Source: a virus. Taken from it: a stretch of 50,300 bases of DNA. Under the pieces are notes generated by a model. It searched no databases. It saw only the letters and a program-made list of their open reading frames with translations, and was not told the DNA's origin. Shown piece by piece: positions 1 to 50,300 of the stretch. Position 1 is the first letter of the stretch, and every line of letters starts with the position of its first letter. A program made the translations under genes and the position numbers. The stretch lies in IMG/VR virus record IMGVR_UViG_3300006121_000011, positions 1-50,300 of that record; one strand, written 5' to 3'.

Positions 1-460
1 GCTGCTGATAATAATAAAGCAAATAAGGATAGGCCAAATCAGGAGGATTATCGAATTTAAGGTTGGTTTGGTCATTAAAATAATAATACGGCTGTTGAAC
101 TACTCGATACCCATTACCATCATAATCATACATGGCAATGATTTCCTCAATTGTTTTGCGCGTCATTTTTTGATAATTAACACCCGTAACATAAAGCACT
201 TTATCTTCAAGATAATCTGCTGGAAGCGGTATATAATCGATTGGTGAAGCAACATCCGTGGGATTTGCAGTCATTGTTCCAGTTGTGGAAGTTAGCATTC
301 TCCAATGTCGCAAATCACGATAAATAGCACTTTCTGCTTCAGCAATTATTGTATCAGCTACTGTTTGTACAGAACTATGGTTTAGCCATGCAGCTAGGGA
401 GCCATCCGTTGATGTAGACCCCACTAAAATTGTATAAGATAAAGTGCTTCCTACTGTCAC
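1..460 (-). CDS. head-to-tail adaptor protein, SU10 type (partial, runs off left edge)
   Basis: The reading frame opens with GTG at 460-458, which overlaps the TGA of the upstream gene as GTGA, and stays open to base 1, giving 153 residues without a stop. The protein starts MTVGSTLSYTILVGSTSTDG and has the helical N-terminal region (TVADTIIAEAESAIYRDLRH) typical of podovirus adaptors that sit under the portal and connect it to the tail nozzle. A Tyr-rich stretch lies near the edge (PYLLYYYQQ). Adaptors of this class are usually about 180-250 residues, so 30-100 residues are missing. Position directly after the capsid block fits the assignment. Family membership is by pattern recognition only. 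Confidence 0.7.
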   Translation of the reverse strand, partial: MTVGSTLSYTILVGSTSTDGSLAAWLNHSSVQTVADTIIAEAESAIYRDLRHWRMLTSTTGTMTANPTDVASPIDYIPLPADYLEDKVLYVTGVNYQKMTRKTIEEIIAMYDYDGNGYRVVQQPYYYFNDQTNLKFDNPPDLAYPYLLYYYQQ

Positions 461-2052
461 GCGGCCTCTTTAGCTTTCTTTAAGAGATAATCAACAATTG
501 ATTTAAATATAATTTCTGGTTTAATCGCCGAAGCACATAATGCCGCACCAGTGCTTTCTACCTTGTTGCAAAAAGTCCAATCATAATGCAATCTATGGCA
601 AGGATAACATGGCGAATTTTTAAGTTCTGGAATTACAACATTTGTATTTTCCCAATTTTTTGTAAGATTTTCATGACTGCTATGGGAAAGATAAATTATT
701 TTGTGTACATCTTTTTCATGGCAAACAGCGTTCATAACACCAGTTTCTGGACCAACAACCACATCAGCAATTGTTGCAAAAGACAATGATTCCCGTATGT
801 TCCACAAACCGCATATTCCTTTAATTCTGTCAGTCGGAATGTTATTGTTTTTCAAACAATCAATAATTGCATCTTGCAAAGGTTTTGCGATGTATTTGTC
901 CCCATAAAGATACACTATCGCGGGAGTTTTTTCAATAAGCCAACTTAAAACAGTATCAACATAAGGATATGTTTTATGATGAGATGTTCCCGTCAAACAC
1001 CAAACAACAACGGGTCCGGAATGTTTAGCTTTTTCTTTTCTTGCCCATTCTTTTTCTAATTCAGTTGCATAAAATTTTACTTTTCCACCATGTGGAACGC
1101 CGGCTATATCTGCCGTTCTTTCCAAATAATTTACACAACCGTATAATTTGCGACGCGTTTCGTCAGCGTAAGAATGTTGCAACTTGCCCGGCATTTGCAA
1201 CAAACCTCCTTCTACACTTTCACAAAGATTAATAACTCTGTCATATCTTTCTTCTAAAGCTTTCCAATATGGCCCCAATTCAGCATTGGGAACTTGGTCT
1301 TGGTCGTGTAAACAAAATTCATCTATTCTTGGATCGTGGCGAATAACGGATATGGTATTAGCGTGCCCCAACCATGTAACGTGCATATTTTGTTGCTTCA
1401 AGCCATCTAATACAGATGATGCTTGCATCAAATCTCCAATAGCGCCAAAACGAATAAGCAAAGCTCGTTTTTTACCATCTGGATTGCGTTGCCATATTTT
1501 TTCAACAAATTTTCCATCGTTTCTTTTTTGAAAAACCAAAAAATGACTATATTCATCATCTTGCGCACGTTCTTCTTTTTCTAATTGCGTCCAACCGCAA
1601 TTAGTATGTTCTTGCAACAATTTTTCAATATCACCGGGGTATATGTCCCATTTATGATCGTCATTTGCTCCTGGCGTCCCTGCTTTCGGATATAAATTAG
1701 CAGAAGGAACATAAAGAACTAAAAACGCACCCTCTCTAAGAACGCGAGTCCATTCTTTCAAAACAAAAGGCACTTCTTTTGGATTAAAATGCTCCAAAAG
1801 ATGGCTTGAGAAAATAGCATCCCAACTTTCATCGCCAAAAAGACACAAATCGCTGCAATTTTGTACAATATCAATGCCAGTTGGTCTTGCGCCGTTTGCT
1901 GCAACACAACTATCAACACTTGTAAAATGTGGCCATGTTTTACGCATACCAGCGCCCAATTCCAAAACGTGGCCGCGTGTATAACGTGTAATTAAATGAG
2001 CAATTTTATTAGATTCAGAAAAACCAGAATTTAGTCCTTCAGTCCAAACCAT
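457..2052 (-). CDS. methyltransferase - GT9-type glycosyltransferase fusion
   Basis: 531 residues, two enzymes in one chain. Residues about 25-175 are a class I SAM-dependent methyltransferase: motif I VLELGAG (29-35), SSHLLEHF (82-89) and a hydrophobic strand LVLYVPSANL. From about 195 the chain matches the ADP-heptose:LPS heptosyltransferase superfamily (GT9): RALLIRFGAIGDLMQAS at the N-lobe and VVGPETGVMNA (432-442) in the C-lobe. Four cysteines near the end (482, 485, 495, 506) could bind metal. The ATG follows AAGGAG closely. It lies inside the head operon between capsid-associated proteins and the adaptor, so it is probably late-expressed. Substrate unknown; virion protein or host glycan modification is an inference. 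Each half could act independently. Confidence 0.8.
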   Translation of the reverse strand: MVWTEGLNSGFSESNKIAHLITRYTRGHVLELGAGMRKTWPHFTSVDSCVAANGARPTGIDIVQNCSDLCLFGDESWDAIFSSHLLEHFNPKEVPFVLKEWTRVLREGAFLVLYVPSANLYPKAGTPGANDDHKWDIYPGDIEKLLQEHTNCGWTQLEKEERAQDDEYSHFLVFQKRNDGKFVEKIWQRNPDGKKRALLIRFGAIGDLMQASSVLDGLKQQNMHVTWLGHANTISVIRHDPRIDEFCLHDQDQVPNAELGPYWKALEERYDRVINLCESVEGGLLQMPGKLQHSYADETRRKLYGCVNYLERTADIAGVPHGGKVKFYATELEKEWARKEKAKHSGPVVVWCLTGTSHHKTYPYVDTVLSWLIEKTPAIVYLYGDKYIAKPLQDAIIDCLKNNNIPTDRIKGICGLWNIRESLSFATIADVVVGPETGVMNAVCHEKDVHKIIYLSHSSHENLTKNWENTNVVIPELKNSPCYPCHRLHYDWTFCNKVESTGAALCASAIKPEIIFKSIVDYLLKKAKEAA

Positions 2053-2072
2053 GTATTCTCCTTTTGATGCTT

Positions 2073-2417
2073 CTATAAACCTTTTAAGAAGGCTATAGCT
2101 TGCTCTCTGTTAACGAAAGGTTCACCATAAATAGACAACATTTGTTGCAATTTTTTCCAATGCAAATGCTCTAAATTTGTATCTTTTTCTATTGTTTCTT
2201 CTGATTTAATTTCTTCCTGAACATAACATTTAGGAATTGAACCATCATCAGGGGTAGGGCCATCGGGAATGGAATCAACGGGTCGAAGAGTTGAAAAGTC
2301 AGTGACCAATTCTCCTCGCCCGTTGAATGTTTTACCATTTTGCTGAAATGCAAGGCCCGGTTGACCAAATATCTCAGCATATTCCTGTGTTGGGTCGAAT
2401 TTTATTTCGTCCATCAC
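2073..2417 (-). CDS. small virion-region protein with HeH/LEM-like C-terminus
   Basis: 114 residues. The first two thirds are acidic and probably disordered. The last 30 residues (LHWKKLQQMLSIYGEPFVN followed by REQAIAFLKG) form a short helix-extended-helix pattern seen at the C-terminus of small head-module proteins in many phages, where it resembles the HeH/LEM fold. Two adjacent Met codons occur at the start; the second is equally possible. It is one of four small genes between the capsid and the glycosyltransferase fusion. Function unknown; a capsid-associated or head-completion role is inferred from position. Confidence 0.6.
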   Translation of the reverse strand: MMDEIKFDPTQEYAEIFGQPGLAFQQNGKTFNGRGELVTDFSTLRPVDSIPDGPTPDDGSIPKCYVQEEIKSEETIEKDTNLEHLHWKKLQQMLSIYGEPFVNREQAIAFLKGL

Positions 2418-2420
2418 TTT

Positions 2421-2666
2421 TTATCCAATCTTTTTTCCACCTATAGGGCTATCTTCACCAGCGGCAATGCCGTAGTTGCAATATCCCTGTACCAAACAAG
2501 CCTCATCAATATAGCCTGCATTGAAAGTAGATTCGAGATCATAGCCCGGCTTAAACGAAGCCACAGCCACATCAAGGGCGACGCCTTGTGATACGTCGAT
2601 CTTTTTGGTGCCCATAACATCGCCGCCCTGAACAGAATTTTCGTTTTTCAGACCGTCGAGTGCCAT
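2421..2666 (-). CDS. hypothetical head-module protein
   Basis: 81 residues, Gly-rich (VQGGDVMG, GEDSPIGGKKIG), no membrane segment or recognisable motif. A good ribosome site, AAGGAG, precedes the ATG by about 10 bases, and the gene is packed four bases from its downstream neighbour. Its position among capsid-associated genes suggests a minor structural or assembly role, but nothing in the sequence proves that. Confidence 0.6.
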   Translation of the reverse strand: MALDGLKNENSVQGGDVMGTKKIDVSQGVALDVAVASFKPGYDLESTFNAGYIDEACLVQGYCNYGIAAGEDSPIGGKKIG

Positions 2667-2672
2667 GTTGTG

Positions 2673-3023
2673 TTACTCCTTGCTCAGTTTTTTAGAAGAA
2701 GAGGGAATGTCCCGCATTTTTTTCGACACAGGTTTAGCTGTGCCACGACGGGTTTGTTCATCTTCTTCATCTTCCGTTTCCGGGTCTTCATAACCGCCGC
2801 GAGCCGAAAGATGTTCTTTGTCGCCGGTTACATAACCACCGTCGCCAAATTCTTGCGTATACGCGTCCCATTCCGGACCACCGCTGTCATCGCGTGGCAA
2901 CAGTTCATAATCTGGAATAAGTTTAGGTTTAATGTATGAAGCATCTTCGCCGGACAGATAACCGCCCTTGAAAACTGCACCATCAGTCTTTACTCGGCCC
3001 ATAGGGCCATATTTGTCAGCCAT
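2673..3023 (-). CDS. hypothetical acidic/basic head-module protein
   Basis: 116 residues. The middle is strongly acidic (PETEDEEDEQTRRG) and the tail is Lys/Ser-rich (PVSKKMRDIPSSSKKLSKE), which suggests a disordered protein. AAAGGAG lies just upstream of the ATG. It shares a Gly/Tyr-rich style (GGYLSGEDASY, GGYVTGDKEH) with neighbouring small genes. Function not recognised. Confidence 0.6.
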   Translation of the reverse strand: MADKYGPMGRVKTDGAVFKGGYLSGEDASYIKPKLIPDYELLPRDDSGGPEWDAYTQEFGDGGYVTGDKEHLSARGGYEDPETEDEEDEQTRRGTAKPVSKKMRDIPSSSKKLSKE

Positions 3024-3024
3024 T

Positions 3025-3357
3025 TTAACTCCTTTCGGTTGGTATTCTTGGACGAGTCAAGAAGCCTTTTGAACGAAGATTTTCCGTTCTAAATTGCAAA
3101 TCTTGCTCCATAATATCACGATTGCCCTGATCTTCATCCGGCCATTTTGGCTGGGTAAAACGATCATGGTAATTCGCTTTATCATAATTGGGTAATTCGC
3201 GTACCGTAGGCCGGATAAATCCTAGCTCTAGGTCTGCTTCGTCCGCCCCAAAACCCGTAAAGGTTTTTACGCCTTTAGGGTTAGGGAACTGGACTTCGCT
3301 GGTGCAATAACTCCCCAGCATACCCAAGTCGTCGTATTTATCGCCCTTATCGGACAT
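3025..3357 (-). CDS. hypothetical head-module protein
   Basis: 110 residues, hydrophilic, Pro- and Asp-rich (PKWPDEDQGNRDIMEQDLQF), no membrane segment. Its start codon overlaps the stop of the upstream decoration-like gene, indicating translational coupling. Its place between the capsid gene and the adaptor suggests a structural accessory, but I do not recognise a family. Confidence 0.6.
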   Translation of the reverse strand: MSDKGDKYDDLGMLGSYCTSEVQFPNPKGVKTFTGFGADEADLELGFIRPTVRELPNYDKANYHDRFTQPKWPDEDQGNRDIMEQDLQFRTENLRSKGFLTRPRIPTERS

Positions 3358-3788
3358 TAGTTACCAGTCCAGCTTGATAGTGGATCGACATAGGCTTCAA
3401 TCTGAACCTGTACCTGCTGAGTTGCATCGGTGCCAGTAACAGCCGCCAAATAACCACCCTTATTCAGAGTTAAGTTAGCATCGGTGTTAATGGTAAATAC
3501 CGTACCAGCGGCACTGGTTGACAGCGTAGCTGTACCAATCGTCGAAGTGGTGGTAAACGTTGCAGAACTTGTCGAGGTAAAGGTTGTACCCGTACCAATG
3601 GCAAACAAAGCAACGCTGGAAGCGCCAGTACCAGCAACCTGAACAAGTGCAGTCGCAGCACGAATGCGCACGTTCGAGGATGGTGAGGTAAACAGCGGAG
3701 TTGTCTTAGACGCACCCGTAATAGCAGAACCAAGAACGATCTGCTGGCGGGTGAGATAAGACGGATGATCGATAGGACCTTGTGACAT
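3357..3788 (-). CDS. capsid decoration/cement-like protein (tentative)
   Basis: 143 residues directly after the major capsid gene. The composition is dominated by Thr, Ser, Ala and Gly with alternating hydrophobics, as expected for a small beta-rich shell protein, and there are no charged helices. The ATG is preceded by AAAGGAAC. Position immediately downstream of the major capsid gene is the usual place for decoration proteins; the role is inferred from position and composition, not from a motif. Confidence 0.5.
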   Translation of the reverse strand: MSQGPIDHPSYLTRQQIVLGSAITGASKTTPLFTSPSSNVRIRAATALVQVAGTGASSVALFAIGTGTTFTSTSSATFTTTSTIGTATLSTSAAGTVFTINTDANLTLNKGGYLAAVTGTDATQQVQVQIEAYVDPLSSWTGN

Positions 3789-3809
3789 GTTTTTGTTCCT
3801 TTCCTATGA

Positions 3810-4793
3810 TTAAGCCGCTGAATCCCACTTGACGATACGAGCCTGTTTGGCTTGCGTTTGCGTCAAGGCGAACCCACCAAGATAGTACCAAGCAATGCCC
3901 TTCGAGCGACCGTAGTCTGACGGAATGGCACCGCGTACTTCTTCTGGAACAACAATAGCTTCAGCAACGGTATCTTCACCAAAGAAGAACGCCCAATCCG
4001 ATAGACCGTTGGTCCAAGTCGTTGTAGCGGTCGTGTTGTTGGCATAACCGTGGCTTACATTGGTTTGTTCGATGAAGCGAACGCCTTCAAACTTACCAAT
4101 TTCGCCGTTGTAGATCATTTGGAAACCTTCATCACGATATGCATAAACGCCTTCCAAATCGTTCTTAACCGGACGCCATGTGGTCGGCCAAGCGATTGCA
4201 AAGTATTCGTCCATCATATACGGAGGAATGTTTCTTTCTTTCATAACGTCCACAATCGATTTAATGTGGTTCTTATGCAAGTTGACGCTGTTTGTCAAAG
4301 TAGCCGTACCATTGGTCGTCAAAGTGACGGCAGTGGTATCAGTACCAGTCGTCGAAGCACCATAAGCGACAACGCGCAAAGGTGTTGAATTAAACTGATT
4401 GAAAGCAAACTGATCGAGTGCTTTTTTGCAATCGTTTTTTAACACCTTATTGATAATTTCCTGTACAGGATGTTTAGACAAATTGTCCAACATGCCAGTA
4501 TAGGGAACTGCGTTGCCAAGTTCCGTAACCGTACCAGTGCCCTGAGCAACCGTAAAGTTGGTCTGGGGAACAGTCGAGGTTTCGGTCAGGACGGTACCCT
4601 GAGTCGCAACATCGTTATAAACGTTCCACGTAAAGAGCTGGCCTTTATGCAAACCCTTATCAGTGAAATCTTTTGCATCAGCAAATTGACGAAATTTGCA
4701 CAACGGTTGTACCGCAGTACGCAAAATATCAGACAATTCAAGCGAGAACATATACCCGCCCAAACTGTTAACAGCCCATAATTGACCGGCCAT
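3810..4793 (-). CDS. major capsid protein
   Basis: 327 residues, preceded by a scaffold-like gene and a portal. The sequence resembles the N4-gp56-type family of HK97-fold capsid proteins: an N-terminal helix (MAGQLWAVNSLGGYMFS), a long strand-rich region with TLTETS-like turns (VLTETSTVPQTNFTVAQG), the helix HPVQEIINKVLKNDCKKALD, and a P-domain-like segment ending in WPTTWRPVKNDLEGVYAY. AAAGGAAC lies upstream of the ATG. Forms the icosahedral head; no protease gene is next to it, so maturation cleavage is not indicated. The capsid role is secure from context; the exact family is less so. Confidence 0.85.
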   Translation of the reverse strand: MAGQLWAVNSLGGYMFSLELSDILRTAVQPLCKFRQFADAKDFTDKGLHKGQLFTWNVYNDVATQGTVLTETSTVPQTNFTVAQGTGTVTELGNAVPYTGMLDNLSKHPVQEIINKVLKNDCKKALDQFAFNQFNSTPLRVVAYGASTTGTDTTAVTLTTNGTATLTNSVNLHKNHIKSIVDVMKERNIPPYMMDEYFAIAWPTTWRPVKNDLEGVYAYRDEGFQMIYNGEIGKFEGVRFIEQTNVSHGYANNTTATTTWTNGLSDWAFFFGEDTVAEAIVVPEEVRGAIPSDYGRSKGIAWYYLGGFALTQTQAKQARIVKWDSAA

Positions 4794-4807
4794 TATAGTT
4801 CCTTTCG

Positions 4808-5893
4808 TTATGACATAGACGACTGTCCACGAGCTTTCCGCATAGCTTCAACAATACTTGACCCTGTTGGGTAAGATGATTGTTTTTGCATGGGTTGCAC
4901 TTTGTTGACAGCCTGTGTTGTTGTTGGCGCTGCTCGCTTCCGTTCCACGCGACTTTGAGAAACATTCGCGGTTGTGACGGTTTGCTGAACAACTGGTTGC
5001 GTCTTGTCGGATTCTCTTGCTGTTTCCGTTACGGGTTGAAATTCATCGCGCGTTTCCCTGCACGCTTCGCGATAAAGCTCCAAATCAGATTTGGGCAGAC
5101 CAATGGCCATGTATTTTTGGCGCAATGATCCAACTTTATCGGCTGCGACCAAGGTTTTCGCACGACTTTTGAACACGTCGGCATACTCGCTTGAAATAGC
5201 CTCAAGATTATTTTGAAATTGTACTTGCGCGACAGCACGTTGCGCGGCAGCTTGTACAATTTGATCTGGTGCTGGAACATTCTGTTTAGAAAGAGAAACA
5301 GTAAGGTTCGCAAATTCAGCTAAAGCGGCGGCGGATTCATCTTCGCTACCGTAAAGCATTTTTCTTGCAATGCCTTTAACCGTGTCAATGTTAATGTTGT
5401 TTTTATCAGGCTCAACTTGAGTTTGTTGAATTTGTTGAGGTTGATACTGTGGTTGTTGCGGTTGTTGATTGTACAACGCTTTTTGCGCAAGTTGCTCAAT
5501 TTCTTCTTGCGTTAATTCATATTGTTGGCCATTAATGTTGATTGTTTTTTTAACAGGCAAAACAATTTCAGGTTCTTTTGAGACAATTTCAACTTTTGGT
5601 CCAGGTATTGGCTCCGGCTCTGGCTCAACTGAAGGTGTTTCGGTTTCCATGGTTGCGCCATGACTAATTTGAGCTGCGTACTCTAGTTCGCGCTTATATT
5701 GCTCATTGCGATTAGCATAAATTTTGTCCATAATTTCTTTGCGCGGATCAGACAAAGAATTACTTGACGTATCCTGTTCTTGTTTTTCAACAGATTGAGA
5801 AGGTTGATCGTCATAAATTTGTGAACGGGCAATAGCGCCAGTTTCTGGATCGGCTTCAATTTTCATTCCAGTATCAATTTTAATATCAGTCAT
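4808..5893 (-). CDS. capsid scaffolding protein
   Basis: 361 residues, highly charged, rich in Gln, Glu and Lys, with a Gln/Pro-rich stretch (YNQQPQQPQYQPQQIQQTQ) and a predicted helical central region. The C-terminus is basic (RVERKRAAPTTTQAVNKVQ), which fits the capsid-binding tail of scaffolding proteins. It lies between portal and major capsid genes, the standard position. The stop of the upstream gene overlaps its start. It would guide procapsid assembly and then leave the head. Assignment rests on composition and order. Confidence 0.75.
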   Translation of the reverse strand: MTDIKIDTGMKIEADPETGAIARSQIYDDQPSQSVEKQEQDTSSNSLSDPRKEIMDKIYANRNEQYKRELEYAAQISHGATMETETPSVEPEPEPIPGPKVEIVSKEPEIVLPVKKTININGQQYELTQEEIEQLAQKALYNQQPQQPQYQPQQIQQTQVEPDKNNINIDTVKGIARKMLYGSEDESAAALAEFANLTVSLSKQNVPAPDQIVQAAAQRAVAQVQFQNNLEAISSEYADVFKSRAKTLVAADKVGSLRQKYMAIGLPKSDLELYREACRETRDEFQPVTETARESDKTQPVVQQTVTTANVSQSRVERKRAAPTTTQAVNKVQPMQKQSSYPTGSSIVEAMRKARGQSSMS

Positions 5894-6258
5894 TATTCTT
5901 CTCCGTCAGTTATGATTGCTTGCTCGTCTTGCAACGATTGCTCGGCAATTCGCCCCTTTGATAGAACATTATTTAGGGTGTTAGCAATAAATCTTGCCCT
6001 ATAAACTTTTGCTTGATGACGTATAATCAATTTTGTATCCGTTGGATCAATTCCGGCTAATGCTTCTAAAGATTCTGCCGCTTGCTCACTTATCGCATCT
6101 AAAATAATTCTTAAACATACACTTTCTCTCAATTCTTGCTCTATTTTTAACTTAATGTCAAGTTCTTTGAACCTTTGATCGCCTTTTTTAAGGCGCTCAA
6201 TTAATTCAGGAGTCAGCAAAACATCATCAATTTTTACATTTTCATCCAATTTTTTCAT
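5893..6258 (-). CDS. hypothetical helical protein between portal and scaffold
   Basis: 121 residues, almost entirely charged helix (TPELIERLKKGDQRFKELD, KVYRARFIANTLNNVLSKG), acidic C-terminus. It overlaps the portal stop and the scaffold start, so the three are translationally coupled. Small coiled-coil proteins in this position occur in many podoviruses; an assembly accessory role is an inference. Confidence 0.6.
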   Translation of the reverse strand: MKKLDENVKIDDVLLTPELIERLKKGDQRFKELDIKLKIEQELRESVCLRIILDAISEQAAESLEALAGIDPTDTKLIIRHQAKVYRARFIANTLNNVLSKGRIAEQSLQDEQAIITDGEE

Positions 6259-8435
6259 CGACGACCAGCCAAATTATTTAATATGTTTTGTTGATTAGAT
6301 TGATGGGCTTGAAACTGCCTATCGCCGTGAGCCATAATTAAATCCTGCACGGTCTGTTGATTATCTCTATGCGTTTCATACTGTTCTTGCATTAAAGTTT
6401 TCTGATAATCAAGTTTAGCAATTTCTAAATCAGTTTGTGATTGTAATTGCCTGTCTTGCATTTTTGCTTGCGCGGTAATTTGCGCAGCTTGTAAACGGCT
6501 AGGATCGTTTTGCGTTCCTTGTTTTCCACCGCCTTGTTTGGATTGTTGCATTTGCTGCATAATCGCGTGAATATCGCTATTGGGTTCAAAAAAGCGATCC
6601 CCATCTTTATATCCGCAAAGACTGAACACCTCCTTGATGACTTCTTGTGGATTCGCGGCCATTGCGGCAGCGGGGCCAAATATCTCGCCTATAGCATGTG
6701 TGGCTGTTAAAAAATTCTGCAATTTTTCTTTTGGATTGGTTGCTCCAAGCCCAACATTGACTTTAACAGTAAGTTCCTGATTTAATAATTCATCGGTTAT
6801 TTCACTAATTCCATATTTTTGTAAAAGTTTTGCATCTTGCCCTGCGTTGGCAATTATAACCGCATCAGTTTCATAAGCCTGTTCCAATTTAACTATTTGC
6901 GTCAAAAGCGGCTCAACAAAAGTTTCAGCCCAAACTCTTTGTTCATATTCACCAATTTGCGAGGCATTGCCTTGCATCATGGTCATATTACCTACGGCTT
7001 CATACACGCCTTTGTTGGCTTGAATCGAACTATTGGAAACTTCGCCAGTTAAATTATCAAAATCAAGGTCAACATGTTCTTGTTCGGAATATGCGCTTGC
7101 CGTAACTTCAGGCGGCCTATCCCAACGAATATCGGCTTCCGGGTCTTTTGTCATAATGACTTTGCCCGGTTGAAAACTACGAACATCGCTTGGATCAATT
7201 CCCTTGCCGTCACGAACAAATTGACGAGGGTTCAAAGCCAATTTAACGTTATCAAGGCGAAGGTTAACAACATCGTTGGCTTGTGATTGCAAATCTTTAA
7301 CAAGCTCAACTTTAGATGCTGGGTATGTCTTATGTGCTTCGGGAACAACAAAACCGCACACATAAGGGCGAACGCCTTGTAAATAAACTTCTTTAACCGG
7401 CCTAGGGATAGATAATAATTCACCAGCACTCGCTAAAGTATAAGAATGCATATCTTCGCCATCAACACGAATAATGTTTTCGCGTATCCAACAAATATCA
7501 AAATCACGCGGTTTCCAGCTATCATGATCTTTACCGGGAACGCGCCCTTGTTCTCGGCTACGACGAGTGACGTCATCATCTAAATCCGTGGCATTTCTTA
7601 ATGAACCATCGGAAACATTTAACCATTCACCTGATTTAATTTTTTGCTTAACGTCCGATATATACATTGGAATAATTTCAATGTTATATGGAGATGTTGC
7701 AATTGGATTGCGCCAATCGGCACCCGGGTCAAACCTAAAATTTTCAGGTGCTATCAAATCTATCCAAGGATGATCTACAATTGTATTGTAAATATCATAT
7801 TCATCAGATAATAGATCGCCCGTTTCTGGATGTATGAGCGGCGCTCCAGTCAAAGGATGTAAAACTGGCTTGCTTTCCGTATGACTGTATTTTTCTTCAA
7901 ATTTCCAATATGCCTTAGCTATTGCGATGCCCATGACTTCTGCGTCTTGACGACCGCCCATCATTGTTAAAAACCAAGGTATCGTTTTGGTCAAACGATA
8001 TTGAACTAATGATTTAAGAATTTCAGCCGAAGCGCGTTGCAAAGGATTGTTATCATCATTAGGACTAATGTTGACAATATCTTCATTTCCAAAAAACGCC
8101 GTTGCGCATTGAGCTTCCGATTTGCGAACCATTGAACGTGTTTTTGGTCGAAACAACCTTGAACGGTATCTATAATCTGTCGAAAGATATTTCGATTCTG
8201 AATTATGCAAACCCTGAAATGCGCGTAACGAATTGTTCCACGCGATGCGCCTACCAGCATTAAGCCAATTTGTGCTGCTTTCATAACAATCACGCGCAAG
8301 CGTGCGAAAATAATTATTTTCTTTTGCAACAGAACTTCCGCCCATTTCCATTGCGTTCTTTTTTGCGCCCTTAACAATATTTGAATAATCTGGCGCATCT
8401 TGAATATCGGGAGGTGTATCGCGTGTGCCAACCAT
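6255..8435 (-). CDS. portal protein
   Basis: 726 residues, the size of P22/SU10-like portals. It has the N-terminal clip/wing pattern (RMAWNNSL-like RIAWNNSLRAFQGLHN, RSRLFRPKTRSMVRKSEA), followed by a region resembling other podovirus portals (FGNEDIVNISPNDDNNPLQ) and a long Gln-rich C-terminal barrel helix (MQEQYETHRDNQQTVQDLI). The dodecameric portal forms the DNA entry vertex, binds the terminase and later the adaptor. Its order relative to terminase, scaffold and capsid genes agrees. Confidence 0.9.
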   Translation of the reverse strand: MVGTRDTPPDIQDAPDYSNIVKGAKKNAMEMGGSSVAKENNYFRTLARDCYESSTNWLNAGRRIAWNNSLRAFQGLHNSESKYLSTDYRYRSRLFRPKTRSMVRKSEAQCATAFFGNEDIVNISPNDDNNPLQRASAEILKSLVQYRLTKTIPWFLTMMGGRQDAEVMGIAIAKAYWKFEEKYSHTESKPVLHPLTGAPLIHPETGDLLSDEYDIYNTIVDHPWIDLIAPENFRFDPGADWRNPIATSPYNIEIIPMYISDVKQKIKSGEWLNVSDGSLRNATDLDDDVTRRSREQGRVPGKDHDSWKPRDFDICWIRENIIRVDGEDMHSYTLASAGELLSIPRPVKEVYLQGVRPYVCGFVVPEAHKTYPASKVELVKDLQSQANDVVNLRLDNVKLALNPRQFVRDGKGIDPSDVRSFQPGKVIMTKDPEADIRWDRPPEVTASAYSEQEHVDLDFDNLTGEVSNSSIQANKGVYEAVGNMTMMQGNASQIGEYEQRVWAETFVEPLLTQIVKLEQAYETDAVIIANAGQDAKLLQKYGISEITDELLNQELTVKVNVGLGATNPKEKLQNFLTATHAIGEIFGPAAAMAANPQEVIKEVFSLCGYKDGDRFFEPNSDIHAIMQQMQQSKQGGGKQGTQNDPSRLQAAQITAQAKMQDRQLQSQTDLEIAKLDYQKTLMQEQYETHRDNQQTVQDLIMAHGDRQFQAHQSNQQNILNNLAGRR

Positions 8436-8737
8436 TATTTGCTTTCAAAAGAAATTTTATTTAGTTCTTTTTTATTATAATCTTCCATTTCTTCGTTTGT
8501 ATAATAATCCATTTCTATTCTGCATAAAGACTGGACAGGGAACATTTGAATTGTTTTGCTTCCATTATAAATTGTAAGAGTGGAAGTTTTGCTAATTTCA
8601 CCAAAACTATATTCCAATAAAAGGCGTTCATTTTTATCAAGAGAACCACATTTTTCAACAATTGTTGTTTTTCCACTAGAATCCGGCGTGGATTCAATGC
8701 GCACCCGCTTTACCACAAATTTATATGGCTCAATCAT
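8435..8737 (-). CDS. hypothetical protein upstream of portal
   Basis: 100 residues, mixed alpha/beta, no membrane segment or known motif; the C-terminus is Lys/Glu-rich. The start ATGA overlaps the upstream stop and the stop touches the portal start, so it is coupled to both. Function not recognised. Confidence 0.6.
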   Translation of the reverse strand: MIEPYKFVVKRVRIESTPDSSGKTTIVEKCGSLDKNERLLLEYSFGEISKTSTLTIYNGSKTIQMFPVQSLCRIEMDYYTNEEMEDYNKKELNKISFESK

Positions 8738-9105
8738 AGCACCATTCCGTCTGTAATTACGTCTTTTGTAAAAAAGTCAATCATGTCATTTTCCCTGATT
8801 GAACGACGCGCCATATTATAACGTTCTAAAATTTCTCCTCCAGCTATCATAACACGTTTTTCAATGTTATTTTGGTCTATTTTGTTCAAATGCAACAAAA
8901 AACCATATTTCCAAATTCGCGTTTCTTTGTTTTTGCCTTCGTACATAAGTTGAATGCTAGCATGACCAGATTCATGATTGCAATCAACAAACCAACTATG
9001 GCCAGCATAATACTTTTCAAGAATAGACATAATTTTTTTGCCGATGTCTAAATCTTGCAAATAAAATTTGCCATGTCCCATTGATTCTGTAATTAAATCT
9101 GACAT
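8734..9105 (-). CDS. hypothetical protein
   Basis: 123 residues. It contains HSWFVDCNHESGHASIQLMY and a basic helix region (LERYNMARRSIREND). The His-rich HESGHAS stretch is not a standard HExxH metalloprotease signature. Coupled by ATGA to the next gene. I cannot assign a function; proximity to the portal suggests a late gene. Confidence 0.55.
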   Translation of the reverse strand: MSDLITESMGHGKFYLQDLDIGKKIMSILEKYYAGHSWFVDCNHESGHASIQLMYEGKNKETRIWKYGFLLHLNKIDQNNIEKRVMIAGGEILERYNMARRSIRENDMIDFFTKDVITDGMVL

Positions 9106-9109
9106 TTAA

Positions 9110-9403
9110 TTAATTCAAAATTGAATAATTGTAAGTTGAGGTATCAGTAGCCCCACATAAAACCGTAAATCCAGTGCCAGCCGTAACGGTTTTCATGGCC
9201 GGTGGCGTGGTAATCGTGCCGCCTTGCGTATTCATGGAAATAATAACCATAGAAGTTGCCGCCATGTTTGAATTTGTAATTGTAATAGTACCAGCCCCAG
9301 TACATACAAACGTACCTTTTTGTGGCAAAGCCATTCCAAGAACTGTTTGGGCAAAAGCAGTTGAAGGCAACAAAAACAATAAAAGAGCAACAAGCGTTTT
9401 CAT
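9110..9403 (-). CDS. exported small beta-rich protein
   Basis: 97 residues with a clear Sec signal peptide: MKTLVALLLFLLPSTAFAQ, with likely cleavage after AFA. The mature part, about 78 residues, is Thr/Gly-rich and looks beta-stranded, with two cysteines (in FVCTG and VLCGA) that could form a disulfide in the periplasm. It sits between the SGNH fibre and the pre-portal genes. A secreted product in a virion operon is unusual; it may act in the host envelope, but the sequence does not say how. Confidence 0.65.
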   Translation of the reverse strand: MKTLVALLLFLLPSTAFAQTVLGMALPQKGTFVCTGAGTITITNSNMAATSMVIISMNTQGGTITTPPAMKTVTAGTGFTVLCGATDTSTYNYSILN

Positions 9404-9404
9404 A

Positions 9405-11147
9405 TTACAATCCTGTAAAGGTTGAAACCAAAGATGCTACGGGAACAGCCGCAAGTTGATGTCCGGTTGGCGCGGGATGCGTACCGTCAATAGTGGGAAG
9501 CTGTTGAATGATATAAGTGCTGGTTGCATCGGTAGCTACACCAAGATTATAAGATATAATCTGCGTAGCTGTGTTAGCCGAAATTGTGCCTACTGACCCC
9601 GCGCCTGTGCCACCCGTAATGATAATGATATAACCAATCCATTGATTGGTCGTCCATGATTTAGTGGTATCATTTAGATAAGTAGTGCCGCCCGCCCCCG
9701 ATGCCGTACCGGAAACAGCCGGTGAAGTTTGTTGTACCCACCAACGGCCACCATTTTGCGTAAGGACGTTTGATGAATTGGCTTCTACCGTATTCGCCGT
9801 TTCAATATAGCCAGATAATGGAGCCGGAACAGTCCTAATCCATGCGTTAAGCGCAAGGCGATTTGTTTCATAAACTTGAACACCGCCGCCACTTACATAA
9901 GAACCGTTACCGGTTGAACCATTAAGGGTGAAAGTCGTTGCGCCCGTTACAGTGACAACAAAAGTTCCATTAGCCGCCGTGTTGCCTGTAACGCCGGAAA
10001 TAGTCGTTGTTTGCCCTGTCGTTAAATAATGGTTTGACGATGTGGTAATCTGGATCGGGCTTGCATTGGTTGCGCCGCTGATCGTAGTTGTGACCGGCGT
10101 TTGATTAGTCGTTGTAACGAATTTATCCGTTGAAGTTGTGCGTGGAAAATAGGTAGTTTGATATACCGGAATACCGCGAGATGCAAAACGATTCCAATGT
10201 AACAACAAATTGGCCTGTAAAGTTGCCAATGTTTGGTTGTTAATATCGTTGCTGCCCCATTCCGTAATCGCATATTCAAGGCTAGACACATGACGTTGCA
10301 AAGCGGGGGCGTTAGAATAAACCAAACTTTCTGCTAACGTGGAACCAGCAACGGCTAATTGTGCGTAATTAAGAGTTGGGGTAGCTGAATAACCGCCAAC
10401 ACCGCGCACACCAAATCCGTAGTTTTGTGAAGTATAAGTAGAGTTTTGCGGCGTTACATCACCTGAACCGGCCATAATGCTATCGCCAAACAAACCGATT
10501 GCAGCAGAAGTTTTTGGATAAGTAGCCCCAAGAATGGCAACAGGATTATAACAATTAGACCCCGAGCCACTATTGGCTAATGCACCAGTTCCATTTGCGC
10601 TATCTACCGCATTGTTTCCGTAACTCCATGTAGTTGTCCCCTGTGCGTTTAATGGCCATTTTTGCCCAGAAGAAACAGTTACAGTAACGCGTACATAGGC
10701 TGTAGTGGCGGCAGGAAGATCATAAGGAATAACGTCAGAAATAACTTCCGAATTGTTGTTAATTACAACCGCCGAAGAGCCGCTAAATGTCATGGGAATA
10801 TAGGTAGACCCTACTTCCAAGGCGGCATTGACGGTGATTGCATTGCCAGGACCGGCTTGAACCAAAGCCGTGCTGATCCCATAATTCGGAAATACTACTT
10901 TCAAATCATAAGTATATTGTGGAAAATAAAATGGAATACGATAAGTGCGTTGCGTGTCAGTACCGTTGCTTAGACCAGTACCGGCGTTCAAATCGCATTG
11001 CGAGACTATTTGCCCCGCGCCATAAGAATTTAATCGACGAACGATAGATGTAGACAAAGACGTAGCCCCAGTGCCACCAGATGATGTGGCCAATGTGCCA
11101 TTTGTTATGCTTGAGGCATTTGGTGTAGCAACTGCTTTAAGAACCAT
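9405..11147 (-). CDS. tail fibre with SGNH/GDSL esterase domain
   Basis: 580 residues. The N-terminus (1-75) is a Ser/Thr/Gly-rich virion-attachment region. A beta domain follows, then an SGNH hydrolase: block I GDSI with Ser223, GSND (298-301) and the final D554-x-x-H557 in DGTHPAPTGHQL. Between blocks III and V lie two inserted beta modules, one with the SGVTGNTAANGTFVVTVTGA signature common in environmental phage fibres and one like TKSWTTNQWIGYIIIITGG. Enzymes of this fold remove acyl groups from polysaccharides, so it probably trims host capsule or O-antigen during adsorption. All catalytic residues are present. Substrate unknown. Confidence 0.8.
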   Translation of the reverse strand: MVLKAVATPNASSITNGTLATSSGGTGATSLSTSIVRRLNSYGAGQIVSQCDLNAGTGLSNGTDTQRTYRIPFYFPQYTYDLKVVFPNYGISTALVQAGPGNAITVNAALEVGSTYIPMTFSGSSAVVINNNSEVISDVIPYDLPAATTAYVRVTVTVSSGQKWPLNAQGTTTWSYGNNAVDSANGTGALANSGSGSNCYNPVAILGATYPKTSAAIGLFGDSIMAGSGDVTPQNSTYTSQNYGFGVRGVGGYSATPTLNYAQLAVAGSTLAESLVYSNAPALQRHVSSLEYAITEWGSNDINNQTLATLQANLLLHWNRFASRGIPVYQTTYFPRTTSTDKFVTTTNQTPVTTTISGATNASPIQITTSSNHYLTTGQTTTISGVTGNTAANGTFVVTVTGATTFTLNGSTGNGSYVSGGGVQVYETNRLALNAWIRTVPAPLSGYIETANTVEANSSNVLTQNGGRWWVQQTSPAVSGTASGAGGTTYLNDTTKSWTTNQWIGYIIIITGGTGAGSVGTISANTATQIISYNLGVATDATSTYIIQQLPTIDGTHPAPTGHQLAAVPVASLVSTFTGL

Positions 11148-11149
11148 GA

Positions 11150-11488
11150 TTAGTTACCTTCGCCAATCGCAAAATATACGTTTCCAGAACCACTTGCCAA
11201 AATAATGGCAACGTTGGTCGCTGGCATACCCATTCCAATTACAACTTCAGCACCGGGTGCTACAAAATCAGGACTTGACGTGGTTGCTGTTGCCGATGAT
11301 GTTCCATAAGCAATAAAAGCTGTTCCACTTGCTCCATTATAAACATGCAAATCAGTATAGCCCCCAGCAAATCCCGCCGTTCCAGAAACGGCAGCGGGTT
11401 GCGCAACAACGGTATTTTGGCTGCTTGTTGTAGCCGCCAATGTATAGCTGGAACCAAATCCCTTAAAATTCTTTAATGTAATGGTCAC
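11150..11488 (-). CDS. small beta-rich virion protein
   Basis: 112 residues from a GTG at 11488. I prefer this start because it overlaps the TGA of the upstream fibre gene (GTGA) and has AGGAG about nine bases upstream. An in-frame TTG at 11506 would add six residues. The sequence is Ala/Gly/Thr/Ser-rich with alternating hydrophobics (VAIILASGSGNVYFAIGEG), typical of a fibre accessory or fibre tip. It is packed between two fibre genes. Confidence 0.6.
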   Translation of the reverse strand: MTITLKNFKGFGSSYTLAATTSSQNTVVAQPAAVSGTAGFAGGYTDLHVYNGASGTAFIAYGTSSATATTSSPDFVAPGAEVVIGMGMPATNVAIILASGSGNVYFAIGEGN

Positions 11489-13071
11489 GACATTTTCTCC
11501 TGACAAATTAAATTGGCACCAACACTGGCTGGCGTTCCGTTAATAGTTGTAACTGCAACCGATAAAATATCGGGATAATTTCCTTTAATTAAATTAACCA
11601 ATGGAAAGAAATTATTTAAATCAAATGTTTGCAAACCAGAACCACCAGCAGGCGCCGTAAATGCATAAACAACTTCCCCACCCGATAATGCTGTAGCCGA
11701 AACATCTCTTGTTGCAAACGAATAAGCTGAACCCAAACTTGAAAGCGCCACAAATGATGCCCCCGTTAATACAACCGGTGATGTCGGCGTGCTGGCAATC
11801 AATTCAATTTGGCACAATGCACTTGACGTAATCACTAAACTAACAGGCAACAATTGACCACGATTGATATAACCAATTGTATAATTAATACCAGCGGTCA
11901 CCGCAGAAGATATGGGAAGTCCGGTTATAATGTCTTGAAAAGTTAAAGTGTTTGTGGTGTTTGCGGTAATAACTGCCGTTAATCCATTTGTTCCCAATGA
12001 GGGAAACAAAACATATTTACCGACCCATTGATTAGCCGTCCATGGAGTGCCAGAAACAACGGCTGTTGAAGTTGAACCTGATGTTATGGCAGCACTGGCT
12101 TGAGTGTATTCAATTGTCCCCATTGTGCGAGGCTGAATTGACAGAATTGGATAACGGACAGTATTTGAAGAAACGGTACGTTGTGGAACCTGAGCCGCCA
12201 TCCCATAGGAATAGGTAAAGCCACGTTGTGAATCAATGCCCCCCTCAACCAAAACTGAAACACCGTAATGATAAAAAGTTGTGCCACTTGTAACAGTTCC
12301 GATGTTACGCAATTCATAACGAGCAGGCAAATTACCGGTTCGGCACCATGGCGTAGAACCAAAATTTCCTTGCCCAATTTGATGCAAAATGTATTGCTCG
12401 CCATTAATCGTTACGCCCCAACGCAATGAACCAGCCCCATACCAAGCATATTCAATAAACAACATTTGAATGTTGCTCCAATTAATGCCTGTTTTTACAT
12501 TGTAGGGATCAGTCCAATTCTCGTAACTAATGCGAGTGTCCGTAGCAACACCCCCAATATTTGAACGGTAAACGCAAAACATTCCAGATGGGTTGGTTGC
12601 CGTGGGATCGGCCTGTTCAAAAAAGATGCCGTTACCGTCATCAAAAAATCCAACGCGTTGACGTTGATTTGTAACAGCGCCGCCAAAATTACACGCCGTT
12701 GCCATTTTCATGGTTTTGCCCGGCTGATAACGATGATAAGGGCGTGATTGACGAATGGCAATATCAGTTGACCCAGTCGTAATTGTCATTTGAACGCCGC
12801 CAGAAGACGATACAGCGGCTACAGTTGCACTGCCAGCCGTAAATGCTTCCCAACGCAAAGGCTGCGTACCATATTCAAAATCAGCTTCATAAATGTTTTG
12901 ATGAGCCGATATAAGCATACGGCTTGTTACATCCCGCAGACGTTGCGGCAATTGAAAACGAGCAGTGTTGGTTTCAATAGTATTCTGCGCCCCATTGTTA
13001 TCAAATATCGTAACTGGAGTCTTCCCAGCCATGTTGTCAGAAAGGCCAGATGTGCCGGGACTAATTGCCAT
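11485..13071 (-). CDS. tail fibre / structural protein
   Basis: 528 residues, beta-rich, no catalytic signature seen. It contains a module (TPWTANQWVGKYVLFPSLG) related to the NQWIGY module in the SGNH fibre, and a C-terminal region with TPTSPVVLTGASFVALSSLG. The shared module shows recombination or common ancestry between the two fibre genes. Probably a fibre or receptor-binding component; which subunit contacts the host cannot be told from sequence. Confidence 0.65.
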   Translation of the reverse strand: MAISPGTSGLSDNMAGKTPVTIFDNNGAQNTIETNTARFQLPQRLRDVTSRMLISAHQNIYEADFEYGTQPLRWEAFTAGSATVAAVSSSGGVQMTITTGSTDIAIRQSRPYHRYQPGKTMKMATACNFGGAVTNQRQRVGFFDDGNGIFFEQADPTATNPSGMFCVYRSNIGGVATDTRISYENWTDPYNVKTGINWSNIQMLFIEYAWYGAGSLRWGVTINGEQYILHQIGQGNFGSTPWCRTGNLPARYELRNIGTVTSGTTFYHYGVSVLVEGGIDSQRGFTYSYGMAAQVPQRTVSSNTVRYPILSIQPRTMGTIEYTQASAAITSGSTSTAVVSGTPWTANQWVGKYVLFPSLGTNGLTAVITANTTNTLTFQDIITGLPISSAVTAGINYTIGYINRGQLLPVSLVITSSALCQIELIASTPTSPVVLTGASFVALSSLGSAYSFATRDVSATALSGGEVVYAFTAPAGGSGLQTFDLNNFFPLVNLIKGNYPDILSVAVTTINGTPASVGANLICQEKMS

Positions 13072-13082
13072 TTTATAAACCT

Positions 13083-13949
13083 TTAATTAATTTGTTGAAC
13101 GATAAATGACGAACCACTCAAAACGGTAGATGCAGACGCATTGCTTGCATTCTGTGCAAATTGAATCGTAAGCGTACCAGCGGTAGAAACAAAAATAGTT
13201 CCCTCAATATCAATTCGAGCCGCCGTAACAGCCGTAACCGCGCCAACAGCACCAGCTAAAACAACAGAACGACTTTGCGTAATCGACCCACCATTTTGCG
13301 TAGATGCTTCATAAACAATTGTTGAGGCCGTACAAGTCCCGCCTACAGCCGCCTGAACACCACCGGCAACGTTACTTGTCGTGTACAATGTTGCATAAAA
13401 CACATAATTTTTATTGGCCAAAACGTTAACACTAAGGCCAGTAACGTTTGCCAAAACAATAGAATTTGTTACCGAAAATGGTGTCGATACAACTTTTTGA
13501 CCCGACCATTTAACATATCCGGTAACAGTCAAACTTTGTGCAGCATCAAAGGTTGCAGCCAATACAGGGGATGCAGTCCCACCAGTTGTGTAAACATTCA
13601 CAACCCCAGAGGTTCCCAAAGCCCCAATATCAAATTCATTATCAGTGCTATAAAGATAGGCAGCATAAGAATTTACAAATGGAGCAGAACCCCCATTTGA
13701 ATTGTTTATCCCAAAATCTGCGTAATGGGTTAATGCCGTACCCTGATCCGCAGTAACGACATAATCAGAACTTGCCGAAATGCCGTTTGACAAATTTTGT
13801 AAATTAATCTGCCAATAATTGTTTTGATTTGAATTAAGCTGCGCAGCAATCGTTGAATTAACGTCAGAAACACCTGGTGGCCCAGATGTTAATGGACAAA
13901 GAATTTCATCGCCGCCTGTGTAGATGTCTGCTAAACCTGATGCTGGCAT
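13083..13949 (-). CDS. tail fibre protein
   Basis: 288 residues. The region around 35-120 (NYWQINLQNLSNGISASSDY, ADFGINNSNGG, DNEFDIGALG) matches a motif set widespread in phage fibre proteins, followed by a Thr/Val-rich beta tail with SFIVQQIN at the end. The start ATG is five bases after the upstream stop with no strong ribosome site, suggesting coupling. A fibre role is likely; receptor unknown. Confidence 0.7.
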   Translation of the reverse strand: MPASGLADIYTGGDEILCPLTSGPPGVSDVNSTIAAQLNSNQNNYWQINLQNLSNGISASSDYVVTADQGTALTHYADFGINNSNGGSAPFVNSYAAYLYSTDNEFDIGALGTSGVVNVYTTGGTASPVLAATFDAAQSLTVTGYVKWSGQKVVSTPFSVTNSIVLANVTGLSVNVLANKNYVFYATLYTTSNVAGGVQAAVGGTCTASTIVYEASTQNGGSITQSRSVVLAGAVGAVTAVTAARIDIEGTIFVSTAGTLTIQFAQNASNASASTVLSGSSFIVQQIN

Positions 13950-13952
13950 TTT

Positions 13953-14123
13953 TTAATCCGTATAAACATTGGGATCACGTTCAAAAATTCGCCCATTAGA
14001 AAATTCATAAATCCAAGGGCGCGTATATTTGCGATGCCAATCTGGATCAGCAAATAAAACTTCATTTTGCCAAGATATAATCTTGGTCGGTGGAGGCGTA
14101 AATGGATAAAGCGGAGTACTCAA
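13953..14123 (-). CDS. small hypothetical protein (TTG start)
   Basis: 56 residues from TTG at 14123, filling the gap between two genes almost exactly (one base after the upstream stop, three before the next gene). The product (MSTPLYPFTPPPTKIISWQN then an aromatic-rich rest) reads like a real protein with DPDWHRKYTRPWIYEF. No ATG is available in frame and no strong ribosome site is visible, so translation would depend on coupling. Confidence 0.5.
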   Translation of the reverse strand: MSTPLYPFTPPPTKIISWQNEVLFADPDWHRKYTRPWIYEFSNGRIFERDPNVYTD

Positions 14124-14124
14124 T

Positions 14125-14337
14125 TTATTTCATCCCAAAATTGCCGCGATCAGTTTCAACCGTCTTGGGTTTTTTGCTTTTAGCCCAATGCATAGCCTTG
14201 CCCGATTTAATTGTTTCAGCCGCCTTCTTCTGGCTATAAGCAATCGCAACAGCCTGCTTTTGTGGCTTGCCAGCCTTCATTTCAGTGGCAATGTTTTTGC
14301 CAAACGCTTTTTTGCTAGGTGATTTAACTAGTGGCAT
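14125..14337 (-). CDS. small basic phage protein
   Basis: 70 residues, strongly basic. It carries the segment KAFGKNIATEMKAGKPQKQA followed by VAIAYS, a signature of small basic proteins found next to terminase or virion genes in many phages; their function is unknown. Its stop and the TTG of the next gene are one base apart. Confidence 0.65.
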   Translation of the reverse strand: MPLVKSPSKKAFGKNIATEMKAGKPQKQAVAIAYSQKKAAETIKSGKAMHWAKSKKPKTVETDRGNFGMK

Positions 14338-14522
14338 TATTCTTCCTTATATTCTTCCGGAGATGGGTTTTTAACAATATTCTTAACTGGAGATACCGAA
14401 GCGGCAATCAAACGATGGACATGAGAAGAAGAAAGACCAAATTCATCGCCTAATTCAGAATAAGTCATTCCTTGCGCCCTGCGCCGCACCATCTGCTTAA
14501 CACGATGCTCGTGCTGCCCCAT
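14337..14522 (-). CDS. small helix-turn-helix protein
   Basis: 61 residues. Residues 5-42 form a helix-turn-helix of the sigma-70 region 4 / resolvase type: RRRAQGMTYSELGDEFGLS followed by SSHVHRLI, the recognition helix. The start overlaps the preceding stop as TAATG. It may regulate the late operon in which it lies or act on DNA packaging. Too short for a full sigma factor. Confidence 0.65.
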   Translation of the reverse strand: MGQHEHRVKQMVRRRAQGMTYSELGDEFGLSSSHVHRLIAASVSPVKNIVKNPSPEEYKEE

Positions 14523-14680
14523 TATTTTTCCTCGTATTCACGATCCATCAAGGGATTATGCTTGATGTTACCACGAAACAAATGCTCGTTTGTATGCAAA
14601 TGCTTTTTCGCACCCTTATGCTCTTTGGGATGCGGCGGCTCAACATTGTTGTGCATCATAGCTTTAACTTTATTTTTCAT
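14522..14680 (-). CDS. His-rich microprotein
   Basis: 52 residues, seven of them histidine, many basic (PPHPKEHKGAKKHLHTNEHL). Start ATG at 14680 directly follows the upstream TAA; the stop overlaps the next start as TAATG. The coupling on both sides supports translation. Metal or nucleic acid binding is possible from composition alone. Confidence 0.6.
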   Translation of the reverse strand: MKNKVKAMMHNNVEPPHPKEHKGAKKHLHTNEHLFRGNIKHNPLMDREYEEK

Positions 14681-14884
14681 TTAATCCTCGCTCTTATAAG
14701 AATTAGCCCGAATACGAGTAGCGCCTTGCTTTTTGTTCATATGCATTAAATGACCATGACGTAAATGTTCCGCAACATGTTCATGTTCTTTTTTGCCAGA
14801 ATGTTTATGTTTGTTTTCAGCATTAACCGCAGCTTTATCCGCCATGCGATCTTCTTTGCTATGTTCCCACTGTTTAAGATTCAT
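14681..14884 (-). CDS. His-rich microprotein
   Basis: 67 residues, nine histidines clustered at 26-48 (HKHSGKKEHEHVAEHLRHGH). Charged and helical, no membrane segment. It resembles its neighbour at 14522-14680 in composition and the pair may be diverged duplicates. Function unknown. Confidence 0.6.
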   Translation of the reverse strand: MNLKQWEHSKEDRMADKAAVNAENKHKHSGKKEHEHVAEHLRHGHLMHMNKKQGATRIRANSYKSED

Positions 14885-15187
14885 TTAATTTCCTTGTAAA
14901 ATAGCCGTCACGGCCTTGTTGTTTTCAAAATTCATTGGGAGCCGATTATGTGGGACAGTCTTTTGCGCGAAAGAACATTGAGAATATGATGGAGGGGTAA
15001 TCAAATAATCTCCGCTTTCAGTTATAAGCGCAACCGCAACATAATCGGCCACCTCTGAAGGGTATTCTTCTTTGCGATACATCTGCGCAACCTTGCGGCG
15101 TTCTCTCAATGGAATTTCCTTAATAGGAAAATCAACCAAAATGTGACCTGTGTCTTTAGCCGTTTGTAGATTGGTAAGATAAGACAT
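14885..15187 (-). CDS. hypothetical protein, first gene after a strong promoter
   Basis: 100 residues; contains LRERRKVAQMYRKEEYPSEV and a beta-like middle (YVAVALITESGDYLITPPS). It lies just downstream of the promoter at 15206-15234, with TAGGGG as ribosome site and a leader of about ten bases. It would therefore be the first product of the downstream structural transcript. Function not recognised. Confidence 0.6.
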   Translation of the reverse strand: MSYLTNLQTAKDTGHILVDFPIKEIPLRERRKVAQMYRKEEYPSEVADYVAVALITESGDYLITPPSYSQCSFAQKTVPHNRLPMNFENNKAVTAILQGN

Positions 15188-15205
15188 AAAAAATCCCCTA
15201 CCAGC

Positions 15206-15234
15206 ATCTTATGCCATGTGTTTAGTTAAGTCAA
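15206..15234 (-). promoter_or_regulatory. sigma-70 promoter for the structural operon
   Basis: On the minus strand: -35 TTGACT (15234-15229), a 17-bp spacer, -10 TAAGAT (15211-15206). Transcription would start near 15199, about 12 bases before the gene at 15187. The -35 overlaps the stop codon of the small gene upstream. Confidence 0.65.
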
Positions 15235-15353
15235 ACATTCTTATTAAGGGCTTTGCAAAAAGCCTTATGCGTCATTTCTTTTTTTGGTTTTTCCTTAACC
15301 GGCGGCTTAACCGGACGATTAATTGCGCCTGAAGATAATTTATTAACTGTCAT
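15231..15353 (-). CDS. small hypothetical protein overlapping the end of the large terminase
   Basis: 40 residues, Lys/Pro-rich (KPPVKEKPKKEMTHKAF). The ATG at 15353 lies inside the last codons of the large terminase gene in another frame. It fills the gap before the promoter, whose -35 box includes its stop. Short, so uncertain. Confidence 0.45.
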   Translation of the reverse strand: MTVNKLSSGAINRPVKPPVKEKPKKEMTHKAFCKALNKNV

Positions 15354-17022
15354 GGAACACCGGAGGGTCAAGGTTTCTACGTTCATAAGTCATAGGCTCG
15401 ACAAGGTTCATATCATAAACCCTGCTTGTCGCATCAAGTAAATCATCATGTGCCCCAAAAGGAAATTGCAAATATTCCTGCATAAGGCGAACAGTCAAAT
15501 CATAAATTTGTTTTTCATTATCTTTCTTTTTAAGAGCTTTTGCAACAAGATCAAAACTACCAGCATCAAGAAATTGCTGTTGCTTTTTTGTCAGCCCCCT
15601 AAATTCAGAATAAACGATAGCCTGATATTGTTTTGATTCAGGGTCATCCTCAATCCGCCAAGTCTGAGCGCGGCCATCATGCCAAACCGCATTAGGCAAT
15701 AAAAGCCTTCTATTGCGAAAATCAGGCTCAAGCCTGTCAATTCGCGCTTCTTTTGATTGGCCAGAATTGTTTGACCAGTTTAATTCCTCAATCGCAAAAT
15801 TAATCATTGGCTTGTCAACTCGCATCCTTTCCTCAAAATACTCACGATCAGATTGCAAGCCGTATCGTTCCCATCCCACAGAAATGGTTCCTATTCCAGG
15901 TTCCCGCATCCATTTAACGTAAAGATTGCGTAAGGTTTCCCAGCGTTGAGAAAGCGACATCCGATGGCAAGCGCCGTCTAATAAATATTTCACGCCACCC
16001 TTGGCATATCCGATAACAACTATTGCCGTGTTGTCGCTGTCTTTGCCGCGACCAAGCGAAGGGTCGCCCATAATGCCAATATTAAGAATTGCTGGCCTGA
16101 CTTCATAGGACGTAAGCCACAAAGGTTGAAACCGCGCATCTTCATCAGCCAATGGGTTTTGTAATTGCTGACTAGCAATAGATTTTCTAGACGATTTCTT
16201 TTTAATGGTTTCCCATTCATGCTCGCTAAAAAATACTGGCTTTCCATCCATGCGTCCGTTTGAGGTCGCCGGAAACAATCTTTCGGAAACAGCGTTGCGA
16301 GAGATCATTGTCGCATATGTATCGTGCAAGCTATAACGCGTTCCAATGTAACGTTCTATATTTTCTCCGCCACCAAGATTAAGCGACATTTCCCAAGCCG
16401 AAGTCGTCTTTTCTATTTGATCGGCGGTTGATACCGATTCAACCGTCACAACGTCATCATAAACTCTACGCCTAAAATGTTTTGAAGTCGGCTGGCTATC
16501 GACAAGCCCCCAAGCCTCAATCGTCGCCTCTTTTGGATTTCCGTTACGCTTAACAATAATCCCGCCTTGTTCTGACCATTGTTGCGCTTGCTTTTGAGGT
16601 TCCGACCATAAAATATCGTCAAAGTCAGCTTTCAATTCTTCATTGATTTCAAATTCGCGTTTTATTTGTTTAAGAAATGCCGCGCTGATATTTCTGGTAT
16701 GTGCGAACATTCCAAACGTAACATCTGGGTCATTTAGAATATCCTGAATTGTCAAGGCAAAAGTTATGATGGTTGATTTGTAATGTCCTCGTGCCCACAA
16801 ATCCAAATGCCCATTGGGGCTTTCTTGCACTTGGCGGCAACGGTCAAATAGCCAATCTCGATTTGCGTCTGATCTTTTTAATCCAAAAACCAAAAGATAA
16901 AATAAATCATTTTTTGCTAATTGGCGGCGCGTTTCTTTTGCTAATTCGTTTGTCGTACATTTTGACAATGCGTTAGCGTACCAACGAATCGCTTCTTGTC
17001 GCGTTTTGGGTAATACCAACAT
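15343..17022 (-). CDS. large terminase subunit
   Basis: 559 residues: ATPase plus nuclease that cuts and pumps DNA into the prohead through the portal. Walker A-type loop ARGHYKST (77-84), Walker B VYDDVV (187-192) with the catalytic acid in the usual place, RNase H-like nuclease beginning IGIMGDPSLG (Asp320) and closing HDDLLD (525-530). The small terminase gene precedes it. The loop differs from the usual GxxxxGK(S/T) but is typical of many podovirus terminases. Confidence 0.9.
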   Translation of the reverse strand: MLVLPKTRQEAIRWYANALSKCTTNELAKETRRQLAKNDLFYLLVFGLKRSDANRDWLFDRCRQVQESPNGHLDLWARGHYKSTIITFALTIQDILNDPDVTFGMFAHTRNISAAFLKQIKREFEINEELKADFDDILWSEPQKQAQQWSEQGGIIVKRNGNPKEATIEAWGLVDSQPTSKHFRRRVYDDVVTVESVSTADQIEKTTSAWEMSLNLGGGENIERYIGTRYSLHDTYATMISRNAVSERLFPATSNGRMDGKPVFFSEHEWETIKKKSSRKSIASQQLQNPLADEDARFQPLWLTSYEVRPAILNIGIMGDPSLGRGKDSDNTAIVVIGYAKGGVKYLLDGACHRMSLSQRWETLRNLYVKWMREPGIGTISVGWERYGLQSDREYFEERMRVDKPMINFAIEELNWSNNSGQSKEARIDRLEPDFRNRRLLLPNAVWHDGRAQTWRIEDDPESKQYQAIVYSEFRGLTKKQQQFLDAGSFDLVAKALKKKDNEKQIYDLTVRLMQEYLQFPFGAHDDLLDATSRVYDMNLVEPMTYERRNLDPPVFHDS

Positions 17023-17037
17023 TTAATTAAATTAAAT

Positions 17038-17364
17038 TTAATGGGACGGCTTGCTTTCCTCTAGCATAGCCAGCACTTGCGCGGCAATAACATTCGCATC
17101 AGGTTGAGGAATTAAATCTTTGCCGTCTTGTCCGGTAACTTCGGCGCGTGACAATTTCGGAATATGATATTCGACAACGGCCATAAAAGCATTGAATGCG
17201 TCCTTTGGACTTTCTTCGGCCATGCGATCAAGCCAGCCAACAAGTCGATCAGCATTTCCTTCGACAAATTCCGCAATAGCCTGTCGCGCCCGAGTCGTCG
17301 ATTTATTCGGCGCACCCTTTGGTCTACCGCCGCCTTGTCCGTTATGTCCTTTTGGAGCTGCCAT
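17038..17364 (-). CDS. small terminase subunit (probable)
   Basis: 108 residues from ATG at 17364. The N-terminus is Gly/Lys-rich with GGRPKGAPNKSTTRARQAI, a motif common in small DNA-recognition proteins next to large terminases; the rest is helical (DRLVGWLDRMAEESPKDAF). An upstream in-frame start at 17442 would add 26 residues unlike the family. I prefer 17364 because a good promoter lies immediately before it, although no ribosome site is visible. It would select packaging sites on the genome. Confidence 0.7.
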   Translation of the reverse strand: MAAPKGHNGQGGGRPKGAPNKSTTRARQAIAEFVEGNADRLVGWLDRMAEESPKDAFNAFMAVVEYHIPKLSRAEVTGQDGKDLIPQPDANVIAAQVLAMLEESKPSH

Positions 17365-17370
17365 AAAACA

Positions 17371-17398
17371 AATATAGCAAAGTTTTTTATTTTTGCAA
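17371..17398 (-). promoter_or_regulatory. promoter for terminase genes, possibly leaderless
   Basis: On the minus strand: -35 TTGCAA (17398-17393), 16-bp spacer, -10 TATATT (17376-17371). Only six bases separate the -10 from the ATG at 17364, so the transcript would begin at or within a base or two of the start codon, with no room for a ribosome site. Confidence 0.5.
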
Positions 17399-18012
17399 CT
17401 GATTTTATAATCGACGCTACGGGGTATAATTTCATCCCACAATCGTTTTTATGTTTAGGCTGGGGCACACAGCCACTTTATGCCAAAAAGCGTTGTACGG
17501 CCAATTTTTTTATCCAAAAAATAATATGTGTTAGATTTGTTAGTATTGTAGGTCTACTTCACCAATATACCTTATTTCCAATGAAGAAAGTATTTGTTGT
17601 ACATCATAGGGTTACATTAAAATTTTTAATCTTTTGTTATTTTTGCCCCCCCCACCCCCCATATGTTCATTTAATAAAAAAAGTACAAATACTAACAATA
17701 ATACAAAAAAAATGGGTGTATCGTAAAGGAAAGAACTGAAAGAATGATATATATATAATATCTTAATATATATATTTACTTATACTATTGTTTTCATTGT
17801 ATGTATTTTTTGTAGATAAAAAAAGTTCTTTCAAAAAAAATGCATCAAAATTCAAATAAAAAAGAAAATTTACCCTAGCTTTTACATTATATAAAATTAA
17901 TACATTGTTAAACCGTCTATTTTGATTGCAATTATCTTCAATAATGACTTATTATAAATTAATGCAATCTCTGCATTTCCTAACAACATCTAACTTATAG
18001 AGGTTTTATAAA
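17399..18012. other. AT-rich divergent control region
   Basis: About 610 bases between the leftward late and rightward early genes with no convincing gene. It holds a C8-A-C6 tract (17646-17660), an AT dyad of alternating TA at about 17747-17776 that could melt easily, an inverted 10-base pair TTGTTAGTAT (17537-17546) / ATACTAACAA (17689-17698), and a promoter candidate near 17926. Such a region could contain the replication origin and operators; none of these is shown by sequence alone. Confidence 0.5.
17926..17955 (+). promoter_or_regulatory. candidate early promoter
   Basis: TTGCAA (17926-17931), 18-bp spacer, TATTAT (17950-17955), about 55 bases upstream of the first rightward gene. The region is so AT-rich that matches arise by chance, so this is weak. 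Confidence 0.3.
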
Positions 18013-18528
18013 ATGTCTACAAATCCTGATTTTGAGGTTATCAAGTATGATACCACTCCTTGCTTTAGAAAAAGTAACGTGAGTCGAAAGATTATTGAGA
18101 CTCTTGCTTTTTATGGCGTGAACAATTCTATTAAGATTCGGGCAACGCAAAAGGAGTTATCTGGTCTTTATTCTTATGCACAACGCAAGGGGATTAAAAT
18201 TACGCAACGAAAAATAGAAGATAATCTTTATGAGATCGCCTATATTGGCGATGTTTTTATGGTTCCTAAAAGCAAAACGGATGGCGATCCTGTGGGTTCA
18301 GGCAAAAGTGATTCGGCTAAGAATCCAGTTTCTCCGGCGCAAGAGCAATTCTTGCAGCGGATTAAGCATTATATGGTGGGGGATTATGTCGGTTCCTCGA
18401 TCAAGACGGAAAAAGAGGCGAATGAAGTAATAAACATTGCCCTTAATCGTTTATTCATGGAACTTTCTTTTACAATGGATGAAGAGGGGGCGCTTTTCCA
18501 TGTGTTAAGCAAAGGGGGTAAAAAATGA
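18013..18528 (+). CDS. hypothetical early protein
   Basis: 171 residues, first gene of the rightward block, AGAGG upstream. The N-terminal segment (TQKELSGLYSYAQRKGIKIT followed by QRKIEDNLYEIAYIG) resembles a segment of the next protein, suggesting two related domains. The C-terminal half is helical. No family recognised; a regulatory or replication-initiation role is possible from position. Confidence 0.6.
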   Translation: MSTNPDFEVIKYDTTPCFRKSNVSRKIIETLAFYGVNNSIKIRATQKELSGLYSYAQRKGIKITQRKIEDNLYEIAYIGDVFMVPKSKTDGDPVGSGKSDSAKNPVSPAQEQFLQRIKHYMVGDYVGSSIKTEKEANEVINIALNRLFMELSFTMDEEGALFHVLSKGGKK

Positions 18529-18938
18529 GCATTTTTCAGAAAATAGATTTGCCTTTTTGGGTCAATGTAGATTTTCGACAAATGAAAGAGGGCGAAGCCT
18601 TGGTAATTCCAAAAAAGGAAATTGACAAGGACGGCATTTTTTACGTCTTGAAACGTGCAAAAGATCAAGGTGCGCAAATCTTGCATTTTTCACGCGATAA
18701 AGACGTTATCTTTTATATGCAAAAAGCCGAGGATTTGTTGGGGCAAGCCATGATTGCGTTTGAACACAAAAACGCTTTGACCTTAACCGATATTAACAAA
18801 ATTACCTGCTCTTCTTTATGGCCACAGAAAAAGAAGGGCGCAATTTTACAAAAACTGATTGAACAAAATAAAATAAAAAAGGATGAAACGAATACAGGAG
18901 GCAGAAGAAAAACAACTTATTACAAAATAAACCCTTGA
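18525..18938 (+). CDS. early protein with C-terminal winged helix
   Basis: 137 residues, start overlapping the previous stop (ATGA). Residues about 78-137 look like a winged helix ending in TGGRRKTTYYKINP, strikingly like the C-terminus of the primase-helicase (TGGRKKTIYYAKGE). The N-terminal part resembles the preceding protein. It may bind DNA and share a partner or target with the primase-helicase; that is inference. Confidence 0.6.
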   Translation: MSIFQKIDLPFWVNVDFRQMKEGEALVIPKKEIDKDGIFYVLKRAKDQGAQILHFSRDKDVIFYMQKAEDLLGQAMIAFEHKNALTLTDINKITCSSLWPQKKKGAILQKLIEQNKIKKDETNTGGRRKTTYYKINP

Positions 18939-18960
18939 AACATTTGGCAAAGAAAACCCT

Positions 18961-18988
18961 AACCCCCTAAAAGGTTGGGGTTTTTTTT
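18961..18988 (+). terminator. rho-independent terminator
   Basis: AACCCC (18961-18966) pairs with GGGGTT (18977-18982) around a ten-base loop, followed by a run of T to 18988. It lies 22 bases after the stop at 18938 and separates the first two early genes from the next promoter. Confidence 0.75.
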
Positions 18989-19026
18989 ATGTGCAAAATT
19001 ATTTTTGATTATTTGTATTTTTTATA

Positions 19027-19054
19027 TTGACACTGATTCTGGTTATGGTATGGT
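19027..19054 (+). promoter_or_regulatory. early promoter, TTTATATTGACA copy 1
   Basis: -35 TTGACA (19027-19032), 16-bp spacer, -10 TATGGT (19049-19054). The 5' flank TTTATA and the bases after the -35 (CTG) match copy 2 at 24917 over 17 bases. It follows the terminator and starts the second early transcript. Confidence 0.6.
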
Positions 19055-19106
19055 CGGGTTACTGGATGACGGCGGTTATCTGGGGAACAAACAAACGGGG
19101 GATAAT

Positions 19107-19202
19107 ATGCTTACCACAATCCTATGCAACCTCTTTGGGATAGTCCCTGTTGGCTATACCTATGACCGAGTTAACCAGATCATCAGAAAAAGGAAGGTGT
19201 AA
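19107..19202 (+). CDS. small hydrophobic protein
   Basis: 31 residues; hydrophobic N-terminus (LTTILCNLFGIVPVGYTYD) and a basic end (RKRKV). GGGGGA precedes the ATG. A longer in-frame start lies within the promoter and terminator, so I chose this one. Possibly a small membrane protein. Confidence 0.5.
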   Translation: MLTTILCNLFGIVPVGYTYDRVNQIIRKRKV

Positions 19203-19203
19203 A

Positions 19204-19512
19204 ATGGGTACGCACATTTACATTAAAGGCCACGTTGTGCAATCGGATTCTAGCGAAACTTTGGATGGCTTTCCGTTGATTGAAAAAGCTTATGACCTTG
19301 GCAAAAGTCGCAGCCATGAATTAGGCCAAGAAATTATTGAAAACCTTCTCCTTGACGGCAACACTGTCGAACTTACGGACGAAGATATACGCGAATTTCT
19401 CGAAAACGCAGAACTCAATGAAGCTGATGCCCTTCTATTCAAAAACGCGCTTGAATGGGTAGAAAAACTAACAGACGGTTATCGATATGTTATTGTTTCA
19501 ATCAGCTACTAG
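19204..19512 (+). CDS. hypothetical early protein
   Basis: 102 residues from ATG at 19204, preceded by GGAAGGTG; an upstream in-frame ATG overlaps the previous gene and is less likely. Acidic, helical (DEDIREFLENAELNEADALL), no known motif. Function unknown. Confidence 0.6.
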   Translation: MGTHIYIKGHVVQSDSSETLDGFPLIEKAYDLGKSRSHELGQEIIENLLLDGNTVELTDEDIREFLENAELNEADALLFKNALEWVEKLTDGYRYVIVSISY

Positions 19513-19527
19513 AAAAAGGAGTAAACC

Positions 19528-19719
19528 ATGAAAAAAGTTATCTGGACATTAGACCCTTTGTCGAAACGCTGGCGTAAGGAACATAAATTGCTTAAATTGC
19601 CTATAAATGCAACTCGTTATATATCCGATTTTATCAATGAAGAATTGGACAGAGGCAATCCTATAACTCCTAAGACCATAAAAACCGCCATTGAGGCTTA
19701 TGAAGGGGGTGCAAGATGA
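19528..19719 (+). CDS. small hypothetical early protein
   Basis: 63 residues, AAAAGGAG upstream. Mixed charge, one helix (ATRYISDFINEELDRGN). Its stop overlaps the next start (ATGA). No family recognised. Confidence 0.6.
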   Translation: MKKVIWTLDPLSKRWRKEHKLLKLPINATRYISDFINEELDRGNPITPKTIKTAIEAYEGGAR

Positions 19720-19877
19720 CCAAACGCGAAATAGAAAAGATAGCCCAACGGCTTAAAAAAACGTTTAAGGCTGAATACTCAATTACATCTGATAAAAATG
19801 ACCCATTTAAGCGCGGGGTTATGGATGGCATTGACGCGCTTTTGGATGAATTACTAGACAACATGAAGGGGGAATAA
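19716..19877 (+). CDS. small hypothetical early protein
   Basis: 53 residues, coupled by ATGA to the gene before. Helical and charged (TKREIEKIAQRLKKTFKAEY; GIDALLDELLDNM). No family recognised. Confidence 0.6.
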   Translation: MTKREIEKIAQRLKKTFKAEYSITSDKNDPFKRGVMDGIDALLDELLDNMKGE

Positions 19878-19878
19878 A

Positions 19879-20169
19879 ATGCCATGCCAATCACTCAACG
19901 CAGGAATACTTACCTCAAGAAAACGCACGATCAAGACGCGCCGGAAAACATCTATAAAGCCGTTTCTTGTTTTGGCCATGCTCTTACTTTCCTTTGTGGG
20001 AGGCTGGAGATCGCACAAGCCGGAAACAATTATCATAACCAAAATAGAAACACGCTACGAAAAAACACCCGCTTTTTTGCCTCTGCCCAAAACCCGCAAT
20101 CTAAAACGTCAAATTGATACGCTGGCAGCGGCAATACCGGAAAAATTACTGCAACCAATGGGGAAATAA
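19879..20169 (+). CDS. single-pass membrane protein
   Basis: 96 residues, one base after the upstream stop, with GGGGGAATAAA before the ATG. A basic N-terminus (SRKRTIKTRRKTS) precedes a membrane span at about 27-43 (PFLVLAMLLLSFVGGW), then a Pro- and Lys-rich tail. The orientation is probably N-in. Role unknown. Confidence 0.6.
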   Translation: MPCQSLNAGILTSRKRTIKTRRKTSIKPFLVLAMLLLSFVGGWRSHKPETIIITKIETRYEKTPAFLPLPKTRNLKRQIDTLAAAIPEKLLQPMGK

Positions 20170-20170
20170 A

Positions 20171-20743
20171 ATGGCCAAGCTATACGTCACTCTTGAAGCA
20201 ATACGCGACAAACAACCATGCGAGGATGGATGGCATATACTTTTAGAGCATTTGGGCAAAACAAAAGCTGATAATGAGCCGCTTGCTTTAAGCGAGATAT
20301 TGGAAAGCAACAAAATTTACGATGCAATTTGGTGTTTACGCGCATTGCCTGAACAATATGACAATCGGGTTCGCTTATTTAATTGCGATGTTGCCGAACA
20401 CGTTTTACATTATTTTACAAACAAATATCCATACGACAATCGCCCAGCCGAAGCTATTAGAATAGCGCGGTTGTTCGCAAATGGGCAGGCCACGCAAGAG
20501 GAATTAGATGTTTCTGCCGCCGCCGCTAAGGCTGTTATTGTTGATCGGGCTGTTATTGTTGATCGGGCTGTTCGGGCTGCTTTTTGGGCTGCTTGGGCTG
20601 CTTTTTGGACTGCTAATAATGTTACTTTGGTTGTTGTTGCTGCTGCGAATGCTGTTTCTTTTGCTGCTGCTGATGAAGGTAGAGTCGCTCGGGCTGCTGA
20701 AAGGGAATACTTAAAAGAACTGTTTATTAAACATTTTTGTTAA
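20171..20743 (+). CDS. early protein with Ala-rich tandem repeats
   Basis: 190 residues from ATG at 20171 (an upstream ATG overlaps the previous gene). The N-terminal domain reads like a recurring phage/plasmid family: MAKLYVTLEAIRDKQPCEDG, WHILLEHLGKTKADNEPLAL, then WCLRALPEQYDNRVRLFNCD and RPAEAIRIARLFANGQ. The last third is Ala/Trp/Val-rich with near-repeats (AAFWAAWAAFW). Family members typically end in such tracts. Molecular role unknown. Confidence 0.65.
   Translation: MAKLYVTLEAIRDKQPCEDGWHILLEHLGKTKADNEPLALSEILESNKIYDAIWCLRALPEQYDNRVRLFNCDVAEHVLHYFTNKYPYDNRPAEAIRIARLFANGQATQEELDVSAAAAKAVIVDRAVIVDRAVRAAFWAAWAAFWTANNVTLVVVAAANAVSFAAADEGRVARAAEREYLKELFIKHFC
20531..20566 (+). repeat. 18-bp tandem duplication
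   Basis: Two exact copies of an 18-base unit beginning GCTGTTATTG (20531-20548, 20549-20566), encoding AVIVDR twice, inside the Ala-rich tail of the gene at 20171. In frame, so length variants would remain translatable. Confidence 0.85.
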
Positions 20744-20762
20744 CAGAAAGGTAACACATTCC

Positions 20763-20864
20763 ATGTATAACCCAATGAAGCCGAGAGACTACTTGTTTGG
20801 ATGCTTTTTGATTGTCGCCACATGGGCAACAGTCATTTACGCTGTTGTTAAACTGTCAAATTGA
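20763..20864 (+). CDS. small membrane protein
   Basis: 33 residues with one membrane span (FGCFLIVATWATVIYAVV). AAAGG lies about 12 bases upstream. Follows the Ala-rich gene. Role unknown. Confidence 0.5.
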   Translation: MYNPMKPRDYLFGCFLIVATWATVIYAVVKLSN

Positions 20865-20879
20865 AAAAGGGGAAATGCT

Positions 20880-21263
20880 ATGGATAATTTATGGGAAAAA
20901 ATACAATTTTGCGGCGATCAAGAGGGATGGTGTCCGAAATGCGACAAAATACAGCGCGGATATACGCCCGTTAAGGACAACGGAAACATTTATTTTTATT
21001 GCCCTAATTGCCAAAATGACGAAGCGGATTATCACAGAGAATGGAATATACTTGTTAGGGCGCATGACGTTCTAAACGGAATTGTTTGGCAAAGATTGAG
21101 CGAAAAAAACGGCCACAAGTTTTTTGATTCGCTCAAAGATGAAGAATTGAAAAACGCCATTTTGGTTGGGGAATATCTTGCATATGCCGGTATTATTGCA
21201 TACGCACAGCCTAATCACAGAACGGTTGCCGAAATAGATGCAATGGATAACTTTGGGGGGTAA
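20880..21263 (+). CDS. zinc-ribbon early protein
   Basis: 127 residues, AAAAGGGG upstream. Two CxxC pairs, Cys18/Cys21 (CPKC) and Cys41/Cys44 (CPNC), form a likely zinc ribbon; the rest is helical (LGEYLAYAG-like VGEYLAYAGIIAY). Probably a nucleic acid- or protein-binding factor; no specific family recognised. Confidence 0.6.
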   Translation: MDNLWEKIQFCGDQEGWCPKCDKIQRGYTPVKDNGNIYFYCPNCQNDEADYHREWNILVRAHDVLNGIVWQRLSEKNGHKFFDSLKDEELKNAILVGEYLAYAGIIAYAQPNHRTVAEIDAMDNFGG

Positions 21264-21265
21264 TT

Positions 21266-21481
21266 ATGCAAAAAATAGAATGTAATGATTGTGGAATTAT
21301 CATGTTTGACATTCGCAAGGCCTATATTCAAGCATTTACGGCGCGAGCTGAATATGCCCGTATCGGTGAAAACAATGAGGCCATAACACAAGCCTATGAT
21401 AGCTTGATAAATGTTATCAGTAATGACCCCAGTTTTAGGGCAAAAACTTATATTGAATTAAGTCAAAAAGAGGAAAATTAA
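21266..21481 (+). CDS. small hypothetical early protein
   Basis: 71 residues, starts two bases after the upstream stop. N-terminal ECNDCG could join a metal site, followed by helices (IQAFTARAEYARIGENNEAI). No family recognised. Confidence 0.55.
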   Translation: MQKIECNDCGIIMFDIRKAYIQAFTARAEYARIGENNEAITQAYDSLINVISNDPSFRAKTYIELSQKEEN

Positions 21482-21589
21482 ATGATTGTTTTATTATCAG
21501 AAATTGTAACCGCAATTATTATATTTGGCCTGCCATTTTATGGAAGCTGGTTATATTATGTTGTGACTGGCGACTTTTTGCGGTTTTGA
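21482..21589 (+). CDS. small membrane protein
   Basis: 35 residues, start abutting the upstream stop. One membrane span (EIVTAIIIFGLPFYGSWLYY). Role unknown. Confidence 0.5.
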   Translation: MIVLLSEIVTAIIIFGLPFYGSWLYYVVTGDFLRF

Positions 21590-21592
21590 GAA

Positions 21593-21766
21593 ATGGATAA
21601 AAGCAACGAAAAGGCAACGAAAAAAAGAGCGCGAGAAATAAAAAAATTTCTGATAAAGGCGAATAGGGCGAGGAAGAATAAATGGAAACTTGAGGCGCAA
21701 GGTATTAGGGATTGCATTGTTTTATGTGGGGATGAAGTTTATGAGGTCGATAAAATGAACCGTTAA
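21593..21766 (+). CDS. small basic early protein
   Basis: 57 residues, very Lys/Arg-rich in the first half (KKRAREIKKFLIKANRARKN), acidic at the end. Starts three bases after the previous stop. DNA or RNA binding is possible from charge alone. Confidence 0.5.
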   Translation: MDKSNEKATKKRAREIKKFLIKANRARKNKWKLEAQGIRDCIVLCGDEVYEVDKMNR

Positions 21767-21785
21767 CACAAACAGGGGGGATGCA

Positions 21786-22028
21786 ATGCAAAGCGGGATA
21801 AATGTCAACATTAAACCATTCGAGGCAGGCCAAACGGCTATTTATTATAAAGACGGTTATTCTTGCCTATTTAGAATAGAGGCGTGTTACACAATAAAGG
21901 GTGAATGGTTTGCCTTATGTAGGCATGATGCTGGCTTGGTTTTGGAATTGCCCTGCATGTTTATGATTGCCAAAAAATACAAAAAAGGTACTTGGTTGCA
22001 ATCTGTTATAAGGGGTGGAAAAGCATGA
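21786..22028 (+). CDS. hypothetical early protein
   Basis: 80 residues, GGGGGG upstream of the ATG. Beta-rich with three cysteines; no known motif. Its stop overlaps the next start (ATGA). Confidence 0.6.
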   Translation: MQSGINVNIKPFEAGQTAIYYKDGYSCLFRIEACYTIKGEWFALCRHDAGLVLELPCMFMIAKKYKKGTWLQSVIRGGKA

Positions 22029-22186
22029 CAACGCAAAAAGAACGCAGTTTAATCGCTTTTGAATTACTTGAGGCAATTTCTAGGATTGCCGATCAATTAC
22101 CCAACATTCCTCTTGACATTCTAACCAAAGCGGTGAGGGGCGAAATGTTAAAAATAATTCATGGCAAGTCGGAGCGTGATGGATAA
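22025..22186 (+). CDS. small helical early protein
   Basis: 53 residues from ATG at 22025, ATGA-coupled to the gene before (a longer in-frame start overlaps it). All helix (SLIAFELLEAISRIADQLPN). About 140 non-coding bases follow before the primase-helicase. Unknown function. Confidence 0.55.
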   Translation: MTTQKERSLIAFELLEAISRIADQLPNIPLDILTKAVRGEMLKIIHGKSERDG

Positions 22187-22328
22187 TATAAAATAAATGT
22201 GCTAGGGTTTTCTATGGCGGTGTGGAGTCGCGTCCCCGTAAGTATTTTAATTGCTTGATTTTGGGTTCTTCCCTGTTTTCCCATTAATCGCATTGAAGTA
22301 GCCGCCACCATCTTTAACGGGGGTTCTC

Positions 22329-24584
22329 TTGGTCGATATTTCATCTTTTTCCGAACATGCCAATCAATATCTTGCACGAATAATGCAGCCGGAAGATTGG
22401 CGCGATCCCGTTGAAATGTTGCGCGAGGAAATGATTTCCTACAAATTAGAGCCGCCTAGTCATATTCCGTTTGATCGTATTTTTCGGATGAAGGCGGAAG
22501 GTGATGGTAGAAATGAGCAGGCCGGATGGGCAATCGTCCATCGATTAGATCAAATGATTGTTTCCGTTTTTGGTTCTTGGCGCGGCAATCCTGATCGCGT
22601 TTCGTGGTGCAGCCGGAACTTTAACCGGATGGATGACGAGCAAAGGAATTATTATAACAACCGAATAAGGGAAGCGGAAGAAAAACGGGAATTGGCCAAA
22701 AGGGCATTGCATGAAGAAGCCGCGCAACGTGCGTTAGAAATTTGGGCGGAGTCAAGTCCTGCGTCTAAAGATTACCCCTACATCGCACGCAAGGGCATTT
22801 CCAGAATTGAGGGCGTGCGCATTTATAAGAACAAGCTAATTGTGCCAGTTTATAATAAGAGTAAATTAGCTGGTTTTGAATATATCGAGCCGGACGGACG
22901 GAAAACCTCTCTTTACGGAACGGAAAGAAAGGGCGGGTTTTATCAGTTTGATGGCGATGTTGCAAAAATATATATCTGCGAGGGATGGGCAACGGGCGCA
23001 TCGCTTGCGGAAGCTAGCCCGTATGCGGTCGTTTCTGCTTTTGGCGGCGGCAATCTTTTTGAGGTTGCTAATTTATTGAAAAACAAATATCCGGATTCGC
23101 GTTTGATCGTGGCCGGTGATTTGGGCGATGTTGGCAGACAAAAAGCGAGACAAGCCGCCGAAGGAGTGGGGGCAATTTGCATTTTCCCGCCTGATGATAA
23201 TTCATTTGAGGGCAAAGATTTTAATGATTTACATAAAGAAAAAGGTCTTGAGGCTCTTAAAAGTTATTTGGCGAAAGTTGAGATTCCTGTTGTTTTTCAG
23301 GAAGAGAAAAAAAGCGATGATAACGTTTTATTGCCGCCAAAAGGTTTTTTGCGGGATGTGTACGATTATTACAATGCGACAAGCCGCAACCGGCAACATG
23401 GTTTTGCCGCGCAGACCGCACTTGCATTAGGTAGTGTTATTCTTGGCCGTCGATTCAAAACAAATAATGGGAATTATTCTTCCCTGTTTTTTTTGAATAT
23501 CGGTCGGACTGGGACTGGCAAGGAACATTCACGATCTGTCATTACAAAAATTATGGACGCTTGCGGACAAAATGACATGGTTTTAACGGGCGGTTATACG
23601 TCCGAAGGGGCTGTCATTACGGCGTTGTATAAATCTCCAAAACATATTTGTGTATGGGATGAATTTGGCAAAAATTTACAAGCTGGCAAAGCAGCAAAAG
23701 ACAATAATTCGCTTACTTGCCTTTCAAAGCTAATGGAGGTTATTACAGTATGCGGTGGCATTGTTTCGTCTAAAACTTATTCCGGCGCAGCCTTGGGCAA
23801 GGACAAGATAAAAACGGCTGGCTCTATTTCGATTAGACAGCCAGCCCTAACCCTATTGGCAATGACGACACCTTCCACATTTTTTGAGGGCGGCGGTCAG
23901 GGTATGGTTGCAGACGGGTTTGCGGGTCGTTTTGTGACATATATTAGCCATGCCGAACGTGAATTGCGGCGTATGGTCGATGATATTGAGGTTCCTAAAT
24001 CAATTATAGATTGGGTTATAGATGCCAATGATAGGGGAGAGACGGCAAAAACCCAAGATAATCCTGAATTGAATGTTAAACCTGTCATTATAAATATACC
24101 GGAATCAGTATATTTTCATTTTCAGAAGTTTGAGCAATGGTGCATTGATGAGGGCAAAAAGTTAGAAGTTGAGGGTAAGGGGCTGGACGATCTTTTGGTT
24201 CGCACGGCAGAACTTGCGTTGCGGATTAGTATGATCTGCGCTTTGTCGCGCAATATCAAGGCAACGGAGATACAAATAGAGGATATTGATTGGGCGGTTA
24301 ATTATATGCGGAATTGCACAACCGCCTTATTAAAAGAATATAAGAGAAAATTGTCCGGCTCTACCTTTGAGGCCGATAAACTTTCCGCTCTTGAGGCGTT
24401 TCGTAAATTGGGCGAAAAAGGCATGACATTAACCGATCTGAACAAAAAGCATCCTTTTGCCAAGTGGAAAATTAAGGATAGACAAGAGGTATTAAATGCC
24501 CTATTGGAATCGGAATTAATTGATACCCAAATAATTGATACCGGAGGCCGGAAGAAAACTATTTATTATGCGAAGGGGGAATAA
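22329..24584 (+). CDS. Toprim/DUF3987 primase-helicase
   Basis: 751 residues from a TTG start with GGGGG about six bases upstream. Residues about 150-310 are a Toprim-type primase domain (EGWATG at 218-223, AGDLGD at 262-267, DFND at 297-300), preceded by a region typical of phage/plasmid primases. Residues about 335-640 are a DUF3987 P-loop NTPase: Walker A GRTGTGKE (392-399) and Walker B ICVWDEFG (440-447). The C-terminus is a winged helix ending TGGRKKTIYYAKGE. No zinc-binding primase domain is evident. Probably makes primers and unwinds the fork. TAATG couples it to the resolvase. Confidence 0.85.
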   Translation: MVDISSFSEHANQYLARIMQPEDWRDPVEMLREEMISYKLEPPSHIPFDRIFRMKAEGDGRNEQAGWAIVHRLDQMIVSVFGSWRGNPDRVSWCSRNFNRMDDEQRNYYNNRIREAEEKRELAKRALHEEAAQRALEIWAESSPASKDYPYIARKGISRIEGVRIYKNKLIVPVYNKSKLAGFEYIEPDGRKTSLYGTERKGGFYQFDGDVAKIYICEGWATGASLAEASPYAVVSAFGGGNLFEVANLLKNKYPDSRLIVAGDLGDVGRQKARQAAEGVGAICIFPPDDNSFEGKDFNDLHKEKGLEALKSYLAKVEIPVVFQEEKKSDDNVLLPPKGFLRDVYDYYNATSRNRQHGFAAQTALALGSVILGRRFKTNNGNYSSLFFLNIGRTGTGKEHSRSVITKIMDACGQNDMVLTGGYTSEGAVITALYKSPKHICVWDEFGKNLQAGKAAKDNNSLTCLSKLMEVITVCGGIVSSKTYSGAALGKDKIKTAGSISIRQPALTLLAMTTPSTFFEGGGQGMVADGFAGRFVTYISHAERELRRMVDDIEVPKSIIDWVIDANDRGETAKTQDNPELNVKPVIINIPESVYFHFQKFEQWCIDEGKKLEVEGKGLDDLLVRTAELALRISMICALSRNIKATEIQIEDIDWAVNYMRNCTTALLKEYKRKLSGSTFEADKLSALEAFRKLGEKGMTLTDLNKKHPFAKWKIKDRQEVLNALLESELIDTQIIDTGGRKKTIYYAKGE

Positions 24585-24934
24585 TGCAATACAAATTTAC
24601 TCTTCCTCTTTGTCCATCCGTCAATCAATTATATGGTGGCGGTTCTGCCCAAAAAAGATTTCCATCTAAAAAATATAAAGAATGGTTGTTGACTTGTCCA
24701 AAATTGCCGCCCCTTAATTTGCAAAAAGTTAGATTAGAATATACGTTTTATTTTCCAACTAAAAGGGCGGCTGATTTAGCGAATCGGGAAAAAGCAACAA
24801 CAGATTATCTTGTCAAGCAAAATGTTATTGTTGATGATAATTTTGAGGTTGTACCCGAAATGTTGTTAAAATTTGGCGGTATTAAAAAAAATAATGGGTA
24901 TGTCGATATTTTTATATTGACACTGCCTAAATAA
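24584..24934 (+). CDS. RusA-like Holliday junction resolvase
   Basis: 116 residues. The N-terminus has PSVNQLY, then SKKYKEW, as in RusA-type resolvases. The catalytic region reads RAADLANREKATTDYL (Asp64, Asn67, Lys70, Asp74) and VDD (83-85). The second Asp of the classic DLDN is Ala here, which is seen in other phage RusA relatives. It would cut four-way junctions made by the recombination genes nearby. Its final codons hold the -35 box of the next promoter. Confidence 0.8.
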   Translation: MQYKFTLPLCPSVNQLYGGGSAQKRFPSKKYKEWLLTCPKLPPLNLQKVRLEYTFYFPTKRAADLANREKATTDYLVKQNVIVDDNFEVVPEMLLKFGGIKKNNGYVDIFILTLPK

Positions 24935-24944
24935 GCTATATATT
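24917..24944 (+). promoter_or_regulatory. early promoter, TTTATATTGACA copy 2
   Basis: -35 TTGACA (24917-24922), 16-bp spacer, -10 TATATT (24939-24944), starting inside the resolvase gene. Shares 17 consecutive bases with copy 1 and 12 bases of flank plus -35 with copy 3. Starts the recombination transcript about 40 bases before the next gene. Confidence 0.7.
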
Positions 24945-24990
24945 CGTTTTTATCGAAACAACATCCGAGCCACAATGGAGGGCAAAGAAG

Positions 24991-25380
24991 ATGGACTTAA
25001 AAGAAAAGTTATTGCTGTTGCAGCAACAGATACAGTCTCTTAAAGAGCATGAAGCCGACATTAAAGCGCAAATTGTCGAACTTAACAAAAATACGATTGA
25101 AAAAAAGTTAAACGGCAAAGATTACGGATGCGGGTCATTTACACATGACGGCATAAAATTTGCGCGTGACAAGAAAGTTGAATATGACCAAACTGGTCTT
25201 GCTGAAATGTATCGCAAAATTGCAGCGACAAACGAAAACCCTGAGGAATATATCGAAATCAAGTATTCCATTTCTGAACGGAAGTACGCGGCGTGGCCGA
25301 CTTCTATTAAGGAACAATTTGAGCCATTGCGTACAGTAACACCACAACCGATCAAAATAACATTAGCAGGGGAAAAGTAA
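24991..25380 (+). CDS. phage recombination-module protein (DUF7173-like)
   Basis: 129 residues, GGAGGG upstream. The first third is a coiled coil (LLLLQQQIQSLKEHEADIKA). The rest has KKVEYDQTGLAEMYRKI and YAAWPTSIKEQFEPLRTV, a pattern common to small phage proteins beside Sak4/DUF669 recombination genes. Their function is unknown; a nuclease or annealing accessory role is inferred from company. Confidence 0.55.
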   Translation: MDLKEKLLLLQQQIQSLKEHEADIKAQIVELNKNTIEKKLNGKDYGCGSFTHDGIKFARDKKVEYDQTGLAEMYRKIAATNENPEEYIEIKYSISERKYAAWPTSIKEQFEPLRTVTPQPIKITLAGEK

Positions 25381-25381
25381 C

Positions 25382-27397
25382 ATGACAAAGAAGTATGAGC
25401 TTACAAAAGAACATAAGGCCATGTTTCCTGCTTGGCGGGATAAATGGATTGCAAATGCTATGTCAACAAAGGCTATGGATGATGAAGAAAGAGAAAAATG
25501 TCGCGAGGCTGTTAAATCTTTGTATAGATCAGCGAATCTTACGCCGCCGCCAGATCATAGGATTGTTTTTGTGCCTTCACCATTTGTTTTACGTTTTGCC
25601 GCAGGGTTTGCTTGTGCAATTTGGTACATGAAAAATAATAAGACAAAAAGTGTTGATGTTGCGACCCGCGATGCGATCGACGATTCGACCCGCGATGCGA
25701 CCAGCGATGCGACCCGCGATGCGATCGACGCTGCGACCCGCGATGCGACCGGCGCTGCGACCTATCATGAAACCGTTGATGCGATCGACCCTGCTACCGG
25801 CGCTGCGATCGACGATGCGATCGACACTGCGACCTACGTTGCGATCGACACTGCGACCTACGATGCGACCATTGTTGCGACCCGCGCTGCGATCGACGTT
25901 GCGACTCACGCTGCGACCCGCGATGCGACCCGCTATTCGATCGACGATGCGACCGACGATGCGATCGGCGCTGCGACCTATCATGAAACCGTTGATGCGA
26001 TCGGCGCTGCGACCGACGCTGCGACCCGCGCTGCGACCGGCGCTGCGATCGACTATGCGACCGAAGATTCGATCGACGATGCGACCAGCGATGCGACCCG
26101 CGATTCGATCGACGATTCGACCGGCGCTGAGACCTATCATGAAACCATTGATGCGACCATTGCTGCGACCGTTGCTGCGATCGACACTGCGACCTACGTT
26201 GCGACCGGCGCTGCGACCTATCATGAAACCGTTGATGCGATCGGCGCTGCGACCCGCGATGCGACCGGCGCTGCGACCCGCGCTTTGACCCGCGATGAGA
26301 TCGACGATGCGACCGACGATGCGACCCGCGATGCGATCGACGCTGCGACCCGCGATGCGACCGGCGCTGCGACCTATCATGAAACCGTTGATGCGATCGA
26401 CCCTGCTACCGGCGCTGCGACCATTGCGGCGACCATTGTTGCGACCCGCGCTGCGATCGGCGCTGAGACCCGTGCTGCGACCGAAAATGCGACCTATCAT
26501 GAAACCGTTGATGCGATCGACGATGCGACCGACATTGCGACCTGCGATGCGACCTATCATGAAACCGTTGATGCGATCGACGCTGCGACCGACGCTGCGA
26601 CCCGCGATGCGACCGGCGCTGCGACCCGCGCTGCAATGGATAAGAAGAAAAAAGGCAAAAACAATTGGTTTAATTTAGATGTTTCACTGATGGTGAACTT
26701 GTCTAAAAAATTAGGAGTTGGCGAGTTTGGATTAAAATGTTGCGTTGATTGTTATTGGAGGATGTACCAAGGTGGAAATCAATGGTCTGGATGGTCTGCG
26801 TTTCTGACATTTTTTAGATATATTGCCAAACTACCACTGGATTATTCAAAATTTGATGCTTTTGAATATCTTTCTGAACATAGCGGACCCCGTATTATGC
26901 ACAAAGAATTTTGCATGATTAGTGATCGTCCTGAGATATTAAAAGTTGATGACCAGAATCGTCCTCATTCCGAGAATGGACCTTTTTGCAAATGGCGTGA
27001 TGGTACAGCGTTATATGCTTGGCATGGAATATATATTCCCGAATGGTGGATAACAAATAAAGATGAGTTGACACCAGAAATTGCCTTGAAGTGGGAAAAT
27101 GTAGAACAAAGGAGGGCTGCTTGCGAAATGTTGGGATGGGCAAATGTTTTAGAACATCCTAGCTTAAATCCTAAAATTATAAACGAAGATCAGCCTCATA
27201 TCGGAACACTTATTGAGGTGGATTTGCCCGATGCTAAAGGCCAATGGTTTCTTAAATATCAATGTGGAACTGGAAGATGGTTTGCTGAAAGCGTCAATGA
27301 TAAATCGTTTAATACGGCTCTAAAGGCCAATGCTGGCGGGAATGGGTGGCGCGGCGTTGGTAATCCAGAGGACTACATACCCTTTTATCGCACTTAA
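25382..27397 (+). CDS. DUF6745-like protein with a giant tetrapeptide array
   Basis: 671 residues in three parts. Residues 1-90 resemble the start of DUF6745 proteins (LYRSANLTPP, FVPSPFVLRFAAGFACAI). Residues 95-418 are 81 consecutive tetrapeptides of form [TI]-x-x-[A/S/E] with no insertion or deletion. Residues 419-671 resemble the rest of DUF6745 (RPHSENGPFCKWRDGTALYA, WHGIYIPEWWI, EQRRAACEMLGW). The array thus looks like an insertion between two halves of one family domain. Role of DUF6745 is unknown. Codon use in the array (ACC, GCG, ATC) differs from the AT-rich genome. The family name is from memory of motifs. Confidence 0.65.
   Translation: MTKKYELTKEHKAMFPAWRDKWIANAMSTKAMDDEEREKCREAVKSLYRSANLTPPPDHRIVFVPSPFVLRFAAGFACAIWYMKNNKTKSVDVATRDAIDDSTRDATSDATRDAIDAATRDATGAATYHETVDAIDPATGAAIDDAIDTATYVAIDTATYDATIVATRAAIDVATHAATRDATRYSIDDATDDAIGAATYHETVDAIGAATDAATRAATGAAIDYATEDSIDDATSDATRDSIDDSTGAETYHETIDATIAATVAAIDTATYVATGAATYHETVDAIGAATRDATGAATRALTRDEIDDATDDATRDAIDAATRDATGAATYHETVDAIDPATGAATIAATIVATRAAIGAETRAATENATYHETVDAIDDATDIATCDATYHETVDAIDAATDAATRDATGAATRAAMDKKKKGKNNWFNLDVSLMVNLSKKLGVGEFGLKCCVDCYWRMYQGGNQWSGWSAFLTFFRYIAKLPLDYSKFDAFEYLSEHSGPRIMHKEFCMISDRPEILKVDDQNRPHSENGPFCKWRDGTALYAWHGIYIPEWWITNKDELTPEIALKWENVEQRRAACEMLGWANVLEHPSLNPKIINEDQPHIGTLIEVDLPDAKGQWFLKYQCGTGRWFAESVNDKSFNTALKANAGGNGWRGVGNPEDYIPFYRT
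25664..26635 (+). repeat. 81 x 12-bp in-frame tandem array
   Basis: 972 bases = 81 units of 12, no frame slips. Unit consensus AYC-NNN-NNT-GCG (Thr/Ile, variable, variable, Ala). The octapeptide TYHET[VI]DA occurs seven times. Units 5-12 (25712-25807) and 56-63 (26324-26419) are identical 96-bp blocks. GATC occurs at nearly every ATC unit, far above chance. The GC content is well above the flanks. Confidence 0.95.
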
Positions 27398-27412
27398 CAA
27401 ACGGAGAGTAAG

Positions 27413-27832
27413 ATGACAGAAGTAATGTTAACAGAAGAAATGTTTTCAACAGGCAAACCTTTTGCTCAAGGCGAAGTTTTGATCTGGATGAAAAAATACG
27501 CCCCAAAAGAAATTTTGGAAAAAGTTGCAGCTTTGAAAAATATGGTCGACATGAAATTGGAAAACGACCAATTAATTCTTGGCCATAGTGAAACCGGTCA
27601 CCACCATGTTTTGGAGCCGGTTAGAAAAGATGTTCATGTTTCTAAAGTTGCTCAAGCTTTAATTGACTTGGCTAATGATAATTTTGTTAACCTTAAACTT
27701 TTGGAGCCTTGCGAGATCATCCATCTTCGCGGTTTTGATACTCATAAATCGATTGTTTTACCTGCTGGTGAATACATTCGAGGATTGCGTGAAGAACAAA
27801 CCGTTGAGGGTTGGGTTCGAGTTGCTGATTAA
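27413..27832 (+). CDS. hypothetical protein of a phage/alphaproteobacterial family
   Basis: 139 residues, ACGGAGAG upstream. It contains QLILGHSETGHHHVLEP and a final section PAGEYIRGLREEQTVEGWVR ending VAD, a pattern I recall from conserved proteins in phages and alphaproteobacteria. Function unknown. Lies between the array gene and the ATPase. Confidence 0.55.
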   Translation: MTEVMLTEEMFSTGKPFAQGEVLIWMKKYAPKEILEKVAALKNMVDMKLENDQLILGHSETGHHHVLEPVRKDVHVSKVAQALIDLANDNFVNLKLLEPCEIIHLRGFDTHKSIVLPAGEYIRGLREEQTVEGWVRVAD

Positions 27833-27855
27833 CAAATAAAAAAACGGAGAATAAA

Positions 27856-28548
27856 ATGGCACTACAATTTACAAATACATCCGATGTATCTGTTCACTAC
27901 TTAAAAGTGCTAGTACACGGCCCCGCTGGTTCGGGCAAAACCAGATTGGCTGGTACTACAGGCGCGGAAACTCTTATTATTAGTGCGGAGGCTGGTTTGT
28001 TGTCTTTGCGCAATAAAAAGATTGATGTTTTTACGGTCAAGGATATTGCTGGCGTTCGTGAAGTTTACGAATATCTGCTAACCGATAAAAAATATCAATG
28101 GGTTGTCCTTGATAGCATTTCGGAAATTGGCGAAGTTGTTTTGAATAGCGAAATGGAAAAAACAAAAGACCCGCGCAAGGCTTACGGAGAAACGGCAAAT
28201 GTACTTAACGCCTTAATCCGTTGTTTTCGTGATTTGCCTAAAAATGTTTATGTTTCTGCTAAACAGGAACGGACAAAGGACGAAACAACTGGGCAATTAT
28301 TCTGGGGCGCTTCTATGCCTGGCCAAAAATTGGGGCCAGCTTTGCCCTACTTTTTTGATGAAGTTTTTGCCATGCGTACCAAAAATGTTACCGATGAAAA
28401 CGGAAACATAGACACGAAATATGCTTTGCAAACACGGCGTGACGACAGTTACGAAGCAAAAGATAGAAGTGGCGTTCTTGCTAATTTTGAAGAGCCGGAT
28501 TTATCCGCTATCTATGATAAAATCATTAACCAAGTACAAGGAGAATAG
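27856..28548 (+). CDS. Sak4-like RecA-fold ATPase
   Basis: 230 residues. Walker A GPAGSGKT (22-29), Walker B VVLDS (82-86), and KNVYVSAKQERTKDETTG downstream, as in the phage AAA_24/Sak4 family. Such proteins are single-strand annealing ATPases used for recombination-dependent replication and are usually paired with a DUF669 or SSB-like protein, as here. Leader ACGGAGAA matches the neighbours' leaders. Confidence 0.8.
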   Translation: MALQFTNTSDVSVHYLKVLVHGPAGSGKTRLAGTTGAETLIISAEAGLLSLRNKKIDVFTVKDIAGVREVYEYLLTDKKYQWVVLDSISEIGEVVLNSEMEKTKDPRKAYGETANVLNALIRCFRDLPKNVYVSAKQERTKDETTGQLFWGASMPGQKLGPALPYFFDEVFAMRTKNVTDENGNIDTKYALQTRRDDSYEAKDRSGVLANFEEPDLSAIYDKIINQVQGE

Positions 28549-28550
28549 CA

Positions 28551-29051
28551 ATGGCTTTAATACAAATTCCACAGGAGTTTCAAAAACTAGTTGATGAAAT
28601 TCAAACATCATCCGGCAGGGGATTGCCCAAAATTCCAGAAGGTAAATATCACGGAGTGGCAGTTAAATCTGAACTTGTTACAACAAAAAGCGGCACTGGC
28701 ACAATGTTAGTTGTCACATTTGTTATTACGCAAGGTGAATATCGTGATACAGAATTTACCAAGCGGTTTAATATTAAAAATGACAGTCTACAAGCTGTAA
28801 AAATTGGGTTTGAAGAATTGGCTTCATTTGTAAAGTCCATTCGTATGCCTAAAATTCCAGAAGATAGTTCCGTATTGCATAACAAACCTTTGTTACTTGT
28901 TATTCATGATGTTAAAGGCAAGCCTTGGACGGATGGTGAAGGCAATCAACGGGAGGGGAAAGATTATTCGGAACTGAAAGGTTTTGAGCCATTGCCACAA
29001 GTCGGCATTGCCTCTTCTTCTCCAGCATCGGCAAAGTCGGTTAGCTGGTAA
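28551..29051 (+). CDS. DUF669 single-strand-binding-like protein
   Basis: 166 residues: KIPEGKYHGVAVKSELVTTK, VVTFVITQGEYRDTEF, and a C-terminal tail of Ser/Ala/Pro ending SVSW, typical of the DUF669 family that behaves like a phage SSB and is encoded next to Sak4 ATPases. It would coat single strands during annealing. Confidence 0.75.
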   Translation: MALIQIPQEFQKLVDEIQTSSGRGLPKIPEGKYHGVAVKSELVTTKSGTGTMLVVTFVITQGEYRDTEFTKRFNIKNDSLQAVKIGFEELASFVKSIRMPKIPEDSSVLHNKPLLLVIHDVKGKPWTDGEGNQREGKDYSELKGFEPLPQVGIASSSPASAKSVSW

Positions 29052-29176
29052 AAAATGCCCGTGTAAACGGTAATATCGTGCCAGTTTGTACGCAAATTTA
29101 AGCGGAGGGGACTCGCAGCGCACGACAGCCAGACTAGACGTAAGGTTTGGTATTTCCTTAACAAACGGAGAATAAC

Positions 29177-29410
29177 ATGAGCGAAATAGAACAATTAAAA
29201 AACGGTCAAAAAAATCCTATTGAGACCGCAACAAATAAGCTGCGCGAAGCCTTGCAAAAAGATGCTCAGGCCAAGATTGATGCACAAGTAAAAAAAACAA
29301 TTGATGCTTGCAAAATTGCTAAAAATGAAAAAGCTGAATTGCAGCGTTTAATTGGTGATTTTGAAAATGAAAAAGCCAATCTTAAAGATTTGCTTGGGGA
29401 TTTGTCGTAA
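29177..29410 (+). CDS. coiled-coil early protein
   Basis: 77 residues, nearly all charged helix (NKLREALQKDAQAKIDAQVK; AELQRLIGDFENEKANL). Leader TTAACAAACGGAGAATAAC resembles those of the ATPase and the gene at 27413. The 125 bases before it hold no gene I can support. Unknown role. Confidence 0.6.
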   Translation: MSEIEQLKNGQKNPIETATNKLREALQKDAQAKIDAQVKKTIDACKIAKNEKAELQRLIGDFENEKANLKDLLGDLS

Positions 29411-29796
29411 TGATAAACGGTGATTCAATAATATATTGGAACGGTTTTTCGGCGAAAGTTAAAGACCTTTTGTCCAATGGCTGGTCGTTAAGAGAAAGAT
29501 TTAAGTTTTCTAAAAATAATTCTGGTCTTAACCCAATTTATTATTTGTCTCACCGCGATCATTCCCTTTTAGCACGTTTTTCTGAAAACAATTTAGGGAT
29601 TCCTAATTATTATGAATTGGATTTTATGATAAATTCAAAAGTAGTAAAAAAGAAAGCATTAATTGTACAAGAAGATTCTTTGGGCATTGAAGATATAGAA
29701 ACTATGTATTTAATTATTTCAAAATTGCAAAAACAATACAAAAAACCAGAAGAAAAGCCCATGCCTGTGGCAGACATAATCAAACTTTTTGCGTAG
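29410..29796 (+). CDS. hypothetical early protein
   Basis: 128 residues, start overlapping the upstream stop. Mixed alpha/beta with SLRERFKFSKNNSGLNPIYY; no known motif. The next gene starts just after its stop. Confidence 0.55.
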   Translation: MINGDSIIYWNGFSAKVKDLLSNGWSLRERFKFSKNNSGLNPIYYLSHRDHSLLARFSENNLGIPNYYELDFMINSKVVKKKALIVQEDSLGIEDIETMYLIISKLQKQYKKPEEKPMPVADIIKLFA

Positions 29797-29800
29797 AAAA

Positions 29801-30523
29801 ATGCCCATAATTCCTGTTCAAACTGATCCGACAATAGAAAAAATAAAAAATCAGGCCGCAAAAAGACCGCACAAAAATCGCGGTTATCTTGGCGCGTCTG
29901 AAATAGGCGAACAATGCGCCCGTAGATTGTGGTATTCGCTTAATGGATACGCCAGAAAAGAGATACGCGCTGAATGGCTATGGGCGGCTGATGATGGCAA
30001 TCGTTGCGAGGCCGTGATAGCCGATAGGTTGCGCGATGCCGGTGTTGATCTCGTGACATTTAATGAGGATGGCCAACAAAACGGGTTTAGTGATTTTGAT
30101 GGCAAATACAAGGGGCATTGGGATGGAGAAATTCTTGGCGGTTTATTGCACGCCCCAAAAACTCAAGCAATTTGGGAATGTAAATTAACAAAACAGGAAA
30201 AATTTGCCGATTTTCAGAAAAAGAAGGCCAAATTTGGCTGGAAAAATTGCTTAAAGGAATGGAATTTTGTGTATTTCATACAAGCACAGCAATATATGTT
30301 GTATCGGAAATTAAATCGGCATTACACAAATGTTTGTTTGGCCGGTGGCAGAGATATGGATTCTGCATACACAGAATTTGATAAAGAAATAGCCGAACAA
30401 TATCGAGATAGGGCACAACGAATTATAAATGCCAGAAGTGCGCCGCCCAAAATAAGCGAAAAATCTGACGATTTTAGGTGCCGAATATGTCCGTATAGTG
30501 AGGTTTGTCATGGGAAAAAGTGA
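29801..30523 (+). CDS. Cas4-like Fe-S PD-(D/E)XK exonuclease
   Basis: 240 residues from ATG at 29801; an in-frame TTG at 29789 adds four residues and cannot be excluded. The nuclease core has GHWDGEI (Asp108) and ECK (Glu126, Lys128). Cysteines 39, 227, 230 and 236 (CARRLWY ... CRICPYSEVC) match the four-Cys [4Fe-4S] cluster of Cas4/AddB-type nucleases. It probably resects DNA ends for the Sak4/DUF669 pair. No CRISPR array or other cas gene is present. Confidence 0.8.
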   Translation: MPIIPVQTDPTIEKIKNQAAKRPHKNRGYLGASEIGEQCARRLWYSLNGYARKEIRAEWLWAADDGNRCEAVIADRLRDAGVDLVTFNEDGQQNGFSDFDGKYKGHWDGEILGGLLHAPKTQAIWECKLTKQEKFADFQKKKAKFGWKNCLKEWNFVYFIQAQQYMLYRKLNRHYTNVCLAGGRDMDSAYTEFDKEIAEQYRDRAQRIINARSAPPKISEKSDDFRCRICPYSEVCHGKK

Positions 30524-30575
30524 CATAAAAGACATTGTCTGCAAGGAATGTGGTTTTAGATTTGTTGTTACTTAA
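30510..30575 (+). CDS. possible 21-residue zinc-knuckle peptide
   Basis: A 21-residue frame with CKECG (Cys-x2-Cys) from ATG 30510, overlapping the end of the nuclease gene. Too short to be sure; could be the truncated start of a zinc-ribbon gene. Confidence 0.25.
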   Translation: MGKSDIKDIVCKECGFRFVVT

Positions 30576-30657
30576 TCTTGCAAGGAAATGAGCCAATGTT
30601 ATACGCCATTTTATTGCGATCAAAATCAAGGCAATCCTAAAAACAGGTTTAAGAGAT

Positions 30658-32382
30658 ATGATAGTAAAGAAAGATAGGTTGTATCAGACGACTTGTAACG
30701 AGGTGACAGAAACATATTTTTGCGATGATTGCAAAAGTGGTGTTGTCGTATTGCCTGTAAATTCAGGTAAAACTTACGTTATGTGTCGAATGATTGAGCG
30801 CATAATGTCAAAATCGCCACGATGCCGAATAATTATTGTGACTCATGTTAAAGAATTAATTGAACAAATGTATGAGGAAATAAAAAAAATTATTCCTGAT
30901 GCTGATGTTGGTATTTATTGCGCAGGATTAGGCCGCAAGGAAATGTCAAATGATATTACAATTTGTTCTATTCAGAGCGTTTGGAATAAAACTAACAATT
31001 TCAATCGCGCCCCTCAAGTCATTATATGCGACGAATGTCATTTGATTCCCCACAATGAGGACACAACCTATAGAAAGTTTTTTACGTCATGTTGGGAACT
31101 TAACCCAAAATGTAAAGTGATAGGATACAGCGGCACGCCATTTCGATCAGACAGCGGTTTTCTTGATGAGGGAAAAGGACGATTGTTTGAGGGGCGCATA
31201 TATGAATTGCCCATGTCATTTATGCTAAAAGAGGGTTATTGGAGTCCGCTAATAACCCCAAAAACAGAAACCTTGTTAGACGCAACCGGCGTGCCGACAA
31301 TTAATGGGGAATATAATTCCGCTAAATTAGAAAAGGCAGTTGATGTTGACGAAAAAACAATTAAATGTGTTGATGAAATAATAAAATATGCAGGCAATCG
31401 CAACAAATGGCTTGTTTTTTGCGCTGGGGTAAAGCATTGCACTCATGTCAGAGATGAAATACGTTCAAGGGGCATTTCTTGTGAAATGGTATTGGGTGAT
31501 ACTCCGAAGCAAGAAAGAGCCGACATTTTGCAGAAATACAGGGATGGCCTGATAAAATGTATTTGCAATGTTGCCACGCTTACCACCGGTATTAACATAC
31601 CGGATATTGATATGATAGCCTTAATGCGCCCCTTAAAATCAAATAATCTTTACATCCAATGTTTAGGCAGGGGCGTGAGAACCGTATACGCCAAGGGCTA
31701 TGATTTGGAGACAAGGCAAGGTCGTCTTGACGCTATAGCCAATGGATCAAAACCAAACTGCATGGTCTTGGACTTTGGAAATATTATTAACACCCTTGGT
31801 CCAATAGATGCAGTTGACATCCGCAAAAGAGAAAAAAAAGAAACAGAAGAAAAGGGCAAAGCGGTAATTAAAATATGTCCAGCTTGCGGAACTGAATGTG
31901 CAGCAGCTCAGCGTTTCTGCTATGAATGTTCTTATGAATTTCCTGTAGCCGCAATAGAAACAACCGCGACAAAAGGGGCTGCGGTTTTATCGGCAGACAT
32001 CGCGCCGGAGGAACACAAAGTCATTGATGTATCTTATAAGATACACAGAAAGAAAAACGATGAATTTGCGTTACCGACTTTGCGCGTTGATTATACTTGT
32101 ATGGGCGGTCGATTTAGTGAATTTATTTGTTTTGAGCATAGGGGAATTGCGCGAAATAAAGCCGTCCAATGGTTCAGGGAAAGACTTCCTTTGTTTCCCA
32201 TACCAGACACCGTAGAATCCGCTGTTGCTTTGCCGTACCCAATGCCAGAGAAAATATCGACAAAAAGAGAGGGCAAGTATAGCCGTGTTATAGGGGTAGA
32301 ATTTCCTGAATTGTTAGAGCCGATTCAGCCACCAAAAACGTATGAACAGGAATTAGAGGATGCTGATGAAATTCCGTTCTAA
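30658..32382 (+). CDS. DEAH-type superfamily 2 helicase
   Basis: 574 residues. Motif I LPVNSGKT (32-39), an unusual P-loop; DECH (125-128); SGTP (158-161); motif VI QCLGRGVR (334-341). A zinc ribbon (Cys407-x2-Cys410, Cys421-x2-Cys424) and an extra C-terminal domain of about 150 residues follow. Probable role in recombination or branch migration together with the nearby nuclease and RusA. AAGAG lies close to the ATG. Confidence 0.85.
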   Translation: MIVKKDRLYQTTCNEVTETYFCDDCKSGVVVLPVNSGKTYVMCRMIERIMSKSPRCRIIIVTHVKELIEQMYEEIKKIIPDADVGIYCAGLGRKEMSNDITICSIQSVWNKTNNFNRAPQVIICDECHLIPHNEDTTYRKFFTSCWELNPKCKVIGYSGTPFRSDSGFLDEGKGRLFEGRIYELPMSFMLKEGYWSPLITPKTETLLDATGVPTINGEYNSAKLEKAVDVDEKTIKCVDEIIKYAGNRNKWLVFCAGVKHCTHVRDEIRSRGISCEMVLGDTPKQERADILQKYRDGLIKCICNVATLTTGINIPDIDMIALMRPLKSNNLYIQCLGRGVRTVYAKGYDLETRQGRLDAIANGSKPNCMVLDFGNIINTLGPIDAVDIRKREKKETEEKGKAVIKICPACGTECAAAQRFCYECSYEFPVAAIETTATKGAAVLSADIAPEEHKVIDVSYKIHRKKNDEFALPTLRVDYTCMGGRFSEFICFEHRGIARNKAVQWFRERLPLFPIPDTVESAVALPYPMPEKISTKREGKYSRVIGVEFPELLEPIQPPKTYEQELEDADEIPF

Positions 32383-32533
32383 TTTCCAACTTTTTGCTGC
32401 CCCTGATGACCAGCAGGGGATTGAGCAAGCAAAAGAATATGTGCAAAAATACGACATCAAGGATAAGATAAAAATTGTTAGATTAAATAATCAAATCTTG
32501 GTTGTTACAAAAACAGAAATGAAATTGAAATGA
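32366..32533 (+). CDS. small early protein
   Basis: 55 residues overlapping the helicase end by 17 bases, with AGAGG at good distance, and its stop overlapping the next start (ATGA). Helical first half, strand-rich end (KIVRLNNQILVVTKTEMKLK). Unknown role. Confidence 0.6.
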   Translation: MKFRSNFQLFAAPDDQQGIEQAKEYVQKYDIKDKIKIVRLNNQILVVTKTEMKLK

Positions 32534-32925
32534 AGAAAATGAAATGGACGCCAGACTTATTGGATAAAGTAAAAAAACTGGCATCAAGTAAAACAATTCA
32601 ACAGGTGGCCGATATTTTGGGTATTCGTTATCGCCAAGTGTATTCGTGCCGCGAATATGGCATTAAGTTTTTTAAGAAAAAGAAGGAAAAAATGAAACTT
32701 TTTAACAAAAAAATTAGTTATTACCCAGTTTTGCAATTTACAACTTTTAAGAAAAAACCAAATAAATGGATGAAGGTTAAAGACGGTTTGTGTCGTTATC
32801 CCGTCAACGATGGTCCATGCCTTTTGGTTGCGCAAGGCAAAAGTCCATATTGCAAAAAGCATCACGCCATAAGTTTTGTAAAAATAAGGTCTGAATTAAA
32901 TATCAACCCAAATCGTTACAGATAA
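32530..32925 (+). CDS. GcrA-like transcription regulator
   Basis: 131 residues. Residues 6-39 form a helix-turn-helix (WTPDLLDKVKKLASS, IQQVADILGIRYRQVYS) like the N-terminus of GcrA. The C-terminus has CRYP (Cys88), Cys97, and SPYCKKHH (Cys108, His111/112), matching GcrA's CxWP...C...YCxxH cluster. GcrA is an alphaproteobacterial sigma-70-associated regulator that reads GANTC methylation. A phage copy may redirect host RNA polymerase or imitate methylation-dependent control. The middle is an unusual Lys-rich linker (KFFKKKKEKMKLFNKK). Confidence 0.7.
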   Translation: MKKMKWTPDLLDKVKKLASSKTIQQVADILGIRYRQVYSCREYGIKFFKKKKEKMKLFNKKISYYPVLQFTTFKKKPNKWMKVKDGLCRYPVNDGPCLLVAQGKSPYCKKHHAISFVKIRSELNINPNRYR

Positions 32926-33080
32926 GTATTAATAAGGTCGCGAAGGATAAAACTTTTTGTAACCTTTTTACCCTCAATACCATATTTTTTAGCTGCTTTT
33001 TCCAATTTTCGATGTTCTTCTTTATCGGCAGCAAAAATAATCATTTTGCCTTTTGCCCATTTTGCTTGTCTTGAAACCAT
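32916..33080 (-). CDS. ribbon-helix-helix-like regulator
   Basis: 54 residues on the opposite strand to all neighbours. AAAGGAG sits about ten bases before the ATG. The sequence MIIFAADKEEHRKLEKAAKK followed by KKVTKSFILRDLINTYL has the strand-helix-helix layout of RHH DNA-binding proteins. It faces the promoter of the rightward genes and probably controls one or both. Its 3' end overlaps the GcrA-like gene by ten bases in convergent orientation. Confidence 0.65.
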   Translation of the reverse strand: MVSRQAKWAKGKMIIFAADKEEHRKLEKAAKKYGIEGKKVTKSFILRDLINTYL

Positions 33081-33103
33081 TTTTATAAATCTCCTTTGCC
33101 GAC

Positions 33104-33132
33104 AATATAGAACTGTTTTGAAAAATTGTAAA
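33104..33132 (-). promoter_or_regulatory. promoter of the ribbon-helix-helix gene
   Basis: On the minus strand: -35 TTTACA (33132-33127), 17-bp spacer, -10 TATATT (33109-33104), about 20 bases before the ribosome site and start at 33080. Back to back with copy 3 at 33167. Confidence 0.65.
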
Positions 33133-33166
33133 CATATTTTATTTAGAAGATAACAAATATTTTATA

Positions 33167-33194
33167 TTGACAATGCCGGAATAGGTGATAAGTT
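33167..33194 (+). promoter_or_regulatory. early promoter, TTTATATTGACA copy 3
   Basis: -35 TTGACA (33167-33172), 16-bp spacer, -10 TAAGTT (33189-33194). The preceding TTTATA is identical to copies 1 and 2. After the -35, ATGCCGGAA resembles copy 4. It drives the gene at 33300 and its followers. Confidence 0.65.
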
Positions 33195-33299
33195 GATGGT
33201 GTCAACAAAGCAATTTTTAGTGTTATTCGTCATAGAGCTTTTGGCGTTGACCCTGAATTTTTGCCAGACAACATTCTTAACCTTGTAAGGAATTAACAC

Positions 33300-33797
33300 A
33301 TGAAAAAAACTGTCATTTTTGCCTCGATTTTAACTGTCATTCTTGCCTTGATTTCATCTATTTTGTCTGGATGTAATGTTGATGAATCTGCCGATTTGAA
33401 AAAGGCTGTTTCGCAAGTTGGTATGCCAGAAATTATTAATTTTCAAGAAAAACGCATGATGAAAACTTTATACGAATTGCGAGATCAATCTGTTGCAACT
33501 CATTCGTATATTGTTAATCAAATGAAGGGTTGTCTTGTGTATTTGGGGGCTTCTATTGGGTACGGAATCCCTTATGCCGCACAATACTCGGCACCACATG
33601 TTCCCCATTATTTTGTTAGTGGTGCGGTAAGTGAGGACGATCAAGCAGAGCCAAATGGATTGTTTATGCCGAACAATGCGCACGGAACATGGGCTATGAT
33701 TAAAGATCAAGCAAGCGACAACGTTAAGCCGGTTTATATTGAGCCTGACGTTATTGTTTCTCCATTTCGTTTGAGCGCACAGGAGTGCAAACAATGA
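33300..33797 (+). CDS. lipoprotein
   Basis: 165 residues. A signal peptide (MKKTVIFASILTVILALISS) ends in lipobox LSGC, predicting a lipid-anchored envelope protein. The mature part contains EPNGLFMPNNAHGTWAMIKD and VYIEPDVIVSPFRL, a pattern recurrent in small phage lipoproteins of unknown function. Leader TAAGGAATTAACAC. As an early lipoprotein it might block superinfection; inference. Confidence 0.65.
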   Translation: MKKTVIFASILTVILALISSILSGCNVDESADLKKAVSQVGMPEIINFQEKRMMKTLYELRDQSVATHSYIVNQMKGCLVYLGASIGYGIPYAAQYSAPHVPHYFVSGAVSEDDQAEPNGLFMPNNAHGTWAMIKDQASDNVKPVYIEPDVIVSPFRLSAQECKQ

Positions 33798-34117
33798 AAA
33801 AAGTTACCAAAAAGCCAGTTAAGAAAATTAAAAAGCCAGCCAATAAATCACAAGCGACCCTCACGGAGACTTCGCCAACTAATTCCACTGTACCTTGCAC
33901 TCCGGCGGCGGCTACCGGAGATGCCATCTCAGGCAAGGACTCAACTGTTGAAAAACAGGAAGCTACGCCAAGGGTGGAATTTTCTGAATTTGAAATTTTC
34001 AAAGCCGGATGCCGTTGGGGCGAATTGATGAAAGCAGATCAATTCCATTGGCCAGAGTTTATTATCGGATTATTGTTTGCGTTAATTGTTGGAACGTTTG
34101 TTTTATGGGTGATGTGA
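33794..34117 (+). CDS. tail-anchored membrane protein
   Basis: 107 residues from ATG 33794, ATGA-coupled to the lipoprotein. A very Lys-rich start (KKVTKKPVKKIKKPANKS) and Thr/Pro linker, then a C-terminal membrane span (FIIGLLFALIVGTFVLWVM). Likely a partner of the lipoprotein by co-translation. Confidence 0.6.
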   Translation: MKKVTKKPVKKIKKPANKSQATLTETSPTNSTVPCTPAAATGDAISGKDSTVEKQEATPRVEFSEFEIFKAGCRWGELMKADQFHWPEFIIGLLFALIVGTFVLWVM

Positions 34118-34479
34118 TGACCATCGATTTATCAAAAATGACGATCAAAAAAGGTGATATTGCTGTTTTTTGCAGTGGTGGAAGGAGTGAGATCGACGCA
34201 GTATTTCATGACGATAAAGGTTATACATTTATATTTAATAAATGTTTTAGTTTTTTTTATTCCGTTAAAGGTGAATTTTCCGGTTGTAAAAATTGTGATC
34301 TAAACATCGTAGCCATCGAACATAAAGAAGAAGAAGAAAGCGAGGTAGATAAGTTTTTTTCTGGTTGTAGATTAGGAATGGGTTTTTATAATCCAGATAC
34401 GAAATGGGCCCCAACAGATTTATACCACTTAGCCCAAGCAATCATGGCTGATGTTGAAAAGAAAATAGGTGGGAAATGA
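34117..34479 (+). CDS. hypothetical early protein
   Basis: 120 residues from ATG 34117 (TGATG overlap with the stop before). An in-frame ATG at 34009 lies inside the previous gene and is unlikely. Beta-rich first half with several cysteines; helical end. No family recognised. Confidence 0.55.
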   Translation: MTIDLSKMTIKKGDIAVFCSGGRSEIDAVFHDDKGYTFIFNKCFSFFYSVKGEFSGCKNCDLNIVAIEHKEEEESEVDKFFSGCRLGMGFYNPDTKWAPTDLYHLAQAIMADVEKKIGGK

Positions 34480-34661
34480 GTAAATCACAATATGTTTGGA
34501 TTGAAAGCAACATATACAAAACTATTGGAGTTAATGTAGGAGGCCAAGTTAAACAAATTCCCATTGATAGCATGGGAGGAGGTGCAATTGGAATAATGTT
34601 TGTCTATTCAAAAATTCCAGAAGGCAAAAATAAAGAAAATTTTTGGAAGGCTGAAATATGA
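34476..34661 (+). CDS. hypothetical protein, possibly frameshifted at its 3' end
   Basis: 61 residues, ATGA-coupled. Gly-rich centre (IDSMGGGAIGIMFVYSKIP). Just after its TGA the +1 frame continues as a protein-like sequence (YDRNIAKGEMFLPYDEYKF and CKIVKEQ) to a stop at 34735-34737. A lost or gained base, or a programmed shift, could have split a longer protein. Confidence 0.5.
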   Translation: MSKSQYVWIESNIYKTIGVNVGGQVKQIPIDSMGGGAIGIMFVYSKIPEGKNKENFWKAEI

Positions 34662-34740
34662 CAGAAATATCGCCAAAGGTGAAATGTTTTTGCCTTATGA
34701 TGAATACAAATTTTGTAAAATTGTAAAGGAGCAGTAGGCC

Positions 34741-34971
34741 ATGACCCCAGAAACAAAAAAGAAAAAACTTTCTCAAATTGTTTTAAGAATTGACGATAAA
34801 TATGGTCATCATATTATTCGTTTTAATGAAACAGGATGGCCGTACACAATAGAGGGATATGTTAAACAACCGGAAAATTATTTGTTGGCTCCCGATTATT
34901 TTTTACCAATTACAAAAGAAGAAGTGCAACAAGAATTTGTAAAACAAGGAAAAGAATGGAGATATGGATAA
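34741..34971 (+). CDS. hypothetical early protein
   Basis: 76 residues, AAAGGAG upstream. Begins MTPET, like the next gene, suggesting a shared origin of the leader. No known motif; aromatic-rich (HHIIRFNETGWPYTIEGY). Confidence 0.55.
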   Translation: MTPETKKKKLSQIVLRIDDKYGHHIIRFNETGWPYTIEGYVKQPENYLLAPDYFLPITKEEVQQEFVKQGKEWRYG

Positions 34972-35149
34972 CATGACCCCAGAAACACGCAAGATTGCAC
35001 ATGATGCGTTGGAAAATATCGGAGTCACCGCGCTAACAAGCAATTTCACTGACATTGATTTATTTCTGTCTTATGGCGAACAGGAAACGTCAATAGCCCT
35101 TGCCGTGCTTGATGCCGCACCACAACCACCAGCAAAAGAAGGTGAATGA
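34964..35149 (+). CDS. small hypothetical early protein
   Basis: 61 residues from ATG 34964, or 58 from 34973. Overlaps the previous stop. MTPET start, Ala/Pro-rich end (AAPQPPAKEGE). Unknown role. Confidence 0.5.
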   Translation: MDNMTPETRKIAHDALENIGVTALTSNFTDIDLFLSYGEQETSIALAVLDAAPQPPAKEGE

Positions 35150-35322
35150 TGAAAATATCTATAGAACAAAATGAAGGAACGCCATTATATCAACGCATGG
35201 ATGCTTACCTTAATGATGATTGTGATATTGACCAATTTGGATTTTCTTTGGAGTGTTTGGTTAAATCTTTTTGGGGCAATCATGTGCAATTATCTATTTT
35301 TGAAAAAATAAAAGGAAAATGA
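35146..35322 (+). CDS. small hypothetical early protein
   Basis: 58 residues, ATGA- or TGATG-coupled to the previous gene. Acidic with a hydrophobic C-terminal half (FGFSLECLVKSFWG). Unknown role. Confidence 0.5.
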   Translation: MMKISIEQNEGTPLYQRMDAYLNDDCDIDQFGFSLECLVKSFWGNHVQLSIFEKIKGK

Positions 35323-35679
35323 ATGATGGTTCAAGTAAATCTTGGTAATTGGTCAAACGCCAAACATGGTGATATTTGCCAAATAAATTACATTGCTGTA
35401 TTTACTTTAATAAGGTCTGACAATGTAAATAAAAAAATTATGTTTGAGGACGAGCCGGGGTGGATATTAATAAAGGGAACAAATATATCTAATGGTCACC
35501 ATACTCCTGCCAAAAACCAACATGATAGAATTGATTTTAATAAAAGAAATGTAGATGTTTGGTGGGGGAAAGCATGGGTTTGGTTAAATGAACAAGCAAA
35601 AAATTTTTCTGAAGGAAAATCAGTTAAAATTTTTTATAATAATCCTTATAAATCAATAGGAGGTTTTTTTCCGCAATGA
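35323..35679 (+). CDS. hypothetical early protein
   Basis: 118 residues starting immediately after the previous stop (second Met three bases on is equally likely). Beta-rich with Trp residues (VDVWWGKAWVWLNEQ). No motif recognised. Confidence 0.55.
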   Translation: MMVQVNLGNWSNAKHGDICQINYIAVFTLIRSDNVNKKIMFEDEPGWILIKGTNISNGHHTPAKNQHDRIDFNKRNVDVWWGKAWVWLNEQAKNFSEGKSVKIFYNNPYKSIGGFFPQ

Positions 35680-35849
35680 TTATCCACACCACAACCCTAA
35701 TCTACACAGCCGCAGTATGCGAAATGCGCCAACAATGGAAGTCAGCCGCGTATTATTGGGGGCTTGTGGCAGAACGTCTACCGTATAGGCAGGCTGATTT
35801 GGTTGAAAAACGGCAAGGGGAATGTTTGCAAAAAGCGGGTATGAAGTGA
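35676..35849 (+). CDS. small early protein
   Basis: 57 residues, ATGA-coupled, with GGAGG upstream. Mixed; Ala/Tyr/Trp-rich (SAAYYWGLVAERLPYRQAD). Unknown role. Confidence 0.5.
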   Translation: MIIHTTTLIYTAAVCEMRQQWKSAAYYWGLVAERLPYRQADLVEKRQGECLQKAGMK

Positions 35850-35892
35850 CGCCTAATATGTATAAAAAATGGGGTAAAAGGAGTAAGGGAAA

Positions 35893-36054
35893 ATGACGCC
35901 CAAACAAATAGCTCAACATGCAATTAATTACATAAGATTTTATTCAACTCCGTATGGAATGGGTTTTAGTTTTGATTCCAATAAATACGCGCAAGAAATT
36001 ATTAAAATAGAAATCAAAAAAAATAAAACAAAAAACCTTGCAAACAAAAAATAA
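35893..36054 (+). CDS. small basic early protein
   Basis: 53 residues, GTAAGGG upstream. Begins MTPKQIAQHA, ends in a Lys-rich helix (IKIEIKKNKTKN). Unknown role. Confidence 0.5.
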   Translation: MTPKQIAQHAINYIRFYSTPYGMGFSFDSNKYAQEIIKIEIKKNKTKNLANKK

Positions 36055-36101
36055 ATAAGTTAACATAAACATTCCGTAATTGTCATTGGGTGATTAATGA
36101 G

Positions 36102-36272
36102 ATGCCCGATTTTCGATTAAACGCTAAGTGCGTTACGTTTTGGACAGATTATTGGGTTCCGTCTAGCCCTCATCAAGAACTACAACCATGGTGCGGTTGG
36201 TTTAGGCCAATACAACATAGGCATTTGGCTTGGGAAATCGCATGGCCTCACGAAGATCATTTGCATCCTTAA
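36102..36272 (+). CDS. small Trp-rich protein (weak)
   Basis: 56 residues from ATG 36102 (GTG at 36090 would add four). Seven Trp residues in 56. Ends on the same TTAA as the convergent minus-strand gene. No ribosome site as good as its neighbours'; may not be real. Confidence 0.4.
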   Translation: MPDFRLNAKCVTFWTDYWVPSSPHQELQPWCGWFRPIQHRHLAWEIAWPHEDHLHP

Positions 36273-36466
36273 CTCTTTTTTACAAAAGTTAAATTTTGTT
36301 CTTGTTCCAAGGCGGCTTGCTGTAAATTAATTGATAAAACACGCATAGCCGTCGGCGACATAGGTTTTTCGTAACAAACGGGATCGCCACCGTCCGTAAC
36401 AACGGTTATTCTTAACTTTCCCGCCATGGCGTGAAGAAGTAGCCGGTCGCCGTTAATCATCGTCAT
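36269..36466 (-). CDS. hypothetical protein
   Basis: 65 residues from ATG 36466; a start at 36550 would overlap the upstream gene by about 100 bases and is less likely. Mixed sequence (LLLHAMAGKLRITVVTDGGD). Last gene of the metallophosphoesterase operon, stop shared with the opposite gene. Confidence 0.5.
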   Translation of the reverse strand: MTMINGDRLLLHAMAGKLRITVVTDGGDPVCYEKPMSPTAMRVLSINLQQAALEQEQNLTFVKKS

Positions 36467-36659
36467 CTTCCATGCTTTCAAATTTACTTCTTGCCCCGCC
36501 TGTGGCTTGGCCGTGGCGTATCCATTGTTGGTATATTTTTCCATTAACAATTTTAGAATTAACTGTATGCACTAAATGACAGTCGCAACACATGTGGGAA
36601 AAATTGTTTCTGCGAACATGAAACCATTGGCCATCTACTACTTGTTCGTATTCGCTCAT
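36453..36659 (-). CDS. small Cys/His protein
   Basis: 68 residues from ATG 36659, ATGA-coupled to the gene upstream. Contains MCCDCHLVH, a possible metal site, and RHGQATGGARSK, as in small phage proteins of unknown function; ends in an acidic run (EDDDD). Confidence 0.55.
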   Translation of the reverse strand: MSEYEQVVDGQWFHVRRNNFSHMCCDCHLVHTVNSKIVNGKIYQQWIRHGQATGGARSKFESMEDDDD

Positions 36660-37627
36660 GCGTAATACACCTTGCCACGGAATTGAAACCTTTTCTTGTC
36701 CATCACATGGACAATTTCTGGCCAAAGCAATTCGCCATTTTCAAAAGTTAGGACGACAAATCCAGAACGCCAATTCAAAGGGCCATCTTCTGTGTAATCT
36801 AAAAATTGATCCGATGTAGGGCCCTCTTGCGCTGTGTAAACTGGAGCCAAAGTTCCGCAATCGATCCCGTAACGTGTTCCATTGTAATCGCTATAGGGCG
36901 TAACCTTCAAACTGTGAAGGTGGCCGGTAACCATAGATTTGCCGCCGGACAATGTATTATTGTGCGTTGCGTGAAGACCCCCTTTATAACGATGTTTGAC
37001 AACGACATCGTTATTAATCCAAGCCGACCAAGCATTTTCCCATTTTGGAAAATGATCCTTCAAATGTATGCCGTGAATTTTTGCGTATTGCGGGGCTACT
37101 GTAGCAAGTCGCGTCTCAAAACGAGCATCATGATTCCCCAGCGTCCATATTCTGCGTGCCTTTGGGCAGGCCAGTTCTATATCTTCCAGTCTTGCCTTAC
37201 ATTCCTCTATTTCATCAACTAAATCAGGTTTCTTTTCCCAACCTATCGGGGGATGTCTAGAAATACCCGCGCCGTCCAAAACATCGCCGTTCATAATAAT
37301 AAGGCTAGGGTTTAATTCCCTAGCCATTTTGACAAACGCTTTATGAGCCGTACTTACATTATTAGGCCAATAATGAGCATCTGACCCAATTAAAACAATT
37401 CCGTTTTTTATCTCACAATTTATCCTTGCGGAACTTTTTGTCTTGTCAATAATTGGGTTTGAATTTGAATTTTCTAAAATGCCGTATTCAACTGCTTTTT
37501 CTAATCTTCCTGAAAAAGTGCGTTCTGGCAACCCAAGTTGTAAAGCTGATTTTTTTCTTGAAAAATTGTTTAACTTCCATATTTCTACGGCTTCTTGTGC
37601 TTCTATTAAGGATACTTTTTTTGCCAT
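36656..37627 (-). CDS. HTH-metallophosphoesterase
   Basis: 323 residues. Residues 5-50 form a helix-turn-helix (LIEAQEAVEIWKLNNFSRKK, SALQLGLPERTF). A calcineurin-like phosphoesterase follows: DAH (83-85), GDVLD (114-118), GNHD (164-167), GLHATH (217-222) and GHLH (235-238), so all metal ligands appear present. It could act on nucleotides or nucleic acid. The HTH suggests DNA targeting. First gene of a three-gene operon facing the early block. Confidence 0.8.
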   Translation of the reverse strand: MAKKVSLIEAQEAVEIWKLNNFSRKKSALQLGLPERTFSGRLEKAVEYGILENSNSNPIIDKTKSSARINCEIKNGIVLIGSDAHYWPNNVSTAHKAFVKMARELNPSLIIMNGDVLDGAGISRHPPIGWEKKPDLVDEIEECKARLEDIELACPKARRIWTLGNHDARFETRLATVAPQYAKIHGIHLKDHFPKWENAWSAWINNDVVVKHRYKGGLHATHNNTLSGGKSMVTGHLHSLKVTPYSDYNGTRYGIDCGTLAPVYTAQEGPTSDQFLDYTEDGPLNWRSGFVVLTFENGELLWPEIVHVMDKKRFQFRGKVYYA

Positions 37628-37724
37628 AGAAATTTCCCTTAAAATTTATATAAACACCCTACTGGACTTTTTTATTTTTTTCAATTAGATTATAGTTAAC
37701 ATTACAAAATAAAAAGGGGATAAA

Positions 37725-37916
37725 ATGAACAGCATTGTCGCACGTTTTGAAGCATTGGCTATAAAATTTGGCACTCAAATGCACACTATGATTGATGCTT
37801 TTGAATTGTTTTTGGAAAAAGAATTGGCACCGGCTGCACCGGAGCCAGCGAATGATACTGTTGTTGCGCCAACTGTTGTGACGATTGCGCCATCAACAGA
37901 AGCGCCGAAGGAATAA
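37725..37916 (+). CDS. small protein with Pro/Ala-rich tail
   Basis: 63 residues, strong site AAAAGGGG upstream. A helix (SIVARFEALAIKFGTQMHTM) then a Pro/Ala/Thr tail (APAAPEPANDTVVAPTVV). An isolated plus-strand gene between two leftward blocks, directly before the structured segment. Confidence 0.55.
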   Translation: MNSIVARFEALAIKFGTQMHTMIDAFELFLEKELAPAAPEPANDTVVAPTVVTIAPSTEAPKE

Positions 37917-37920
37917 GAAT

Positions 37921-38083
37921 TACCCTGCTGGATGCGCCACCAACGGGCATCTTAAGAGTCTGGCAGGGCGTTGGGGGTCGTTGTCCGTACCTTTTGTTAT
38001 AAACGGCTACCGCGCAACCTGTGGAGTAATGCTAGCTGCTTGTACGGACGGCATTAAGTGGTTGGGTGTCAGCGGCTACGCTG
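37921..38083 (+). ncRNA. candidate structured RNA or regulatory segment
   Basis: GC-rich stretch without a good gene. Pairings visible: CCCTGC (37923-37928) with GCAGGG (37963-37968), GTCCGTAC (37983-37990) with GTACGGAC (38042-38049), and the hairpin CAGCG-GCTA-CGCTG (38070-38083) followed by a T-rich run that could end transcription. Strand is inferred from the terminator-like end. Confidence 0.35.
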
Positions 38084-38084
38084 T

Positions 38085-38282
38085 TTAATGTTTAGTCGGA
38101 GTTTCCGACATCATTTTAATCAATTCTTGCTGTATTTTAATTGCAGACGCAATAACATGAATTGATTTTTTGTGAACCTCAATAGCTTCTGCCAAAATTT
38201 TGTCGGCCAAAATATATAAATCTAGCTGTTGATTAAGTAAATAATCTGGTTGCGAGGGCGGAAATTTATAGATAATAGCCAT
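38085..38282 (-). CDS. hypothetical protein after spanin genes
   Basis: 65 residues from ATG 38282, TAATG-coupled to the gene upstream (another ATG at 38291 is less likely). Amphipathic helices (ILADKILAEAIEVHKKSI). Last gene of the late operon; unknown role. Confidence 0.5.
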   Translation of the reverse strand: MAIIYKFPPSQPDYLLNQQLDLYILADKILAEAIEVHKKSIHVIASAIKIQQELIKMMSETPTKH

Positions 38283-38515
38283 TATTGACACGCCTTATTC
38301 GCGGCAACCAATTTTGTTTCATAAGATTGGCGCATTTTGTTTTCAACTACCAATGCCTTAACCTTGTCAAACAAACTATCCGATAATGCCAATCGTTTTG
38401 TGGGAAAGAAAGGCGGTTTTACTTCTTGCACTTTGCACGTTATCGGCGTGGGAACATATATTTTTTCAGATTCCGCGCATCCCGCTAATACCAATAAGAG
38501 CAATAAACGTTTCAT
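38282..38515 (-). CDS. outer-membrane spanin lipoprotein (Rz1-like)
   Basis: 77 residues: signal MKRLLLLLVLAGC with lipobox LAGC, a Pro-rich stretch (VPTPITCKVQEVKPPFFP), then a charged helix. It overlaps the end of the inner-membrane spanin candidate (ATGA) rather than being embedded in it. The lipoprotein and its partner would link the membranes at the end of lysis. Confidence 0.65.
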   Translation of the reverse strand: MKRLLLLLVLAGCAESEKIYVPTPITCKVQEVKPPFFPTKRLALSDSLFDKVKALVVENKMRQSYETKLVAANKACQ

Positions 38516-38847
38516 TTCCGCACCACGTTCTGATTAATGAAATCATGCGCCGCCTTGCAATCATCGGAATTATCGGGTTTTGATTGTAAGAGCGTGGCGT
38601 TTTGTGCGTCCATCTTGTTAGCCATTTCCGTAGCGGCTTTTAAGAGCGCATTAGCGCGGTTTTCGCGCTCTTGAGAGGCTTGGGCTTCTGCGTAATAATT
38701 CTTATTGGCGATCTGACAGGCTTGATAATCAACTTGTATGTTGGCCAAATCACCCTGTATTTGCGCCTTGCTAATCACCAAATAGCCGATAAGGGCAATA
38801 ACCAGCAGGATAACGGCCAATTTTACTGTGTTAAGGAAGTATTCCAT
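38512..38847 (-). CDS. inner-membrane spanin (Rz-like)
   Basis: 111 residues: N-terminal membrane anchor (VKLAVILLVIALIGYLVIS) followed by a charged periplasmic coiled coil (NYYAEAQASQERENRANALL), the layout of i-spanins. Follows the endolysin and precedes the lipoprotein. Confidence 0.7.
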   Translation of the reverse strand: MEYFLNTVKLAVILLVIALIGYLVISKAQIQGDLANIQVDYQACQIANKNYYAEAQASQERENRANALLKAATEMANKMDAQNATLLQSKPDNSDDCKAAHDFINQNVVRK

Positions 38848-39263
38848 AAATCACACTCCGCTTGTCTACGTCTGGTTAAACCCATTTCGACCTGACCGTT
38901 GGCCTTGTTCCATTGTATCAAATGTTTGGGAACATCGCCATATTTGCTTTCGTTAAGAACGGTTAAAAGGCCGGAGCCAGCAAAATGCCCCTCGCCCACA
39001 TTAAAGACAAAACTAATAAGGGCAGATAATTGATTGTCATTTAACGGCACTTTAACATGGCGCAAAACTGCGTCCATGGCCTTTTGAGCGTCCAAATTTA
39101 ACAAATAATCGGCTTGGGACAATGTAATTTCCAAGCCTTCGGCAACATCAAGACCGGTATGGCCGAATCCATAAGTCAAAACACCAGCGCCATCACGATA
39201 TGCTTTTAGCCGCAATCCTTCAAATTTTTGTATAATAGCAATTGCTTGTGCGGGTACTGACAC
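38823..39263 (-). CDS. endolysin, T4-type lysozyme (GH24)
   Basis: 146 residues from GTG 39263, with GGAG seven bases upstream; longer frames overlap the membrane gene. Catalytic Glu15, Asp24 and Thr30 in KFEGLRLKAYRDGAGVLTYG; GFGHTG follows. No signal peptide, so it depends on a holin to reach murein. Overlaps the start of the i-spanin. Confidence 0.9.
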   Translation of the reverse strand: MSVPAQAIAIIQKFEGLRLKAYRDGAGVLTYGFGHTGLDVAEGLEITLSQADYLLNLDAQKAMDAVLRHVKVPLNDNQLSALISFVFNVGEGHFAGSGLLTVLNESKYGDVPKHLIQWNKANGQVEMGLTRRRQAECDLWNTSLTQ

Positions 39264-39264
39264 G

Positions 39265-39753
39265 TTAAACTCCCAACAATAATGCGCCAAGCAGGCATTC
39301 AGCGGGGGCGGTATGCGTCCCATCCAAAAATCCCCCCCATAATGTATATCCTTGGGGATAGAACTTTTTGCATAAATAATAGGCTGTGGCGATAAAAACG
39401 CCATTAAAGCTGTATAAGCTATAAAGATAGTCGCCAGTCCAATAAATAAGCCCCACAGAAGCCGCAATCGTAAAAGCCACATAACTGTTCCCCATCACTG
39501 CAAAGCAAGCCAGCAACGTTCTGGCGGGGTTGTCCCCCATGCCTTGCCCCCAGCTATGCAGCGGATTGTTAAAAGCAGTGCCAATAATTAATCCAAACAT
39601 TACGGAAGCGTAAAGATTACCAGTTTGAAAGTAAGCGGATAAAAAAGCAAGTGGATAGGCCAAAATGATTTTGGCAAAATGATTGGGATTTAACCATCCC
39701 CCCCACCAACGACGAAAAAAAACGCCAATAATAATTTGTAATAGAAATATCAA
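39265..39753 (-). CDS. multi-span membrane protein of the lysis cassette
   Basis: 162 residues from TTG 39753, TTGA-coupled to the holin candidate (an ATG at 39828 overlaps that gene more). Four or more hydrophobic spans (FLLQIIIGVFF, KIILAYPLAFLSAYF, SVMFGLIIGTAF, VAFTIAASVGLIYW). Its place between holin and lysozyme suggests a lysis helper, but this is not proven. Confidence 0.6.
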   Translation of the reverse strand: MIFLLQIIIGVFFRRWWGGWLNPNHFAKIILAYPLAFLSAYFQTGNLYASVMFGLIIGTAFNNPLHSWGQGMGDNPARTLLACFAVMGNSYVAFTIAASVGLIYWTGDYLYSLYSFNGVFIATAYYLCKKFYPQGYTLWGGFLDGTHTAPAECLLGALLLGV

Positions 39754-39932
39754 GGTTTTTTCCAATCCCGAATTGCCAATAAAAGGCGGAAAAACACCAG
39801 AAATACACCAAGAACCGCTGTTACACAACCCGCAATAACACTAAGTTGATAAATCCATAAAGGCACAACTACCGAACTAACGGCAATTCCGGCGTCAACC
39901 AAAACGTGCAAGGGGGGATTATTATCATTCAT
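39750..39932 (-). CDS. holin candidate (two-span)
   Basis: 60 residues with two predicted spans (GIAVSSVVVPLWIYQ, AGCVTAVLGVFLVFFRLLL) and a charged C-terminus (RDWKKP), the layout of class II holins. Upstream of the endolysin in the same operon. Would time lysis by opening the inner membrane. Confidence 0.65.
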   Translation of the reverse strand: MNDNNPPLHVLVDAGIAVSSVVVPLWIYQLSVIAGCVTAVLGVFLVFFRLLLAIRDWKKP

Positions 39933-40264
39933 AGTACATTCTCCGTGATTTTAATGTCTGGTTGTTTGCCTTTAGTTATGTTTTCTGTCTCCGAAGAAGC
40001 GCCATCGGGTTCGGTCGTGCGTTTGAAATAAATGGATGCTGAGCCACTTGTGAGCAAAGCGGCGACTCCTCCAACATAAGTCAAAACAGCAACAAGAAAA
40101 TCTTGGATTGGAAATGGCTTGCCGGTCAAGTAACCATAAACATACATGGCTACAGCAAGAACAAGAACAATCACTAATATAACCGCATTAACAACCATAA
40201 TGACGCGAGCTATATCGTGCGTTTGATTGTCTTTGCCTGTTGTTATATCGGTTAAGAGTTTCAT
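39929..40264 (-). CDS. membrane protein, second holin/antiholin candidate
   Basis: 111 residues, two spans (VVNAVILVIVLVLAVAMYVYG; FLVAVLTYVGGVAALLTSG). Charged ends. ATGA-coupled to the holin candidate. Position between the fibre gene and holin suggests a lysis role, either holin or regulator. Confidence 0.6.
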   Translation of the reverse strand: MKLLTDITTGKDNQTHDIARVIMVVNAVILVIVLVLAVAMYVYGYLTGKPFPIQDFLVAVLTYVGGVAALLTSGSASIYFKRTTEPDGASSETENITKGKQPDIKITENVL

Positions 40265-40265
40265 G

Positions 40266-41528
40266 TTACTTTTTTTCCAAAACAGAAATTCTTGCTCTTA
40301 ATGATTGTATTTCGGCTACCAAATACGGAACTAATTTGGAATTATCGACACTCCATTGTTTTTGAACTTTTCCATTACCATCAACGGAACCATTGTCGCC
40401 GACTGTTACGGCTTCCGGCAATATTGCATATAAATCTTGTGCAAGAAATCCTACGCCAGACGGCGTACCATCAAGATATTGCCAATTATAAGTTACTGGC
40501 GATAAAGCATCTATAATTGTCCCAGAATTACCAATAGCTTGTACATTATTTTTTAAGCGTTTATCGGAAGATGTATTGTATGATGTTGCTGTAGCTGATA
40601 CGGCGATAGAACCAACTTGAGTTGAGAAGGCTCCCCCAGTAAAGAAAATAGCCGCTAAATAGGTAGCAGTACCGCTAACATTGCTTGTTTCCAACAAATT
40701 GCCGGAATTTGTACAAGTCATTTGAACAATGTTATTACCAAAAATGGATACATTTTGTGCTGAACCTAATGTTAATGCACCACTAGTGGTGGCTTTAATA
40801 AAAGTTGCAGAACCGACATTGTCCAACAAAGAAAAAGTGTTGTCTGCATTTTTAGCAAGTTGCCATTTCAAGGAACCAGCATCAAGAAAAGAAACAACAT
40901 CGCTGTTGCCGCCAGCGGCATTGTCTATAACAATCGTTGATGGATTTGATCCAGTGCTTCCAAAATACGCTTGTTGCTGACCAGCTTGCGTGGCGCGAAG
41001 AACGTAAGAACCTCCGGCATTAGAGGCTGTTATTCCAGATGTTGCGGCGAGAGAAGTGGAACTGATGCCGCCATTGGCGTACATAGTTCCATTTGATGTT
41101 ATTGTACCAGAAACCGTCAAAGATGTGGCGGAAGTTTTTGTGCTTACCGCCGTTACAGTGTCTGGGTTTACAAAAATTGTATCAGTATATCCTTGAGGAA
41201 CGACCACACCCGTTCCGCCAGTTGGCGCAATCGTTAATGTATAAGAACCTGATGTATTGTTATAAATAATATAAGAGCCGCCAGCCGTAGCCGGAAAATA
41301 GACCGTACTATTTGCCGTTAAAGTTCCAGTAAATGTATAATAAAGATTTTGTGCTTGCGTCGAAGTCAAAGTTGTCGTTGTTGCCGACAAAGACAAAGAA
41401 AGGCGACCGCCTAAATTTGTATCAATTAAAGTAAAACAATTTGTGTTTAATGTGCTTCCCCAAGTATTTGAATTGTCTCCGGTTCCCTGCAAAGCATATT
41501 GTTTGTTATTTGTATATGTGGTCGTCAT
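40266..41528 (-). CDS. tail fibre with S74 intramolecular chaperone
   Basis: 420 residues. The first 320 residues are Ser/Thr/Gly-rich beta fibre (GTLTANSTVYFPATAGGSYI). The last 100 are a peptidase S74 chaperone: the Ser321-Asp322-x-Arg-x-Lys326 dyad (SDKRLK), GFLAQDLYAILPEAVTVGD, and a C-terminal coiled coil (LVAEIQSLRARISVLEKK). The chaperone assembles the trimer and then cuts itself off. The catalytic pair is present. Confidence 0.85.
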   Translation of the reverse strand: MTTTYTNNKQYALQGTGDNSNTWGSTLNTNCFTLIDTNLGGRLSLSLSATTTTLTSTQAQNLYYTFTGTLTANSTVYFPATAGGSYIIYNNTSGSYTLTIAPTGGTGVVVPQGYTDTIFVNPDTVTAVSTKTSATSLTVSGTITSNGTMYANGGISSTSLAATSGITASNAGGSYVLRATQAGQQQAYFGSTGSNPSTIVIDNAAGGNSDVVSFLDAGSLKWQLAKNADNTFSLLDNVGSATFIKATTSGALTLGSAQNVSIFGNNIVQMTCTNSGNLLETSNVSGTATYLAAIFFTGGAFSTQVGSIAVSATATSYNTSSDKRLKNNVQAIGNSGTIIDALSPVTYNWQYLDGTPSGVGFLAQDLYAILPEAVTVGDNGSVDGNGKVQKQWSVDNSKLVPYLVAEIQSLRARISVLEKK

Positions 41529-44413
41529 CTATTTTTTTCCTCTGATTGATATATTGACATTGCCGGAACATTAGACAATATTTTTTGTGAAAGTTTTCGA
41601 GCAACGGAAACGGGTATATCTTGTTCTTTTGCGTATTTTTGAAACAATTCTGGATAATTTCCGGGATTTAACATAATTTCACGTTCAAATTGTTTAATGT
41701 TCTTATATCCTGCACTTTTTATGCTACGACCAACAAGAATGGTGCCAGCGGCTATCTTGCCAACAAGAGGAACATGGGATAATGCGTGAACTGCGCCACC
41801 CCCGGCAACAATTTCCCCAACATCACCAAATTTGTCATGCAGTTTACCAAAAATTGATTGTTTAGGCGATGTTTTTGTTTTTAATTCACCTAATGATCCA
41901 ACACCATTTTTTGCATCTGACATTTTAATTCTTGCAATACGCACAATGTCATTAAATGTTTTTTCGTCACCCAAAAGACGAGTAATAGTTTGTTTATTTT
42001 TTTGCAAATAATTCAACATTTCTGTTGCATTTTTGGGATCACTGCCAAATTTATTTTGCAAATGGTCAATAACTGCGGATTTTATGCCATTTTTGGCTTG
42101 TTCATCATTGCCAATTCTACGCATAACATCATTAGCATTTTTAATTCCATTTTCTTTTTCTATAATGGATTTAACTGCTTTTATTGGGTCGGCATTTTCA
42201 AGAAATTTAGAAGCTGACGACGCCAATAATTGTTTTTTTGAATTTTGCGCGTTTTCAGCTTGTTTACTTAATGTTTCAAAAGCATTGCTTGCATTATTTA
42301 ATTTTTCTTTTAATTCAGGCAATTTTGATAACGCGGATTCATGTTTTATTTGCCAACGCTGCAATCTATCTGCGTCACCATCATCGCCACGCAAAATGTT
42401 GTCAGAACGCAATTTATGAAGTGCCGAATCTTCAATTGCCTCACGCGGAACATTGGCACTAATCAAATTTTCTATATTTTGTCCGCCTTCTGTACCAGAT
42501 TTGAATAATTGCGCGCCCCTAGTAGCTTCAGATTTTGTATATTCGCCATTTTGTTTGGCAAAAGTATTACTTAAAATTTTAGGGTTATCAAATGTTTCCT
42601 TAAGGTTTACATTCGCTTGACGAGCTGTTTTGAATTGTTCGCCCGGAGAAACTCGTCCGCTATTCTCATTATTGCCAAATTGGATTCCTTCAACGCCCGT
42701 TGTTTCATTTGGGCTGCTAGATATTTTTGTAGGTGCGGTGGTATTTTGAGTTTGTCCATTTCTTGCTGTAATAGATTGTTCATTGGAAACTTGCCCTTCC
42801 GTATGATTTGAATATAAATCAGTCAACCAATTTTTAATGGTTTGATGCACAGGGTCTTGATTTTGATCTATAGCATTATTAATGGCAGATTCAACGCTAT
42901 TTTTTAATTGATAGAGGCGTTCTACTGGAGGAGATTTTGCATTAAACCCAGATGCTTTTATTGCATCAGAAATTGCAGAATTAACAGATTTATGAGCGTC
43001 AATTAAAAAACCAAAAGGCACATTTGTATTTGGAAGATTTTTTGCTTTTGTGTATATTTCATTTTCAATTTTTAGAGCACTTTCATTGCCGTTATATAAA
43101 CCCGAATTGCTTTTTTCAGCGAGATTTTTAGCTACAGAAGGAATATCGCCAACATTTACCATTTGTGGGCGCAGGGGATCAAGGGCGGCATAAGCATTAT
43201 CGCGTTGTTTAACGGCTTCGTTGCGAGCCTGTTCGTAACTTTCGGTAGCTTGTATTCCAGCATCTTCTAAAGATTGATTGGGCAATAAACGCGACTTAAT
43301 TGCGTTTTGTCCGGCTTCTGCCGCCCTTTGTTGTTCATTGATTGCATTAAGATGTGAAGTAAATAATTGACCGACGTCTTCCTGATTTCCATTATTTTTT
43401 ATTGAATCAACAAATTGATTGATTGCGTCATTTCTAGCATTATTCATAGTTTGAACGCGCTCTACAAAAGCAGGATCGCCAATTTTCTTAGCTTCTTGTA
43501 ATGTTTGATTTTGATAATTTGCCAATCTTTGATCGGCAGGAACCATTTCCGCAGCAGTTGGATTAACTTGTGGGGCAATAGGCGAAGATTCGCCTGATGG
43601 ATTTTGATTTGCTGCCGATATTTGAGCTTGTTGTGCTAATTCTTGAGGATTGCTTGTATTAGCCATTACATTTTTAATAGCAGCTTGTTTTTGCCCAGTT
43701 TCAGTAATTGGCCCAATCGGTGATTTAATTTTTGATGCGCCCTGTACGGCCATTTCCGGCGTAGCGGCACCGACTAATCCACCAGCCAATTGTCCTATTG
43801 GCCCCCATCCCAATTGGTTGGCTGCTTCAGTTCCAGCAGCCGCGCCTAATGAAGTTGGAATCGTTTTTAAGGAATTTAATGCGGTTTCTGAAGCTGTGCC
43901 AGCAATTTTTGTGCCGCCTGCCGCGCCCATGCCAACAAATTGTTCTCCAACATTTGCTAAATTACCGCCCAACGTTTCTGGTTGGCGTGCGATATATTTT
44001 GTTGTTCCGGTATCTTCACCAATTTTTGATAAAAGTTCGCCAGATGTAGATGGCATATTGGGCAATGGATTAGATTTTCCAGTTGCCATTGAATATGCTT
44101 CACCGGGCAAATTCATAATTCCGGGCCATTGTGCATTACCGCCAGTTAAATAATTGCCTGCCTGTACTGCTATCCTTGCTCCCAAATCAAGGGTATTAGC
44201 TGGCAGCGTGGCCACACCGGCTAAAGTTTGAGCAGCAACAGTTGGCTGTTGTTTTATTATATCTTCATAAGTTGATATTTGTTGTTTTGGTTCTTGTTGG
44301 ATAACATTAGGTTGATTGGGGTCAGATTTATATTTCGACAACCAATTATTATCATCTTGCGGTTGTGGTGCAGCAGACGAAGTTCTGTAATTATCTAACC
44401 AATTATCAGTCAT
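41525..44413 (-). CDS. internal virion / DNA ejection protein (large)
   Basis: 962 residues, helical and Asn/Gln/Ala-rich, with repeated small hydrophobic stretches (TEAANQLGWGPIGQLAGGLV, DVGEIVAGGGAVHALSHVPL). Long ejection proteins of podoviruses have this composition and lie between nozzle and fibres. Overlaps both neighbours by four bases or fewer. The + strand of its 3' end holds promoter copy 4. Confidence 0.7.
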   Translation of the reverse strand: MTDNWLDNYRTSSAAPQPQDDNNWLSKYKSDPNQPNVIQQEPKQQISTYEDIIKQQPTVAAQTLAGVATLPANTLDLGARIAVQAGNYLTGGNAQWPGIMNLPGEAYSMATGKSNPLPNMPSTSGELLSKIGEDTGTTKYIARQPETLGGNLANVGEQFVGMGAAGGTKIAGTASETALNSLKTIPTSLGAAAGTEAANQLGWGPIGQLAGGLVGAATPEMAVQGASKIKSPIGPITETGQKQAAIKNVMANTSNPQELAQQAQISAANQNPSGESSPIAPQVNPTAAEMVPADQRLANYQNQTLQEAKKIGDPAFVERVQTMNNARNDAINQFVDSIKNNGNQEDVGQLFTSHLNAINEQQRAAEAGQNAIKSRLLPNQSLEDAGIQATESYEQARNEAVKQRDNAYAALDPLRPQMVNVGDIPSVAKNLAEKSNSGLYNGNESALKIENEIYTKAKNLPNTNVPFGFLIDAHKSVNSAISDAIKASGFNAKSPPVERLYQLKNSVESAINNAIDQNQDPVHQTIKNWLTDLYSNHTEGQVSNEQSITARNGQTQNTTAPTKISSSPNETTGVEGIQFGNNENSGRVSPGEQFKTARQANVNLKETFDNPKILSNTFAKQNGEYTKSEATRGAQLFKSGTEGGQNIENLISANVPREAIEDSALHKLRSDNILRGDDGDADRLQRWQIKHESALSKLPELKEKLNNASNAFETLSKQAENAQNSKKQLLASSASKFLENADPIKAVKSIIEKENGIKNANDVMRRIGNDEQAKNGIKSAVIDHLQNKFGSDPKNATEMLNYLQKNKQTITRLLGDEKTFNDIVRIARIKMSDAKNGVGSLGELKTKTSPKQSIFGKLHDKFGDVGEIVAGGGAVHALSHVPLVGKIAAGTILVGRSIKSAGYKNIKQFEREIMLNPGNYPELFQKYAKEQDIPVSVARKLSQKILSNVPAMSIYQSEEKNR
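41554..41582 (+). promoter_or_regulatory. antisense promoter, TATATTGACA copy 4
   Basis: -35 TTGACA (41554-41559), 17-bp spacer, -10 AATATT (41577-41582), inside the 3' end of the ejection gene on the opposite strand. ATATTGACA-x-TGCCGGAA matches copy 3 with one difference in 18 bases. It would transcribe antisense to the ejection gene; no plus-strand gene follows that I can support. Confidence 0.35.
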
Positions 44414-46119
44414 TAGGGTATTACCGTAGGAGGTATGTTTTTAACATTTGTTGGAATTGGAACCATAAAAGGTTTTCCGTTGTCGGTAGACAATTTGCCA
44501 TTAGAATCTTCAAAAAGAAATTTTGTTCCCGGCAATAAAGATTTTGCTCTTATTTCATTTTTAATAGGCAATGGATGAACTTGACTGGTGGCTCTATCAA
44601 TATAACTTGAAATTGGATTTTGTTTATTAAATTCAATTTCTGCTTGAGATTGCGGCACTCCAGATTGAACTTTTTGCGTTATATATTCATGTTTATCAAC
44701 TTCTCTTTGCGCAGCTTCTGCTGTAGTTGCGTTAAGAAGTTGTCCACCCATGGGGGATAGTTCAACATTAGGATTTGATTTAGATGCCATGTTAATAGCC
44801 ATCATGCTTTCGCGAGAACCAAGCTGTTTAACCATATTAAAAGAAAGGGCGGTGGCTTGTTTGTTAAAATCTTCTGAACTTGCCACCTTTTCTGGATCGA
44901 ATACGTTTCCCTTAAAACCAAATATGGATGAAGCGGTATTAATTGCTTTTGCAGCATCAGCTCTTTCTTCGGCCAAAGTGCCCATGCCAACCCATCCACC
45001 ATTGGAAAGTTTATTCATAGAATTTTGAATAGCTTGGGTTTGTCCCAATGCTTGTTGGGCAGATTCGTATTTATCTTGTTCTTCTTTGCCCAATCCTTCT
45101 TTAAGAAATTTTTCAATTTGAGGAGAAAGGCCAGAAGGAAAAGTCGTATTGTCATTTGGCATTCCCGCACTAATTTGATTGGGTGTCGGCGGATTTGGAA
45201 TTGCTCCCCTAGAAAGAGGAGCCGTTAAAGCTGATGTGGGCATAGCTGGCGTAGCAAAGGTGTCCAAAGGGGTTCCAACGGGAACATTTTGTGGATTATT
45301 GGGTTGAGCAACAGTTTTAATTTGCGTTGGATTTTGAAAAGTTGGTCGGCCATTTTCATAAATAACGCCGCCGGGCGGTATTATTTTAGGAATTTCATGT
45401 TCTTTTTGAATAGCGGCGGGCAATTCAGCATAAGATTCAGCCATTTTTGTTAAATAACTTGGCGCAGTAATACCTATCAGTTGCGCAATACTTACTGCCC
45501 TCATTGCTGTTTCTGAATCACCGTTTTGAACAACGGAGGATAATTGATCCGGATTTCGCATAAGAGCTTGAGCAATTTGTGCATTAGTCATTTTTCCAGA
45601 AGATGGATAATTGTTAATTTGGGGATTTTCTGACACACGAGAGTTTCCCGGAGTTGAACTTGGAGATAATGAAGAAATGTTTTGTGATTTGTCTTGCGGA
45701 GCAGCAAATTGCGTGGTTTGCACGTTTTGTGCTGTTGCTTGTTGTGGAACCGAATTATTTTGCATTATGCCCGGAATGTTGGGCAATTGCATAGTTGGCA
45801 ACCCATAAGATGGATTAATCGCATTTTGCCTTTGCGCCTGAAACATTTGCTGCGCATTGCTTAATTGTTTGGAATAAATATCTTGCTGATATAATTGCTG
45901 TTGTGTTCTTGCTTGTGCATTTTCTTTGGCCGATTGCATGGCCTCAAGGCCACCTTGACCCAAAGCACCAAGAGTTGTCGATCCCGGTTTTGAACCCGCA
46001 GCCATTGTCGCCAATCCAAAATTCATAAGATTGCGATAAAAATCTGGTGATGAACCACTATTATCTTGTGTCGGTTGATAATTAGCATTTGAATCTGTAA
46101 CGTCAAACGGATCGGCCAT
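44413..46119 (-). CDS. internal virion / ejection protein
   Basis: 568 residues, Gln/Asn/Pro-rich N-terminal half (QQQLYQQDIYSKQLSNAQQM) with FYRNLMNFGLATMAAGSKPG at the start, a pattern of uncultured-podovirus ejection proteins. Coupled by overlap to both neighbours. Confidence 0.65.
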   Translation of the reverse strand: MADPFDVTDSNANYQPTQDNSGSSPDFYRNLMNFGLATMAAGSKPGSTTLGALGQGGLEAMQSAKENAQARTQQQLYQQDIYSKQLSNAQQMFQAQRQNAINPSYGLPTMQLPNIPGIMQNNSVPQQATAQNVQTTQFAAPQDKSQNISSLSPSSTPGNSRVSENPQINNYPSSGKMTNAQIAQALMRNPDQLSSVVQNGDSETAMRAVSIAQLIGITAPSYLTKMAESYAELPAAIQKEHEIPKIIPPGGVIYENGRPTFQNPTQIKTVAQPNNPQNVPVGTPLDTFATPAMPTSALTAPLSRGAIPNPPTPNQISAGMPNDNTTFPSGLSPQIEKFLKEGLGKEEQDKYESAQQALGQTQAIQNSMNKLSNGGWVGMGTLAEERADAAKAINTASSIFGFKGNVFDPEKVASSEDFNKQATALSFNMVKQLGSRESMMAINMASKSNPNVELSPMGGQLLNATTAEAAQREVDKHEYITQKVQSGVPQSQAEIEFNKQNPISSYIDRATSQVHPLPIKNEIRAKSLLPGTKFLFEDSNGKLSTDNGKPFMVPIPTNVKNIPPTVIP

Positions 46120-46208
46120 TATTTCACCATTGAATAATTTATAAATTTGTAACCAAGTTCATTGGTAACAACAGCAGCCGGAATAATTTTTTCAACTTCG
46201 TCAGCCAT
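46119..46208 (-). pseudogene. orphan tail of an S74-type chaperone
   Basis: A 29-residue frame, ATG 46208 (or 31 residues from 46214), MADEVEKIIPAAVVTNELG then YKFINYSMVK. It aligns with the chaperone part FLAQDLYAILPEAVTVG of the fibre at 40266. The catalytic Ser-x-x-Arg-x-Lys segment is missing. It starts inside the end of the protein at 46201 in another frame. Either a remnant or a separate small peptide. Confidence 0.45.
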
Positions 46209-47292
46209 GGCCATAAACACCACCGCCGCCCAAAAGAGAGCCAACGCCGCCAGCGAGAGAAGCAAAAGCACCAAGATTTTGTGCAGTAGCACTTGTGGGC
46301 GCAAGATTTTCTGTAGGAACTTGATATTGGTTATTAGCTGTTGAGGCAATTCGCAAATTAAGTTGTTGCGCGGGATAATTAACTTGATTAAGAAAGTTCT
46401 GATATGCAGATGTAAGTTGTGCTTGATTAAGAGCTTGTTGTTGCGTTCCCGCATTAAATACTGCATTAGCCCCAGCCAATCCTTGTTGTTGTTGGGCATT
46501 TGATATATTGCCAAATTGACTTCCCTGATTAAGATTAATACCCGCCGCTTGAGAACCAAGATTACTGTATGCTTGCGCGGGATTCAATTGCAATTGTTGT
46601 GCCTGCCCAGCTAAATTTCCGAATTGATTACCGGCTGACAATAAATTTTGATTTGCAGTATTAAATTGACCAAGCCCAGTTTGGTACGCTTGATTTAATC
46701 CCGTGGCCTCTAAATTATTAAGATTTTGACCAGCATAAAAATTATTTAATGCTTGTTCATTTCCATATTGGGCGTCCCCAAAAGCACCAGCCATGGTTGC
46801 ACTTGAATTTATTTTATTGGCGTCTTGTCCTTGTTGTAGTTGCAACGCTTGTATTTGTGGTTGCAAAGCGGCTTGCGCATAAGGAGACATATATTGTTGC
46901 GCAATTTGTGGATTCCATTGTTGCGTTGCGGCTCCAGTCAACATATTGGCCGCACCAAGTTGACCTTGTCCAGCATTGGTTGCGTTGGCTATTTGTTGTG
47001 TTGCGGCTTGCTGATAAGGTTGATACGTCGCGCCAGCATTACTTGTATAATTACTTGCTAAATTTAATGAAGGTTGACCGGCATTAGCGGCTTGCGTCGT
47101 CATGTCAAGACCTTGTTGCTGAAGGGGGGAAAATCCAGCTACAGTTTGACCTTGATAAGTTTGGTATGGTTGACTAGCAATAGATTGAGCAATGTTTTCA
47201 TTGGCTTGCACCATTCCCTGTTGCCAATCAGGAATCGCTTGTGTTTGAGTTACAGTATTACTGCCACCGCCGCTGTTGCCACCACCACACAT
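46201..47292 (-). CDS. ejection/tail protein with truncated chaperone end
   Basis: 363 residues, starts MCGGGNSGGGSNTVTQTQAI; very Gln/Asn/Ala-rich helical (QQQGLDMTTQAANAGQPSLN, ALQPQIQALQLQQGQDANKI), ends GGVYGHG. Homologues as I recall continue into a chaperone-type tail (a VMADEVEKxxP sequence); here the tail is out of frame just after the stop. Otherwise complete and likely a virion ejection protein. Confidence 0.65.
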   Translation of the reverse strand: MCGGGNSGGGSNTVTQTQAIPDWQQGMVQANENIAQSIASQPYQTYQGQTVAGFSPLQQQGLDMTTQAANAGQPSLNLASNYTSNAGATYQPYQQAATQQIANATNAGQGQLGAANMLTGAATQQWNPQIAQQYMSPYAQAALQPQIQALQLQQGQDANKINSSATMAGAFGDAQYGNEQALNNFYAGQNLNNLEATGLNQAYQTGLGQFNTANQNLLSAGNQFGNLAGQAQQLQLNPAQAYSNLGSQAAGINLNQGSQFGNISNAQQQQGLAGANAVFNAGTQQQALNQAQLTSAYQNFLNQVNYPAQQLNLRIASTANNQYQVPTENLAPTSATAQNLGAFASLAGGVGSLLGGGGVYGHG

Positions 47293-47738
47293 TAAATAAT
47301 CTCCATTTTATAAATAGAACCAGCTTTTTCCAAACCAACTTTTTTACACAAAAAATCAAGCGCATTTGCATCTTTTAACGAAGAAGTCATAAGCATTATT
47401 TCTTTAACTTTTATTTGTTTTCCAGCCGATACAAAAGCCGACAAAAGTTTTGATCCAGATTTTCCTTTGCGATGTTCCGGCAAAACAAAAAAACCACAAT
47501 CTTGTAACATTAAATCATCGCCAAAAAAATAATCAGTTACCACGCCAAGAATTGCACCAACAATTTTTCCGTCTTTATCGTCTGCAAAACCTAAAAAATT
47601 TCCAGACATTAAATAAAAAAAATGTTTTTTTAATTTTTCTGGATTAAATTTTTTGTTTTTATAACGACCTTCGCCGTGCATAATTTCAGCTAAATGCACT
47701 AATTGCGATATATCGCTAGGCATAATTGTTCTAATCAT
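47292..47738 (-). CDS. GNAT N-acetyltransferase
   Basis: 148 residues. The acetyl-CoA site region reads FVLPEHRKGKSGSKLLSAF, a slightly degenerate R-x-x-G-x-G/A motif, with a GNAT N-lobe (MIRTIMPSDISQLVHLAEIM) and a C-terminal strand (GLEKAGSIYKMEII). Small acetyltransferases are often found among podovirus tail genes; target unknown. TAATG-coupled to the gene upstream. Confidence 0.75.
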   Translation of the reverse strand: MIRTIMPSDISQLVHLAEIMHGEGRYKNKKFNPEKLKKHFFYLMSGNFLGFADDKDGKIVGAILGVVTDYFFGDDLMLQDCGFFVLPEHRKGKSGSKLLSAFVSAGKQIKVKEIMLMTSSLKDANALDFLCKKVGLEKAGSIYKMEII

Positions 47739-48874
47739 TAACCAACTCCGGTTGTGCTTGCCGTTGGATAAAAGTTAAAAGCATTTGTGTTATTTGTGGC
47801 AGGATTGTAATTAGAGAAATTAGCTTGTGGGCCATTATAAGAAGTGGTTCCCAATTGTTGGGCAAAACTAGGCAATTGGCTGGCCGGTGTATATGGTTTA
47901 TTAAAATTTGTTTGGAAATTTTGATTTTGCAAAGTTCCGCTGGCTCCGGGGCCAAATAATTGTTGCCCGGCGTATGAACCCAAGGCACCGCCAGCACCTT
48001 GTGAAAGATTTTTGGTTGTTATGCTATCAAGAAAACTTGGACTTGATGTTTCGCCACCCGGCAAACTCATGCTTCCTAATTGAGGTTGCATTTTCAAACC
48101 ATTCGCCGTTGCCGCTGAAGTTGAATCTGCTGCTGCACCAGTTGTTGCGCCGCTATTACCTACCAAATTTCCAACTGTATTATTAGGACTACCTAAAACA
48201 GAACCAAGCCCCCAACTTCCCAAACCGGCTAATGCGCCACTTTCTAAAGCCTGCGTTGGTTTTTCTCCAGTGGCAACTCCACCTACGGCAGAACCAGCCG
48301 CAGCGCCTAATGGCCCACCAAAAACACCGCCAGCAGCACCCAATGCCATCGGCAGGAAACTTGACCAAAAATTATATTCATGTAACCCAGTTTGTGGATT
48401 TGTACTTGATTGTGGCGAACCTACTGTAAATTGTTCGGGAGAAACACCTTTTTTGGCGTATTCAGATTTTAACGTAGCTAAAACTTTAGGAGTCTGCAAT
48501 TCGGGGGGAACAGTTTTTTCTCCGGGGGTTAAATGTGCAATTGTTGTGTCACCCATGCGCCCAAGAGCAGATAATTCTTGCTCTGTAAATCTAATTTGTT
48601 GGGGCGTCATATGTTGAGGTTGTGCTGGTTGACCGGGCTGTTGTTGCCGTTGCGCCATTATTTGTTGCATGAGAGCCATTTGTTGCGGCGACATTTGGGC
48701 AGCACCTTGTGGCGGCATACCTTGCGGCGGCATACCCTGTGGTTGCATACCTTGCGGCGGCATGGGCGGTTGTGAAGCCGAATTAATTAAATTAGGTGGC
48801 GCAAACCCTTGCTGTTGCACTAATTGTTGAAACGCTTGCATATTTTGAGGTGTTTGTTGTGGCATTGGTTGCAT
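47738..48874 (-). CDS. virion/ejection protein with Pro-Gln repeats
   Basis: 378 residues. The N-terminus has PPQGMQPQGMPPQGMPPQG repeats. The middle reads QELSALGRMGDTTIAHLTPG and EQFTVGSPQSSTNPQTGLHE, as in ejection-associated proteins of uncultured podoviruses, and a Gly/Ala-rich region follows (LGAAGGVFGGPLGAAAGSAV) that may insert into membranes. Confidence 0.65.
   Translation of the reverse strand: MQPMPQQTPQNMQAFQQLVQQQGFAPPNLINSASQPPMPPQGMQPQGMPPQGMPPQGAAQMSPQQMALMQQIMAQRQQQPGQPAQPQHMTPQQIRFTEQELSALGRMGDTTIAHLTPGEKTVPPELQTPKVLATLKSEYAKKGVSPEQFTVGSPQSSTNPQTGLHEYNFWSSFLPMALGAAGGVFGGPLGAAAGSAVGGVATGEKPTQALESGALAGLGSWGLGSVLGSPNNTVGNLVGNSGATTGAAADSTSAATANGLKMQPQLGSMSLPGGETSSPSFLDSITTKNLSQGAGGALGSYAGQQLFGPGASGTLQNQNFQTNFNKPYTPASQLPSFAQQLGTTSYNGPQANFSNYNPATNNTNAFNFYPTASTTGVG
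48704..48763 (-). repeat. four 15-bp tandem repeats
   Basis: Four 15-base units (CCTTGCGGCGGCATA and variants, plus-strand view) encoding PPQGM/QPQGM inside the gene at 47738-48874. In frame. Confidence 0.85.
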
Positions 48875-48880
48875 GGCGAC

Positions 48881-49177
48881 CTACTGTGTTGAAGAATTAG
48901 ATTTAAGAACACCCTTATTAATAAGGGCTTGTATTAAAGTACATAAAACTTGCGCTACATTGGTTGTGGTATCTGTTCCCGTAATAATTGTTGACGTGGT
49001 AAATGATGAGGGAATAAAATTAATACCGGCGGGTCTATCATTAATCCTTGATTGTGTTTGCAAATTTGATTTTAGACTGCAAGCCCAACGATACATAGCC
49101 AAATTGTAATTTTTCGGATCAGCAACATAATTGTTATCCATTGGATTTGGCGGCTCTGGAATACCGTACATTTTCAT
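48881..49177 (-). CDS. small tail-module protein
   Basis: 98 residues, Pro- and Thr-rich, with MYRWACSLKSNLQTQSRIND as a charged helix. Between nozzle and ejection genes. Function unknown; its start overlaps the nozzle stop. Confidence 0.55.
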   Translation of the reverse strand: MKMYGIPEPPNPMDNNYVADPKNYNLAMYRWACSLKSNLQTQSRINDRPAGINFIPSSFTTSTIITGTDTTTNVAQVLCTLIQALINKGVLKSNSSTQ

Positions 49178-50300
49178 TAACGGCGTGCCCCCGCCACATT
49201 AACATCGGCTTGACAAAGACCAAGCCTGTAATCTCCGCCTAAAACATTACTTTCTATTTTGTATCCAACCAAAGTAGAACCTATTCTTGTGTCAATTAAA
49301 GGAGTGCTATCACTTGCTCCCAATGTATATGTTCCGGCCACTGTTTGTGGGTCTTCTGGGTATGATTGCGTTAAAATTGAAAGCGTACATGCACCAGTTT
49401 GACGTTCAAAATCCGGTAAGAACCCCATTATATCACAATGTCTATCGCCTTTCGATATAGAAGTTGGGCTAAATACAACATAACTATCTAATGGAGCGCC
49501 ATTTGCATCATTTCCGTATTCTTCTTGATAAACATTTCCATAGGCATCGGTTGATATAGGATGAGAAAAAAGTGTCGCGTCAACTTGACTTGTTCTTGTT
49601 TTTGTATCAATTGACCATATTTGTTGGTCAACATGATAGGTGACGGAATTGCTAATTTCAGTATTGCCAAATCCCGGATAATAAAAAGTAACTTCTTTTT
49701 TTGCAACATTTGTAACAGAAAAACATTTTGTTGCTTGACTATTTGTTAAATTGCCAAAAACATAGTCCCTAATGTCATCAGATGGCAATGGATTTACGGT
49801 TCCATTCCAAATCCAAAATTCATTTGGTCCCATCCAATATGCATTGCCGCCAAAAGTTGATATAGCTAATGGCGCTATAAGTCCGCTATTTCTTCCAGAA
49901 GCTGTTGAATCATAAATAAAACTATCACCGCTATAATTAAATGAATAACAACAATTATTTGTTAAAACTAAACTTGTTCCGTCTCTTACCGCAACACCGC
50001 CAACTAAGAAAGAGCCTATTTGCAATGTTCTGGCGTTAGAAGTATTGGTTGGCAACGGTGTCCAATTATTATAATTATTTTGATCTGGCCATGATATTTG
50101 TAAAGCACTTGATGAATTTCCTAATGCAAATACAAATCTTTCTGGAGTAACAAACATAGCCAAAACGCCACTAGATGGCGCATTATACATTGGATAAGCT
50201 CGCCCATTATTGGATGCATAAGTTGTTGGGTCCCATATGTATATTGTACCATTATATGGACTTGCTAAAAGTTGTTGTCCGTAATTGTCTAAACTCCATA
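49177..50300 (-). CDS. tail nozzle / DNA-stabilisation protein (partial, runs off right edge)
   Basis: 373 residues visible, open to base 50300; an ATG at 50190 is internal. The edge region (WSLDNYGQQLLASPYNGTIY, IWDP) and what follows (VLAMFVTPERFVFALG) match the beta-propeller part of podovirus nozzle/stabilisation proteins. The adaptor lies at the other edge on the same strand. It closes the portal channel and carries DNA into the tail. About half the protein is missing. Confidence 0.7.
   Translation of the reverse strand, partial: WSLDNYGQQLLASPYNGTIYIWDPTTYASNNGRAYPMYNAPSSGVLAMFVTPERFVFALGNSSSALQISWPDQNNYNNWTPLPTNTSNARTLQIGSFLVGGVAVRDGTSLVLTNNCCYSFNYSGDSFIYDSTASGRNSGLIAPLAISTFGGNAYWMGPNEFWIWNGTVNPLPSDDIRDYVFGNLTNSQATKCFSVTNVAKKEVTFYYPGFGNTEISNSVTYHVDQQIWSIDTKTRTSQVDATLFSHPISTDAYGNVYQEEYGNDANGAPLDSYVVFSPTSISKGDRHCDIMGFLPDFERQTGACTLSILTQSYPEDPQTVAGTYTLGASDSTPLIDTRIGSTLVGYKIESNVLGGDYRLGLCQADVNVAGARR

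What the first reader, a model, noticed from the sequence alone, without database searches (positions are those of the whole stretch)
25664..26635. 81 perfect 12-bp units inserted in a DUF6745-like gene
The repeats occupy 972 bp with no indel, forming [TI]xxA tetrapeptides, with 96-bp identical blocks (25712-25807 and 26324-26419), seven TYHET[VI]DA octapeptides and unusually dense GATC. Codons are GC-rich against the AT-rich genome. The array splits a family domain. It could be a hypervariable spacer, a phase-variable length element, or a DNA-level element (iteron-like or Dam-rich) that happens to be translated.
Basis: partly seen in the sequence, partly recalled or inferred. Interest (0 to 1): 0.75.

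Follow-up and report, generated by a model that had tools for sequence, protein, structure and literature searches.

The report
Hypervariable tetrapeptide array in phage protein
A phage protein of unknown function carries 81 back-to-back copies of a four-amino-acid unit; relatives in more than a hundred other phages and prophages carry 6 to 177 copies with one amino acid per unit kept diverse by selection, a layout so far tied to a job only in one mycobacteriophage protein whose repeat number tunes it against bacterial defences.

Summary
The array is real: 81 in-register 12-bp units (25664-26635) in one 671-aa ORF of a tailed-phage contig. They are not identical copies (about 70% alike). The array lies in a loop between a conserved N-terminal domain and the Pfam DUF6745 region, and array-less homologues join the same flanks. 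It is a family trait: of 162 distinct homologous loci, 124 carry tetrapeptide arrays of 6-177 units with differing motifs (xAAT, xSAT, xSQV, xDQL...), and the array was lost (or gained) at least six times. Phages 99.5% identical outside the array differ inside it. Within units, three codons are nearly frozen, third bases included, while the first two bases of codon x vary. Fresh single-unit variants fall on all 12 bases; variants that spread are overwhelmingly amino-acid changes at x (odds ratio 12 against synonymous, P=6e-15). So selection keeps x diverse; targeted mutagenesis, iterons and Dam sites are not supported. A small His-rich gene accompanies the family in 141/163 loci. The closest known case is mycobacteriophage Tweety gp54, with the same array style but unrelated flanks; its repeat number tunes counter-defence (PMC9262239, PMC8549241). 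I propose the same job here; this is inferred, not shown.

The parts
25382..27397 (+). 671-aa ORF: N-terminal domain, tetrapeptide array, DUF6745 C-terminal region
25382..25663 (+). N-terminal conserved domain (aa 1-94), helical, also present in array-less homologues
25652..25663 (+). degenerate lead unit (VDVA) just before the array
25664..26635 (+). 81 in-register 12-bp units, aa 95-418, hypervariable tetrapeptide array
25705..25808 (+). first copy of the longest exact repeat inside the array (104 bp)
26317..26420 (+). second copy of the longest exact repeat inside the array (104 bp)
26636..27394 (+). C-terminal region (aa 419-671)
26846..27232 (+). Pfam PF20530 DUF6745 match (aa 489-617)
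27413..27832 (+). conserved partner gene (139 aa, ...GHSETGHHHVL...H..DTH...), immediate neighbour of the DUF6745 gene in most homologous loci

Best explanation
This is a protein-level hypervariable tandem array in the loop of a two-part phage protein (N-terminal helical domain + DUF6745 region). Shown by sequence: units are gained, lost and shuffled in 12-bp steps (unequal recombination or slippage), so the frame never breaks. Three residues of each unit are held fixed, and one (x; secondarily the next) is kept diverse (mostly R, D, Y, G, A, W, H, E). Inferred: the array is a flexible or helical arm whose length and exposed x residues set how the flanking domains, with the adjacent His-rich partner protein, engage a target that differs between hosts. 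By analogy with mycobacteriophage Tweety gp54, the most likely target is a host or prophage anti-phage defence, so repeat number and x composition act as a fast tuning knob for counter-defence.
For: Family-wide arrays at the same site: 124 of 162 distinct loci, 6-177 units, median 29 among 67 complete arrays. Array-less homologues have joined flanks and a confident compact fold. Near-identical phages differ in array content and length: L070/L073 (99.6% flanks, at least 34 against 18 units) and L061/L063 (99.45%, 24 against at least 31 units). Variation is confined to bases 1-2 of the x codon: minor fraction 0.52 and 0.34, against 0.20 at base 5 and at most 0.06 at the other nine bases. Selection test: variants spread to at least 3 units versus singletons are x-nonsynonymous 253:45, synonymous 17:37, p3+p4 nonsynonymous 20:34; odds ratio x against synonymous 12, P=6e-15; singletons lie on all 12 bases. 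Independent losses or gains and motif changes on the tree. Conserved partner gene in 141/163 loci, 114 of them directly downstream. Tweety gp54 has the same array style: 12-bp unit, frozen third bases, variable NNG/NNC codons, GC peak; 13-48 units in seven isolates with 98.6-100% identical N-domains. Its repeat-number mutants overcome prophage defences (PMC9262239, PMC8549241).
Against: No functional data exist for any DUF6745 protein in the library searched. Tweety gp54's flanks are not homologous to this family, so the functional link is by analogy only. No match to known defence-system models. The order of x residues is nearly random, without charge or coil periodicity, which would also fit an order-insensitive spacer. 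The array was lost several times, so it is dispensable in some phages. The array fold is predicted as helix only at low confidence (pLDDT 34-76). The window's own array is more degenerate than most (T/I, two variable positions).
Confidence: 0.45

Rival explanations
1. Order-insensitive spacer: a low-complexity, near-neutral minisatellite linker between two domains. Length is free to drift, and x is only required to be soluble (polar, charged or aromatic).
For: x order near random, no coil or charge periodicity, complete array lengths not restricted modulo 3, 4 or 5; repeated loss of arrays; low-confidence fold.
Against: Neutral drift predicts the same ratio of spread to single variants at synonymous sites as at x; observed 17:37 against 253:45. 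Three codons stay fixed in amino acid while x uses a narrow set recurring across lineages with different third bases (R, D/E, Y/W/H, G).
Confidence: 0.25
2. Sticker-and-spacer polymer: R, Y/W and D/E stickers spaced by inert tripeptides drive condensation or multivalent binding, for example in a replication compartment; here the gene lies between primase, RusA-like and Sak4/SSB/exonuclease/helicase genes.
For: Composition of x (R 23%, D 19%, Y 13%, G 11.5%, W 6%, Lys almost absent); order insensitivity; position inside the replication and recombination block.
Against: No direct evidence of condensation. Replication-linked context was not shown in other loci. The order-insensitive and recognition models predict the same sequence statistics here.
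Confidence: 0.12
3. Programmed mutagenesis of the x codon (DGR-like adenine mutagenesis or another targeted mutator).
For: x codons look like NNC or NNG, as in retroelement-diversified genes.
Against: Single-unit (recent) variants fall on all 12 bases (24,18,12,13,14,7,5,6,7,13,3,11) with only mild excess at x; adenines in fixed codons (ACC, GAT) are not mutated; none of the larger ORFs scanned in the window resembles a reverse transcriptase (not every ORF was scanned).
Confidence: 0.03
4. DNA-level element that happens to be translated: iterons, replication origin or Dam-methylation cluster.
For: Dense GATC in this window (21 in 972 bp) and position in a replication module.
Against: GATC is absent from arrays of the closest relatives, L002, L003 and L013. 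The DNA unit differs between lineages (GCG ACC, GCC ACG, CAA GTG, CAG CTC ...) while the protein period of 4 is kept. Array-less relatives exist.
Confidence: 0.02
5. Assembly artefact of a metagenome contig.
For: Contigs of near-identical phages break at the array (L001, L005), and 52 of 124 array-bearing homologues are cut inside the ORF, so exact unit number may be wrong.
Against: Arrays occur in isolate and complete records (L007 circular phage, L008 prophage record, Pararhizobium L089, Rhizobium L091), and 67 complete arrays are in frame across unrelated assemblies.
Confidence: 0.02

Closest known systems
Mycobacteriophage Tweety gp54 (and Che8 gp57, PMC gp51; phrog_3416)
   Same: Unique N- and C-terminal regions flank 13-48 tetrapeptide units of 12 bp; two residues frozen, third codon bases frozen, one or two positions variable from NNG/NNC codons (G/W/Q/R and S/Y); GC peak; unit number varies between otherwise identical genes (PMC2884959). 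Repeat-number mutants tune counter-defence (PMC9262239, PMC8549241).
   Different: Flanking domains are unrelated by BLASTP, HHalign, Pfam and PHROG. Motif is AA-x-y rather than xxAT, and there is no DUF6745.
Pfam DUF6745 (PF20530)
   Same: The C-terminal part of the window protein is a member (E=5.5e-14).
   Different: Pfam describes only the C-terminal domain; the array and its dynamics are not part of the family definition, and no paper in the library names the family.
HNWD NOD-like receptors of Podospora (WD40 arrays with high internal conservation) and PRDM9 zinc-finger arrays
   Same: Evolutionary mode: near-identical repeats kept alike by concerted evolution, a few positions hypervariable under diversifying selection, unit-number polymorphism (PMC12222747; PRDM9 papers seen as abstracts).
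   Different: Units there are 40- or 28-residue folded domains with known ligands (own knowledge); here the unit is 4 residues, with unknown fold and target. Resemblance of mode only.
Bordetella phage BMP-1 bbp36 VR2 (as cited in PMC2884959)
   Same: In-gene tandem repeats whose number differs between phage isolates; role unknown.
   Different: 24-bp element; not compared by sequence here.
Imm5_like (PF21805)
   Same: Another gene of this window (20114-20743) has a short Ala-rich repeat stretch.
   Different: Different family, period not 4, not related to the DUF6745 protein in any search here.

Membership tests
DUF6745 (PF20530) | Profile match above the curated cut-off | tested here: met
   52.4 bits against cut-off 27
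DUF6745 (PF20530) | Conserved N-terminal region upstream, joined directly in array-less members | tested here: met
   alignment A3, array-less model pLDDT 90.8, pTM 0.78
Tweety gp54-type counter-defence protein | Homologous N- and C-terminal flanks | tested here: not met
   BLASTP matches only the low-complexity array; HHalign probability 6.6%; different PHROGs
Tweety gp54-type counter-defence protein | 12-bp tetrapeptide array with frozen third codon bases and variable unit number | tested here: met
Tweety gp54-type counter-defence protein | Repeat-number change alters escape from a defence system | not testable with these tools
   Shown for Tweety in the literature (PMC9262239, PMC8549241); no experiment on DUF6745 proteins
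Diversity-generating retroelement target | Variation concentrated at template adenines by targeted mutagenesis, with a reverse transcriptase nearby | tested here: not met
   Recent variants are spread over all 12 bases; no reverse transcriptase among the larger ORFs scanned
Iteron / Dam-rich DNA element | Conserved DNA-level unit | tested here: not met
   DNA unit and GATC not conserved between relatives
Beta-solenoid repeat protein | Fixed number of units per coil, visible as a lag or as a restriction on array length | tested here: inconclusive
   Weak positive lags at 3, 4, 6 and 8 without a single period; lengths not restricted modulo 3, 4 or 5; model gives helix at low confidence

The most novel reading that the evidence does not exclude
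A widespread, independently evolved class of phage 'tunable array' proteins: the DUF6745 protein and its His-rich partner form a conserved two-gene counter-defence module in which a tetrapeptide array with one selected residue per unit works as a rapidly rewritable recognition arm, matched to different host defences by unit number and x sequence.
Probability: 0.3. Interest if true: 0.85.

Novelty: new variant of a known kind. Interest (0 to 1): 0.62.

Why it matters
Tetrapeptide arrays of this style were known to have a role in one mycobacteriophage protein, where repeat number tunes escape from prophage defence. Here the same style appears on an unrelated scaffold in well over a hundred phages and prophages. 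It comes with a sequence signature of selection on one residue per unit, unit turnover faster than flank divergence, and a conserved partner gene. That makes a testable case that short in-gene repeats are a general fast-adaptation device in the phage-defence arms race, hidden because arrays often break short-read assemblies and because the protein is annotated only as a domain of unknown function.

Tried and rejected
Solenoid register: lag autocorrelation of x identity, charge and aromaticity and array length modulo 3, 4 and 5 gave no single coil period. Function by fold: no PDB match for the window model or the array-less model, only DUF6745 relatives in the viral library, no PDB sequence relative. 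Defence-system models: no informative hit (the REase_II hit of L074 lies inside its repeats). Partner gene: no Pfam family, PHROG 27831 of unknown function. Dam or iteron reading rejected. DGR-like mutagenesis rejected. Apparent length difference L022/L023 was withdrawn: it is only a difference of contig start. Apparent frameshifted arrays (L089, L176, L191) may be assembly errors or tolerated indels, not resolved. Host-genus search for DUF6745 around the Rhizobium genome found 2 of 148 genomes, so it is rare and probably prophage-borne there. The primary paper on Tweety counter-defence (Dedrick 2017) is not held in the library, so two reviews were used.

Full report
Observation. The window is an IMG/VR virus record of 50,300 bases with tailed-phage genes (terminase, portal, major head protein, tail fibre, endolysin). 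The ORF 25382-27397 (+) encodes 671 aa. Bases 25664-26635 are 81 units of 12 bp, all in frame, without indels. Lag-12 identity is 0.70, against a maximum of 0.41 in 1000 codon shuffles. The seven TYHET[VI]DA octapeptides are there, and the long identical block is 104 bp (25705-25808 = 26317-26420). The copies are about 70% alike, so 'perfect' is right for register only.

Place in the protein. Pfam DUF6745 matches aa 489-617, behind the array. The N-terminal 94 aa are conserved in the family. Homologues without an array (L042, L046, L047, L053, L075, L079, L080, L086 and others) join the same N-terminal region to DUF6745 through a short non-repetitive linker of roughly 15-80 residues. An AlphaFold model of the array-less L079 protein is confident (pLDDT 90.8, pTM 0.78), with a weak loop at about residues 69-81 where the array sits in others. 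In the window protein the flanks are confident (mostly >90), while the array is drawn as long helices at pLDDT 34-76, which I do not trust as a fold. Neither model has a PDB match, and the viral library finds only DUF6745 proteins and unnamed fragments.

The family. Four scans of viral contigs and one of genomes, with two phage records and a genome search, gave 162 distinct homologous loci. Of these, 124 carry a period-4 array at the same place. Motifs differ between lineages: xAAT, xSAT, xNAT, xQAT, xDAT, xSAV, xNAV, xSQV, xAQV, xDQV, xDQL, xGQL, xSSL and more. Sixty-seven complete arrays have 6-177 units, median 29. On a tree of the C-terminal region, absence of an array needs 7 changes (at least 6 forced by well-supported branches), and motif type also changes repeatedly. 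The array is therefore a common state of the family that is lost or gained repeatedly, not a freak of this phage. Contigs often end inside it: 52 of 124 array-bearing loci are cut within the ORF. Two contigs identical to the window are also broken there (L005 ends 2 bp before the array, L001 begins inside it). The exact count of 81 in this contig thus rests largely on one assembly.

Turnover. L070 and L073 are 99.6% identical over 4.9 kb, yet L070 has at least 34 units and L073 has 18, with shuffled content. L061 and L063 are 99.45% identical, with 24 and at least 31 units of different order. L060 and L072 (89-93% identical) have wholly different arrays. The array evolves far faster than its flanks, in whole units, so the frame is kept.

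Which residue varies. I phased units by the T/V/L position, not by variability. In 46 arrays (1333 units) the minor-base fraction along the 12 bases is 0.52, 0.34, 0.06, 0.04, 0.20, then at most 0.035. Bases 1-2 of codon x thus vary, base 5 (second residue) somewhat, and everything else, synonymous third bases included, hardly at all. x is R, D, Y, G, A, W, H or E in most units; lysine is practically absent. Arrays whose x codon ends in G use G/R/W/E, and those ending in C or T use D/R/Y/H/G: the same chemistry by different codons.

Mutation or selection. I compared variants seen in one unit of an array with variants spread to three or more units (98 arrays, 2774 units). Single-unit variants fall on all 12 bases (24,18,12,13,14,7,5,6,7,13,3,11). 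Spread against single is 253:45 for amino-acid changes at x, 17:37 for synonymous changes and 20:34 for changes at positions 3 and 4. The odds ratio of x against synonymous is 12 (P=6e-15). Mutation is thus roughly even, but diversity at x is what is kept. This excludes a targeted mutator as the main cause and argues against a neutral minisatellite. Caveats: arrays share ancestry, so the P-value is optimistic, and old x polymorphism retained through homogenisation would give the same pattern; either way x diversity is favoured.

DNA-level readings. GATC is dense only here among the close relatives, because GCG is followed by ATC (Ile). The closest relatives have none, and the DNA unit is not conserved. 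Most arrays are open in four to six reading frames, a by-product of a stop-free 12-bp unit.

Neighbour. A small protein (consensus ..QGd..i.....HSEtGHhHv.....H...dtHe....pG.Y..rrqrEytpeGwRrV.D) is found within 3.5 kb in 141 of 163 loci, directly downstream in 114. In the window it is 27413-27832. It has no Pfam family and matches PHROG 27831 of unknown function. It accompanies array and array-less forms alike, so it belongs to the DUF6745 scaffold rather than to the array.

Closest known system. Mycobacteriophage Tweety gp54 was described with 12-bp tetrapeptide repeats whose third codon bases are invariant, 48 units in Tweety, 26 in Che8 and 15 in PMC, and 'selection for variation' was suggested (PMC2884959). 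Later reviews report that escape mutants against the Phrann and MichelleMyBell prophage defences change the number of these repeats, tuning a counter-defence (PMC9262239, PMC8549241). I repeated the unit analysis on gp54 and its relatives: 48, 38, 30, 18, 16, 13 and 18 units with N-domains 98.6-100% identical, frozen third bases, variable NNG/NNC codons and a GC peak. The flanks are not homologous to DUF6745. So the window protein is not a member of that family, but it has the same array design on another scaffold.

Mechanism proposed. Shown: a protein-level array, unit turnover, and selected diversity at one residue per unit, in a loop of a conserved two-part protein with a conserved neighbour. 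Inferred: array length and x residues set how the flanking domains reach or bind a variable target. By analogy with Tweety this is most likely a host or prophage defence component. The x order is nearly random, so a composition-driven, order-insensitive arm (spacer or sticker polymer) remains the main rival.

Verdict. A real, reproducible and selected hypervariable array; a new variant (new scaffold, wide distribution, selection evidence, partner gene) of a design known from one mycobacteriophage family. Function remains to be tested.

Noticed in passing
window 20114-20743 (+): An Imm5_like (PF21805) / PHROG 18326 gene with its own short Ala-rich repeat stretch (18-bp unit AVIVDR..., then AAFWAAW); a second repeat-bearing gene of unknown role in the same phage.
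   Followed up: partly
window 27413-27832 and 141 of 163 homologous loci: Uncharacterised His-rich small protein (HSETGHHH...) nearly always next to the DUF6745 gene; a conserved two-gene module without Pfam entry.
   Followed up: partly
window 25589-26560 (-) and 25650-26288 (+): Long open frames antisense to and in the +2 frame of the array; a by-product of stop-free 12-bp units, seen in most arrays (four to six of six frames open).
   Followed up: yes
L066 (229-921) and L091 (759-1373): C-terminal regions share about 88% DNA identity, but array motif (xNAT against xAQV) and N-terminal parts differ: recombination inside the gene swaps arrays and domains between phages.
   Followed up: partly
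L089, L176, L191: Arrays that appear to change reading frame or unit type midway (L191: GSSx, then KSxL, then xAQV), either tolerated indels or assembly errors.
   Followed up: no
L174: Array of 177 tetrapeptide units in one ORF (1089 aa), the longest found.
   Followed up: no
L097 (Obscuribacterales MAG): The DUF6745-like C-terminal region follows a different repeat (leucine-rich-like 'LVSLGNLQSV' units), suggesting that this region is joined to several repeat types.
   Followed up: no
window 48704-48763: Short 15-bp tandem repeat (ACCTTGCGGCGGCAT, four copies) in a predicted 378-aa gene on the minus strand.
   Followed up: no
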